Positions 1-64,000 of a stretch of 64,000 nucleotides of DNA are shown in pieces. The position numbers were made by a program, and so were the translations under genes. This stretch comes from Siphonodentalium dalli (lineage: Eukaryota > Mollusca > Scaphopoda > Gadilida > Siphonodentaliidae), in NCBI GenBank assembly GCA_032622095.1, contig CP136063.1, positions 215,219,982 through 215,283,981 of the forward strand, read 5' to 3'. Every line of letters begins with the position of its first letter. The stretch's first letter is position 1. Below the pieces are notes generated by a model, which saw nothing but the letters and a program-made list of their open reading frames with translations, did not search any database and had not been told where the DNA came from.

Positions 1-2077
1 CATAAAAAATTTGATCCTCCAAAACGTGTTCGGACTTTATTGGGTTTCGTTAACCGAAATCCACCGTCATCAACCGTGTCATCTGCTCATTCTGCTGACA
101 ATGAATCTGGATCACACATCATCACAGTTCCAGTCCCAGAAGGCGAATTTGGTTCCGATTACTACAAAAAAGATTCATTGCGATACCTTCAGTGCAAGAG
201 AAAATTGGCAGAAATGATATGTTCCGATATCCAACCAGTTTCTGTCGTCAATGATCCCGGGTTTCTTAGTTATTCGCACACTCTGTACTCAAAATTAATT
301 GTTCCATTCAGGGATACAATGGACAGCGAAATAGACAAAACTGTGTGAGGTGAAAAAAAGCACATATTCATCAATGCTTTCAACAAAGTATCGAGTATTT
401 CTGTATCACGTTTGACATATGGACATCAAGAGGCATGCATTCTTACATTAGTCTGACTGTACATTTTATTTCGAATGCATGTGAGCTGACCAGTGTTCGA
501 CTTGGCGCCCTTCCGTTCCCTGGTGAACATTCAGCTGAAAGCATGTCTGATAAACTCACCGACATGTTAGAGATGTGGGAGTTGCCGAAGGAAAATCTTG
601 TTGCTATTACGTGTGACAACGTGAGTTCTAATATTAAATGCTGCCGAGATTGTTTGAAGATACCGATATGTCCATGTGTTGGACACGTTCTGAACTTGGC
701 TAAACATGATGGATCAAATGTGCGTGGTGTTTCAGAGGCAGTTGCACGATGTAGGAAAATTGTGGAACATTTTCGGAAGAGCAAGGTTGAGTTAGATCGA
801 CTTGAAGAACTGCAAACAAAAGACAATTTGAAGAAACTGCAATTGATTCAAGATGTACAGACACGTTGGAACTCCACCTACATGATGTTGAGTCGTCTAC
901 TGGAACTCAAAGAACTACTTAATTGTGACAATTGTGGTGGAACGTTTGCCACACAAGAATGCACCGGACCCCTATTATTTACCTACTGAAACTGAATGGG
1001 GTGTCGTGGAGCAGCTTGCACCAGTACTACGGCCGTTTTTCGATGCAACGGTATGGATGAGTTCCTCATCGTATGCCACGATTTCTGCTGTCGGACCTAC
1101 AATTGCTATGCTTGTGAAAACGCTGAGTGCTTCCTCAAGTGACCCTCCCACCATAAGAAATTTGAAGACTTGATAAAAGCCTTTTAGGCTTGTTGTCTAA
1201 TCCCCGTTTTGAATATTATTATTACTTATGTCAATTTGTTTGTATGTATTACATGTTCTGTTCGAAATTAAATATTGTTTACACCAAGAAATTTGAAAGA
1301 ACAGGCAAAGCTTAAAATGGACAAATACTTCGACAGAGATCAAGAGGAAACACAAGTGGATAAACGCACCTATCTAGATCCTCGCTTAAGAGCTTTCAAC
1401 CACAAACTTGAAGTTAGAACCAGAATCGAAAAGGAAGTAACGAAAGACTTGGAGAATCTGATTAAACAAATTTGTACCGAAAAGGAAAAAAAGAGGGGAT
1501 TGCCAACCGAGTGATCAATAAATTGGAGTGACAACGACCAGTGCAGAGAAGAGCTTCGGCAGATTGCTGGCATCAGTACTCGGAGCTAGCAGCACTGTCC
1601 AAACAGGAATCGATCACGCGCACATTGCTGTTACAGAAATTGTAAGATACAACGCCCTCCCATGTGCTGGAATAAACACAAATCCTCTATATAGATTGGT
1701 GGAAAATCCATCAAGAATCTCTTCCGAATCTATCCATTCTGGCTAGAAAGATGATGTGCGTTGTAGCCACAAGTGTTCCAAGTGAATGTCTATTCAGTAC
1801 CACTGGGGACATTATTTCTGCTATCCGTAATAGACTGTTGCCAGACACTGTGACAAAACTATCGTTCCTTCGTGACAACATTGGACCCAGTCACCTTCCG
1901 CAATACAAGCGAATTCGAGCATCGTGCTTATGTACAAGATGCAAAGACCTGATTCAAAATGAAGGTTTTGGAAGAGTTTCAAGTGTTAATGTGTATGTCA
2001 AGTTGTCAACTAACTCAACTTCTGAAACTAAATCAGTCTTGGTATTAAAAAAGTTGAACATTCTGAAAACATTTTAA
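1..2077 (+). pseudogene. hAT (ZBED-like) transposase, 5'-truncated by window edge and broken
   Basis: Relic of a hAT-superfamily transposase, the nuclear DDE enzyme that cuts and pastes its own element. Pieces follow the family order in shifting frames. 40-348 has an 'AEMICSDIQPVSVVNDPGF' block. About 423-989 has FDIWTSRGMHSY, then TCDNVSSNI, a CPCVGHVLNL block and VQTRWNSTYMML. 925-1173 continues with a TEWGVVEQLAPVL block. 1275-1514 has the YLDPRLRAF block. 1690-2077 has DWWKIHQESLPNLSILARK followed by ATSVPSECLFSTTGDI, the C-terminal dimerisation region. A stop and about 85 bp of AT-rich DNA separate the 1173 and 1275 pieces, and another shift lies just before 1697. The BED zinc finger expected upstream is off the left edge. 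Terminal repeats were not found. The family assignment is firm; the copy cannot encode an active enzyme. Confidence 0.87.
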
Positions 2078-2285
2078 ATTGGTTAGTATAAACCAAATGT
2101 TAATTTTTTTTAATTTGTTGGGAACAATACAAATGTTAAATTGTTGAACATTCTGAAAAAAGTTCAAATTTGTTAGAATAAACCATATGTTAATATGTCA
2201 ATCATTCTGAAAACATTTTCAAATTTGTTACTGTAAACCAAATGTTAAAATGTTAAGCATTCTGAAAACATTTTCAAAATATAAA
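2059..2285. repeat. AT-rich imperfect tandem repeat after the hAT relic
   Basis: The phrase CATTCTGAAAACATTTT recurs at 2059, 2149, 2203 and 2258, each time followed by an AAATTTGTTA...TAAACCAAATGTTAA stretch. Spacing is 90, 54 and 55 bp. The first copy overlaps the last transposase codons, so the array may have grown from the element's own 3' end. Confidence 0.7.
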
Positions 2286-3089
2286 AATTGCTTGTTTCGT
2301 TCTAAATTGTTTTTAGTAACTACTATCCCACACTGGCCAACACTATGTAGCACCCTATCAATGCGACAAACATGCAACTGAATGAGTATGGAACTATTTG
2401 TCATAATTCAATTCAATTCAAATTGTTTATTCACATAAACCACAATCGTGGTACAAATGGTGAAAAAGAATTACACAAATAAATTAAATTAGCGGCGTCC
2501 CTAACAGTGTAACATGGCATCAACTAATCAATTTGGATGGATATCGAATCGAGTATTCAGTTATAATTATCGAAGAAACATGCAAACCACATTACATAGC
2601 ACATACACAAGACAGTCACATTAATCCAATAGTAGTTGTACTTAGGTATATAACTGTAATTGTCAGGACTATACAATCAGCCATCACAATCTCCAAGACT
2701 CCAATATTAATGTAGTAGTCATATTAGTACACATTTGTATAATTGTCATCAGTATAGTTATTTCGTTTAAATTTCAATTTAATGAAAATAAGTATGATAC
2801 GAATCATGCATACGATCAGTTGAGTGCCATGTTAGATTGGTTATAACACATTCTGGACCTAGCTATATATATGTCCAATGGGCAATATACCTGCTCGAGA
2901 TGGTTACGCTGGTGACGTAAATTTTTCGGCAACTAAAGTCGGGTTTTTTAATGAGTGTAATGAGAAGTTAACATAACCATTTTGAGAGAATAATGTGCTA
3001 TTGAATGTATACATCAGCTGAAGAAGTCATATAGAGGTGATCAACTCAAAATCTGCAAAAGGACTGTCAACTCTCCTAATTTCGAGGTA
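2286..3089. other. No gene seen; AATTC-rich retroelement-tail-like stretch
   Basis: At 2407-2432 the sequence reads as repeated AATTC followed by AAATTGTTTATTCAC, which looks like the 3' tail of a short retroelement in reverse orientation. A related AATTC run occurs at 57089-57110. The rest is AT-rich with no supported coding region. The last 200 bp lead into the LINE ORF1 at 3090 and could be its 5' UTR. Confidence 0.4.
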
Positions 3090-4334
3090 ATGGCAACTCA
3101 ACAACACACAAAAGGTGACTCAACAACTACAGTTGTAATCCCTGATCCCACCTCAGATGACCCCATGAATGAAACTAACAATACTATGAATGAAAGTAGC
3201 AGTGTAAAAAGGAAAAAAGCTTCGCCATTCGAACTGCGCTCACTAAGACACAGGGGCTCTGTAGAGGATCTAAGCGCCTGTAACTACCTCAGCGAGTTTG
3301 ATTACGACAGTGATCAAACATTGACCTTATCACAGGGAAAATCCCGCACACGTAGGCAAGCTAAGGCAGCCCCAGCTAAAAATCCAAAAAAGTCCACGTC
3401 ATTAGCTGATTTAGTTGAGTCAGCTGTCGAATCAGCCCTACAGTCAGACTCCTTCATAGAACGCTGTAGTGAAAAGCTCCTCCCAACACTAGAACAACAT
3501 GTTACAAAAGGGATCCAGGCAGACCTAGTCCAGCTAGTCAACTCAGGGGTTAAAAGAGCTGTGAACGAGGTACTTTCAACCTTACCAGAGACTGTGGAAA
3601 AGGCCGTGAAAAGTGCTATCCAGTCGACCACAGGGACAGTCACAAAACTCCAATCCGACGTTAATGAACTAAAGTCCGCCAACACTGCGTTACTCAAAAG
3701 GATAAAGGAAATCGAAGCCACTCAAAAATCCACAGCCGATACCGTTGAAGATAATGAACAACATGGGCGTCAACTCAATCTGAGGTTTCTCAACTTCCCC
3801 ATTAACAGTGACGAGTCTGATATATACAAACTTCCAACCAGCAACATGGTAAGAGCCTTCTGTAAGAAGTTCTTCTCAATTGATGTCCATCCTTCAGACA
3901 TAGTCAACTCACACCCTCTTGGAAGAGCCCGGGAGTACACTTATAATCGACGTTCCAATAAACCACAAGGTGAAGCCACACCAAACTCAACCGAACTTAA
4001 TCAACCAAGCTCCAACCTAACCGTGATAAACATAATTGTTAGATTCACTTACTTCCCAGTCAAGGATGCCATTTTCCGGTCCAAGAGGTTTCTCAAAGGG
4101 AAATCGTCAGTCCTAATCTGCGAAGACCTGACTCAAAAACGACAGGGATTGATTAAATCCTTGAGTAGCTTAAAGTTTGTGGACAAAAAGGTCGATTCTT
4201 ATTGGACGATAAAAGGCAAAATCTTCTTCAAGATCCACAAGGAAGGCCTCAGACACCAACTTGATGTAACTATGCCACCTGAACCACAGATTCGATCTGC
4301 AGCCATCAAAGAATCAGGTGGAGTCAACAGGTGA
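3090..4334 (+). CDS. LINE ORF1-like nucleic-acid-binding protein
   Basis: An intact 414-residue reading frame resembling the ORF1 protein of L1-type and some CR1/L2-type retrotransposons. That protein trimerises, coats the element RNA and acts as a chaperone. Residues 1-100 are polar and probably disordered. Residues 104-225 are helical and end in a heptad-like stretch, TKLQSDVNELKSANTALLKR, suggesting a coiled coil. An RRM-like strand, RQLNLRFLNFP, begins near residue 227. A C-terminal domain near 333-390 has GKSSVLICEDLTQKRQ and WTIKGKIFFKIH. The start follows an AT-rich leader and is the first Met of the frame. No reverse transcriptase follows directly; the nearest ORF2 starts 4.1 kb downstream behind tandem repeats. 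It may be an ORF1-only (half-LINE) copy or the 5' part of a disrupted element. Confidence 0.8.
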   Translation: MATQQHTKGDSTTTVVIPDPTSDDPMNETNNTMNESSSVKRKKASPFELRSLRHRGSVEDLSACNYLSEFDYDSDQTLTLSQGKSRTRRQAKAAPAKNPKKSTSLADLVESAVESALQSDSFIERCSEKLLPTLEQHVTKGIQADLVQLVNSGVKRAVNEVLSTLPETVEKAVKSAIQSTTGTVTKLQSDVNELKSANTALLKRIKEIEATQKSTADTVEDNEQHGRQLNLRFLNFPINSDESDIYKLPTSNMVRAFCKKFFSIDVHPSDIVNSHPLGRAREYTYNRRSNKPQGEATPNSTELNQPSSNLTVINIIVRFTYFPVKDAIFRSKRFLKGKSSVLICEDLTQKRQGLIKSLSSLKFVDKKVDSYWTIKGKIFFKIHKEGLRHQLDVTMPPEPQIRSAAIKESGGVNR

Positions 4335-5006
4335 ACTGAACCTGACATTGTACACAAACCCATCCATCCATCGGCCCTGGTGAGGATTGCTAAAATACCG
4401 ATATAGACTGTACCAGTAATCTGGTATAGTTGTAGTGGTGTTTTGGTAATTTTCCCCAGGGACCTGTGAACTGTACGGTACTTGTCAGACGTATAATTAT
4501 GCTTTATGATTTAGAAGTATATTTATAAATCTAATAATGTATATAATCATATATATATATAATGATAACCCATTACGATGCGCTGAATCAAACTGGAGAT
4601 ATCTATATCTGTATACCATAATTATATTTTCTAATTAATGTGACCGAAAACAAGAAATTTTTATTTTTCTTAATTTCTTTTTCCTTATCCCTTGTAAATG
4701 TATAATTCGATAAAGAGAGACAGTTATCGATATTATATTGTGTTATTTATCACCATGAAACAGTATACAGAATTTGTTAATGATAAGCAACTCCATGATG
4801 CCAGTGCGATTCAGCTAATACCAAATTAGTTAAAAGTACCAAGTACTCTGGGCTGTTGGGTCACCAAAATACATATCTATATAAGCATATTAAACAAGAA
4901 ACCTGATTAGCGATACACAACCCAGTAGTAAAATAATAAATAAATAAATTTAAAAGATACAACAAAACAAAATTCGCCCCAAATCTTGAATGCTCTTCCT
5001 GCAAGT

Positions 5007-5007
<1 letters not shown>
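4335..5007. other. 3' flank of ORF1; no gene seen
   Basis: AT-rich sequence with a short CATC run near 4363 and several ATATAT stretches. An AATAAATAAATAAA run near 4936-4950 could be a retroelement poly-A region or signal. No reading frame is supported. Confidence 0.35.

Positions 5008-5051
<44 letters not shown>
5008..5051. repeat. Poly-C tract, 44 bp
   Basis: An uninterrupted run of 44 C on the + strand (G-run on the other). It is the longest of about a dozen G/C homopolymers in the window. The proline-rich frame crossing it is an artefact of the run. Confidence 0.95.
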
Positions 5052-5053
<2 letters not shown>

Positions 5054-5438
5054 GAATCACAAAGCTGGTGTTAACGCTTCAATGCCATTTATATTATGCA
5101 TGAAGACTGGAGTTTTCAGAACTTCACCGCAGGATCATTCTATAATGCTAGGTCATATTAAACCAAAATACATATTTATAGTTATTAATAACATTGATAG
5201 CAGACCCAGCACCCAGAGTGTGAAGATGCATCATCTCCATAAAAAATGCCTCATATTGCATTCAGTGTTGAGTTTTTAGTGCCATAAATAAACTAACTGT
5301 TACATCCGAGTCTGAACAAGCCAGGCCACATCTAATACGAATATCCCTACAGGCTACAAGCAAGCAAAGCCACCTTTTTATGGCGGACGTAGTCAGAAAA
5401 TGAATAAAACTTTAATAAATAAAAATTCTCTTTTGCAT
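5052..5438. other. No gene or repeat recognised
   Basis: AT-rich unique-looking sequence between the poly-C tract and the 128-bp array. Nothing supportable was seen. Confidence 0.4.
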
Positions 5439-6226
5439 CCCCAACACACTGAATCCTAAGACTAACCACATAAACAAATAAATATATAAAATAAAATAAT
5501 TATTTTATGCCGAGTAAATAAAATAAAGAAAAAAAATCGTGCCTATGAACATGTCGGCATACGTCGGCCCCAACACACTGAATCCTAAGACTAACCACAT
5601 AAACAAATAAATAAATAAAATAAAATATTTATTTTATGTCGAGTAAATAAAATAAAGTAAAAAATCGTGCTTATGAACATGTCGGCATACGTCGGCCCCA
5701 ACACACTGAATCCTAAGACTAACCACATAAACAAATAAATAAATAAAATAAAATATTTGTTTTATGCCGAGTGAATAAAATAAAGAAAAAAATCGTGCCT
5801 ATGAACATGTCGGCATACGTCGGCCCCAACACACTGAATCCTAAGACTAACCACATAAACAAATAAATAAATAAAATAAAATAATTATTTTATGCCGAGT
5901 AAATAAAATAAAGAAAAAAATCGTGCCTATGAACATGTCGGCATACGTCGGCCCCAACACACTGAATCCTAAGACTAACCACATAAACAAATAAATAAAT
6001 AAAATAAAATATTTATTTTATGTCGAGTAAATAAAATAAAGTAAAAAATCGTGCTTATGAACATGTCGGCATACGTCGGCCCCAACACACTGAATCCTAA
6101 GACTAACCACATAAACAAATAAATAAATAAAATAAATTATTTGTTTTATGCGGAGTGAATAAAATAAAGGAAAAATCGTGCTTACGAACATACATGTATG
6201 TCGGCATACCCCCCCCCCCCCCCCCC
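5439..6226. repeat. 128-bp tandem array, 6 copies, capped by poly-C
   Basis: Units begin with CCCCAACACACTGAATCC at 5439, 5568, 5696, 5824, 5952 and 6080, a period of 128-129 bp. Each holds an AAATAAATAAAATAAAAT block, TTATGCCGAGTAAATAAAAT and ATGTCGGCATACGTCGG. Copies differ by a few substitutions, and two variants (ATTTATTTTATGTCG and AATTATTTTATGCCG) recur, so blocks were copied together. The sixth unit runs into an 18-C tract (6209-6226) exactly where the next CCCC would start. Confidence 0.95.
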
Positions 6227-7740
6227 ACCCAGCTTGTCAACATCTACTAGTAGTGCCTGGTTTTATGTTCAGACTCAAATGTATTATTCTACACTCACAG
6301 TTACCTTGCCATCTCAATAATTCCAATTATTAAAATTATTATCGGCAATTTATCGCACTACTTATGTTTATATAGAACACTGTTCATGTACAATTATGTA
6401 TGTATCTAGATAGTACTTCGCACAATATTATGTTAAGTTATTCATTTATTTGTGACATGTGCAGGAACGTGGCTGATTGTCCCCATTATACAATGAATGT
6501 CTTACCAAGAAATAATCGAGTGATTCTCCCCACCCACCACTGAGTCGAAGAAATTTCTCAATAACACAATTTTCCCAGGGTCAAGAAATACTCAAACAAC
6601 AATGGTGTTATTGGCCACCCACCTTTCCAAATAGCCACGTCCCTGCACTTGCACACACATACATACAATCATGCACCAATATGCTATGTCTCAATGCAAA
6701 ATTTGATTATATACCACTAACGACAGTCGCAGAAATCCGGACACCTGCCATGGATCACCCCCCCCCCCCCAATAATTAATAAATAATAACTATCTAAATT
6801 ATCAGACAAACAAGAGTCAACTCGTCCAAAAGTAACTAATTAAAATATATAGCAATACCCGGTGGCGTGTTCCCCACTGTCATGGCAGGTGCCCGAAATT
6901 TCTAGCGACTGTGTTACCACAAAATCATTGCCGAATGTATCAAAACTGCCTTTAAAGAAATGTACTATATGCACAAAACCCTCGAATGCAGAACTAAAAC
7001 CCAGAAAAGTCACATTAACAAACCTCGCATTTCGTAATAATCCACTGGAGTCAAAACACAATTAACTAGTCTAGTCGTCCTCCAGGACATTTGATTTATG
7101 ACCAGTGATTTTCGACACCAAAGTTTACGGAGTTTCCATTTAAATATTCAGGGATGTGCAGATATCCGCAAGACTGCAACTTCAAACAAAAACCCACAAT
7201 TTCATTGATTTATTGTCTTTCTAAGTACGCTGTCTCTCATATATACCTATCACTATAATTTCCACCGAAAATGGGAAGTTAATATAAGCTAGACTTGAAA
7301 TTGTTATATCTAAAGCATCCCTCGGTAAGGACGATCCCAAATTATCAACATCTGCAAAAATTGCGATACACGTGGGGGATTCCCCTCGCCAGTGCGCGGA
7401 GTGGTAGAATCTATTAATTTTAGGAGTACAGCCTGTCCTCAATACGGATTTAAATCATCTTCACGACCACGGTGATCACCAAAACGCTTAAAATTGAACA
7501 CTATATAGACATAAGTTATAAATAAAACAAAGGTTATATATCTAGAGAACAAAACTCGTTAAACGACCTCGGTATAGTCAATAAACATCCCTCCTTCATA
7601 ATAAGTCCGTCCTTTCTACCTTCGCCGACGTTTTCAACATGCGGGAGTTGACAACTGTGTTACTGTGTCACACACCGAATCGGTCATAATTGAATGTGAA
7701 GAAATGGCCTTCTCTCAGGTTTTATGCTTGTGTCAATATA
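6227..7740. other. No gene seen; one 13-bp C tract
   Basis: AT-rich DNA with a C tract at 6758-6770. Short frames such as 6862-7065 (+) and 7221-7442 (-) overlap each other on opposite strands and show no recognisable domain. No splice-supported exon was found. Confidence 0.4.
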
Positions 7741-7750
7741 TTGCGGGGTT

Positions 7751-8102
7751 GGGGGGGGGGGGGGGGGTGACGCGCGGTGGATGGGTCATGGTCGGATTTG
7801 GATAGTCGTGGGAAGGTGTTGGATTTGCGCGGCGATTCGAATATTGTAGCTGCTATGCACTGAGCTGCTAATACCTTATTTGCGTGATATTTATCAATTG
7901 TATGGCCAATTGAAGCAAATATATACTTTAATCGGTGCACATGTACTGGTATGAAGGACTGGCATGTCACCACAAACTCAGGCTCGTCTTTCAAATGGGT
8001 GGCAGCTACAATGTCCGAGGCGTCGTGCGGGTCTGGCATTGTCTCGTGGTTGTTTTGGTCTGATTGTGATCTGTCTGCCGCGCGTTGCCCCCCCCCCCCC
8101 CC
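7751..8102. repeat. Segment bounded by G17 and C15 tracts in inverted arrangement
   Basis: A G17 tract (7751-7767) followed by TGACGCGCGG, and CCGCGCGTTG followed by a C15 tract (8088-8102), form an imperfect inverted pair around about 350 bp. It may be a small foldback element or two independent tracts. The frame through it on the minus strand owes its Gly and Pro runs to the tracts. Confidence 0.5.
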
Positions 8103-8407
8103 GCCCAACCGCAAACTATAAAGTAAACATTGTTCTTATAACTCCCTTCGATTACAGATCATATAGGATTGCACAATACTTTTATTAAGCACTGTTAAAA
8201 TAATATTATTCATAATCATCCCGACTGATATATAGTTGCCTCATTCCACCCACGATGACGCACACGTCTACGTCAAAACGTGTGTCAACACCTACATTTA
8301 CTATTCTACTCACATATGTTCTTGTTTATATTTGCAGCGACTGTAAACTGTACGTTTTGTGGCAATGGCAGTGGCGGGAAACCCACTCTGGAATTATCAT
8401 TTTACAT

Positions 8408-8499
8408 AGGTCCCTATTGGAATCACATGACATTAACCCTTTGAACACAATCTCCCATGGGAGTTGAACTAACTACGTGGAGAATAACAATAGGGACCT
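8408..8499 (+). promoter_or_regulatory. Inverted repeat and 12-bp palindrome around the ORF2 start codon
   Basis: AGGTCCCTATTG (8408-8419) is exactly complementary to CAATAGGGACCT (8488-8499). Between them the perfect palindrome CTCCCATGGGAG (8452-8463) contains the ATG of the LINE ORF2 at 8457. In the element RNA this could place the start codon inside a stem-loop. Function is inferred from geometry only. Confidence 0.55.
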
Positions 8500-11400
8500 T
8501 CCAATTTTCTAGACGAAACGGTTCACAGAAAACGCCATCGCTCCCCAAATGTCGTATCATTAAACTCGCTTTCGGGATTAGCTCAATTAGATTAATATTA
8601 CTATTAACAACACTCTTGGTATGCAGCGGTTCCCTAGAATTGAACCCCGGCCCTGATAATGGCCAGGTCCACTCAGACAATCACTCCGTCTCTATTTTCC
8701 ACTTGAACATACGAAGTATCCGAAATAAACTGTTTAAAATATTCGATGAAATCGACGACCATGATATATTATGTTTCACCGAAACCCACATTGACGCAAC
8801 ATTTCCAACAACGAACATACAGCTAGAAGGGTTCTCCGATCCAGTAAGACATGACGGTTCGAGCTACGGGGGAGGTATTGCCGTTTATTTCGCAAATCAC
8901 CTGATCTTCGAACGTATGCCCTCTCTCGAATTCGATGACTCAGTCCTGTGGTTCAAACTGAGGTGCAGATCTTCAAACTATCTTTTATGTGTGTCATATC
9001 GCTCTGACCAATTCTGTCACGAGCGATACTGGGAACTACTTGATCAGTCTATAGCGGATGCACTAGATCTTAATATACCCATGGTTGTAACTGGTGACTT
9101 TAATTCTAATGCCTTGGACCCATCCTCAAAAATCAATGAAATAATTTCCTACTATAGCCTTCGGGACATCATTAAAACTCCAACCAGAGTTACATCGACA
9201 ACATCGACACTTCTCGACCCCATCATAGTGAACAGCACTGTCACATCATGTGAATCAGAAGTGATTGACTTCGGCAGATCTATCTCAGATCACTATGCGG
9301 TAATAGCATATTTGAAATACGAGTATAGCAGTAATGGTCCATTTTCTCGATTGGTCAGAAACTACGAAAAAGGCAATTATGAACAAGCAATGGAACTCAT
9401 CCGCGACCCAGAATGGTTACGCTCAATTGAAATAGCCCCAAATATTGACACAGCGACTGAAATTTTTACTTCGAAATTCCTTGAAATTATGGACCAAACT
9501 GTTCCTCAATCTAAAATATTGATCAGGCCCAAAGACAAACATTGGTTCACATCAGAATTACGATCGATGATTCGAAGAAGAGACAGGCTACGTAAGATTG
9601 CGATAAAATCCAAAAAGGACATAGACTGGGCGAAATTCAAAAAAGTTCGAAACACGGTCAACAATATGAAAAAGTACGCAAGGGCCCAATACGAGGAACA
9701 TCTCCAGAATACTGTCAAAGACCAACCTTCCCCAAAATATTTTTGGCATAGCATCAACGAAATTATGCAAAACAAACATAAAGACGCTATCCCCCCTCTC
9801 ATTGATTATGATGGCAATCTTGAAACTGACGATCAAACCAAAGCATCGATGCTTAATAATGCCTTCATTGCTAACTCATTCCTCGACGATTCCTCTTACA
9901 ATCTACCGGTGTTCACAAAAAAATGTAATGATACGATAACTGAAATTGACTTCACTCTCGACGACATCACTTCGGCAATTGCGAGTATGAAACCAAACAA
10001 AGCGTCAGGCCATGACGGCATCACAGTTAGAATGCTGCAGAAAACAAGCCCAGCTATTGCCATACCTCTCAGAATTCTATTTAAGAAATCTCTTGAATCG
10101 TGCGCATTTCCTAATAAATGGAAACAAGCAAATGTCATTCCTATTTATAAGAAAAACGACAGATCCAACTGCAAAAACTATCGCCCAATATCTCTACTTC
10201 CATGCGTCAGCAAGCTCTTGGAGAAAATAGTACTGAAATATTTATCCGCTTATTTCAGTAAGAACAATATACTATTCCAATACCAATCAGGATTTGTATC
10301 AGGCCACAGTACCACTTTTCAGCTACTTGAGATATACCACACCCTGTGCCAGGCACTCGATGAGAAGTTAAATACGTCTGCAATTTTCTGCGATATTTCC
10401 AAAGCATTTGAGAGAGTCTGGCACAGGGGGTTGTTATTCAAGTTGGAGCAAAACGGAGTAACCGGGAATATACACAAATGGATACACAGTTATCTCTCTA
10501 ATAGATCACAGTGCGTTCAAATAGGAATTACATTCTCTGACTATCAGACGATATCGGCAGGTGTTCCACAAGGATCTATCCTCGGACCCTTTCTATTTTT
10601 GACTTACATTAACGACCTCGCAACAACGATCCAATCACCCACTCGAATGTACGCGGATGATACTTGCTTCTTTACTGCCCAAACATCACCCGATGATTGT
10701 GCTCGCGAACTCTATGATGACCTTGAAAGAGTGAATCGCTGGTCAAAACAATGGATGGTAACCTTTAATGCAGAAAAAACAAAGTCTATGGTATTTTCAC
10801 TGACCCCCTCTGACGATTCCCTCGATTTAGATCTCGACAACGATGCGATTCAACAAGTAACTCTTCACACCCATCTTGGCGTTTCTATCCAATCAAATCT
10901 ACATTGGGACACCCAAATAAATACTATTTGCAAAAGAGTTGCCAGTAGATTGTCACAACTCAGGAAGATCAAATTCCAAGTAAACCGACAGACGATCGAG
11001 ATAATGTTCAAAACATATATACTCCCAATAATGGAATATGGTGACATAATTTGGGATAACGCCCCTGACTGCTTACTCCAAAAGCTCGACCGTCTATATA
11101 TCGACGGTGGTAGAATAATAACTGGCCTGACCCGATCTGCCTCAGAAGCGAGAGTACTGGGTGAACTTGGATGGCCTCCCCTCAACGAAAGACGTAAATT
11201 ACATAAAATGCGCATGTGGCATAAAATATTGGACAATAAGGCCCCTCCCTTCATAACGAAACTTTTGCCTCTTACCGTTGGGGAATCATGTAGATACCCA
11301 ATTAGAAATCCGTTACGATACGTCAACTACTCCACGAACACAACTCACTTTAAATCAAGTTTCCTCCCAACTATGATTGCTGAATGGAATGTATCGTGCA

Positions 11401-11855
11401 AAATAACAACTGATGCAAAAAAACTCACAGACCCCACATCAGAACCAACTAAGGACGAAATACTTGCTAATATGTATAATAATTTACGCATAGAAGAGAC
11501 ATCAATAAGACCCCCTTCTTACTACAATGTCGGGCGGAGAACATCAAATATTTTGCAATGTAGGCTCCGAAACAACTGCAGCGATCTCAACTTCGATAAA
11601 TTTAAAAATTACATATCCTCAAGCCCGTGTTGCTCCTGCGGTAACCAATGTGAAGACGCAAGCCATTTTTTCTTCGAATGTCCTTTCTACACAGAAGCAA
11701 GGAACCGTATGTGGACACGACTTGATGAGCATAAAGTGGTCATCACCAGTATTAAAGATATTCTCTTTGGCATACCCGAAATTAGCGACACCTTGAACAG
11801 GCGATTATTCGAGACAGTACAATCATTCATCATTTTCACAGACCGATTTCAGTAA
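8457..11855 (+). CDS. Non-LTR retrotransposon ORF2: APE endonuclease and reverse transcriptase, with 2A-like leader
   Basis: An intact 1132-residue polyprotein for target-primed reverse transcription. Residues 41-58 are hydrophobic and run into SGSLELNPGP (57-66), which resembles the 2A ribosome-skipping signal ending NPG|P. The APE-type endonuclease follows: HLNIRSIRNK near 82, FTETH near 107, GDFNSN near 213 and SDH near 277. The reverse transcriptase has WKQANVIPIYKK, NYRPISLL, FCDISKAF (catalytic Asp near 646), VPQGSILGPFLF near 703 and YADD near 732. The C-terminal third carries a CSCG...H...C zinc-like motif near 1056-1078. Motif order fits the Jockey/CR1/L2-type lineages rather than L1. 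All catalytic signatures are intact over 3.4 kb without a stop, so the copy is young or recently active. No poly-A tail or target duplication was identified after 11855. Confidence 0.93.
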   Translation: MGVELTTWRITIGTFQFSRRNGSQKTPSLPKCRIIKLAFGISSIRLILLLTTLLVCSGSLELNPGPDNGQVHSDNHSVSIFHLNIRSIRNKLFKIFDEIDDHDILCFTETHIDATFPTTNIQLEGFSDPVRHDGSSYGGGIAVYFANHLIFERMPSLEFDDSVLWFKLRCRSSNYLLCVSYRSDQFCHERYWELLDQSIADALDLNIPMVVTGDFNSNALDPSSKINEIISYYSLRDIIKTPTRVTSTTSTLLDPIIVNSTVTSCESEVIDFGRSISDHYAVIAYLKYEYSSNGPFSRLVRNYEKGNYEQAMELIRDPEWLRSIEIAPNIDTATEIFTSKFLEIMDQTVPQSKILIRPKDKHWFTSELRSMIRRRDRLRKIAIKSKKDIDWAKFKKVRNTVNNMKKYARAQYEEHLQNTVKDQPSPKYFWHSINEIMQNKHKDAIPPLIDYDGNLETDDQTKASMLNNAFIANSFLDDSSYNLPVFTKKCNDTITEIDFTLDDITSAIASMKPNKASGHDGITVRMLQKTSPAIAIPLRILFKKSLESCAFPNKWKQANVIPIYKKNDRSNCKNYRPISLLPCVSKLLEKIVLKYLSAYFSKNNILFQYQSGFVSGHSTTFQLLEIYHTLCQALDEKLNTSAIFCDISKAFERVWHRGLLFKLEQNGVTGNIHKWIHSYLSNRSQCVQIGITFSDYQTISAGVPQGSILGPFLFLTYINDLATTIQSPTRMYADDTCFFTAQTSPDDCARELYDDLERVNRWSKQWMVTFNAEKTKSMVFSLTPSDDSLDLDLDNDAIQQVTLHTHLGVSIQSNLHWDTQINTICKRVASRLSQLRKIKFQVNRQTIEIMFKTYILPIMEYGDIIWDNAPDCLLQKLDRLYIDGGRIITGLTRSASEARVLGELGWPPLNERRKLHKMRMWHKILDNKAPPFITKLLPLTVGESCRYPIRNPLRYVNYSTNTTHFKSSFLPTMIAEWNVSCKITTDAKKLTDPTSEPTKDEILANMYNNLRIEETSIRPPSYYNVGRRTSNILQCRLRNNCSDLNFDKFKNYISSSPCCSCGNQCEDASHFFFECPFYTEARNRMWTRLDEHKVVITSIKDILFGIPEISDTLNRRLFETVQSFIIFTDRFQ
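8577..8654 (+). other. 2A-like peptide segment within ORF2
   Basis: Codons 41-66 encode a hydrophobic stretch rich in Leu and Ile ending in LELNPGP, with NPGP at 8643-8654. The standard 2A core is D(V/I)ExNPGP; here the Asp is Ser and the next residue Leu, so skipping may be weak. 2A-like segments are known near the N-termini of ORF2 in APE-type LINEs, including trypanosome L1Tc and several animal CR1/L2-related clades. The hydrophobic part could double as a signal sequence. Confidence 0.7.
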
Positions 11856-12231
11856 TCATTATTCCATTGACTCCGCCCACTGCCACTGCCACAGCCACAA
11901 CTACAACCTACATGTGTTTGATTGGGAGCCGGTTCCCCTATGTATACATAGCCGATCACATGGGACACCGTCTCCCACACAAATAACAACAAAACTTTCA
12001 TTCCAGCAAAACCAAAACCATCGACTTGAATTCATCAGCAGCTGAACGCCAGGGGAGAGGAGCTTCACTAAGTTTCGTAACTTGTGCTCCGATCCCCTGT
12101 GCACCCACAACATCATCCATATATTCTGTTTGTAAATTAATCCATGTATTTGTGGGTCACAATAAATATGTTCAAACATATGTCCAATATATTTAATTAG
12201 AGCACAATCCCATTGTTGCAATCGTTCCCTG
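11856..12231. other. ORF2 3' flank; no gene seen
   Basis: Probable 3' UTR of the LINE followed by unrecognised DNA. CCGCCCACTGCCACTGCCACA at 11873-11893 is nearly complementary to a stretch at 8358-8378 upstream of ORF2, but this is too short to define element ends. Confidence 0.35.
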
Positions 12232-12635
12232 ATTTTTGGTAAAGCACACCGATTCCCAAGGCTGGCGAATGAATAGTTCAATGATTACCCCATTGTTAGG
12301 CACACTCAACTCACAACAAATCGCACGGTCGCTTGGAAGTAGCTTCAATTACCAGAGGCCACGGGGGCACGAGCAGCGCTCTGCTTCCCCCAAACACACT
12401 GCCATTATACGCCGTTACTATTTATGCACCTCTAATATACTAAGCAGGCACATATATAGGGACGGCGTATAAGGGGAGTGCGGGTGGGGGGATGCATGTC
12501 CTCTTGTATAATAACTGAAGCTACATTGAAACGACCGCGCGATTTGTTTGTTAAGAGTGGCGCGTCTCGAACAATGGGATATCACTGAAATATTAGTTTG
12601 CCAGCCTTGGGAATTGGGTGTGATTTATCAAAAAT
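12232..12635. mobile_element. Foldback (MITE-like) element, ~400 bp
   Basis: The whole interval is an imperfect palindrome. Outer arms pair CGATTCCCAAGGCTGGC (12250-12266) with GCCAGCCTTGGGAATTGGG (12600-12618). Further in, CCCCATTGTT pairs with AACAATGGGA, AAATCGCACGGTCG with CGACCGCGCGATTT, GTAGCTTCAATTA with the TAACTGAAGCTAC side, and TTATACGCCGT with ACGGCGTATAA near the centre. No protein is encoded and no target duplication could be fixed. It is probably a non-autonomous DNA transposon. Confidence 0.75.
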
Positions 12636-13340
12636 ACAACAGGACGAACGGAGGGGGTGGCAATAGTAACACATGCATTGGTTGAATTATTTATTAACTA
12701 GTAGAATAATTACATTTATTATAATTATTCCACAAAACTAATCCAGTTCCGAAAATATTCTTAGGACCACTAATCCAACGATGAAACTAAACGAATTAAC
12801 ATTTACATTTAGAACCACTAAATAGTGATATATCCAATAATCCAACAGAATCACCACTTCACTATATAGCGCTCCACATATCCGATATAACTAACAACAA
12901 AACTTGTATCTGGAGAATCTGCAGGAACCAATGGACTATTATGGTAGTAATTTCGAAACAGTTTCTTGAAAAGGCGACACGTTTGTCACATAATAATGAT
13001 GCGCAGCATTACCTTTGGCAAAAAGTAGTTGGTTGTTGGTTACAGGTCCAAATTCCATGTCATCATTCTGGCAGCCAGACTTCTTCGGAAATCATGATCC
13101 ACTTATACAATGTATATAATAATAGTAACACACAATCATGCGACTTCCACATTTGACTTTCCAAACACATCTGCGAGTGACTTGGTTTGTGAAAACGCGT
13201 CACACGTTAATCCGTGTCGCTTCGGATATATTTATTCACATTCAACGGCGATCACTGCATGGGTAATCACGATGATTGGTGTGGCTAACGGGTCATTGTG
13301 TTCATCTCGGCCAGCGCACGGCTTGTACGTCGTGTTCAAC
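12636..13340. other. No gene or repeat recognised
   Basis: AT-rich DNA. The short frames at 12941-13156 and 13110-13436 have no domain and overlap antisense frames. Nothing supportable was seen. Confidence 0.35.
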
Positions 13341-13555
13341 GCACGATCAATTGCGTATTTCGAGATAATCGCATTATGTGCGGTCAATTGTGCTCTAAGT
13401 AGGTCAGAGCACGCGAATAGTTCTTTACCAGAATAAATCTCGTCTCCGACTCGATTTATTCTGGTAAAGAACGAATCTTGTGCTCTAACCATTACTTAGT
13501 GCATGTTCGCATTACTAGAAATACTATTATCGTGCATCGTTCCCAGTATATCACA
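13341..13555. mobile_element. Hairpin/foldback element with a perfect 20-bp central stem
   Basis: GTTCTTTACCAGAATAAATC (13420-13439) is exactly complementary to 13453-13472, with a 13-base loop. The pairing continues outward with mismatches: AGAGCACGCGAAT against ATTCTTGTGCTCT, then a GTATTTC...GCAT block near 13354-13379 against GTGCATG...GAAATAC at 13500-13525. The extent matches a foldback MITE. Transcribed, the core would form a long dsRNA-like hairpin. Confidence 0.7.
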
Positions 13556-13712
13556 CCAGAGACAGACAATGATGCATACAATCGGCAAACAATGTAAGTT
13601 TTAACATATATGGACTCATTGCAATGCACTGAACTCAGTAACCTTATAGCTTGTACTATACAGAGTAAAAACTTTGAGAAAACAGAGAATTCATTAACAT
13701 ATAGCCAATTAT

Positions 13713-13830
13713 ATGTCGACCGGACCGTTTTGAACCGGTCCAGGCATGTGTACCGGACCGGAATGGCCTGGACCTGACCGGACTGGACCGCCTTGGCAGT
13801 GAACCCAAGGTGGTCCGGTCCGGTCCACAC
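13713..13830. repeat. Cluster of GGACCGG/CCGGTCC words with local hairpins
   Basis: Within about 115 bp the words GGACCGG, CCGGTCC and close variants occur about ten times in both orientations. GGACCGCCTTGG and CCAAGGTGGTCC form one stem with a single mismatch. The cluster is GC-rich against an AT-rich background. Confidence 0.6.
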
Positions 13831-13879
13831 CAGACAAGCGCGGATTCGCGATGCACGCTAAGTGAGGATAATCTGATTT

Positions 13880-13958
13880 GTGTATCTGGGCAAATTTGTC
13901 GGTCCCTTTCCGGGGTCGCTGGTTTCTACTCGGTGAAATTTACTCTCTGCGTAGACTT
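13880..13958. repeat. Dispersed repeat, copy 1 (partner at 15500-15575)
   Basis: The run GTATCTGGGCAAATTTG...GGGGTCGCTGGTTTCT...GTGAAATTTACTCTC matches GCATCTGGGCAATTTTT...GGGGTCGGCGATTTCT...GTGGAGTATTTTCTC at 15500-15575 in the same order and spacing. The function is unknown. Confidence 0.55.
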
Positions 13959-14727
13959 TTCTCCACCCGTTAAACGGATAACGTCGTGGCATCAGCATAG
14001 GGGGTGATCCATGTCGAACGGCGACGACATGCAGATACCGCTATACAACACGGAGATAAGCCGCTTTCACATGCTCAGGTTTGGAGACACCAACACACCA
14101 ATCTCGATGCAGCGCTCAGCACGCTTTTGTCCATAGATTGTCGTTGATTGTCGTTGATTGTACGATAATGCGCCGATCCCAGCTTGGGACCATGCAGGTG
14201 GTTTCGCGAGACCAAGTTCTGACATGGAACACCGTGATTATTAGGGTGGTCTAGACCCGAGACCAGAATTCAGCCGATATTATTGAGATCTCCATTATGA
14301 CACGAATGTGTGGTTGCAACGCTTCGCCGGTGAGAGCAGAAATGGCTCCATGCGGTCGCAACTATATAATTAATGTGTTGCACTTAGTATAGTATAATCA
14401 AAGATGACTTACAAAATAGGGGTTATTTTAATTTCAACGAGCAGATAATTTGAGAGGTGAAGATTAACTGATACCACGGTGGGGACTAGGGAATCACATG
14501 GTTTCGAGTTGATGATTATCACGAATTCAAAATGGTCGATGTGATAGCAAACGCGACCAGAAACGCGGTACAAGGTAATACACTAGGATAATTATATATT
14601 ACATAGTAGTTTGGCAGCTATACTATTTTTCAACAAGCTGACACCTCATTCGTGTCCAAACTCACAGTTGTTTCTTTTAACATTCTGACCAAATTAAGTT
14701 GTCAGTCGATGGATTCTCCTGGATGTA
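13959..14727. other. No gene seen
   Basis: Contains a short direct repeat of TCGTTGATTG near 14139-14160. No coding or RNA gene is supported. Confidence 0.35.
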
Positions 14728-14731
14728 TTAA

Positions 14732-15120
14732 CCCTTTACCCAACAGAAGGGCCCTGTGCCAATGCATTCGCTTATATATGCGAGTCGACCATAGGTCGCC
14801 TCGCATATATAAGAGAATGCATTGGCTTAACACATTCAAAATTATAAAATTGTTAAAGAATGTAAGAAAAATGGTAAAAAGTGTTAAAAAAGATTTTTTT
14901 TAGGCCAATGCATTCTCTTATATATGCGAGGCGACCTATGGTCGACTCGCATATATAAGAGAATGCATTGGCACAGGGCATAACTGTAACTATCACAATG
15001 TGGTCAAGGAGCCGATTCCAATGATATCCATATTTGTATGGTTCTATTGAGACAGATCGAAGATATTTTAGGCTGTTGAAGCTTTATTTGGCCGTTTTGG
15101 CCGGTTTGTTGGGTAAAGTA
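14732..15120. mobile_element. TTAA-flanked MITE with two 69-bp palindromes (copy 1)
   Basis: The ends are CCCTTTACCCAACA and the complementary TGTTGGGTAAAG, flanked by TTAA on both sides (14728-14731, 15121-15124), the signature of piggyBac-type elements. Inside are two near-perfect palindromes of 69 bp, 14758-14826 and 14904-14972. Each has a 33-bp stem and a 3-base loop, built on GCCAATGCATTCTCTTATAT. An AT-rich spacer separates them. A near-identical copy lies at 28940-29332 and a decayed relative near 25804-26036. No protein is encoded. Confidence 0.87.
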
Positions 15121-15124
15121 TTAA

Positions 15125-16080
15125 CTGGTGTATTCCACGAACCTCCGACTGGCAACTTTTATCAGAATGTTATAGAAAACTACTGAGTATTTCCGAACAA
15201 ATAAGATATCAACTTGTTTTTAAAATAAACTATCATATGCTCGTAACAGTCAAAATGATATGTTTTGTACCAGTTCATCATATGTTATGTTTCTGTGCGT
15301 TTGCACTCGCCTGCCATTTTGAATGCGTGGTACTCACCAATCTCGAAACCACGTGATTCCCACCGTGGATAATATACTTATACGACAAGATTCCGAGCAT
15401 GCAGATTACAGTGAAATTTGTATTACATATCGGTCGATTTCCCCGGCCACTCAATAGTAAGTTCCAGGTCTCAGTTGGCACATTTAGTAAGGCACATTGC
15501 TAATCGTGCATCTGGGCAATTTTTCAACTGCCTACGGGGTCGGCGATTTCTGCTATCAGTGGAGTATTTTCTCAGTTTAAATTAAATGTAGACACACACA
15601 CTTGCATGCACATGCATGTAATTGTTGTATAGATCATGATTTGACGATCTACACGGGACTTACAGGCCGTGTATTCTTTTTTGACAGCTCAATCATTATC
15701 GAGACTGAGCCAAGTTCTAACTAAGTTGGAATGTTCAGGTAGCCGATTGAAATAACTGTTTGCACGTTCACTCATATGATTGAGCATTTTTTTTTCAATC
15801 AATTTTCAATTTATTTGTATTGTGATCATCAAAATAGAAAAAAACAGAAACATAATTATTGCAAATATCGATGCAAATATAATTTTTATTGCGATGAATG
15901 CACATTTAGATATATTATAGTTGTGTATACAATAGTTTCTTGATCAGTATCTAATTATATTTATCTGATAGATATATAGGGTTATTGTTATTAATTTCGG
16001 CGTTATTGGTTACGTACGTGTTCGGTCAATGGATATTGAATTTGAATGGTTTAAGCGATTAAGCCTCAAGAGAAATCAGA
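15125..16080. other. No gene seen; holds dispersed repeat copy 2 at 15500-15575
   Basis: Apart from the dispersed repeat partnered with 13880-13958 and a T-run near 15788, this AT-rich stretch shows nothing supportable. Confidence 0.35.
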
Positions 16081-16665
16081 TTGTAGCACTTGTGGCGCTT
16101 ATCAAATAAGCGCATCCACAGCCATAAACTATTATATTGGTGTTGGGGTCCTTCTTTATAAAGTTTTGGTACATGTGTAAGAAACAAGTATATTATATCG
16201 GTATATTTTGAAGGGGGTTTACTTGTTTGTCCGACAATGTAGCCTCAAGAGTTCCGAAATATATCAATGACCCTTTTTTATATGCAAAAAACTGAGATAT
16301 TCTTGGTAATTTTTCTGTTGCGATTATTGAATAGTGCTGCTAACTTGTTAGCGTTTGGTCTCCGGTAATAGTATGGTCTCAGGTATTGTACGCGTATGTC
16401 TTGGAGTTCAATACATTTAAGGATGGCGTGATACTCGTCGCCTATTTCTGAGTTGCAGAGGGTACACAATCTATCCGAATATGCGTCATTAGTCCACGCG
16501 CCGTATTCTATTGGGAGTTTATGGTTCCTGATACGGAAGAGAAGGATGCTTTGCACGACTCGGTGGTTTGTTATTGATAGGTAACTTTCTCGTTCAAATG
16601 AAGTCTTGATAATACGATAAAACGCGAATTTACTGGATGTTGCTGTCGATGACCACCATTCTTAC
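16080..16665 (-). pseudogene. LINE ORF2 C-terminal fragment with 3' hairpin
   Basis: The minus-strand frame from about 16665 to 16278 reads SKFAFYRIIKTSFERESYL, RNHKLPIEYG, LCTLCNSEIGDEYHAILKC and YLRPYYYRRPN. This is the C-terminal zinc-like tail of a family of animal non-LTR retrotransposons. It is 5'-truncated, as usual for LINE copies; the frame closes at a stop near 16666. Beyond the stop codon, GCGCTTATCAAATAAGCGC (16094-16112) forms a hairpin like the one at the end of the LINE copy near 48500, so the 3' UTR probably reaches there. It shares its coding family with the fragment at 57903-58061. Confidence 0.8.
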
Positions 16666-17074
16666 AGATAGAAATCTTGCAGTTTTCGTTCGAAAGTTTG
16701 TATGAAGTGCTTGGGATTTGTGACGTACTGATTAGTCCATGCACACGTTACTCATTCCGAATCCATTAAGCGAGTCATGTAAACGTTTTATTCATGGGTT
16801 ATTAAAAACAGTGTGAGAATACAATTGGTGCATAATATAACACAGTATAAGCGGCACTCTGCTTGTAGGCATTGTGATAAGCTTAGTCCAGTACTTAGTC
16901 TAAGTTTTCACCGCGATTGTATATATATATTCCAAGTTCTCCATACACAAAGGCGGTTGGTGTAGATTTTTTCAATCCAAGAGCGAATTTTAGAAACCAT
17001 AGTTCAAGTTTCGAGAACCATACAACATTATAGGTATAAAGGACTTTTCATATACTTCGAGGATACATTCAATA
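16666..17074. other. No gene seen
   Basis: AT-rich DNA before the large DNA transposon. Nothing supportable was seen. Confidence 0.35.
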
Positions 17075-17589
17075 GTGAGTTTCACTGTGTAGAAACTGTT
17101 ACATCGGAAATCGTTCTATCACCGGTTTGTGATGGTTCTTGGCTGATTTTTGATGGTTCCTGATGATCGAAATTATACATTTTCACGACTTTTTGACAGT
17201 TAAAACGCAATTTTGAGGCATCTAGGTGATAATTCGATTAGTTATTTTCAATCCACCACAATCTGTGGCACCAATGAGCGTGTTAATAACGAAACTTTCA
17301 TTGTGCGAGTCATAACAACGACAAAAACCGCGAATTTTGATAATTGTTTGGGTTCTCTCCTGATCGAGTCGGTTCTCTCCCCATTTAAACGTTCTATACG
17401 GGTAAAACTATGTCATTAATTTCGATGAATTACACTGCCTTTCTATGCTTATCCAATAAGCTGTGTTACGCCTATCAAAATTCACAAAGTCGCCAGCTAG
17501 TTTGAAAAATAACGCGTTTTGCAGGCCCAACATTTCCATGAGTAAACAGCCGGTTAACAATAGTGAAATTTCATAGCGCTGGACTTCGG

Positions 17590-17911
17590 AAAGCGTAAGC
17601 GTAGACGGGATATATAGTATTATCTGTCTTGTATTTTATCTATTATATATTTTGGAACTTCTGTCTGTATGTTTGTATTTGTGTTATAGACTTTAAAAAC
17701 TGATCGACCGATCCGACTCAAATTTGGTATAATGTAGGCCTACTTTGATCCCGGGAACACTATGGGTGGGTCCAATTTCACGTGCGACCATGTCCTTGAC
17801 CTTGACCATATTCGCTCATATAGGCATGTTTCGAACAATAGTTTGTCCAGGCGGAGACGATCACAAATAAATCCCTAAATAGCCCGGACGAAGAGGGGGC
17901 ACATCGGCTAG
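17590..17911 (+). mobile_element. Non-autonomous Helitron remnant (3' end)
   Basis: The run AGCCCGGACGAAGAGGGGGC then ACATCGGCTAG, followed by T, resembles Helitron 3' termini: a GC-rich hairpin about ten bases before a terminal CTAG inserted next to T. The body (17640-17800) has the CTGTCTGTATGTTTGT and GACCGATCCGACTCAAATTTGG phrases seen in dispersed Helitron-like repeats. The 5' TC end is not fixed. No Rep/helicase is encoded. Confidence 0.6.
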
Positions 17912-18114
17912 TGTTGTCTATTTTCGTAGACGTATTTTACTCAACAAAAAGCCAAAAATAAGACGGTAAAAGTTCGTTGACACCCATACAATGTTTATCT
18001 AGGATAAATTCTAGAATTCTAGAATATGCAGATATTAAAGCATATACAAGAACAATAACCTTTCATTCAATCATATTTTAGATTGACTAGGGATCTCTGA
18101 TTTGTTAATAGAAG

Positions 18115-18427
18115 CTATAAAAAAGCAAAGAATCCTACAGTTACAAATATTATTATATGGATGTTAAACCTTTGGTTACTAAATGCGCTGTAATGAGAAT
18201 TGACTTGAATCCTATTGATTAATTTGTAGGAATGCTTAGCTATTAAGTTCAACAAGCAGTAACATATAAAAAAGAGAAAATAATCATGCAGTTACAAATA
18301 TTATTATATGCCCATGGATGTTAATCCTTTGGTGACTAAATGTGCTCTAATGAGCAGCGACTTGAATCCTATTGATTCATTTGTAGGAATGCTCAGCTAT
18401 TAAATTCAACATGCAGTAACATATTGT
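18115..18427. repeat. Direct duplication, ~155-bp units
   Basis: Two adjacent units share CAGTTACAAATATTATTATATG (18138 and 18289), TTGAATCCTATTGATT and GCAGTAACATAT in order. Identity looks roughly 85-90 percent with small indels. It lies inside the large transposon. Confidence 0.85.
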
Positions 18428-18429
18428 TT

Positions 18430-19930
18430 GAATTATTAGCTAAACATTCATACAAATGAATCATTAGAAATCGGTGTTATGGGTGTCTGAACCTGGCTAT
18501 TATAAGGCACATTATTATTCCTCGCTGATAACGTGTCAAGTGAGCAGGGACGTGGGCTGGAGGGTCTCCAATGTTGGGGCGTCCACCTTGGAATTTCCAA
18601 CCGCATCATCCCCTTGAAACAGACCAAACTCATGCACAAGGCCTGGGCTTTGGTTTTTTCCAACTGCATGACACATTATAGCTCTAGATTGTATGCCATT
18701 CTGAAGTGAATTGATTAGTAGCCTTTGATTGGCCACCATGCAAACCGGGGGAGAAACTCAGGCTACATGGGCCCAGTGAGAAAATGTGGATATCTGAACC
18801 TGAAAATTGCAAAAATCATCTAGACTGGCTTCAAGATTCCCAAGTGTTGGAAGTTTCCAACCTGGCGCTCCCACCCCCACACGATTGGAAATGTTCACAA
18901 CAGATGGAGAGAGAGAGAGAGCTGATTTATTTTGCAAAAGAGCATACATTATTTAATACAAAGCATATTAATTAAATGGGATTAGATTATTTGTCAAGTA
19001 TCCAGTTTCTTGACAATCTCGGGGGGGGGGTGGATGTGATAGAAAACTAGATCACACCTGCTCCCTTCTTCCTGTCCACCCATCATGAGTTTTGGATCAA
19101 CTCTAAAGAAGAGGTGTTCATTTGTATACGTCAAATATGGTTGACTACATGTTTAAAGTGTAGGAAAGTATGCAAATGTTGGTCTAAAAACGACAAATTC
19201 CCCACTATTAAATTGTTGTCAAATCAAACTAAGAGAACAATTTCAACATATTGTTGGTGTTAAATTTCAAACCAATCTATTGTAAGATAAGAAATTTGTA
19301 ACTGTTGAACATTTTGACCAAAGTTGGGGATAGCCACCAATTAAGCACCCCCTCCCCAAGTCCCCCCTCCCACCACCCCAATCACGTCATAACCTATAAA
19401 TGATTCATTTGAACGTGATTTCATAAGTTATATTCATGTCTGGGCGACAAACATGTGTAAATGTCCCTCATGCGGACTTCAGAGGAGGAAATATGATGGC
19501 GCTGGCATTGAAATATTGTCACACCTGGATCTTTCAATAACGCCCAGATTAAGTAAATGAATATAACATCTCATATTCTCCTGACAGTAGATTTACATTC
19601 CCATTGGTAATTTATATAGGCGGGCATGATTATGATACCATACTCATCGGGACTTTCAATATTTTATTTCTGCCTATTAATGTCACTTAATCTCCCGTAT
19701 TAGGTATTTATTGTGTTATTTCTTAATATACCTGTTCTATTATGCAAATTACATAAGCTGGTTTAAAATGTCAGATACACAAGACGATTTTCGGACCAAA
19801 GTGCAGAAATCGTTCGAATATATCTCATGTACAGAACCGTCACAGCCGTGATTGGTTTGAAATAGAACCGTAACACGCACCCGTGTTTGTTTACGAGGCC
19901 ACAGCTCCCAATTATCAACCCCTATCGGGA
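18430..19930. other. Unassigned part of the large transposon
   Basis: Short overlapping frames occur on both strands at 18448-18975, with no recognisable domain and no consistent frame. A G10 tract lies at 19021-19030. The minus-strand 81-residue frame 19994-19749 crosses the start of the inverted arm and is probably not a gene. Confidence 0.35.
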
Positions 19931-19935
19931 TACTA

Positions 19936-22225
19936 GTGTAGGTAGTTAGCGACAAAAAATGCTCGGATCGATACAAGTCGGATAAAAGCGCCATTTTTTA
20001 GTATCTTGTAGGACAGTATCTCTAGTCTAGGAATTTTCCCAAGAACCAACTTTTTGACCGACGTAGAGCCGAAAATTCAAGATGGCGGCCAAGATGGCCG
20101 TCGGTTTGGCGGTGGTACATCTAATAGTTTTGCTTCTCGATTTGATATGGTAAACATTACGAATTCCCCCACATTATCGAAGAATGGTGTTTATAGAATA
20201 ACAACCGCGCCTTTTTGTTGAAAAATGGCCACGATTATTGAAGATGGATGCCAAAATGGCGGCCAAAATATGAGAAATAGTTTTTTTCTTATTTTATTAT
20301 TAAATACTTTACAATTTTCGAGATAATATAAGAAAAGATACCAACAATGTGTCCATTATTCGATGGAATAACTTCTGTGGAAGCGTTATGTACACTAAAG
20401 GCGAAGTAGTATTGTTCGTTCCGGTAGAAATGTGCTATATAAAATGAATGAAATTACTCTATGACTGGGTTTCATTCTGTAAATGCTTAATAACCAACCA
20501 TGAATGACACTAATGTTATCAATTATATTTGCGACACTACTATATGGTTGGATCAAGTGAATACCAATTTGAATGTAGTGATATCTACAAATAAAAAATC
20601 AATTTAGTGGTGGATTTACCGCGAAATTAGGAAACAATAAATGACAGACCCCATACTCATCAAACTCAATTTGGTTCTCAAAAACAAGGACATATTCTGC
20701 AACATATCTTCATCGTCAGACCTCGTATTCAAATTGCCAATTCTTAAATTCAGTGTTTATATGTCCAATTATACACAAAATGATTAAAGCGTATACTCGA
20801 AAGTATATTTGAGGTCGGAGTAGGAAATAATATTATTTCCTTGTAACATATAGTCATATAGTGTCCTTATTTATTCCAGCAATATAACATGAAACAATCA
20901 TGCGAATATGCCAGATTCAATAAGATATACATTAGTGCAACGTATTGCATATATATGCATATGAATAATTTTGTGTGTTATATTATTGCTGGGATATACT
21001 CCAGGGGCCATGTGGTGGGAAGATGGAATCAGTAAATTTGAAAATGCACTTTGTTTTAATAAATTGAATTTGAACAATTCACTTCTCAGAACCACATCTG
21101 CACAACTCCGTACATGGAAGTTTGCTTTTTGAAAATTTGCACCTGGAACAAACCGATTTCCAAACACATTTAATCAACTCGGTGCACACTCTAGCCACTT
21201 CTGTGATTGTCATCCATACAGGAACAAAAGAATCGTCAATAAGTTTCCACCCGAAGGAATCACACTGGGGGGAAACTGTTTCACCAGACTCGATTCTATC
21301 ACCCTTCTCTGTCAAATTAAGTTCCAACTCTTTCGCGATTTATTAAACATATTCGACATTTTGATAGGCTGTTTATATACTGAATGTCAATACAGAAAGT
21401 ATTGTCCAATAACAATCGACAGATTAGGTCATTGTACGTGCTTATTGATGATAGTAATGCAAAATCGTCTGCTTGTGGTGCACATTTAGAGACGTGCATT
21501 TGTGTGTATTTCAAACAAGAATTAAGCAGCAGTTTGATGCTCAGATTTTCAGCATTAAATTGGGCTGGAACTTGGACTTAGTTCGATAGTGAGAGAACCG
21601 GAAAGGCGATAGAATCGATTCCTGTGAAACATTTTCCCCCAGTGAGTCAGGTGCTGGCAACTTTGTATCTCTTATGGGGCTTACAGTCCATATACCAGCC
21701 TGATATATACTAGTAGCACGATATTCGTTGGTGGTAACTGTTCATGTGCACCGCCTTTGCTGAACATTTCATGTTTATCTTCATTAACTGAGGTCAGGTT
21801 CCCAGATTTGTCATAACAATCACGACGAAATGCTAAATACACTCAAATAGTGGTGATGGAACATCAAGTACCACACAAAGGATTCCTCGTAATTGACATT
21901 AAGCATTATGTGAGCTATGGGTAAGCTTTCCAAGCATCCCAAATTGTGAACCTACCGTTACCAAAGAAAAAGGAAGTTGAATCACTTCCTGATATCGCAT
22001 GGAAATGATGGAATAATGGAAGCACAGTCGAATTTTCTGAGCCCATTGAATTGTACATATCAACTATGTTGCAGATAACATGGGATTTAGACTTGCCGAA
22101 ATACACAGTTTCAAATCTTTGCATTGGAATAGCATAGCATGCAGATGTCACAACAGAATCACGATAATATCCTTGTCAACAGTACGAACAATAATCGACG
22201 AATAATGAGTTTGTAGCATATGAGA
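19936..22225. repeat. Left arm of a ~4.8-kb inverted duplication
   Basis: Read on the minus strand, this arm matches 22805-24737 over its length. Examples: GACTTGTATCGATC near the outer ends; AACCAACTTTTTGACC then CACGTAGAGCCGAAAATT; CTTTACAATTTTCGAGATAATA; CACCTGGAACAAACCGATTT; and the gene-family fragment near 21915-22151. Outer matching stops near 19936 and 24737 at CCTACACT. Identity is roughly 80-85 percent by eye, with many indels. The left arm is longer because a 380-bp MITE is inserted at 21263-21644. Confidence 0.87.
21263..21644. mobile_element. MITE nested in the left arm, TIRs like those of the host transposon
   Basis: The left end CACTGGGGGGAAACTGTTTC pairs with the complement of the right end CACTGGGGGAAAATGTTTCA, and both continue into a CGATTCTATC block. 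The host element's TIR has GAAACTGTTACATCGG...CGTTCTATC, so the two are related. The equivalent point of the right arm (near 23370) lacks the insert, giving an empty site. Flanks AATCA and AGTCA suggest a short or mutated target duplication. Confidence 0.72.
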
Positions 22226-22765
22226 TATACATCTGACTAATCTACTGTCAGCTTCTTCATATGTACATCCAAAGAGAATAGGTTCCACATTAGGACCGTG
22301 TTATCATCCTCCGTTGCGAAGATGGGTTTCCCTGTTAGGCTTTCCAATTTCAAGAGATATTCATTGATCAATGCAAACAATTCTTGCTTGTTGGTGGTGT
22401 TTCTTAGAAATTTATTCCAATTCGGTAGAATTTGTGTGGTAAGCCCCCACCTCACATCGAATGCCACAACCATGTTTCTCTCGTGTTCCTGTTTTGATAC
22501 TGTCCCCTATTTACCTGCCCAAAACCATGTCAATTTTTTTTACATCCGCGTGCTGCATCATAATATATATAATAAACGTTTTGCTGATATACATTGGGAA
22601 GGCAAGCCCGACTTCAGGTGGCAGTAAGTGTATCAGAACACGCCCGTCGAACACCTTATACCCGACCTTTGGGTTTGGCTCTGCAGTGTCAATGTAGTTT
22701 GAATCGGATGGAACCTTCATGCAGCTTAGGAAGTCACACTTATTACCGCCCCTCCTTTCGCCCAC
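21915..22765 (-). pseudogene. Broken member of an uncharacterised invertebrate family (LPxFHAxxGxDxxS motif)
   Basis: Three minus-strand pieces in order: 22765-22511 has VGYKVFDGRVLIHLLPPEVG and later ADVKKIDMVLGR; 22473-22237 has NWNKFLRNTTNKQELFALIN; 22151-21915 has VLPLFHHFHAISGSDSTSFF then GNGRFTIWDAWKAYP. This series recalls a repetitive, uncharacterised family found in many copies in cnidarian, echinoderm and mollusc gene sets, with an LPxFHAxTGCDTxSxF...GKKTxW motif. The biochemical role is unknown to me. Frame changes between the pieces show decay. The last piece is repeated, more damaged, on the + strand in the right arm (about 22860-23100). The first two pieces lie in or near the spacer and are single copy. 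Confidence 0.6.
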
Positions 22766-22804
22766 TTTCGATATAGATGGGGGAACCGCTGGTTTTCGTG
22801 TGAG
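22226..22804. other. Single-copy spacer of the inverted duplication
   Basis: About 580 bp between the two arms, holding the middle and N-terminal pieces of the minus-strand gene-family relic. Because the arms converge head-to-head here, this is the loop of the palindrome. Confidence 0.7.
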
Positions 22805-24737
22805 AAGAACATATATGCTACAGACTGATTATTCATCGATTATTGTTCGCACATATATTATTGTGATTATGTTGTGACATATGCATGCTATGCTTCTTCA
22901 ATGCAAATATTTGAAGCTGTTTTTCTTTCAATAAGTCTAAATCCCATGTTACCTACAACATAGTTGATATGTGCAATTCAATGGGCTAAAAAAATCCACT
23001 GTACTTCCAATATTCTATCCGATATCAGGATACGACTCAACTTCCCTTTTCTTTGGTAAGGGTAAGCGCAAATTAGGGATGCTTGGAAAGCTTACCCAGA
23101 GTTCACAGAATGTTTGATGCCAATTACGAGGAATCCTTGTGTGGTACTTGATGTTTCATCACCACTATTTGAGTGTATTTAGCGTTTCGTCGTGATTGTT
23201 TGTGACAAATCTATGAACCTGACCTCAGTTAATGCAGCTAGACATGACATGTTCAGCACAACTGTTACCACCAACGAGGAACATGATCTTGCAAAATGAA
23301 AATCGTGCTATATATCAGGCTGGTATCTGGATTGAAAGCCCCATAGTAGATGCAAAGTTTCCAACACCCGACTTCTTTGGATGGACATTGATTGACGCTT
23401 CTTTTGTTCCTGTATAGATGACAAACCAGAAGCGGCTAGAGAGTGCACGGAGTTGATTAAATGTGTTTGCAAATCGGTTTGTTTCAGGTGCAAATGTTGA
23501 AGAAGCAAACGTCCATGTACGAAGTTGTGCAGATGTGGTTGTGAGAAGTGAATTGTTCAATTCAGTTTATTAGAACAAAATGCGTTTTCAAATTTACTGA
23601 TCCATCCTCCCACCACATGCCCCCATGGAGATATCCCAGCAACAATAGTATACACAAAATTATCATGTACATGCAAAACATTGCACTAATGTACATATTA
23701 TTTAATCTGGGCTATATATATTCAAAGGCCTGTCATTCCCGCTTGCGTTCGCATGATTGTTTCATGTTCTGTTGCTGGAATAATTCAGGACTCTAAACTG
23801 ATGTTACAAGGAAACAATATTATTTCTTATTCCAACCTCAAATATACTTTCGAGTATACGCTTCAATAATGTTGTGTATAATTGGACATAGACACTGAAT
23901 GTAAGTATTGGTAATTTGAATACGAGGCCCGATGGTGAAGATATGTTGCAGAATGCCTTCATATGTTCCTGTTTTGGTAACCAAATTGAGTTTGAAGATT
24001 ATGGTTTTGTCAATTGTTGTTTCCTAATTTCGTGGTAAATCCACTACTAAATTGATTTTTTATTTGTAAATATCTCGATATTCAAATTTTTTTTCAATTG
24101 GTCCAACCAAATGTAGTAGTGACGCAAATAGATTTGAAGTCATCAGAGCCAATCATGGTTGGTTTCTAATCATTTACAGAATGAAACCCTGCCTGAGAAT
24201 AATTTCATTCATTTTACATAGCACATATTCTACCTCACATTTCTATCAGAACAAACCATACTACTTCGCATTTAGTGTGCATGACTTTTTCACAGAGGTT
24301 TTTCCATTGAATAATGAACACATTGTTGATATATTCTCTTATATTATCTCGAAAATTGTAAAGTATTTAAACAAAAATAAGGAAAAAAAACAAACATTTT
24401 CATGTTTTGGCCGCCATTTTGGCTTCCATCTTCAATAATTGTGGCAATTTTTTCAATTAAAAGTGGGGGCAGTTATTCTATAACCACCATTCTTAGATAC
24501 TATGGTGGAATTTGTTATGTTTAACATATCAAATTGTGAAGCAAAACTATTAGGTGTACCACCGTCAAACCGGTGGCCATCTTGGACACCATCTTCAATT
24601 TTCGGCTCTACGTGGGTCAAAAAGTTGGTTCTTGAGAAAATTCCTAGCCTAGAGATGCTGCCCTACAAGATATTCAAAAATGGCGCTTTTATCCGACTTG
24701 TATCGATCAAAACCCTGACAACTACCTACACTGGCTT
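22805..24737. repeat. Right arm of the ~4.8-kb inverted duplication
   Basis: Inverted partner of 19936-22225. It starts with CATATATGCTACAGACTGAT, matching the minus strand of the left arm near 22225. Its copy of the gene motif reads ATCAGGATACGACTCAACTT near 23022-23041, with a frame disruption just after FFGKGK. It lacks the MITE of the left arm. Confidence 0.87.
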
Positions 24738-25018
24738 GATTTTCAGTGATACATGTAACATGTTGATATTTACGCGTTAACTCGCTAATACCGAGTTAAT
24801 TGTGGTATAGAGTTCAGGTTTCGATAAAACGGCACTTCTGCAGCCTCTATTCATTCAGGAAAGTATAATATGTTCAAGATATCTATAATTATGCGTGATT
24901 TTGACACAAATATGATTATTTTCAATCATCAGAAACCGTAAAAAATCAGGCAAGAACCATCACAATACCGGCGATAGAACGACTTCCGATGTAACAGTTC
25001 CTACACAGTGGTGAGTTT

Positions 25019-25803
25019 GTTCCATATAATAATTACATACATATATACGCAGAATTACATGATTGTGTTGATGGGTTTGTTGTTGATACGACACGAGTGC
25101 CATTGTGGAAGGACGGAACGACGGGTACAGCCTCGTGTTCATGGTATCTATAGTTATATCCAACCGCTATGGCACAAGTGTCGTATCGACAAAACAATTA
25201 ACACATGTGTCGTTCTGTGTTTATTACACGATACCCGTCTTAGAATAGAACAATAAACAAAACAGCCTTATAAGATTTATTCAGGCACATACATGCCATA
25301 GTCCATGGGCCAGATCGAAAATCGGTATCAAATCAGGGACAAAGGCTCATATTTTTGTTCTTAAAATAGACATTTGCTAAATACAGGGTTCTGTTAAAAT
25401 TCTGACTTTGAAGATGGGTACTACCTAACAAAATCGATTTTTGATTATTTTGCAATGAGAGTGAGACCCACACTTAGGTATCATATAATTTACAAATGTG
25501 CCAAATCCAACCTAACTTGCGGGTTTTGCAAGATAAAATTGTAAATAAAGAACAAATTGTGGGATTTCAAATATTTTTGAGACATTAATAACTGCACATG
25601 TGGATGAAATTTACAATAACAGAGCTAATATTATTGTAAAAATTATCACATGTTATTGTTACTTAAATATCTAAAACAATTCCGTATATACTATATATGT
25701 ACAGATAGATAATTGGGCAGTTGTTGCTGAAAATGTTTCCAGTCCCGCGAAAATAGAGAAATGTTATTTTCAAAGGAAAATCACCAACAATCAAATGTAA
25801 TGT
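25019..25803. other. No gene seen
   Basis: AT-rich DNA between the large transposon and the decayed palindromic MITE. Nothing supportable was seen. Confidence 0.35.
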
Positions 25804-26036
25804 TAACCCTGAGGTTCATGACGGGAGCTGCGCTGATGCAGCATTAAATATTCTGTGCCAGTGTATTCTCTCATGTATGCCAGTCTCACATAGGGAGCCT
25901 CGCATACATAAGGGAGTAAACTGGCTTACAAGGTGAAGGTAAATATCGTTAGGCCAATGTATTCTCTTATATATGCGAGGCACCCTTTTAGGGCGACTCG
26001 TATACATAAGAGAATGTTTTGGCACAGGGTTTTCCG
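25804..26036. mobile_element. Decayed relative of the TTAA-flanked palindromic MITE (copy 3)
   Basis: Starts TTAACCCTGAGG and ends near GGCACAGGGTTTT. Two palindromic modules, about 25856-25928 and 25952-26026, repeat CCAATGTATTCTCTTATATA and TACATAAGAGAATG, as in copies 1 and 2 but with many substitutions. Much older than the other two copies. Confidence 0.65.
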
Positions 26037-26371
26037 TTTCACTAAATTTCAGAAAGCACGAGTCATGAAACGGTTGACAAGTTTCACGTTCCATGTTATT
26101 GTCTCAATTATAGCAAGAACTCAAACTATATTCAGACAGAGAGCATTTGGCAATTGGCAAGCTCGTGTAATTATGTTAAATACATGGAGTTAAAAGGTTG
26201 GACAAGTGTTTTTGCTCTTGATACTACCGCCACCGTGGCTGGCCAGTGGCCATGACTATATCGACAACTGTTTGCCATAGTTTAGTTGAACACAGTATAT
26301 TGAACAAAGTGCTCTCGGAATATATATGATCGTCATGAATTTCAATGCATCTTTTTCCAATAGTGGCTGAA

Positions 26372-26862
26372 TCACATCCGCATTTTGTCAACGCCACGCA
26401 TGACGATTCTGGATAAAACATCACCAGCCAAGATTGCTGTAAAGGCTGCTATGATTGCGATGGTCCACGCCGATCCTAGGACGATGACCGACATCCGTGC
26501 ATCAGTCGCAGAGGTCATTGTCCTTCTGTATGCTCCTGTCGCTTTACGCTCGATTGTCATTTCTGCGATCAGATCTTTCTCGACTTCAACGTTGACGGCA
26601 TTAGTGTGCCCGACGCACCGACAACTGCACGCATCACTACTTGTTGATATACTATGTCTTGTGGTGGTCGTAGTGGCAGTCGTAGTGATGTCCGAAGTTG
26701 TAAGGAAAGTCATTGTAGTGGCAGTTGTAGTGATGTCCGAAGTTGAAATGATTTCTGAAGTTGTAAGGAAAGTCATTGTAGTGGCGGTAGTCGTGACGAT
26801 GCTTGTATATATAGTTGTCATTGTGGTGGTAGTGCTGATCGTAGTTGTAGTAATTGCGGCAG
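26372..26862 (-). CDS. Last exon: Thr-rich stalk, CSCRC motif, transmembrane helix
   Basis: Acceptor: a pyrimidine-rich run, TTCCTACTCCTCCCATCCACAG on the minus strand, precedes 26862. The two bases CT then complete a codon (phase 1), followed by AAITTTTISTTTT. About 85 residues are mostly Thr and Ser, as in mucin-like O-glycosylated stalks, with an internal repeat of TATTMTFLTTS. Next come DACSCRCVG, a charged stretch with AEMTIERKATGAYRRTMTSA and TDARMS, and a hydrophobic segment (VIVLGSAWTIAIIAAFTAIL) before GDVLSR and the stop. The CxCxC, 'YRR..TSA.D.R.S' and TM order is a recurrent C-terminal module in molluscan membrane proteins. The frame is also open upstream to 26986, so an unspliced start is possible, but the acceptor is better. 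Val-rich and His/Tyr-rich frames on this DNA are shadows of the Thr codons. Confidence 0.73.
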
Positions 26863-27045
26863 CTGTGGATGGGAGGAGTAGGAATATACGGAGCGCAAAC
26901 ACAAACCTTGGGATAACCCAGAATACCCGACATCCATCGACCGAACTTATCGATACATGTAAACGATTTGACTCGAATATCGGCATTCCTTTAGTGGGTG
27001 TGTGGACTGGTCATTGGCGGCGGATGGATTCCCGGACACCACATG

Positions 27046-27556
27046 TACAGTACCAGTCAGAAGAAGTGGTATATTGAGGCGCAACTTTAGTGCGATATTG
27101 AGCGCGCTTAATTGCGAAAAAGGCGCGATTATAGCGCAATACCAGAAATCTGTAGCGCTTATTATTGCGAAATTGAGCACATAATATTGCGATATTAAGC
27201 GCGCAAAATTTCATACAGACCCGATAGTGTTATATTTAGATTAGATAAATACTGTGCATATAGTGTACATATAGTGTGCATATAGCTTTACAACTATAAT
27301 TATATACAAATCTAAAACATTGTCTCTATTTATGCAATAAACAATATATAGAAGAAGCAATAATTCGCTCAAAATGTAATAATTTTAAGCGCGAAATATT
27401 GCAATATTAAGCGCGAAATATTGCAATATTAAGCGCAAAATATTGCAATAATATTGCAAGCGGCGCGCTTAAAAGCGTTTCCACTTGCAATATTATTGCG
27501 ATATTGGGCGCGAAAATAGCGTGCTTAATATACCACTTCTTTTGACTAGTACTGTA
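27046..27556. mobile_element. Tc1/mariner-type MITE with TA duplication, ~507 bp
   Basis: Element 27048-27554, flanked by TA on both sides. Ends CAGTACCAGTCAGAAGAAGT and the complement CAGTACTAGTCAAAAGAAGT; the similarity continues through GGTATATT. Inside, GCGCGAAATATTGCAATATT is repeated three times in tandem near 27390-27450, and related GCGATATT/GCGCAA words fill the left part in the opposite sense, so the element folds back. It lies in the proposed last intron, about 185 bp before the last-exon acceptor. Confidence 0.82.
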
Positions 27557-28526
27557 GTGCAAATTGTGCATTTGTTGGGAGGTTCGTGATACCGGCCGAC
27601 GCTGACGACATGGTCCGCACATCTATGGGGAATGCAAAAATCAGCAGAATGCATTATACTATAATTACCTATTATTTAACTTATAAGTTGATATGGCTAT
27701 ATACTATAAACTATTTATATTATAGTCGATATATTTTCTACAAGGACCGACGCATGTGGATTTGATTATATTTTTGACCGAGCCCCTTTTGTTCTAAGTA
27801 TACATAAGTTTCTCATATGTCGATGTTCTGCCTGTAATGTTTCACTAATTGTTTTGGTAACTGTGAACTGGGGTAGGTGTGACTATATCTGTATTTTCTT
27901 TATACCATATGCTGCATGGTTAATCATGAACTGTTCTAATTGCCGTATTTGTGTTTACCACTTTGGAGATAATTCAATTCTTTAATCTCGTTTAACCAAA
28001 GAATGTTACATGGTATTTGAGATATAGATATGTACAGTTATTGACACAAGCACAAATACACATAAGTAAATAATTACATATAAGCCGCATCCACACAACC
28101 ACGTTTTTACAAAACTTTTCTATCTGGAAAAAAGGTTCGATATATGCAACAATAAATAAAATAATATCAAGATTAAGACGACAAATATCGTAAATGAAAA
28201 ACCAGGTTTAGCATTATTATTTTAACTGCTAACCGAACAGGTAGCTGGTATATCTATACAAGTATCGTTTTCACCACTATATAGATTTTCTAATTAGTGT
28301 GACCACATAATATTATCCTGGTTCTGAAGCGTGTACTTGTATAACATGGTCGCAAATAAAATATTTTTGAAGTCAACATATTCGCAATCACTGGTTGACA
28401 GATACAGAGAGCACCAGGCTGCGATGATGCTCGGTGTTACCTGTAATTGGTATCCGCCATGGTCATAATGGTAATTGTTAGTGTCTTCTGAGAAGGATAG
28501 GACTGCCCACTCTAAGAATAGACTAC
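27557..28526. other. No gene seen
   Basis: AT-rich probable intron DNA. Nothing supportable was seen. Confidence 0.35.
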
Positions 28527-29699
28527 CACTGAGAAATCAAATTCGGGTCAATATATCTAACTTAGTGTTAGTCACAAGCATTTGAGGTCACTTTGACTAA
28601 TCCACACCTTTCAGCGAGTCACTATGACTAACTCTGGTCAGTCTGATGTTAGTCATAGTGACTAAGTTACACCAAGAAGAACTCTAATTGTAACACTGCC
28701 TCGAATTATGCTTAATATGCCTTGCTAAATATTAAAATTCCATTTTATCGCAGTTCTATTTGATCTATAACTGAACGAATGTGATGAAAGGATATAATGG
28801 CATATATATCAGAACTTCCCTCCCACGTCAAAGGTTACACTATCAGGATAATGGTTATTATTCCATGACACCACAGCCATCTCGGGAAAATGAACCATTT
28901 AAACAGACCTTTGTCACAAACTATTGTTATACCTCTTAACCCTTTACCCAACAGAAGGGACCTGTGCCAATGCATTCTCTTATATATGCGAGTCGACCAT
29001 AGGTCGCCTCGCATATATAAGAGAATGCATTGGCTTAACACATTAAAAATTATAAAAATTGTTAAAGAATGTAAGAAAAAATGGTAAAAAGTGTTAAAAA
29101 AAGATTGTTTTTAGGCCAATGCATTCTCTTATATATGCGAGGCGACCTATGGTCGACTCGCATATATAAGAGAATGCATTGGCACAGGGCATAACTGTAA
29201 CTATCACAATGTGGTCAAGGAGCCGGTTCCAATGATATCCATATTTGTATGGTTCTGTTGAGACAGACCGAAGATATTTTAGGCTGTTGAAGCTTTATTT
29301 GGCCGGTTTTGGCCGGTTTGTTGGGTAAAGGGTTAATAGACCCGTACTCAAATCTGTATTTTAGAAAATGGATATTGGTTTTGGATAATATATCATATGG
29401 TTGAGTATTGAAATTATTTGCAACAATTTCCACCCAATTACATGTTCACCTACTCAGTGACTCCTAACACTACAGTTGGTCATTATGACTCAATCCTGGT
29501 CATTTTGACTAATTATAATGTATAATGGTCCAATTAGTCGTTTTGACAAACCACCCATTAGTCGTTATGACTACATCACCTAGTCATTGTGACTAATGTT
29601 TTGCCTTAGTCATTATGGCTAAGCTAAGTTAGTCATCATACATGTGGACAAACAATTGACTAATCTAAGAGTCATATTGACTAAAAATATTCTTCAGTG
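28527..29699. mobile_element. Element/array rich in TTAGTCA-TGACTAA dyads, interrupted by a MITE
   Basis: The ends CACTGAGAAATC...GGTCAATAT (28527 on) and the complement of the right end, CACTGAAGAATATTTTTAGTCA (to 29699), are inverted copies. Inside, TTAGTCA, TGACTAA and close variants, often as facing dyads around AT or TNA, recur about every 20 to 30 bp in 28555-28670 and 29450-29690. The two halves are split by the TTAA-flanked MITE at 28940-29332. No target duplication was identified. Confidence 0.6.
28940..29332. mobile_element. TTAA-flanked MITE with two 69-bp palindromes (copy 2)
   Basis: Flanked by TTAA at 28936-28939 and 29333-29336; ends CCCTTTACCCAACA and TTGGGTAAAGGG. Palindromes at 28966-29034 and 29115-29183. 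Almost identical along its length to 14732-15120, differing by a few substitutions and small indels, so both moved recently. Confidence 0.9.
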
Positions 29700-29814
29700 A
29701 ATATCTCCAGTATGTTATCGAGCTGCAAGGGAGAGTGCTATCCTATCGATAAGCTAGTCAGACCACTGCCACCGTGTAGAGGAAATCTCACAGTAAAGAC
29801 ATGTGTCTGTTATA

Positions 29815-32800
29815 CTTTATTCGGGTGTGACTAATTACCGCCCGGGGACCGCCCGGGACCGCCCGGGGACCGCCCGGGACCGCCCGGGCGGCCCAACGAG
29901 CCCGTTGACACAATATCTCGACGGTATAACGTAGCGACATGCCACCTGAGGGCAACATAGAAAAATTTACTCGCTCGCTCGTCTCCGGCCGGTCATATTA
30001 ACCCCACAAATGCCGATATTGGCTAAAAGAGCCTGGGTGATTACTGGTGTCTTCGTGTGTGTTCAGACAGATTATTTTGGTGATTCTCGGTAGTGCAATA
30101 AGTGCAATACACCTGAGTGTTAATTACATGTATTGACTCGTTGACGCGTCCACGGCCGATGTTATTAACCCCTCAAATTCCGGTAAAATAATGTATAAAC
30201 AAAAGAACCTTGGAACCGCCCGGGACCGCCCGGGCGGCCCCATGGGCCCGTAGACACTATATCTCGACGTTATAACATAGCGACATACCCCACGAGGTCA
30301 ACCTACAAAATGTTACTCCCTCGCTCGACCCCGGCCGGCGTTATTAACCCCTCAAAATCCGACAAAATGGTATATAGACAAAAAGAACATTGGGACCGCC
30401 CGAAACCGCCCGGGAGGCACCATGGGCCCGTGGACACTATATCTCGACGTTATAACATAGCGATATACCCCATGAGGTCAACCTAGAAAATGTTACTCGC
30501 TCGCTCGACCCCGGCCGGTGTTATTAACCCCTCAAATTCCAACAAAATGGTTTATAAACAAAAATAACATTGGGACCGCCCGGGACCGCCCGGGACCGCC
30601 CGGGTGGCCCCACGTGCCCGTGGACACAATATCTCGACGTTATAACGTAGCGACATACCCCACGAGATCAACCTACAAAATGTTGCTTGCTCGCTCGACT
30701 CCGACCGGTGTTATTAACCCCTCAAAATTCGATAAAATGGTATATAAACAATAAGAACATTGGGACCGCCCGGGAGGCCCCATGGGCACGTGGACACTAT
30801 ATCTCGACGTTATAACATAGCGACATACCCCACCTAGAAAATGATACTCGCTCGCTCGACCCCGGCCGGTGTTATTAACCCCTCAAAATCCGACAAAATG
30901 GTATATAAACAAAAAGAACATTGGGACCGCCCGGGAGGCCCCATGAGCCCGTGGACACTATATCTCGACGTTATAACGTAGCGACATACCCCACGAGGTC
31001 AACCTAGAAAATGTTAATCGTTCGCTCGACTCCGGCCGGTGGTATTAACCCGTTATAACGTCAATATATGGTGTCCACGGGCCCATGGGGCCTCCCGGGC
31101 GGCCCCGGGCGGTCCCAATGTTCTTTTTGTTTATATACCATTTTATCGGATTTTGAGGGGTTAATAACACCGGCCGGAGTCGAGCGAGCGAGTACCATTT
31201 TGTAGGTTGATCTCGTGGGGTATGTCGCTACGTTATAACGTCGAGATATAGTGTCCACGGGCCCATGGGGCCTCCCGGGCGGTCCCGGGCGGTCCCAATG
31301 TTCTTTTTGTTTATATACCATTTTATCGGATTTTGAGGGGTTAATAACACCGGCCGGAGTCGAGCGAGCGAGTACCATTTTCTAGGTTGACCTCATGGGG
31401 TATGTCGCTACGTTATAACGTCGAGATATAGTGTACACGAGCCCATGGGGCCTCCCGGGCGTCCCGGGCGGTCCCAATGTTCTTTTTGTTTATATACCAT
31501 TTTATCGGATGTTGAGGGGTTAATAACACCGGCCGGAGTCGAGCGAGCGAGTACCATTTTCTAGGTTGACCTCATGGGGTATGTCGCTACGTTATAACGT
31601 CGAGATATAGTGTCCACGGGCCCATGGGGCCTCCCGGTCGGTTTCGGGCGGTCCCAATGTTCTTTTTGTTTATATACCATTTTATCGGATTTTGAGGGGT
31701 TAATAACACCGGCCGGAGTCGAGCGAGCGAGTATCATTTTATAGGTTGTCCTCGTGGGGTATGTCGCTACGTTATAACGTCGAGATATTGTGTCCACGGG
31801 CACGTGGGGCCACCCGGGCGGTCCCGGGCGGTCCCAATGTTCTTTTTGTTTATATACCATTTTATCGGATGTTGAGGGGTTAATAACACCGGCCGGGGTC
31901 GAGCGAGCGAGTACCATTTTCTAGGTTGATCTCATGGGGTATGTCGCTACGTTATAACGTCGAGATATAGTGTACACGAGCCCATGGGGCCTCCCGGGCG
32001 TCCCGGTCGGTCCCAATGTTATTTTTGTTTATATACCATTTTATCGGATGTTGAGGGGTTAATAACACCGGCCGGAGTCGAGCGAGCGAGTACCATTTTC
32101 TAGGTTGACCTCATGGGGTATGTCGCTACGTTATAACGTCGAGATATAGTGTCCACGGGCCCATGGGGCCTCCCGGGCGGTTTCGGGCGGTCCCAATGTA
32201 CTTTTTGTTTATATACCATTTTATCGGATTTTGAGGGGTTAATAACACCGGCCGGAGTCGAGCGAGCGAGTAACATTTTATAGGTTGTCCTCGTGGGGTA
32301 TGTCGCTACGTTATAACGTCGAGATATTGTGTCCACGGGCACGTGGGGCCACCCGGGCGGTCCCGGGCGGTCCTAATGTTCTTTTTGTCTATTTACCATT
32401 TTATCGGATTTTGAGGGGTTAATAACACCGGCCGGGGTCGAGCGAGCGAGTACCATTTTGTAGGTTGACCTCGTGGGGTATGTCGCTACGTTATAACGTC
32501 GAGATATAGTGTCCACGGGCCCATGGGGCCTCCCGGGCGGTCCCGGGCGGTCCCAATGTTATTTTTGTTTATAAACCATTTTGTTGGATTTTGGGGGGTT
32601 AATAACACCGGCCGGGGTCGAGCGAGCGAGTAACATTTTCTAGGTTGACCTCATGGGGTATGTCGCTACGTTATAGCGTCGAGATATTGTGTCCACGGGT
32701 ACGTGGGGCCACCGGGCGGTCCCGGGCGGTCCCAATGTTCTTTTTGTCTATATACCATTTTGTCGGATTTTGAGGGGTTAATAACACCGGCCGGGTTCGA

Positions 32801-33501
32801 GCGAGCGAGTAAAGTTTTCTAGGTTGACCTCATGGGGTATGTCGCTACGTTATAACGTCGATATATTGTGTCCACGGGCACGTGGGGCCACCCGGGCGGT
32901 CCCGGGCGGTCCTAATGTTCTTTTTGTCTATTTACCATTTTATCGGATTTTGAGGGGTTAATAACGCCGGCCGGGGTCGAGCGAGGGAGTAACATTTTGT
33001 ATGTTGACCTCGTGGGGTATGTCGCTATGTTATAACGTCGAGATATAGTGTCCACGGGCCCATGCGGCCGCCCGGGCGGTCCCGGGCGGTTCCAAGGTTC
33101 TTTTGTTTATACACTATTTTACCGGAATTTGAGGGGTTAATAACATCGGCCGTGGACGCGTCAACGAGTCAATACATGGAATTAACACTCAGGTGTATTG
33201 CACTTATTGCACTACCGAGAATCACCAAAATAATCTGTCTGAACACACACGAAGACACCAGTAATCACCCAGGCTCTTTTAGACAATATCGGCATTTGTG
33301 GGGTTAATATGACCGGCCGGAGACGAGCGAGCGAGTAAATTTTTCTATATTGCCCTCAGGTGGCATGTCGCTACGTTATACCGTCGAGATATTGTGTCCA
33401 CGGGCTCGTTGGGCCGCCCGGGCGGTCCCGGGCGGTCCCCGGGCGGTCCCCGGGCGGTCCCGGGCGGTCCCCGGGCGGTAATTAGTCACACCGCTTTATT
33501 C
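29815..33501. mobile_element. Palindromic satellite-bearing transposon, 3.67 kb, 8-bp TSD
   Basis: Element 29823-33493, flanked by CTTTATTC on both sides (29815-29822, 33494-33501). The ends GGGTGTGACTAATTACCGCC and the complement of GGCGGTAATTAGTCACACCG match except for the terminal base. The outer ~380 bp arms are near-perfect inverted copies. Inward lies a satellite of ~180-bp units with CCCGGGCGGTCCCGGGCGGT, CGCTACGTTATAACGTCGAG and CGGCCGG...CGAGCGAGCGAG blocks. About 5 units run in one orientation (30200-31040) and 12 in the other (31060-33100), meeting near 31050. No transposase is encoded. The 8-bp duplication and long composite TIRs suggest a hAT-like or Foldback-type non-autonomous element. 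Confidence 0.9.
31060..33100. repeat. 180-bp satellite array with 540-bp higher-order period
   Basis: The anchor GGTCCCAATG (or a close variant) falls at 31111, 31291, 31470, 31650, 31830, 32009, 32189, 32369, 32549, 32728, 32908 and 33088, a 179-180 bp period. Variants recur every third unit: a one-base-short CGGGCGTCCCGG form at 31470 and 32009, a GTTTCGGGCGG form at 31650 and 32189, and a CACGTGGGGCCACCC form at 31830 and 32369. Since 180 is a multiple of three, 60-codon repeating open frames arise on the minus strand; these are not genes. Confidence 0.93.
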
Positions 33502-33589
33502 TGTATCATTCCGAGAAACAAAACTGTCCATATCTCCGAACTAGCAGCAAAAAAATAATCCGCGTGACAACTCCTACACCGATGGCCAG

Positions 33590-34150
33590 AAGTAAATGCA
33601 ACGTTTCGACGTGTTCACAATGGCGACTCAGTGTGAACACGTCGAAATCAAAAGTCATGCATTTTCGTAAACCCAGTAAACCTCATCAGTTTAAAATTGG
33701 AGCTAATGGAGTGGAGTATGTTTCGAACTACAAATACCTCGGTGTTATATTAAAACGAAACGAACTGATTCGGTGCAACAGCGGAAAGCCTAGGCCAAAA
33801 TCTGGTGGACGTGCCTTGGTCTCCGGTCATCCCAAAAGTACACTAGTTTAAAAGTATCGACATTAAAGTTATGAAAAACTCTTTGCTACCTGCATGCGTG
33901 ATACCTATACCAGGCAATACCAGTGGTGTGTGGGGGCATCATAACATACACTGTATAGATATGGTGCAGAATCGCGCCCTACGATAAGTTATTGTGTGCA
34001 TAGATTCACCCTGACTTCTGGCCCGCTCTGAATGCGGAGGTTGATGGGTTCCTCCAGTTCACCAACGTTGGATAAACATAATAAGACTGTGGATTAGACT
34101 AATTATGATGGATTATCGTCGACTGGGCGAGAGAGATATGTTTATTTCTT
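33590..34150 (+). pseudogene. LINE reverse-transcriptase C-terminal fragment, frameshifted
   Basis: WRLSVNTSKSKVMHFRK and VEYVSNYKYLGVIL (33620-33755) are the region after the catalytic core of animal LINE reverse transcriptases. Farther on, GNTSGVWGHHNIHCIDMVQ, NRALR, INIIRLWIRLIMMDYRRLG and similar pieces (33870-34140) follow in family order, broken by stops and a diverged stretch around 33765-33850. It begins about 90 bp outside the palindromic element. It is a different lineage from the intact ORF2 at 8457. Confidence 0.8.
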
Positions 34151-36097
34151 CAAATATGGAGACCATTATGGTACAATATATATATACACACACAAAAGTT
34201 AACAGGTGACATATATACACAATATAATTTGACTTGAGAAGGCTCATTTGAAGTCGGTAGTTGTTACGTAACTTAGGTAAGACCGTGGACAGACCAATCT
34301 AATTCCTTAAGTGGTAATCAAAATATCAGGAGAACTGATGATTTTCCAGTCACCATACCGAAGACCGAAGAATAGTTCACGAAGCACTATAATATATTGA
34401 GGGAATAATATACTGCAAGACAAGATGTTTAAGACATAATATATATGCACTATTCAGACCGCGCATGATTCGCAAATGAAGCGGGGGGTATTGTAAGAAT
34501 AATTGTTTCTTGTCACAGATGAGGTGAACTTCTGCACCGATGCATCCACCAAAGCAATACGCTAAGAGGGTTTACGATCGGAATTTTCCAACTGCTATCA
34601 CAAAATTATTGTTTGAAAGTTCCAACCTAACACTGCCCTATGGTCGGAACCCCAGGGATGTATCAAAGGCAGTTGGGCAGCGGAAGTTAAGTCAGTAAGC
34701 ACAGTGGATCAGCGGACAGAAACGAAAACCTGAAGTATACGGAGCCCGAGGCGAGGAATTTTTGTTGTCCAAGTTTGCAGACACTTTCTGACACCATTTT
34801 TCTGCAAATAAACACATTTAGAAACCACTTATAAACTTAAACTCATTATGGTAAGTGAATATTTCGCCACTAATATTCGGCCCCGACGATCAGTTATAGA
34901 AGCAGTTGTCAGTGCTCTATCACGGACAAGATGCCTTTTAATCATTGCCGCGAGACGATTTCTTCCACACAATATTCCAGAAAATGTAAACTTTTAGAAC
35001 AAATGTGTATAAATTCTATTCAATATGTTTTTAATCTGATCTTAAACAAAATATGATATATGTGTCGGTGGCATTTTCTCAACTTTGAATATGATTGAAT
35101 CGTTGAGTATATTATAGTTAGTAGCTACCATATTAAAAATTTCACAGCAGCTTTAAACTTTGTCATACACAATTATGTGTTGTTCAGATCACAGTGTATA
35201 ACACATTTTAAAACTGCTGCCAATGTTTTGTTTCGTGGTAGACTTTGCGAGTTTTGTGTCTCCAATATAACACATCTCATCTAATAAACGTGATACACTC
35301 ACATGTTCACTGATATTCGATGTTGAGGAAATTCCACCAACACTTATGTTATGTGTAATTTCTACACAATTTTGTTTAAGATCAAATTTGTTCAAAGAGT
35401 GTACACTTTCACAATATCGGCCACCTTTCGCCACAAACATTATACCAATAGAAAGGCATGCCGTCCTTAAACAGATTAATATATTGAGTATTGTAATGGA
35501 ATATTTCAGTATTCCAAATTTCCAATTTCTATACAGGTACCCGTTTCCAAATTACTGTCCGGTTAGTCCCCAAATGTTTAATCATTAGTCCGCTTAGTCG
35601 TGATTCGACTGAAGGCTACCCTCATCAATTTATTAACGCCCTCGGGTGTATACTGTCCTAGATATTCTAGATAGCTATGGTTCGCTGCGAGTTTTATTTA
35701 TAGACAATGGGTTTTTCCGGTTGTGACAATTCGCAGTAGGTCCCTATTTGCGGAGGTTTATTTGCGGAGGCCCCGAATTCGCGGATGGTCCCCTAAAATG
35801 GTCGAAATATGTTGATTTTAATGAGGGAATGTGTGCGTATATGTCAATTGATACGTATTTAAACAAATAACGACACGATCATCATAATAGTGGTTTGTTC
35901 TATCAATCATATCATCATAATCATCATCATCATCATCATCATAATAATACGGAACAAGTCTTGCGACTTTTCGTCACAGTAACATTATTTGCAATGCTTG
36001 TTTACAAATATATGTATCGTCATTCGATATTTACTTGTGAATCACTTTAACATATTTCTTGTCGTCGAATTCGTATTATATATAATAGAAGAATGAG
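34151..36097. other. No gene seen; CAT microsatellite at 35907-35948
   Basis: AT-rich probable intron DNA. 35740-35790 repeats a TTTGCGGAGG phrase. Frames at 35189-35440 (-) and 35346-35588 (+) overlap on opposite strands without domains. 34540-34720 is somewhat less AT-rich but shows no splice-supported exon. Confidence 0.35.
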
Positions 36098-36570
36098 TCT
36101 ATGTATATATTGAATTGATCGAGTATTGGAGCCTCAACAGCCAAGTCTGGCAGAGAGTTCCAGCTATTTACCACCCTCTGCGTGAAGAAATATTGTCATA
36201 TGGCCTTGTTAACAATGGGCATCTGTAGCTTTTTATTATGTCCTCTTGTTCTTCCTGATGAATGTCTTTCTAATAGGTCACAGGCATTGATATTGTAATG
36301 ACCATTCAACAGTTTATATACCTCGATTAGATCTCCTCTAAATATTCCATATTTTAAAGACATCAGATTGAGTCTTATCATTCGGTTTCGGTAGCATAGA
36401 GTTTTGATTTGACGAACTTCTAGTTTCGTTGCTTTTCTTTGTATTTCTCTAACACAATGCTTTGATATTTGTGATGTGGGCTCCAATCAGAGTTACAGTA
36501 TTCGATGATAGGTATGACCATCTGTATGTATAGAGTGATTAGAAAGTGTCGATGTCCATGTTCGTGAAAG
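36098..36570 (-). pseudogene. LINE ORF2 C-terminal fragment
   Basis: On the minus strand, LYIQMVIPIIEYCNSDWSP (near 36480-36540) precedes a frame with IQRKATKLE, RMIRLNLMSLKYGIFRGDL, IEVYKLLNGHYNINACDL, RTRGHNKKLQMPIVNK and, after a stop, QYFFTQRVVNSWNSLPDLAV. These are the terminal blocks of CR1/Jockey-like LINE ORF2 proteins. There is a frameshift near 36486 and a stop near 36194, so it is dead. It is 5'-truncated. Confidence 0.85.
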
Positions 36571-38330
36571 TCCTGTTGACTATGCCGATGATTTGAGAAG
36601 CTTTCTTGTTTTAGGATATTGTAGGAAGGCTAAGCTGGCCGTGTCAAATTGAGCTATAGCGATGGGATATCTCGCATGGCAACACATTTCGGGTTTCCGT
36701 GGGGTGTGTATTGGCTGGATGTCTAATAGTTGCAGTATGTAACTATTATGACCGCGTTAATAGCTTTCGAAGTTTAGGTATGAACAATGGCTGGGCCATG
36801 CACTCTTGGTGGGAACACAATGCCTCTGATTTTTTATCCGCATTTAGAAGCTTTCTGGTGTGGTGAATGAGAAACCTGCAGTAATAAGCCGTAGTTGTTG
36901 GTAATAATTTGAAGGATTAGTTGTTTTAACGGAATTCTGAGGCGGTGCGTGCATTCATGTAACCAATATATTTTATATTATAATTTATATTTATGGCTCA
37001 TAATATGATCTTGAGGGCGTTACCATTTGTGATTATGGTTTTCTTGTACTATATGCCCATCATTTTATTTTTGCGTGGTGATGACGGCTATGGTGTCCAG
37101 GATCTTTATATTTCTTCGACAACATGACCATTAAGCGGTGTCTTATATATGCGACACTCTGAAACTGAAATCCAACCATGAAGTCTGATAAACAAACATT
37201 TTGTGTTGTATTTAAGACTATAGCTTTTGTAATCAATATTAATACATTGCGGAAGTACATCCAACGTTTTCAGAAACTTTGGGCGGGCAGGCAGTTGAAT
37301 TTTAATTTGTTTTCATTCTTCCCAACGTACTACATGTATAGTAAATGACCATGGTCATTTCTAGATATCTTATATAATAATACAAGTGGTTTAGATTGTC
37401 CAATTTGATCATATTAGACTGATAAATGGGTCCATTGAAACGTAATTTGATTGTTCAGACATGAGAAGGTTTACATCAAAATTTTCCAAAGAAACAAATG
37501 AGGAGTGGACTAAAACAGGGTTGTGTGATGTATATCTATAGCCATTTTTATATTGGCCTATGTTCCAGTGCAATACACAGACATTATTTCGTATTTCCAG
37601 GTGCCATATACTTCTAATGACAAGCCGAGCTTCAGATATGGTCATTGTGAGACACAGGCTGGTAGATTTTTATGAGGCAACTGACCATGGAATTCGATAG
37701 TATCCAAATGAAATTGTGTAATTAAAGGTTCGCGCATCAAATCAGGAAAATGCCACCAAAATAGTATTGACAATCCGCCGAGGAGGCTAGTGCGTGCTAG
37801 GATATGAACGATAAACTATTTAATAAAATCAGCGATTTACCAGTAGCAGGGACATTATGCAACTGACTGTATATTGCTCTAAATTACCCTTCACATATAT
37901 GTCAATAATCAGCCATGTATTTTACAGCTCAAATATATAGGCATCAACAAAATTATGTAATTCCAAAATTTATCACCTAAAACTTTGAATTTCATGACAA
38001 TTTGCCAGACGATTTTTTGTCCCCTGCGCGAACGTAGATTAACAACAGACAGACGGATGCACGGACAATTAAAACAATAATGGCGATTTTCTTTTCGAAA
38101 TGGGGGTAAGGGAAATATGATATCGATTCTATATCTACATGAAACAGGTTTTGCAGTTCATTATAACTATGGAATAATGGAAAGCCGACTAAAATTGTCC
38201 TCATTATCTGATTGGGTATTAATAAATGGGGAGTATAAATGGGGTATTTCTTTCCATTGGTACATGGAAAATCTTTACATGAGTTGCCCCCTATAGGAGT
38301 GTACCAATTACTATATATTAGTCGGATTCC
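36571..38330. other. No gene seen
   Basis: AT-rich probable intron DNA. The minus-strand frame 37645-37409 is open for 78 residues but matches nothing I recognise and has no convincing splice sites. Confidence 0.35.
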
Positions 38331-38339
38331 TTATGTCGA

Positions 38340-39290
38340 AAAAAATGGTCGCGCGTTTTCGGAATGTTAAAAGCGATATGAGAACAGTTTCTATACCACC
38401 AGTGTGTCTATTTTCAGAATCTACCTGTTTCCAGCTTGATATTTTAGTGGAAACAGGTTTTTGTGAGGCTTTTGTTTGTGTATCCCTCTATTTTTTTTCC
38501 CGTCCACCTGGTAATACAAACATGCTATTACGCATAGCCAGTTCGGTAAGTGGCTTTTTTTTCTTTGTTTTTTTTTTCTTTTCTTTTTTTCTTCTCTTTG
38601 TTCTTATAAATCGTAAAACATGGAGAGATCTTGCCATAATTACTGAATTACATATCTTAATGTGGAATTTTATCATAAAATCATCAGATGAATTGTATTT
38701 ATGACTGCATTTTCAATTTTCTTTCCCAAATATTAAGGTATTGCATATTCTTAAAATCAGCTAGATCACATATAGACGAACATGAACAATCTACAAGGAT
38801 ATCTTGATCATATGCCACAAACAAAACTTCGATACATCTAATTTTGGTAAAGATATCGCAGAAAAGCTAACCCTACCCCACCCTCGCTGATTCCTTTGGT
38901 TAAAAACAACGGTCGCGCAATTTCGGATTGTCTAAAATGACATGCGAACGGTTTATTTATAAATAGCGTGTCTACTTTCAGAGTTGACCTGTGTCCAGTT
39001 GAAATTTTATTGAAAAAAGGTGTTTTTGGACAGTTTTAAAAATTTAAAGAGCGTTTGCTTATTATACAAATATTAATCCTCATAACTAACCTTCTGGTGG
39101 ATGTGCGAGTTGAAATTAACAAAAGTATCAAATATGGCGGTCTACTTTCAGAGTCTACTTGTTTCCAGTCTGACATTTTAGTGGAAACAAATTGTTTGGA
39201 CGGTTTAAAAAATTTAAAGAGCGTTTACTGATTATACAGATATTAACTTACACGATTAGCCTTTTCATGAATTGTGCGAGTTGATATTAT
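38340..39290. repeat. Three diverged copies of a dispersed repeat
   Basis: CAGAATCTACCTGTTTCCAG (38415), CAGAGTTGACCTGTGTCCAG (38979) and CAGAGTCTACTTGTTTCCAG (39149) head similar blocks with ATTTTAGTGGAAACA. The last two also share TTAAAAATTTAAAGAGCGTT. T-rich tracts near 38556-38600 lie between copies. Confidence 0.7.
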
Positions 39291-39349
39291 GCACATATGT
39301 CAAGTATGTCAAGTCCACCATCATGGCATCAGCCACGGCGATTTGAGAT

Positions 39350-40040
39350 AAAGGGTGTTGTAGGGTGGCCCGTAAAACAAATTAAGTAATCACCCCTTTC
39401 ACCAAACCGATCCAAAGTTGCCGCCGTCCTGGGGGGTAGGTCACATATGGCACCACGACATTCAGTATATCTTGGGGCCACCCTACAGCACCAATTCTAC
39501 CACATCAAACGGTTAAGGGGCCGAGAAATTGTATAGGTGCCATATTTGAACCCATCTGGGCGGCCATTTTGGATCGGAGATGGATAAGCCGGTGAATATT
39601 TAGTTTGTCTCATCAGGGGTCACCCTACAACACACTGTATTCGACCTAATATTGGGGGGGGGGCTATTGCATTGTACCATAATTATATGGACCCCAATGA
39701 CCATTTATCATTTTCGCTCGAATGGGCTGAAGGTGTGAAAATTTAGCTTGCTTTGCTAGCCACCGTACAACACCCTTTATTTGATCTATATCGGTCAAGT
39801 GACCAAGAAATAATGTGTACCCTATTTGACCCCTTCTGAGCGGCGACCATTTTGGATCGGGTATGGTTGAAAGGGGTGAATATTTATAAGTTTGTTTTGG
39901 GCCCACCCTACAAAACCCCTTATTTGACTTAATTCGGCCAATATATATGCCGAGTGAAATGTCATTCCCATTCGATCCCTTGTGTTAAAAACTAATGAAT
40001 ATTCAGTTTTTCTTGGAGCCACCTGACCCGTGTTTCCCCG
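39350..40040. repeat. Imperfect tandem repeat, ~115-150 bp units
   Basis: CACCCTACA(A/G)CAC and variants recur near 39480, 39612, 39760, 39903 and 40017, each preceded by GGTGAATATTTA...TTTG and a CCATTTTGGATCGG block. About five strongly diverged units, with a G10 tract at 39654-39663. Confidence 0.75.
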
Positions 40041-40350
40041 TTCTCTCTGGGCTAGTTTATATCGGACGTTCATATCCCCATAGAGCCCGGGTCCCATGCC
40101 ATAAGGGGTTTATAGTAGCTTCTCTGCGATCGTACAAATTGTTTCTAAAACATCATCAAGTGTAACCATACCGTAGCAGGGTGGCAGTAAGACAGTCTAG
40201 CCTGACTATGCCACCCCCTTGAATATACAATACAATATTTGTCAAATGTATTATGTATTAATATGTGTATATTGAAATAAAATATCCCATCCTATCCTAT
40301 CCCACCGTAAAGGTATCTGGATATATGCAAAGGTCAATCAGTTATAATTC

Positions 40351-40424
40351 GCCACGAATTAGTATTTCGTTGCCACGAATTAGTAATTTAGTGGCCATGA
40401 ATTAGTATTTCGTGGCCACGAAAT
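40351..40424. repeat. 21-bp repeat of GCCACGAATTAGTATTTCGT
   Basis: Four units at about 40351, 40372, 40393 and 40413, the last inverted in part (CGTGGCCACGAAAT), so the block can fold. Similar CGTGGCCACGAATT words are widespread in marine invertebrate genomes. Confidence 0.75.
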
Positions 40425-42305
40425 AAAAAGAACAATTTCCCATGTCCTAAACCAGCCACGCATCAATGTAACAACTACAACAACTCATCTATGCCAACGA
40501 TGTGTTTAGCCATACATGTGGATAGGGTGCACAGTATTGTTTAAAAATGTTAAACAATGTTATCATGTCCTTATGTATTGCTAAATATTGCTGGGCATAT
40601 ATAGATGGTTGTTCTATAATTCCTGGTCGGGTTGATCAAAATTGGGAGTTTAAATTGTGTTCATCTGATGATAAAGAAAATACTTTCTCCGTCCAATCGA
40701 TACATCCCCCGGCATACATGTTTCACATACTAAATTAACACCTTAGTCAACATAACAAATCACTCCCTCAAGTCCTTTGCCACAAGAATAAAAATAAATT
40801 GTCAGTATAAATAGGCAAGACATCTCTGGACACTTTCTAAGAGATAATTTATTTATAAGAAGATATATGTGTGCAATATGTGCTTGGTCCTATATATAGT
40901 ACAACACAGTAAGATGCAAGTGACACAGTGCGGGACAATACTGTGTCGAAGAACATATTTGAGGGGACCCTTCCATCATCCTTCATAATGTATCATGACT
41001 CCATCCGTTGTGAACAAACCATCGACGTTGGCTTAATGGATCGTTCTCCCCCAATAATATACTTGGCTTTGAACCGATCAACATTCTGGGCCGTGGCATT
41101 TCCCCGTAAATTAGATAGTGTCTATAGTCGGATGGTATTGGTTATGTTGAAATGGTGACACAGATATGAAACTGTACATGTTAGTGCCCCATGGGCCATT
41201 GATCATTATAAGATCGAGAAACTTAGTCTAGGAAATTACCGGGAATTCACTAGAAATTGCAATTGTAACAGATAGGGTCGTAATTCAACGTTTGCGTTTC
41301 CGATGCAGTTAATACCCAAATGTGAAATTTGAGATATACCTGGCCGTCAAAGTGAACCATATGTCTTAGTTAAGGTTAGCAACGGTTGCTAATAATTCAT
41401 TGGTATTGCCATAATTTAGTCAGTATCTAATCACATGGTGCTGGTTTTGTTCAAAGTTGGGCACATGTATATATGTCTTTTAACTGTGCAGCCATGTTCT
41501 GCATAGGCCACTGATCATTATAAGATCGGGAGACTTTGTCACCGATCCCGATAGCTCCTTAGTAACGGTTACTATAAGAACCTACTGGGAATTTGCAGGA
41601 AATGCAACTATGGTTGATATATATTTTACTCATTAAGCTCTACTTTAGTGGAAATTCGAATTTACTTGATTTTCACAGCTATACACGAAGCGTGGAAATT
41701 GACTGTGGTCAGAATATTGATGGTGAATGTTGGGTTTCAGTCTCTGTACTGAAGTTGGCCCAAATGTAACTGACGTGGGAAGTATGAAAGCAAAGCCTAT
41801 ACCGCTATAGCAAAGATCTCAGCTGCACCGAAATGTCCATTTATCAGTAGCACAAATCCTGCGAAAACACATATTTTCTCAGTGCATGTGGGATAGACTC
41901 CGATGACAACGATTGAGTTAATGACAACTACAATCTATATACCTGTGTATTTGTGACACTACATCCCGTTATGATCAACGATGTGGTTTTAAAAACTAGT
42001 CAGTGGACAACAAGACATACAAGTATCAAATAAAACAATAATATAATATGTAATCACATCGTGAACAGTCTTGTTGTGAATATTTTCGTTTGATTCAACA
42101 GACTGCATATTATCGAAATTACAAAACCATTCGACACTTACTTTTGCCAATAACTGTATCTTGAGGCATAACTATATCATGTATTAATTGCATCTATTAA
42201 ATCACGGATAGTTACAGTGGGTCAAACACGAGTGTTAGTCTACATATATATTTGCGCACGATTGCCAATAAGTGATATTACAATCAACGTTTGAGCATAA
42301 CACGA
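40425..42305. other. No gene seen; a repeated TGATCATTATAAGATCG block
   Basis: The block GCCA(T/C)TGATCATTATAAGATCG followed by GGGAATT..CA occurs near 41194 and 41512, two diverged copies. No coding region is supported. Confidence 0.4.
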
Positions 42306-42640
42306 AATTCTCCATAGGGTTAAGTGTTAAATTTTGATCGCAACTGTACCCAGCAAGAATCATCTGATCACATCCAAAACTACGTCTGTGTTTCATACTT
42401 AGTATTCTTTAGAAATATCAGTACGCGCATATCATAATACGCAAAATGGCGCCATTTATCCAAAGTGCTATAATCTCCATAGGGCTCAGTGTTAAATTTT
42501 GATCACAACTGTAGCCAACAAGAATGAACCGATCACATCAAAAATACATGCAACGGTCATATCTAGTAGTTTGGAGAAGTTTCAAATCACACCGATCACC
42601 ATATGCCAGATGGCACCATCTATCGTTTTCTATAAATACG
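42306..42640. repeat. Direct duplication, ~165-bp units
   Basis: CTCCATAGGG then GTGTTAAATTTTGATC at 42311 and 42476, each followed by CAACTGTA(C/G)CCA, CAAGAAT and GATCACATC. The two units are diverged, with small indels. Confidence 0.8.
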
Positions 42641-45600
42641 AAACGCTCTCTAAATTATGTTGACCCCGATTTAGGCCGACCCGCCAAAATTCAAGAATGG
42701 AAACAAGTGAATCCTGAAAACACACCTACTATAGGCATACATAATCCGTTTTCAGATCGCTTTTAACAAACCAAAAGTGCAAAATGACATAAGGAATCCG
42801 ACTATATCATCTTTTAGTCGACAATTTTTATGTTCTTGTGTGGTACTATAACGAAATGAAAATAATGGGAAGAGAGACAACATGGTATGCCCGCGATTTT
42901 GTAGTGTTATATGCCGATTTATTTACGAATTTGATATCCTATTTTGTGTTCTATGCATTCCAATAACATTTCAGTGAGAAAACAAAAACGAGTTACCGAT
43001 TTCGGATATTGATTAGGGAGTCGTGTTTTTATAATGACGGTTCATTATTACTATAACGAAAATATCACAATGGAATCAAAACTAAGTTACACTCATTTAT
43101 CTAATATGGCGTACACTTTTAATGGAATTTCATATTCTTCGGTATTATATATGGTAGAACAACACGCATGGGAAAGATACGTACCTACAACTATATTTGT
43201 CAATGTAGTACGGAGTAGATTATGCATTATGGTGCACTTGGTTGACATAGACGTATACTGCAATTCTTTATTTATTTCAATGGTTTTGCACAGGCAATTA
43301 AGGTGATAAAGGCCAGGTACTCTATCGAGCCGACGTTTATAGACGCGTTAATGGGTACACGGGAACTACTTTGAATAGTCCGACGGTGCATAAGACATCA
43401 TTGGTCTGTTTGAGATGGTTCCCGCTTTACCCTCAGAGTACAACTAACGCAAATTTAAGCTTATAATACCGATATATGGGTCCGATAACGGAACCATCCA
43501 TTATACGTATACATGTATATATTAACTGTTTATTTTGTTCTCACTTTATTTTTTCTGCAAAAATTTATTTCCGTTGTAGCATGAACACCATGCCGTCCCT
43601 CTACCGTAATATCTTGTTCAAACCATTTCTTGTCATCCATGGGTCATGGAATCAACCAATTAAACTTGATTCATATAGCAATGATTGATTCTATGACTCT
43701 CCCGGCAAGACTTGGTTTGTACTACATCAGGGCAAACACTGGAAATAAGAAGACTCTTAGATTGCTGGCGTCATGGAGTCTCTGTTCGTAATTCAGAGAT
43801 GCACTGGACTGCCCCCGCATACACTGTTACAAATATCCGTAATTTTACGGATAAAGTGCTGGAAATTTTGCTGCCATCACATTTTCAGACATTTTCATAA
43901 ATAATATAATGGTTGTGTAAAATTAGACTTCATAGTTCTACGAACAAAGATTCCGTTGTTTTATCTCCATACCTATGTATGTATAGGTTTATGAGAAATA
44001 AACTGATTGATTGGAAACAAGGCTTGGTCGAATTCCGAAATTGATGAACAATAAAATAACGCAAGCAATTGCACATTGGCCAAACTGAAGTTACACATCA
44101 TTAAAAAGCTCACAAAAGTATGACAATTATTCAGGTTGGTATAATTCTACGTATTTCATCGTTATTGAATACTGCTTGATTCATTAAATCTACAATAAAG
44201 CTATTGATCGGATTCATACATGCAGCACAGCCAATCAGCCATTGACATATGTAACAGTAGACAGTGCGGCATTAAACATGTAGTTCACGGGCGTGATTGA
44301 TGATTTCATGATTTTGAATTCATCTAAACATCAATGCAATCAGCAACTCACTTGTTTCTTCAAATTATGTGGGAGTCTTGGGGTGCCAATTGCAAAAGGA
44401 AAACATTTGGTACAGCATCTTGTATGACTTTTTTTAGAGATTGAACTGGATTCCATAGCTATGACCGCCATAGCTATACTCCGGATAAGGTCGCTAAGTG
44501 TAGTTCTTTAATTAAAGATTTTATGTGTTATACAAGGCTTACTTTAAAGCAACTACAATCCCTAATTGGTTTGCTAATTTTGCATGTTTGGTTATATTAA
44601 TAAAATATTAATATGTAAAATGGTAGGTGTTATCGAAAGACGAGCATCAACGCCAGTGCACACTATCTTCTTCACCAGGAATGACGAAGTGGCATCCGGC
44701 ATATTCTGAATCTTATGCACATTGCGGATACAGTAGAGGAAACGGTTCTGTGCGAATAGTGAGTATTAAAAAGATGTGCAATATACCATGTTAGTCATAT
44801 TAGGCCAAAGAAAAAAGATACTGTTTCAGCACATCGACCGACCCTAAAATTAACCGCCGTCCTAATCTTCTTATTGATATTTTGAGAAAAAGCCGATTTA
44901 AAAAAAACAAAAAAATTTGTACCACCAATGCACATACATAATGCTGTTCATTAGTGTGCAAAACACATGGTTTCTAACATATCCCTGTGTAAATGACCAT
45001 AAAGTGGTCGCTGGACCTCAACAGTTAAAACTCAGGTGTGGATCGATGGTTTCATGGATTGATGGGCATGATTTTGCAATTTTAATTTCCTGAGAGTGGA
45101 TCTCAGGCCTGCTTTAAAGACATATTATGTACTTGTTCGCGTGCGTGAAACTGATAACTTAGTAAACAGGCACTATGTCAATTGGAGGAATGCAATATTC
45201 TACTAACACCGCCGAAAATCTGAAGCAAATCGACCGTATCACTCCATAGAAAACATCGTCTGAACTACGCTCAAATGTAAATATTTACTACTCGACTCGG
45301 GACGCATCTATCACCATCGAGAGTCACTGCATTTAATTAATAATTAGAATGACGGTGTGTGTTGTCAATTTAGATATACTATTGTATAAAATAACTACTT
45401 TGAACAGGATTATTTTCCCTTTCTATATTTGCTCACCCTACCGGAGTGTTTCACATCACTTTAAGCCTTGTTTGTGAACTATCAACAAACACGGTGGGTG
45501 TGTATCGGTATATATATAGGGGTTAAATCACCACACATGGTAGGAGTATAGCTACTGCTTCCAAAAACCAGGCATGCTACTAATAGGTTGGGTGTACATG

Positions 45601-47224
45601 TACATGTACAATGGGCTGTAGTCATTACAATACAAGTGCCGGTGTAATGGTGGTATTGTAGGTGAAATTCTCATTAAACAGTGACATCAATTTCATACCA
45701 AGTAATATAGCCAAAATTATGAAAATGCGGTATGTGAATAACAAATTACACACTTAAGCATAAACCAAGTTTTATCTTTTATTCAATCTTAATGTATATT
45801 TCCACTTTGTTGTTTTAGTAATACTTTCCCCACAACATGAGTTGGCATTTTATATCACTTCGGGCGAGGTAGTTCAATATTTCTACAGCTGGATAAAAAA
45901 TTAAAAAATTAAAAAATTAAAATTTCCCTACCTACCAACCCTATTTTTTTCACACCGTTAGCGGAAACATACTATCTTTTTTTGTTGCCTTATGTAATTT
46001 GCCGAGAATAGCCCAAATGCGCGTTACGCACGTTTGAGTGACAGATGACCCATACGCGCGTTGGGTATTGTGCAGCGCGCGTATGAATTGTAAATGTATG
46101 GGCTGTCCACCTTTACTTTCGAATTGGAGTGTTATTGCATGCACCCCTTGTACAAAACCAAACTCCCATTTTTACAAAAATCAATGTGCACCCACACAAC
46201 CTTGGATGGGAAGTTTCCAGCTGGTACCTCAAGCTTTCCATCTGTTAGAAAATTATAACCTGATACGGCCAAAAGGTTTGAAGAATTTCCATGCATTTGA
46301 TGGTAATTTAGACGATTTTTTTTACCAAAAGTCGAAAATATGCTTGTTGTCTCCAAACAAATTTCTCACTAATTGTTGGTTGAGAAATTAAACAATAAGA
46401 AAAACATGAACATGTATGTGGTGTAAAATGTATGTATCAGCCTATCGGTATGAAACTTCCAACTGTTAAAATATGAGAGACCCACCAAGCCACCCAACAC
46501 CACACACGTCATCCACACCCCTCGTCACCACCGTGCGATAGTTGGACGAATTTGTATGGGCATGAGACGATAAAACTTTTAATTAATGTTTGTATATTCA
46601 TAATTTAGTGTACAAATAATCAGGCTCAATTTTCGCTGTACTGTGCAACCACTGTGATAGTTAATACAAATTTGTTCTTATAAATTAATAAATACTATTT
46701 GTAATTACAGGTATACAATTATTCATATTATTGACCCCTGGTGTCCTTAAAATCTTAGTCTAACCCACTAGATTGATTTATACGTCTTTATGTAAAACCC
46801 AATTGTCGTCCTTTTGAACTGATGTTCGTGTTTTGATCCCAATAAAACATATTTAAAAAAACAAACAAACAAACAAACGTCAATTCTAACCACGTCGACG
46901 ACTGTACGATTAAAAATACGTTAGTAGGAAATAAATAAATACTTCTTTATTGGTGGGACGAATTAATCGCGATAAAATAAATGACAATCACTCTGCCAAG
47001 GTGTTCACAGCAGAGGGTTTCACATAACTTTAACCTGGGCAACGACGGGTAACCCTGCTAATAAAAAATAAAATATGTTTTGAAAAAAAAAATAGCCTGG
47101 AACCCAATGAGTACATCTTTAATTACTGAGTTCGAAAATAGGTAAAAATCAATGAAAATCGTTTTTGTGTAATGTTTTTTGGAATACTCAAATGGCTAGA
47201 TTCATTTTCAGACTAATTGTATCG
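42641..47224. other. No gene seen; microsatellites at 45893-45923 and 46854-46878
   Basis: Probable intron DNA. TTAAAAAA repeats at 45893-45923 and an (AAAC)n run at 46854-46878. The 117-codon frame 46038-46391 (+) and the 90-codon frame 43034-43306 (+) show no recognisable domain. Confidence 0.4.
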
Positions 47225-47685
47225 TCAATATATATATACTAAGGACATCAAGCCTGAAAATAGTGTGTCTGTCATTTGCAGAATGGGGTCCCCAGAGAGT
47301 GAATTTAGTGATGATACCCCGCACAGCGGGCTAGCATCATCAAAGTCACCCTCTGTGGACTTCATTATTCTTAGGCCTCATCTTCTGAGAAGTATCTATA
47401 GTTTCAAATTAGCATTGTTTTTAGTTAATTTTTCCCTGCTGTGAAGTTTCTATATCCCCTAATTTGCATAAGATAATATGAATAATCGAGGTGAATGTGT
47501 GAACATCACCAACTTCAACTGGGGGAACTTCAATCTGATATCAGTTGAGGGAACAGCAGAATGAGGTCACCAGAGGGTGCATTTGATGACGCTAGCCAGC
47601 CGTGCGGGATAGCGTCACCCTAGTTCACCCCTGGGACCTCATTCTGCATATCACAGACACACTATATCCAGGCTTTGAAGACATA
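47225..47685. mobile_element. Foldback MITE containing two ~90-bp hairpins, next to an exon
   Basis: The outer arms pair ATAGTGTGTCTGTCATTTGC (about 47260-47280) with the complement of GCATATCACAGACACACTAT (about 47634-47653); weaker pairing reaches 47225 and 47685. Inside are two hairpins, GAATGGGGTCCCCAGAG...CTCTGTGGACTTCATTATTC (47281-47374) and GAATGAGGTCACCAGAG...CCTGGGACCTCATTCT (47560-47646), which resemble each other. The right end lies about 27 bp from the splice donor of the exon at 47712. Confidence 0.7.
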
Positions 47686-47711
47686 TTGACTGAGGGAACT
47701 GCAGTACTTAC

Positions 47712-47924
47712 CGGTTTCGGAGTAGACATTTAATTCTCTTATCCGTAATGATAGGCGTGCTCCGTTATCCCCACTACACGCCAGCTCGACAAATCGCACT
47801 GCAGTGCCATGGCAGAGGATCACTGTTGTCGCCATAGCTGGTATGGTACCCACGTTGTTTGAACATGGTATGTAGTTGAAACCGTCTGTGGATACCGATA
47901 TCTCCATGTTGGTAATCTGACCAC
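47712..47924 (-). CDS. Exon: second half of a fucolectin/F5-8C-like domain
   Basis: The acceptor TTGTTTCTTGAATAG precedes 47924; GT completes a Gly codon (phase 1). Then GQITNMEISVSTDGFNYIPC, a linker, VRFVELACSGDNGARLSLRI and RELNVYSET. The 'VRFVxL...GDN...L.L.ELxVY' ending is typical of the last strands of fucolectin and discoidin-type galactose-binding domains, which bind fucose or other glycans extracellularly. The donor CCG|GTAAGT follows at 47711, again phase 1. The exon is 213 bp, symmetric 1-1, as expected for a shuffled extracellular module. Joined to 62333-62139 it gives about 136 residues, close to a full domain. The minus-strand frame runs on past 47712 to 47662 only as intron read-through. 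Confidence 0.75.
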
Positions 47925-48470
47925 CTATTCAAGAAACAATCGCGAAAGTTATGATTTCGGACGCCATTCCTACGCACGCATCATATATATAGTAATAGCA
48001 CCTAACACGCACACGTTTGACTACCAACAGATATCTAATCGGGGTTAACGATTACACGGATATTGGCATATAATCACGACCACAGGAGACACGCGCGGTT
48101 TCGATTGAGTATCATATTAAATCTGAAGGGTGATAACTCTATAAAGAATGTACTTTGATTAAATAACAGCGATTTGTATGAGAAATTCCAACACCACAAT
48201 TGATCAACTTTGGTGAAATATAAGTCAAATTCTTCTATTGGGTGGGTGGGACATTAAGGGAACGCTCCTTCTTCAAATATTTCCCTTATTTCGATAAAAA
48301 CACTTCTTCAATTATCTCCGCGATTTCGTTAATAATAATCTCCTACTACTATATTTCGCTCTATTTCGTTCTATTTCGCTGCATTTTTTATTCCGCTATT
48401 TCGCTGTATTTTCTTATTTCGCTTTTTCGATAATTCATTATATTTGACATATTACGAGATATGGGATTAT
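47925..48470. other. Intron; no element recognised
   Basis: Start of the ~14-kb intron between the two domain-half exons. 48280-48430 is rich in TATTTCGCT-type words, a degenerate simple repeat. No gene. Confidence 0.4.
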
Positions 48471-48970
48471 ATAATAATAATAATAAGATTTGTATAGCGC
48501 TTATCCCCAATAAGCGCTTGACATAAACATAAACATGAAATATAAATATACACAATATCAAAGTCATTTTCTGAAACGCCGCGCAAACAAGTATATTTTC
48601 AATGACTTTTTAAAGTCGTCAAGAGATGGTGACTCTTTTATGTTCAATGGCAGAGGATTCCATGCATTTGCGCATGTTACTTTGAAAGATCGGTAGCCAA
48701 ACGTGATCAAATTAGCACCAGATAGTGTCAAAAGAAGTTTGTCCTCTGAACGAAGTGATCGGTGTGGGACATACGGAACAAGGATATCACGGAAGTATGC
48801 TGGAAGAGCTTTTGAATCATGGGTTGCTTGATATGCATATGTAACAAGTTTATAAATAATCCTATCTGTCACAGGTAGCCAATGTAATTCTTTCAACATT
48901 TCATCTATGTCGTCAGATATTTTACGACACAGAACTATCCTTGCAGCAGTGTGTTGCAGACATGATATCC
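48471..48970 (-). pseudogene. LINE ORF2 C-terminal fragment with 3' end
   Basis: On the minus strand, LQHTAARIVLCRKISDDID continues into MLKELHWLPVTDRIIYKLVT, LPAYFRDILVPYVPHRSLRS, TFGYRSFKVTCANAWNPLPL and SPSLDDFKKSLKIYLF. This is the terminal block of a widespread animal LINE group. After the stop codon the 3' UTR has a hairpin, AGCGCTTATCCCCAATAAGCGCT (48497-48519), and ends TACAAATCTTATTATTATTA, the short repeat tail seen in L2/CR1-type elements. 5'-truncated, a normal retrotransposition product lying in an intron. The 111-residue frame itself has no break. Confidence 0.87.
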
Positions 48971-49820
48971 TATATTCTGATATTCAATCACCTGTGGTCG
49001 CGATTATATAGTGTTTGCTATATAATCATTGGCATATTGGCTGAGTGAAAGAGACTTTCGTAAAATCACGAATCGATTACGGATATAGACAATATCCTGC
49101 CAGTATACGGCCAAAATTTGATCTTTAGGCACATAGGTTTCTGACGTGGGACGAAATATAGCTCACGCAGTTTAATTATGTGCAGAAGTGTCAAGGGTGT
49201 GCCACCGGTCATGCTTGGGGACGCTCTAACATTATTCGCGTGGTGTTTAGCACACGGATATGAACATGGGATCTGAAAGAGAAACACATTACTTTTTCCA
49301 TCAAATATATGTGTAACTGAATATAGTGGGGCATATGCCGTCTCACCAATTAACCATCGTATGTAAGTTGTGATGGTTCCACATTACTAGAACAATATGC
49401 CTTATCCGTAAAGGTAATAGTGGTTTCTGGAAAGGTCTCTAATAAGTTAGCGATCGTTCTCAGATCCTCAAAGTGGGAGATGACTCTGAGATCATGTCCT
49501 TAAATTGTGATCGCCATGTGGCCTTAGTTTTGATCTATTAGTGGAAACCATGCATACCATTCGTCATCATAAAACACAGGAATTTTGCGGAACACAAATC
49601 GCTAATTGGGTAAATAATGACATGATAACAGCATAATTAAGTACAAAATAATCACGACACGCAGAACCATAAGCACCTTACTGTGAGTGGCAAGCACGAT
49701 TGTTTCACAAACGGACTCGTAGTCGTCAATTCTGCGAAAATATTTTTGAACCGTGTGGAAATTTACGACTACAAATAGCTATTCGTAATAATAATCTGTC
49801 GTCGTTCATTATGCGAAAGG
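48971..49820. other. Intron; nothing recognised
   Basis: AT-rich DNA without supported features. Confidence 0.35.
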
Positions 49821-50268
49821 TGTCTATTGATATAATACGTTACAAGCGAGTTCACATATTCGAATACGTCCTCACTTCTAAAGGTGTCTATTGATATAAT
49901 ACGATACAAGGGGGTTCACATATTCGAACACGTCCTCACTTCTAAATGTGTCTATTGATATAATACGATACAAGGGAGTTCACATATTCGAATATGTCCT
50001 CGCTTCTAAAGGTGTCTATTGATATAATACGATACAAGGGCGTTCACAGATTCGAATACGTCCTCACTTCTAACGGTGTCTATTGATATAATACGATACA
50101 AGGGAGTTCACATATTCGAATACGTCCTCACTTCTAAAGGTGTCTATTGATATAATACGATACAAGGGCGTTCACAGATTCGAATATGTCCTCACTTCTA
50201 AAGGTGTCTATTTATACAATACGATACAAGGGAATTAAACAGATTCGATTACGTCCCCACTGCTAAAC
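49821..50268. repeat. 64-bp tandem array, 7 copies
   Basis: TGTCTATTGATATAATACG starts at 49821, 49885, 49949, 50013, 50077, 50141 and 50205, an exact 64-bp period. Each unit also has ATACAAGG, GTTCACA and TTCGAATA(C/T)GTCCTC. Two alternating variants (GGGAGTTCACATATTC and GGGCGTTCACAGATTC) recur. The last unit is diverged. Confidence 0.95.
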
Positions 50269-50340
50269 GGCCATATTTCACGAACGCCTGAACATATTCT
50301 TAAAATTCCAATGCCAATCGATCGAGTAAACGCTATATTT

Positions 50341-50715
50341 AAAGACATGCACGGCTGGCCGTCACGGTGGGTATACTGTTAAAATAGTCAAAGACGTTAA
50401 AACTGCCATAACAGAAAGAATATTTTAAATGTAGACATTTTTTGTTCTGATACCACTCATAAATATCGCTTAAACAGCTTTTTATTGTCAAGTTCGTATA
50501 CACTGTATTATGTAACAAAATCCAGGTTCTGTAACATTGTTGGCTTTGGTTAACAAAGCGTACGAACTTGACAATGACATACTATTTACGCGATATTTAT
50601 GATTTATAAAAACAAAATATGTCTATATTTTAATATTCTTTCTATTTATGGCGGTTTTAACAAATGTGACTATTTTGTCAGCAATATACTCGCCGCGAAG
50701 GCTATCCGTGCCTTT
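50341..50715. mobile_element. Foldback element, family A copy 1
   Basis: The left arm from AAAGACATGCACGG (50341) pairs with the right arm ending CCGTGCCTTT (50715). Innermost, ATTGTCAAGTTCGTA (50484-50498) is exactly complementary to 50561-50575. The arms include GAAAGAATATT and AAATATCGC blocks in inverted order. The right arm matches the right arm of 57405-57902 (GGCGGTTTT, TGCGATATTT), so they are one family. Confidence 0.75.
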
Positions 50716-51199
50716 AACAAATATGCTATAAACAAGTCTAGGATAAACTGTTCGTCAAGACGACAACAAATAAAATTATACTTTAATATAGGAGAAAAAA
50801 ATAAACCGTCGACTCAATAAATATCGATAAAAAAACCACCTTTGTGCAAATTATTTTGGAATGGACCGTTTGCGATAAGCAGAGTTATCGTCGATGATTG
50901 GTATTACCTCCCCTGATCAGTAGGTATAATCTCAGCTCAGCGTTAATGCCGGAGATGGCCGCTTATATACAACAAGCCAGTCGACCGGACGTCGGGAAAG
51001 CTTTGTCGCGACATGCTTTTAACGTTACAAAAGTAAATCAATTAAATATTGATGTCATATTATGAATATCCTAGTCCAATAAAAATTTCCGAGACGGGAT
51101 TTGTGAGTATTTGTCTCACCAAAGAGTAGATATAAAGGCAAACATAGGCAATGGAATGCATATTGAAAATAGTGCTTCCTACCTAAGTTACATCCATGC

Positions 51200-51480
51200 A
51201 TTACATGAAATGGGAAAAGATTATTGTTCTGTTCCCGGTTGTCAAAACTCACGGAATAGTACCTGGAAGGTTCGGAAAGCATGTAAGCCTCCATCGTCTC
51301 CTTTCCGGGAAAAAAGACAAGAGTTTACGACGTGCATGGTTAATCGCACTCAGCCACGCAGACAAAGTCAACAACGATTCCACATACGTTAACGTTTGTT
51401 CGGACCATTTTCCAAATGGGGATGGGAGAACACATCACTCCCAGGTACCCTCGTTGCACCCTCGTTATCGCAAATCGTCC
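51200..51480 (+). pseudogene. THAP-domain fragment, frameshifted
   Basis: GKDYCSVPGCQNSRNSTWK reads in one frame from 51207. The continuation SLHRLLSGKKDKSLRRAWL, VCSDHFPNGDG and VPSLHP lies in another frame from about 51280. The C-x4-C ... C-x2-H zinc-finger order, the RRAW tryptophan and the terminal VPS motif are the THAP signature of DNA-binding domains in P-element-type transposases and their host relatives. The shift near 51280 breaks it; an intron there is not supported by clear splice sites. Lies within the large intron. No transposase catalytic part follows. Confidence 0.75.
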
Positions 51481-52140
51481 ATTGAAAATGAACACAATCA
51501 CCTGCCTGGCGACGACGCACTGAGTAATCTGCTCGTTGATTGGTCAAACCGGCACCACGCGTATTTTGTCTACTGCGAAATCGCTTCGTAATTATCGTTA
51601 AGCATAGGAAAAGAGAGGAGACTTTTAAGTTATTCGAATTCAATTCGGACAGGTTCATTCGACATACATCGATATACGTATATATATATGTACATTGCGG
51701 TCCCATATACAACAGAACTTGGGTAAATAATAACTTCACTAAGTAAGGGTCCACATATCGTTTTCATAGTATTTATATGTTGTCTTTATATACAGTTAAG
51801 ATATCTTTAAAACTATTACAGAGCTTATATATGGGCTTATAAAGTCTCAAGTAAAAACAATTACACGAGTGTGTTAAAATGTGTTTAAGGCAGTACTAGA
51901 CACACAACTTTTGATTTGTTTTACACCGATGTTTGAGATCTAATTATTTGTTGTTTTTATTTTCCTTTTTATTTTTAGCTCAACTTCAAGTTTACAACGT
52001 AAAGTTTGAGCTACTGCCATGGATTAGCGTCCACTGTCCGTCCGTGCGTCAACAATTTCCTTCGGCACGCCCTACAGGCCGCATCCATCATCCGATCTTA
52101 ACCAAACGTCCAATGTAGCTTTAGGGTGACCTATACCGAT
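51481..52140. other. Intron; nothing recognised
   Basis: AT-rich DNA without supported features. Confidence 0.35.
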
Positions 52141-53050
52141 GGGATCTGTCAATTTTTTTTTTTACGAATTTAGATGAAAAACATGGCCACCAGTAGCCAT
52201 CTTGGATTTCAAATTTGAATCCATCGGCACACCCTATATAGCCCGTATTTATGGCCGGATAATTTTTTTTATTTTGAAAACATGATTGTGATCACCTGTA
52301 GATGGTGGGAGCTATCGAATTTGAACGATTTCCTATGAAAAACATGGCCGCTGGCAGCCATCTTGGATTTTACACTTTGCATGACTAAATCCTTTGGCAC
52401 ACCCTACAGACGACATCCCTCATCCGATAATCACGAAACTTCATATGCATCTTATTTTGACCGAATTTTTTTGAAAAGCATGGCCGTCAGCGGCCATCTT
52501 GGAATTAACTCTTTGTATGACTAAATCCTTCGGCACAACCTACAGGCCACATCTCTCATCCGATCGTCACCGAGCTTCATATTGATCGTCGGTGTGACCT
52601 CTAGATGGGAGGCCGAAATTTGTTAACAATCATTGCCGCCAGCAGCCATCTAGGATTTCATATTTAAATCCATCGGCACACCCCGCATTTATTGGAGAAT
52701 TGATTTGAAAATTTACAGACATGTTTAGAATCACCTATAGATGGGAGCTATCAAATTTGAAAAAAATTCGATGAAAAATATGGCGCCAGCAGCCATCTTG
52801 GGTTTTACTCTTTGCATGACTAAATCCTTTGGCGCACCCTACAGATCACATCCCTCATCTGATGATCACCAAACTTCATACGGTTCTTGTTGTGACTCCT
52901 ATTTTGACCGAAATTCGTTGAAAAACATGGCCGCTAGCGGCCATCTTTGAATTTACTCTTTGCATGTCTATATCTTTTGGCGCACCCTGCAGACCACATC
53001 CGTCATCCGATCATCACCAAACTGCATATGTATCTTCGGGATGACCTCTA
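52140..53050. repeat. Imperfect tandem repeat, ~145-bp units (GGCCATCTTGGA family)
   Basis: AGC(A/G)GCCATCTTGGATTT or variants at about 52190, 52355, 52488, 52641, 52787 and 52936, each followed by TTTGCATGACTAAATCCTT, GGCACACCCTACAG, CATCC(C/G)TCATCCGAT and AACTTCATATG. Six units, strongly diverged. Confidence 0.85.
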
Positions 53051-54387
53051 GTTTACTTTCCTTCTTTATCATTCTATTCATTGCTCGGCAAAAAATCAAT
53101 TCCTTCCTAAGTTGAGCTACAGTGTTATTGACACTTTCATTTTCATTTCTTCTATAATTAATGCATATATATATAGTCGATTTTGTTAGATCGCGGATAC
53201 CATCATCAAACCGCACTGGAGTAGAAGGTCGTGGGTTCTAACCATGAAATGCATTAAAATCGGAATGGATATCCGGTTGAATAAACTGGGAACATGTTGT
53301 TTTTGTGAAGGTACGAATGCCTGTTGGTGCTTAATTTTGACCCAGACTGTATTCCAAACTCTATTATTCTCAACGGAAGGGGAATAACGCTATCTGATTT
53401 ATGATGCATTGTGGGTTGACAAGGGGGAAGTCTTGGAATTAATCTAAGAATCTCTATCACTTAGTGCATGGACACTCCTAGGCTACAGATGTTCCTTATT
53501 CTGGTGAATATATATATTTTTGGTTCCTCTTCCAAAAGGTATATAATAACGACCCCGATCGGGTCGTGTATAGGTAACAGATGGGCGCGCATACTTGTGA
53601 CGTCACACATAAATTACAGTATACCGTGAAGGAGAAATTTGTATTCACACAACATTTTCGTGGAAAAATCACGTGACTTCCGGCAGTGGTTTCACAAAAT
53701 CGCGGAATCAGCAATGAAACGAATTTACTACTTCACAACTTCCGATATGTGACAATGGACAACTGAAGTATTTATTTATAAACAGTAAGTTGTTATGAAT
53801 ATGTCATGCAAAAGTTAATATTAGATCAGTTTCAGCTAAATGAAGGCAGTTACGGCGTCGTGACGTCAAAACGTCATTTGTCTCTGCGGGCCAGAATCCA
53901 TGCAGACATGACTGGACGCATTGTGTCGTCTTCGCTTAAAGTGCAGGTAGTAATAATTAAGACCACCCGATATATGTTTATTAACCACGCTTAATCTGGG
54001 CAATGTAGTCTAGAGTGTTCAAAGAAATAACACCGCAGACGAAGCGGTTGCTAATTTTGCCCCCGACGTCAATCAGAGCGTAAGCCCTCCTCTTTGCTAA
54101 GAATAGTCGGACTCTTTCGGAGAACTTCGGAAATGACGTCACAAGTTGAAGACGTATTTCCCCCAGTGCGCGAATGTAAACAACGAATGTTTTAAAGATA
54201 TGTTTCGATAAAACACTCACGTTTTCGAGTACTTTGCGTGTAATTTGGAGCCAGAATATGACTAAAGTTTTCTACACGCTGTACACGCAGTGCTTTTCTT
54301 GTGAGTAGCAGCTATTGCATTCGTCAGATCGCAACCAAATGACGAAATACTGACATCAATGTGGGAAAAAATGTGTTAGTTTATTCC
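53051..54387. other. Intron with three TGACGTCA sites; no gene seen
   Basis: Perfect or near CRE-type palindromes TGACGTCA lie at 53598-53605, 53861-53868 and 54134-54141. A weak SINE-like box (GGTCGTGGGTTCTAACC, 53228-53244) is present. Small frames overlap without domains. Confidence 0.4.
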
Positions 54388-54529
54388 ACAGGCCTTCTAA
54401 TTTCTAAACAGTGATAATTGAGTGATAAATATTTTTTTTTAATTAATTAGTCCACTTACCGTAATATAGAGAATAGATGTATTAAAATTTGTATTAATTA
54501 AGATCTCAGTCACTGTTTAGAAGGCCTGT
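54388..54529. mobile_element. Small MITE, ~142 bp
   Basis: ACAGGCCTTCTAATTTCTAA then ACAGTGA on the left pairs with TCACTGTTTAGAAGGCCTGT on the right. The centre is AT-rich. A further TACAGGCCT lies at 54579. No coding content. Confidence 0.65.
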
Positions 54530-56914
54530 ACACGTGGTTTCTTCAGAAATAAAAAAAATCAAACTTCGAACAACTGTACAGGCCTATTCACAGTACTGGA
54601 AATTTGCTTTTGGTGTGTTCAGTTGCTCCAAAAAGCATCGTGGGTGAGTTTTTACTTGATGGCAATTTGAATTTAAATCCAGGTGTTGTCACAAAATGAT
54701 ATTAAAAATGAAATGAAATAAAATATATAGCGTTCTTAAATCACCCAATTGTACAACTTCAAGCGCATGACTACATGAGTTGGATCTTCAACAGTGACCC
54801 GTCCATAGACCTACCCCTATTTCTGAGCATACCCTCTAATATTTCACCCTATGCATCTTCTTAGCAGGGTATGGGTGAAGGGGTACCGGTATATCATAGA
54901 GTGGGCCGCATATTTCACAGGTTGGTGGGGTCTCTGAAGAGGATCCAAGGATTGCGGCCAAGGTTGCCTCGGACTAATTAATCGCAGTATACCCACTCCA
55001 TTTAACTGATATCCAGGATCCAGCAAATAGCCTGCATTAATTGTAAGCAGCTTTATACCACAACATTCTTCAAACTTTAGATAGTGTTTGGCTCAAATTA
55101 CAAATATAATGTTGTCGATGTAATTTACCCTTATTGCTCTTCGTTTAATATTGAAGATAGGTATAATTCTTTGTCAACTATCAATTGCCGTGGCATGTAG
55201 TGAATATTTTCTTAACTGGTATGCATGATTTCACCCTCCCTCTCTCTTAAAATTAAGTTTCTACATGTAGTAACTGGTGTTTTGGGATTCGGGGTTGAGG
55301 GGCAGTAGTGGTGGGTATATGTTAAAATGATTGTATTCTCAGTTTTTGAATTCATTTCCCTGAAATTATAAGAAGTTTATGTCCTCAGGTAAATAAATAT
55401 TTCACACAAAAAAAAATGGCACAGCACTTAATCTGCCAAACATTGGTATTTACATGTATATCAAATTCACGGGGCAATAATTAAGTTAAACGTGTAGTGA
55501 GGCATCCACGGCTAAGCATTGTAAGTGCATGTAGCCATTTTCCTGTTCCACCCTCTCTGCATGCTGGTCACTAAAATAAGACTCATTTAAATTCAAAAAC
55601 CTTTGTATGACTATATTGTGGCAAATATGATTGAGTGTGTGATATATTGTGGCAAATATGATTCAGTGGGTGACTGTTCTTCATTTCAAGATCTCTCGCT
55701 CTCTATATATGTATATATATATCAAGGAACTTCTAGCTCAATCTCATCAGCTATTTATCACGGTCATGCAACTACTATTTTCAGCATTCTGTGTTAGAAT
55801 ATCATGTACCGTGGTTCTGTCTCCAGTTTCCAGACATTAAGACCACCTGCAATTAACAGATTCGAACATCTTACAATGGGGATGGGGCATCAGTGCTAAA
55901 TTGAGTACTGGTCAGTACATACACCACATACCAATACATTAGTTATATAGCCGTATAATGTGTAAAATTGTATATACGCCTAAAATGTTGGAAGCATCGT
56001 GTATCAAATGTTAATTGATTTGTCCCTATCTCAAGGCCAAAGACAAAATTATTTGTGGTTAAGGTTTTCCTTACCTACCCTATTACCCCCCCCCCCCCCC
56101 CCTCCCCACTCTTAAGTTTTGTCATGCTTTTCAAGAAATTTGTTCTCAATTTTGTATATAAATACAAAAAACAAAACATAAACTTCAGTGTCTCAATCTG
56201 AATGGGATTTTCTCTGTCAAAGCTTTGTGCTTATCACAGTTTATACCAAGAAAATCAAAATTAGGCTGATCTAAATATTTTAGAAGACACGAAAAGCCAT
56301 ATGAAAATGTCAAAGTATAATAACAAAATAATTAAAAAATACCCACAGACCGTAAATTTTACATTTTGTTTTTCTTTGTCGTGTAACACTGAATATGTTT
56401 CAGACTTAATAGTATCTGAAGTGAAACAGTGATGTGAATTAATTGTGTTGCCTTTTGTGGGGCAAAGAAAATCCTGAATTTAAACTAAACAACACAAAAA
56501 GAAATGGAAAATCCATTGTCTACCACTTACCTCTACATGTATTCATTTCTCAAAGTTCTCGTGAAGCTGTCAGTGAGATATATATAGAGTGTCTGGATTT
56601 TGACGGAATTATCGCACGAGATTTGTTGGCGGAGCGATACCTCGAGTGCTGAACGCGCAACAGGTCATAACTGCAGCCCCATAATTACATCGACGCGTCA
56701 TCGGTTTCGGAAAGAAGAACGCGTAATGTTTTGGGCGCATTTGGACTCGCGCAGGATTGACTTAATAAATCATCATGTTCCAATATAAAGAGCCTCGTTG
56801 TTCCTGTTAACTTTGCCAAGGGCGCTATAGGATATTTTGGGCTGGTTTCGTCACGATACACTTTTCGATTTAAATACATTTACAAAAGTGGCTTTTTCGC
56901 TAAATGTATATACA
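54530..56914. other. Intron; no gene seen
   Basis: Contains a short 34-bp direct repeat of TATTGTGGCAAATATGATT (55612 and 55646) and a C17 tract at 56086-56102. Nothing else could be supported. Confidence 0.35.
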
Positions 56915-56968
56915 TATAAGGATTAACTGCCATGTGTAAAACAGTCCACATGACAGTTAATCCTTATA
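56915..56968. repeat. 54-bp hairpin, 22-bp stem
   Basis: TATAAGGATTAACTGCCATG (56915-56934, stem to 56936) pairs with CACATGACAGTTAATCCTTA (56947-56966, stem to 56968) with one mismatch and a 10-base loop. The size is near that of a small-RNA precursor or a tiny MITE. Confidence 0.65.
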
Positions 56969-57404
56969 CTAATCTGAATTATTGTAAAATGTGCGTATAA
57001 TTCCCATATTCACAGAGAGATGAAATGCGCTCGAATATTTGTGATCTTATTGAGAACTTATAATTGACTGGTCAATCATTGCTGTTAAATTCAATTCAAT
57101 TCAATTTATTGTATAACTCATCGTCGTGTATTGACATAATTGAGAGTAATATAATAAATACAATTAAAATATTATAAATTATTGCATTGCACATGCTTGG
57201 TGTACATTTGAAATATAAGTATAGTGTTTTTGACCAAATATATATACACGTGTATATAATAATTATATGTGTACATAATATGTGTATATAGTCATTTCAA
57301 TTTGTTTGTTAATTTTAAATGGGGGGGGGGGGGTAGGATAAAGAAACAAATAAAATGATGAATTATGATCCGCGGGATATGGATGTTATATTTTGGACTT
57401 TTTT
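56969..57404. other. Intron; AATTC run and G13 tract
   Basis: AATTCAATTCAATTCAATTT at 57090-57109 resembles the tail at 2407. A G13 tract lies at 57321-57333. No gene. Confidence 0.4.
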
Positions 57405-57902
57405 AAAGGCACGTGCGGCCTTAATTGTCGAAAATATTCATATTTGTTCCAATCACCGTAAACAGAAAAACATTAAAACGCATACAGTTCCGTTCATATA
57501 TACCATGACCATCGCGTAAACAGCATATTATCATAAAGATTTACTATATTTTACCTAAGCAAGAGCCTGATTGTGTTACAGAAGACAACACAATGCTGCT
57601 GGCTAATCACACACAAATGGCATAAACGCTCTTTATTCGTTCCATATCAGGAATTCAACCACAAAGAACGCTCTTTATGTTTACCATCATAATATAAACA
57701 AACACCAGAAAAGTAACTTTTTATGCTGTTTTTTACATAACAATGGTCAAACATATGACCATAACATACTGTTTATGCGATATTTCTTATTTGTATACGG
57801 ACAAAGTCTATCTACATTTTGATGTTCTTTCTGTTTGTGGCGGTTTTTGACAGGTGGATATATTTTCACAGGATACCCACCGCCAAGGCCGCACGTGCCT
57901 TT
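57405..57902. mobile_element. Foldback element, family A copy 2
   Basis: AAAGGCACGTGCGGCCTT at the left end is the exact complement of AAGGCCGCACGTGCCTTT at the right end (57885-57902). The inverted arms continue inward through GAAAATAT and CCGTAAACAG/CTGTTTGTGG to ATCGCGTAAACAG (57512 on) against CTGTTTATGCGAT. The right arm abuts LINE coding sequence at 57903. Confidence 0.8.
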
Positions 57903-58061
57903 ATTATACAAAGTGAGGTTTACCAGTGTTCGTCTATTGCCACAATTAAACAATTCGGCTAGTTTAAATATGTTCGGTCTTCTGTAGTAATAGGGTTTCA
58001 AATATTTAAATCTCAGATCATTCAGGCATGGGCAGACTATATAGAATAACATGCAATTCAT
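57903..58061 (-). pseudogene. LINE ORF2 C-terminal fragment
   Basis: On the minus strand, CPCLNDLRFKYLKPYYYRRPN, then IFKLAELFNCGNRRTLVNLT. Same family as 16278-16665 (YLRPYYYRRPN). Only about 50 residues remain; the coding end is truncated by the foldback element at 57902, and the frame through that element is accidental. Confidence 0.8.
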
Positions 58062-61000
58062 CCCCTATTTAAAGCATCTTTACATAGAGTACACACTCGT
58101 TCGTTGTATGGGGTATCTGTCCATGTGCCATTTCGACTGGCAGTCGGTGGTTTCTGGTACTAAATCTTATAAGAAGGACCACAACTGTATTAATAAGAGT
58201 TTGCGATGCCCGTCCGCCGGGATCGGTTACGGGTAAATCGGTGAACTTCGGTCACGATCACTTGCGTACTTTCAATGCAGCACATACAACTATAGTGAGT
58301 TAGAACGGATAGATGTGTCCCATTGATCGGTGATCTTTCACTAAGGTGTTCTCACCGATAAGTACATGAATTCTATGAAATATCTGTCAGCTACGCATTA
58401 TCCTATTTATTGCAAGAAACATCTGCAAATCGCATCGATAAAGTTGTCATTTATAAGACATATATAAGTTTTATGTTCAAACTCTCGAGGCGTTTTCTAG
58501 CACTTAGCTAAATACGGAAACCCAATCGTTTCACTGAAAACTGTGTTTTCTCCAGTAATGACAGCGGATACTCATTTGTTCGCCGCGTCCGGTTAATAAT
58601 GTAGGATAATGGATCCTACACTATTTTACACCGATCCATTATTTTAATAACGGATGCTCAACATCGAACTTAATGGAAGGTTATTTCACTGTGAACGATT
58701 CCATTTTATATGACTTGTATGGAGCTACCAAAAATATATATATATATATAGCCTGGAAACTTATGCGATCATGCGAATTACTTTGATAGATATGTAATAA
58801 ATAATTATCCGTGTATATTATATGTAGTCATACTCTCGCGATCGAAATAAACGTACCGTCCCTATACGCTTATTTATTTCCAAGAAAAGTACGGTGCTTA
58901 TATTTGGGATCCTTACGATTTTTTAGCCGGGAAATTAATAAACATAAGTCACTAGCAAAAATCGAAGCAAAATGTGTATATTTTAAACAGAATTCGCCGA
59001 CGAATTATAATAGCGCTAACAATGATTAAATATACTGAAGTTTTATTGAGAAATCGAAAATTAAAGTACAATCAGCCAACAGAGTGCATGCATGGACCTA
59101 CATTATATGACCCCGCTGCCATCTGGACTGGTAACATGCATGGACGCGTCCGAACTTTTGGGCGAATAGTTGGCTATTTACTTGAGTGATCGATTCCATT
59201 TTTAACCAACGAGAGGTAGGCCTAGGCCTATATTCATATGATATCGCATATGGTTATCATTGCGAACTTGAACAGGTCTAACAAATACACGTGTTCCGTA
59301 CATTGGGGCCATGCACATAGGGTGCTAACTAGTATGAAGCGTATTTTGTTCTTTATAAATATTTAAATAAAAATGAATCGCTTTGGGTTTTGCCGAATGT
59401 GCATGTATCAATAATGCTGCGGCAATGCTGGGTATATAGAAATAATATATTGATTGATCGTGATCCTCGCCAGCCGACCTTGTGCGGACTTTTCAAATCT
59501 ACGTAGCCGGGTTTTTTTTTAAATCACATGGCTCACAATATAAATGTAAAATGTTTTCCGCGATAGGCACATAAAAATACTCATTGAAACAAAAACAAAA
59601 ATTAGCAGATAAATATGAAGAAAAAAAATATGAAAATGAATTGGCTGAAGCGAAATTTTTTACGGAATAAAACAAAATTGTGAAGCCCCCATGCCTCAGA
59701 GGAATATATCGCAAAAATCACTGAAAAACGCCAAATCTAGTGATGCCAACTTGATGATAAAAGCTGCTCGAGTAGGAAGGCGGTCCCATGAGAAATTAAT
59801 TAAACAACAGAGGGACGGTGATTGTTCATAAAGCCCCACAAACAGTACAAATAATGTTCAGATATTGTACTTATACTACATAGGGCTAAAATTTATAATG
59901 GCCAACAAATGTGGACTAAATCACGAAAAAGTACCGTACCCAATATTCTACAGTGGTTGAGGTATCAATTAGTTATGGTATCAATTTATTTCTCTGAAAG
60001 ATGTGGGCAACTGGGTATATCAGTCTATCAGAAACACACACAACCACCCTGTACTATTAATATCGCGCCCCGTACTCTTATTTATATGGACCCCCCCCCC
60101 CCCTGTACTTTTATTTCACCCCGGCTATTATTTGGATCCCGATCGAGAGTAGTGCTACAATCTCTCTGCACCGTCAAATTATTTCTAGAATGTTACATTG
60201 TTGTCGGAATTTGGTGGATCTGTGACATTTGATAAACAATTATATATGACAGTTCAAACTCTGATCGGTGAATTGTCGATATGTACGGTAGAAAGTCTAT
60301 CGTAAATCAGAAATCACAATGTCGCAGACAAAAACAAAAATAGAACAGCTTAACATCGAAATGCATGCTGTGTCGACCAATTTTAATCAACGTTACACAA
60401 ACAATGCAGTCTTCGACTTGTGACGTCACAAGTGCGAAACGTTGCTTTTCATGATTTCGCCGATTCAAAAATAGTTTCCGGTGACGTCGTCTTTGATTAC
60501 GCGCTGTATCAAAACAGAGCAAGCGTTTTGCAGAAGCGACTTTTACTCTGCAGTGGGTCACTATTTGGAGTTGAATTACATAAATGCGCGCAAATACAGG
60601 GGGGGGGGGGGGGTCGTGAGAAAATTTACACATACAGGGCCCAAAATTGTTTTTACAGCCCTTTTGCTACCCACCCACCCTTTTTGTGCAAAAAAATTAT
60701 TTTTTTCCGCCTGATTTTTTTGGACCCACCCCCTAAAATAAGAAGAAAAAATCATTTTAAATCTATTCAAGACCAAATCAAACAGAATCAAAGGTAAGTT
60801 TTTTTTAAATTGGTCCGTTTCTGGCAGATTCCAAGTGTTCAAACAATGGAAAAACTATCAACAGTTATATGATGTTGTTTTCGACATTGAAAAATACATT
60901 TTGAAATAAAAAGTGTTTTATTCTACAGTATGCACATATATTGTGAGGTAATATTTATAGTGCCAATAAGCCAACATTGTGTTTAATTTTTACATAAATA

Positions 61001-61337
61001 ATCCAGTTACTAATTAATGACTTCTTCACTGTTGTTCCCAAAAAGTGCCACCAACCATGCATCATATCAGAACACCTTATAGCCATACCTACAATGACAG
61101 TTATATTGTATATAAGTATCACTCTATATAAACAGGCTGGCATGTTTATTTTTTAATTTGAGGTATTTTGTTAGCCAGCACTCTGCAGCACCAGGCAGCA
61201 CTAGTATTATTTGGTCATTAGACATGCCAGAGTGAAAACGCCAGCACTATCAGGCACTATTCAATATTAATTTGAGGTGAAATGCAAACCAGCACTCCTA
61301 TTCAGTCATCACTTTTATTTGGCACCAGAGAGTGCTT
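58062..61337. other. Intron; no gene seen
   Basis: Holds a C13 tract (60091-60103), a G15 tract (60599-60613), a TGACGTCA site (60421-60428) and a local inverted repeat near 58600-58650 (ATAATGGATC.../GATCCATTAT). Short frames lack domains. Confidence 0.35.
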
Positions 61338-61705
61338 TATCTTATACCTACTACATATGTTCTTAAGTGTTGGTTAAGGTCATAATCTATGTTAGAACAC
61401 ATTTATTAGTGAAAATAACTTAAAACAATGTCCATAATGTGGGTTGAAAAAAATTTGCACAAACAATTTTGTTCAGGCCTCTGAGATGCACCCACCCCGC
61501 CCGGTATATGTATGTAAGATCTCCCCTGTATTACTTATATCTTATACCTACCCTGTTCCTAAGTGTCTGTAAAGGCCATAACCTGCCTTAGAACACAATT
61601 AGTAATGAATATATTTGAAAACAACTTAAAACAAGGGCAAAAATGTGAATAGAAAACAATTTGCACAAACTCATTTTTTCGGGCCTCTTCGGACCCACCC
61701 ACCCC
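61338..61705. repeat. Direct duplication with 200-bp offset
   Basis: TCTTATACCTAC at 61341 and 61541 starts two similar blocks sharing CTAAGTGT, AAGGTCATAA/AAGGCCATAA, TTAGAACACA, ACTTAAAACAA and ATTTGCACAAAC, and ending GGCCTC then CACCCACCCCG. A C15 tract follows at 61734-61748. Confidence 0.8.
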
Positions 61706-61748
61706 GGCCCTGTATGATAAAACTTTTGTGCGACCCCCCCCCCCCCCC

Positions 61749-62138
61749 TGGCATATAACCGAAATAGTCGCGACCTACACTTTAATCGCAGCGACGTGCA
61801 TTGTAGTCTATAGCATTCACTATATACATTACAATAGAGAGGCTTTTATTATGAAAGGCCGATAGGCTATATTAAGGCATCATGTACTCATCGAAGTCCA
61901 CTGGCATCCAAAACGATCTGCACTAACAATCAAGCATTCGCGTCGCTAACATGCGTATAGGCCTAATATATATGCCTATATGCATATATTTGCACGATCC
62001 TTTGCATTGTCCGTCTTCTTACTATTATGTCGGGGTCGTTCTTTATATGCCTAGCATATTATCATATTATGGAATATTTTGTGTATAATGTTATCTGGGC
62101 ATTAGAAAATTAAGTGGGCCTTTATAACTGCCACTCAC
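61749..62138. other. Intron; nothing recognised
   Basis: AT-rich DNA between the duplication and the exon donor at 62138. Confidence 0.35.
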
Positions 62139-62333
62139 CAGAGAGAATCCTGACCTCAGCGACAAGTAAAATGGCCCCTAAATCCAGCGTAAATTTCGGA
62201 CTCCTTTCAGATATTGTCTGTGAGAATGTATTTGTGTCGCCATCCACAGCCAATTCTGATCCTCCCGTATGTGGACTCACCGTTGACGACTGCCACGTAT
62301 CTTTGCCGGAAGCCAAATCAGTTGCTGCAGAGC
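62139..62333 (-). CDS. Exon: first half of a fucolectin/F5-8C-like domain
   Basis: The acceptor TTATCTTATTACTCAG precedes 62333; GC completes a codon (phase 1). A second AG nine bases on (CTCTGCAG|CAACTG) keeps phase, so a three-residue alternative is possible. The translation has ATDLASGKDTWQSSTVS, GGSELAVDGDTNT, KFTLDLGAILLVAEVRILS. The 'A.GKxTWQSST...GG...AVDGxTNT' opening and 'LDLG...V..VRI' strand are hallmarks of the N-terminal half of fucolectin-type domains, whose fold binds sugars outside the cell. The donor TCTG|GTGAGT lies at 62138, phase 1. Joining to 47924 makes a Gly codon and a continuous domain (RILS-G-GQIT). The exon is 195 bp, symmetric 1-1. Confidence 0.75.
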
Positions 62334-64000
62334 CTGAGTAATAAGATAACTTCTACATTTGGGGCCCTTTATTCAGCGTCGGAGGGTCCACTTGCGACCA
62401 TGCACAGCTATGTGGGTTAGGGGGCTATGTTGGTCTCATCACAGGAGCTTGGAATTTGGTCAAAACCCCTCTTTTATTGGCGGAACCACCACCCGGGACC
62501 ATAGGTCACGGAAGGAACGAAACAAAAAATTGTTGCCACCCATTTTGAACTCAACTGTATTCCTACAAAAAATATATTTTCACTAAAAACTGTTGGTACC
62601 TCTTACACCTTAGATGCCAATCTACAACATTCCATAGGTATATTTGTCCAGTTCTTCGAAAACCTCACTTTATTTCGGTAATGTATTGTAAATTCACCAA
62701 CGAACACAAATTTGCAACATCTCCATCACCTGTTTTAGAATCGGAATGACAAACGGCACAAAACCATTTTTCCGGAATAACAAAGTCGGAACGAAATAAA
62801 ATCGAAACCTAAATTTAAAGCCCGCGAAATTCAAAAATATTTGAAAGTGCGTGCGGTTTTCGAACTTAGGCGCCAGAAAACTTAAATCAGTTTATGTTTG
62901 CGTCATACTATGCGCGTTTTTGAAGATCTATTCCTGATGTTTTGTGCATTTTCCTGAAAAATTCTGTATTTTTCTGTGTCTGCTGTTATCATCTCATGAA
63001 AATGACGACTACCCAAGAAGATATTCTTCATTTGACTGAATGGTAATTAGTACAAATATTTTACATATAATTTATTTCTATTTATGGCACGACCACGTGG
63101 TATTGTTTTTTTCTTCTTGTGTTATGTTCGTTATGTACCGGTAGGCCTATGTACTACTTTACTTTGTAATGCTACTGGTTGCAATGATTGGTCATAAGGG
63201 GACCAAAACTCTCTAGCCCCCTCTCTCTCTCTCTCATAGGAGCTTGTGTCGCGCTCCGTTGTATAGGCCTAAAATATCCATCATATAATAGTAATAGTAA
63301 TAACCCACTGATTACTGGTCGAATATCACGAAGTAGAAGAAAAAGAAGATATATAGACTCACGAGGAGGCCTGGTATATATGCCTATGCATGAAGCGATT
63401 CCTTTGTGCGTTTTTGGTGCAGATTCGTTGCCAGAATATCTTAATTATTTCCACATAAAATGCTGTTTTTCACTAGTTCTGACGAACAAATATATGTCTT
63501 AGTTGATGAGAGAAGACATTTTTCTTGAGTTAGGTAACGATATTGGCCATGCATATATAGAACGAGTGTTTAGTTTCGCGAAATTCAAAATTGTCAATGT
63601 ATGGTACAAAAACTCGCCATTAATATGCCAAATACAGTAACAAAATGTAATAAGATTCTTTAATGTAAGAGCACAAAATTATCCTGCGTATTCTTTACGG
63701 TATACGTTTTATTTGTGCGTTTGCAAGTTGTAATGCAAACTGGTTTACCGAATAACTAGTTTATAAATTTGAGTTAGTGATAAACTCGCTAACATAAATT
63801 TTATTTAATAAGCAAATATAAGTATTGTCAATTGTACCGGTACCAGGATCAATAAATAGTATACGTCACTCGTGACTCGTGTGTCGTAACGAATCGCACC
63901 AAAACTCTCAAAGAATGCCTTTATGCATATGATTATATAGCCTTTGCTCATGAATTGGAAATTCAATTTTTAAATTCAGGACAGCTAGCCACCATCGGCA
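62334..64000. other. Upstream flank or intron of the minus-strand gene; no exon found
   Basis: No minus-strand exon with a signal peptide and phase-1 donor was recognised. The + strand frame 63188-63502 is open but has no domain. A CT microsatellite lies at about 63219-63234. The first exon is probably beyond the right edge. Confidence 0.35.

Follow-up and report, generated by a model that had tools for sequence, protein, structure and literature searches.

The window analysed here, a stretch of 64,000 nucleotides of the Siphonodentalium dalli genome (contig CP136063.1, positions 215,219,982 to 215,283,981, forward strand), carries a discrete element of 3,671 bp at positions 29823-33493, as judged by direct reading. 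The element is bordered by an exact 8-bp target-site duplication (TSD), CTTTATTC, and its parts are listed in Table 1. An initial annotation, made from the letters alone, had proposed an element of this length with matching ends and a perfect 8-bp TSD, and the ends, the length and the TSD all proved to be exact. One detail required correction: read inward, the right tip begins with CGGTGTG, not with GGGTGTG, so that the two ends do not share their first base, and the same holds for nearly every copy of the family.

Table 1. Coordinates of the features of the element (positions in the window).
Feature	Position	Strand	Basis
Left TSD CTTTATTC	29815..29822	.	direct reading; empty site in related repeats
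Left tip GGGTGTGACTAATTACC (G-end)	29823..29839	+	tip pattern, 494/495 genome-wide
Terminal GC-rich 10/11-bp repeats (GACCGCCCGGG), left	29837..29888	+	CCCGGGCGG, 40 times in the element, 0 elsewhere in the window
Left head: diverged unit split by a ~146-bp unique insert (30005-30150)	29866..30276	-	40 scored copies
Left arm: array of 161-190-bp units, '<' orientation	30278..31050	-	
Right arm: 11 full 179-180-bp units, '>' orientation, 3-unit higher-order pattern	31051..33027	+	
Right head (unit, insert 33155-33300, unit), reverse complement of the left head	33029..33439	+	
Terminal GC-rich repeats, right	33417..33479	-	
Right tip, read inward CGGTGTGACTAATTACC (C-end)	33477..33493	-	direct reading
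Right TSD CTTTATTC	33494..33501	.	direct reading

Within each end the order is tip (SGGTGTGACTAATTACC), GC-rich 10/11-bp repeats (GACCGCCCGGG), head and unit array, the head being a diverged unit that is interrupted by an insert of ~146 bp. Compared with the window head, those of 40 scored copies show 97-99% identity, and head and unit are 83-88% identical. Repeats of the GACCGCCCGGG type also lie within every 180-bp unit, one to three times, and CCCGGGCGG was found 40 times in the element and not once in the other 60 kb of the window. The units measure 161-190 bp, mostly 179-180 bp. Four full units in the left arm ('<') and 11 in the right arm ('>'), with partial or head units besides on each side, agree with the 5 and 12 units counted initially. 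The arms are complementary at 96% over their outer 757 nt and abut at 31050/31051, with no interior between them. The window copy therefore has the structure of a foldback element, namely long terminal inverted repeats (TIRs) that hold tandem repeats and enclose little or no interior; its GC content is 52%. Segmental duplication within the arms is visible as the 3-unit pattern of the right arm.

Other repeats are present in the window. Eleven of its 22 TGACTAA/TTAGTCA motifs, which look like the tip core GTGTGACTAATTA, are clustered just left of the element (28568-28665 and 29460-29690). In the same region, two near-identical 69-bp palindromes (28966-29034 and 29115-29183), 149 bp apart and inside a 78-bp inverted repeat, are probably another MITE. 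Tandem arrays with units of 128 bp (5.9 copies) and 64 bp (7 copies) were observed at 5439-6191 and 49816-50267, respectively.

The element lies within an old repeat, which provides an empty site. Other copies of this target repeat, 70-84% identical, run uninterrupted across the junction without the element, and they hold a single octamer, ATTCATTC or CTTCATTC, where the window has CTTTATTC. The genome (2.23 Gb, 9 contigs) was searched for a 23-bp tip pattern allowing at most one mismatch, with the reversed pattern as control. The search returned 494 forward and 495 reverse matches; the control gave 0. Among the exact tips on C1 to C3:92.7 Mb, 63 adjacent inward-facing pairs were found, 170 bp to 18.2 kb apart (median 4.4 kb). 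Exact 8-bp TSDs flank 13 of the 20 elements for which both flanks were read, and all 13 are different; a copy of autonomous size on C4 adds a further one. The 3.7-kb block is thus a real transposon copy that recurs at several hundred sites with common ends, and in view of the tip counts, the differing TSDs and the empty site, the match between the two CTTTATTC octamers is not due to chance.

A few copies deviate from this layout. In three of ~20 elements (L069, L073 and L081) the right flank departs from the expected second TSD and reads NNNNC followed by the tip-like GGGTG, which points to a recurring type of aberrant insertion or repair. In L077 (C1:214705667-214708688) the left tip is doubled, 91 bp apart, via a G run, and it shares no TSD with the right end. 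Variant tips ending in ACCA occur in direct orientation at C2:41286841-41295553 and C4:163177488-163180336, with a spacing of 2,848 bp and once of 3,016 bp, which suggests tandemly duplicated element ends. Tips without the following GC repeats were considered as a separate autonomous family and rejected; they are mostly CCA and are read as CpG decay of the family tip.

The largest copies revealed what the arms belong to. At C1:120936968-120955166 lies an 18.2-kb copy in which the family tips and heads, with arms of 15 and 7 full units, enclose 12 kb of other sequence. Its minus strand carries first an OTU-domain ORF (PF02338, E 9.6e-7), then two long linker ORFs and last a Mutator-like (MULE) transposase ORF. 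The latter matches PF10551 (E 4.6e-6; 27.4 bits, just under the Pfam curated cut-off of 27.6) and PF00872 (Transposase_mut, E 8.5e-4), and the DDE/MULE motifs D, D, CxxH and E can be read in it as GVDRTFN, GSDEEKAL, CTRH and NNACES. The arms of this copy reach 3.8 kb; no clean TSD flanks it. A second full-size copy, C4:99481104-99499952, has a perfect TSD (GTACCCAT) and a transposase that is 99% identical. In both full copies the MULE and OTU ORFs lie directly between the arms, with ORF starts 5,603 and 5,615 bp apart. Identity is at least 99% among four full-length transposase copies and at least 97% among seven OTU copies. A 16.3-kb copy (C2:38309124; TSD 7/8) retains the OTU region without the transposase. 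OTU and MULE probably form one protein, because distant relatives carry both domains in a single open frame of like length (1,030, 1,051 and 1,277 aa); here its gene may contain introns.

Three features that define MULEs are present: a DDE transposase domain with its motifs, a TSD of 8 bp (8-11 bp in MULEs), and a transposase between TIRs that also bound non-autonomous copies. The coding region between the arms is MULE and OTU, and not the THAP transposase of P type that is expected of Galileo and the P superfamily. The satellite arrays are the long terminal repeat structure of a MULE transposon with an autonomous form of 18-19 kb. Many short copies hold pieces of the autonomous interior, 98.5-100% identical, beside the right arm; L078 (3.0 kb, exact TSD TTATATCT), for example, has kept 374 bp of it. 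Because the MULE/OTU copies share the arms and short copies keep such scraps, the window copy is very probably a non-autonomous, foldback-type derivative of this family that arose by internal deletion. When it was compared with the autonomous interior no interior sequence was found in it, so its presumed derivation rests on the shared tips, heads and units. The initial description of a transposon made of satellite was therefore right about the transposon and its recurring ends; the satellite is not cargo, it constitutes the terminal repeats of a MULE.

From these structures a pathway can be proposed. A MULE transposase supplied in trans would recognise the tips, and probably motifs that recur in every unit; it would excise the element and integrate it elsewhere, generating an 8-bp duplication. 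In most copies internal deletions would have removed the coding region, so that the satellite arms came to abut as an asymmetric palindrome capable of forming a hairpin. The number of units per arm would then drift through slippage or unequal exchange, and the two arms would be homogenised with each other. We infer mobilisation in trans because the ends are shared; binding of the units by the transposase and the deletion and expansion pathways are likewise predictions from sequence.

A related arrangement was found in other MULEs of the same genome. A sister MULE at C4:85.61 Mb, with 80% transposase identity, is followed by its own array, in which ~170-bp units form a 339-bp dimer, and by 10-bp CCCGGGCGTG repeats and the tip GGTGTGACTAATTAGTGCCCGGGC. 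Its units are diverged and recognisably related to those of the window family, with patchy conservation between the two and no single clear binding site. The sister tip GGTGTGACTAATTAGTGCCCGGGC occurs 230 and 219 times genome-wide, and pairs of it enclose several transposase fragments of ~75% identity, e.g. at C1 114.40 Mb and at C3 155.26 and 175.04 Mb. A further MULE transposase, 75% identical, adjoins a 353-bp tandem array (L097 2100-4001, C1:113.967 Mb), and may represent another satellite-armed MULE. Beside a 73% relative an array was looked for and was absent in the 4 kb read. The sister with its diverged arm, together with the third relative beside a tandem array, suggests that the possession of satellite arms is an enduring trait of this MULE group.

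The initial annotation had also seen the element as a vehicle that both disperses and amplifies a satellite. The unit core occurs 4,285 times in the genome. Of the first 100 exact unit matches on C1, 95 lie at most 10 kb from a tip and on its inner side (0.3% expected), and the other five are isolated units or a pair. The largest satellite block seen (C3 157.787-157.799 Mb, 10 kb or more) terminates in a head and a tip. In these C1 matches and this C3 block, long arrays independent of mobile-element ends, which would mark an ordinary satellite, were not found: 95 of the 100 units lie near tips, and orphans comprise one or two units. The transposon family has spread the satellite to several hundred places, and the dispersal part of the proposal stands. 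Unit number varies widely between copies, from 0 to 15 full units per arm in full reads, and one C3 arm holds 50 or more as estimated from its extent. Unit identity is 0.91-0.93 within the same arm vs 0.89 between elements, which gives no support to the idea that units are homogenised locally once an element has inserted. Whole arms of different copies can be aligned in register (2.4 kb at 95%). Given this near-equal unit identity and the in-register arms, arrays appear mostly to travel as blocks and not to be re-amplified at each site. Since almost no satellite was found outside element ends, and units of one element resemble each other scarcely more than units of different elements do, amplification is only weakly supported, as a change of unit number inside the arms.

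Could the satellite once have been independent of the transposon, captured into its ends and now hitch-hiking? In many copies the units do account for most of the sequence, and arm length varies freely. Against this reading, the head is itself a diverged unit, the sister MULE holds homologous, diverged units in the equivalent place, and orphan units are few (5 of the 100 C1 matches), so that we consider capture very improbable. An 8-bp TSD is compatible with the hAT and P superfamilies too, and the tips GGTGTGACTAATTACC could in principle belong to a non-autonomous foldback element of another superfamily (P/Galileo-like, hAT or Merlin), the MULE copies being unrelated nested insertions. Galileo, of the P superfamily, has long foldback arms (cited in PMC4079207). 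We regard this origin as very improbable: MULE and OTU lie between the arms at like spacing in both full copies, the adjoining interior is retained with 99% identity in deletion copies, and related tips and a separate satellite arm accompany the sister transposase. An ordinary satellite array that a chromosome rearrangement had inverted or folded into a hairpin, and whose borders matched in an octamer by chance, would account for the tandem 180-bp units that form the bulk of the element, and is nevertheless scarcely conceivable in view of the identical ends that recur with exact, locus-specific TSDs (which also refute an independent satellite array with a chance octamer), the balanced tip counts, the empty site and the near-confinement of units to tip-bounded elements.

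The MULE ends show one further regularity. Among the 63 exact tip pairs, 61 combine one C-end with one G-end; two are G/G and none is C/C. Nearly every copy thus reads (TSD)-S-GGTGTG...CACACC-S-(TSD), where S is identical on the top strand at the two ends. A TSD longer than 8 bp that includes S was rejected, because the order is TSD-S-element-S-TSD. The possibility that C-end and G-end arms are two sequence types was also discarded: of the 79 head positions that vary, the first alone is fixed between end types, another leans (0.06 vs 0.31), and the remaining frequencies are similar. A 9-bp head indel is polymorphic among elements, and both arms agree in all 15 pairs typed on both sides. End polarity is independent of the interior, since the G-end of the 18-kb C1 copy occupies the position of the C-end in the C4 and C2 copies when coding orientation is alike. 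Either the interior is inverted by recombination between the arms and the transposase requires two different terminal bases, or transposition itself regenerates the base. A circle with its ends joined via a single C:G pair would leave the same S at both ends, and bacterial IS256 relatives are thought to transpose through a circle. The fuller hypothesis, that the terminal base pair is regenerated at each transposition through a circular intermediate with a single C:G junction, that the arms are copied from one another, and that each MULE lineage generates its own satellite, is tentative and in our judgement unlikely.

Foldback elements with long inverted arms of tandem repeats, mostly without a coding interior, are represented by FB/NOF of Drosophila and TU of sea urchins, whose repeat units are much shorter than those described here; the likeness is one of description only. 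The closest published precedent in concept is Tetris of Drosophila virilis, whose foldback TIRs hold ~220-bp satellite-like tandem repeats of variable number that also occur in longer arrays (PMC4079207). It has a TSD of 8-10 bp, was tentatively assigned to Mutator, and its units mostly do not cluster by contig (PMC4079207). Tetris resembles the present family, as described and without sequence comparison, in being a foldback with TIR-borne satellite repeats of variable number. The Tetris units are ~70% AT, and its autonomous element was not found (PMC4079207), whereas here the units measure ~180 bp, the element has a GC content of 52% and autonomous MULE copies exist. For the MULE-in-foldback structure, the closest precedent is the Mutator/Foldback element Tm1 of Meloidogyne, which likewise has MITE-like deletion derivatives and short asymmetric (non-inverted) motifs at its very ends (PMC3169594). 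Tm1 differs in its ~14-bp repeats, 9-bp TSD, 7-bp asymmetry and FLYWCH transposase, compared with 180-bp repeats, a one-base asymmetry and an OTU ORF here. In a survey of arthropod MULEs, TIRs measured 13-1193 bp in the text and up to 1,527 bp in a table, in elements of up to 10 kb (PMC13359780); the arms of the C1 autonomous copy reach 3.8 kb.

That foldback transposons seed satellites was already known from Tetris and Tm1. The present family adds the autonomous MULE partner, the sister MULE with diverged satellite arms and the C/G terminal base. A dispersed satellite can now be linked to its likely mobilising enzyme inside one genome, the step that was missing for Tetris. The fixed one-base asymmetry, in a palindrome that is otherwise homogenised, is a specific clue to the mechanism of transposition. 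If satellite-armed ends do last in this MULE group, the seeding of new satellites by transposon ends would be testable across sister families and species.
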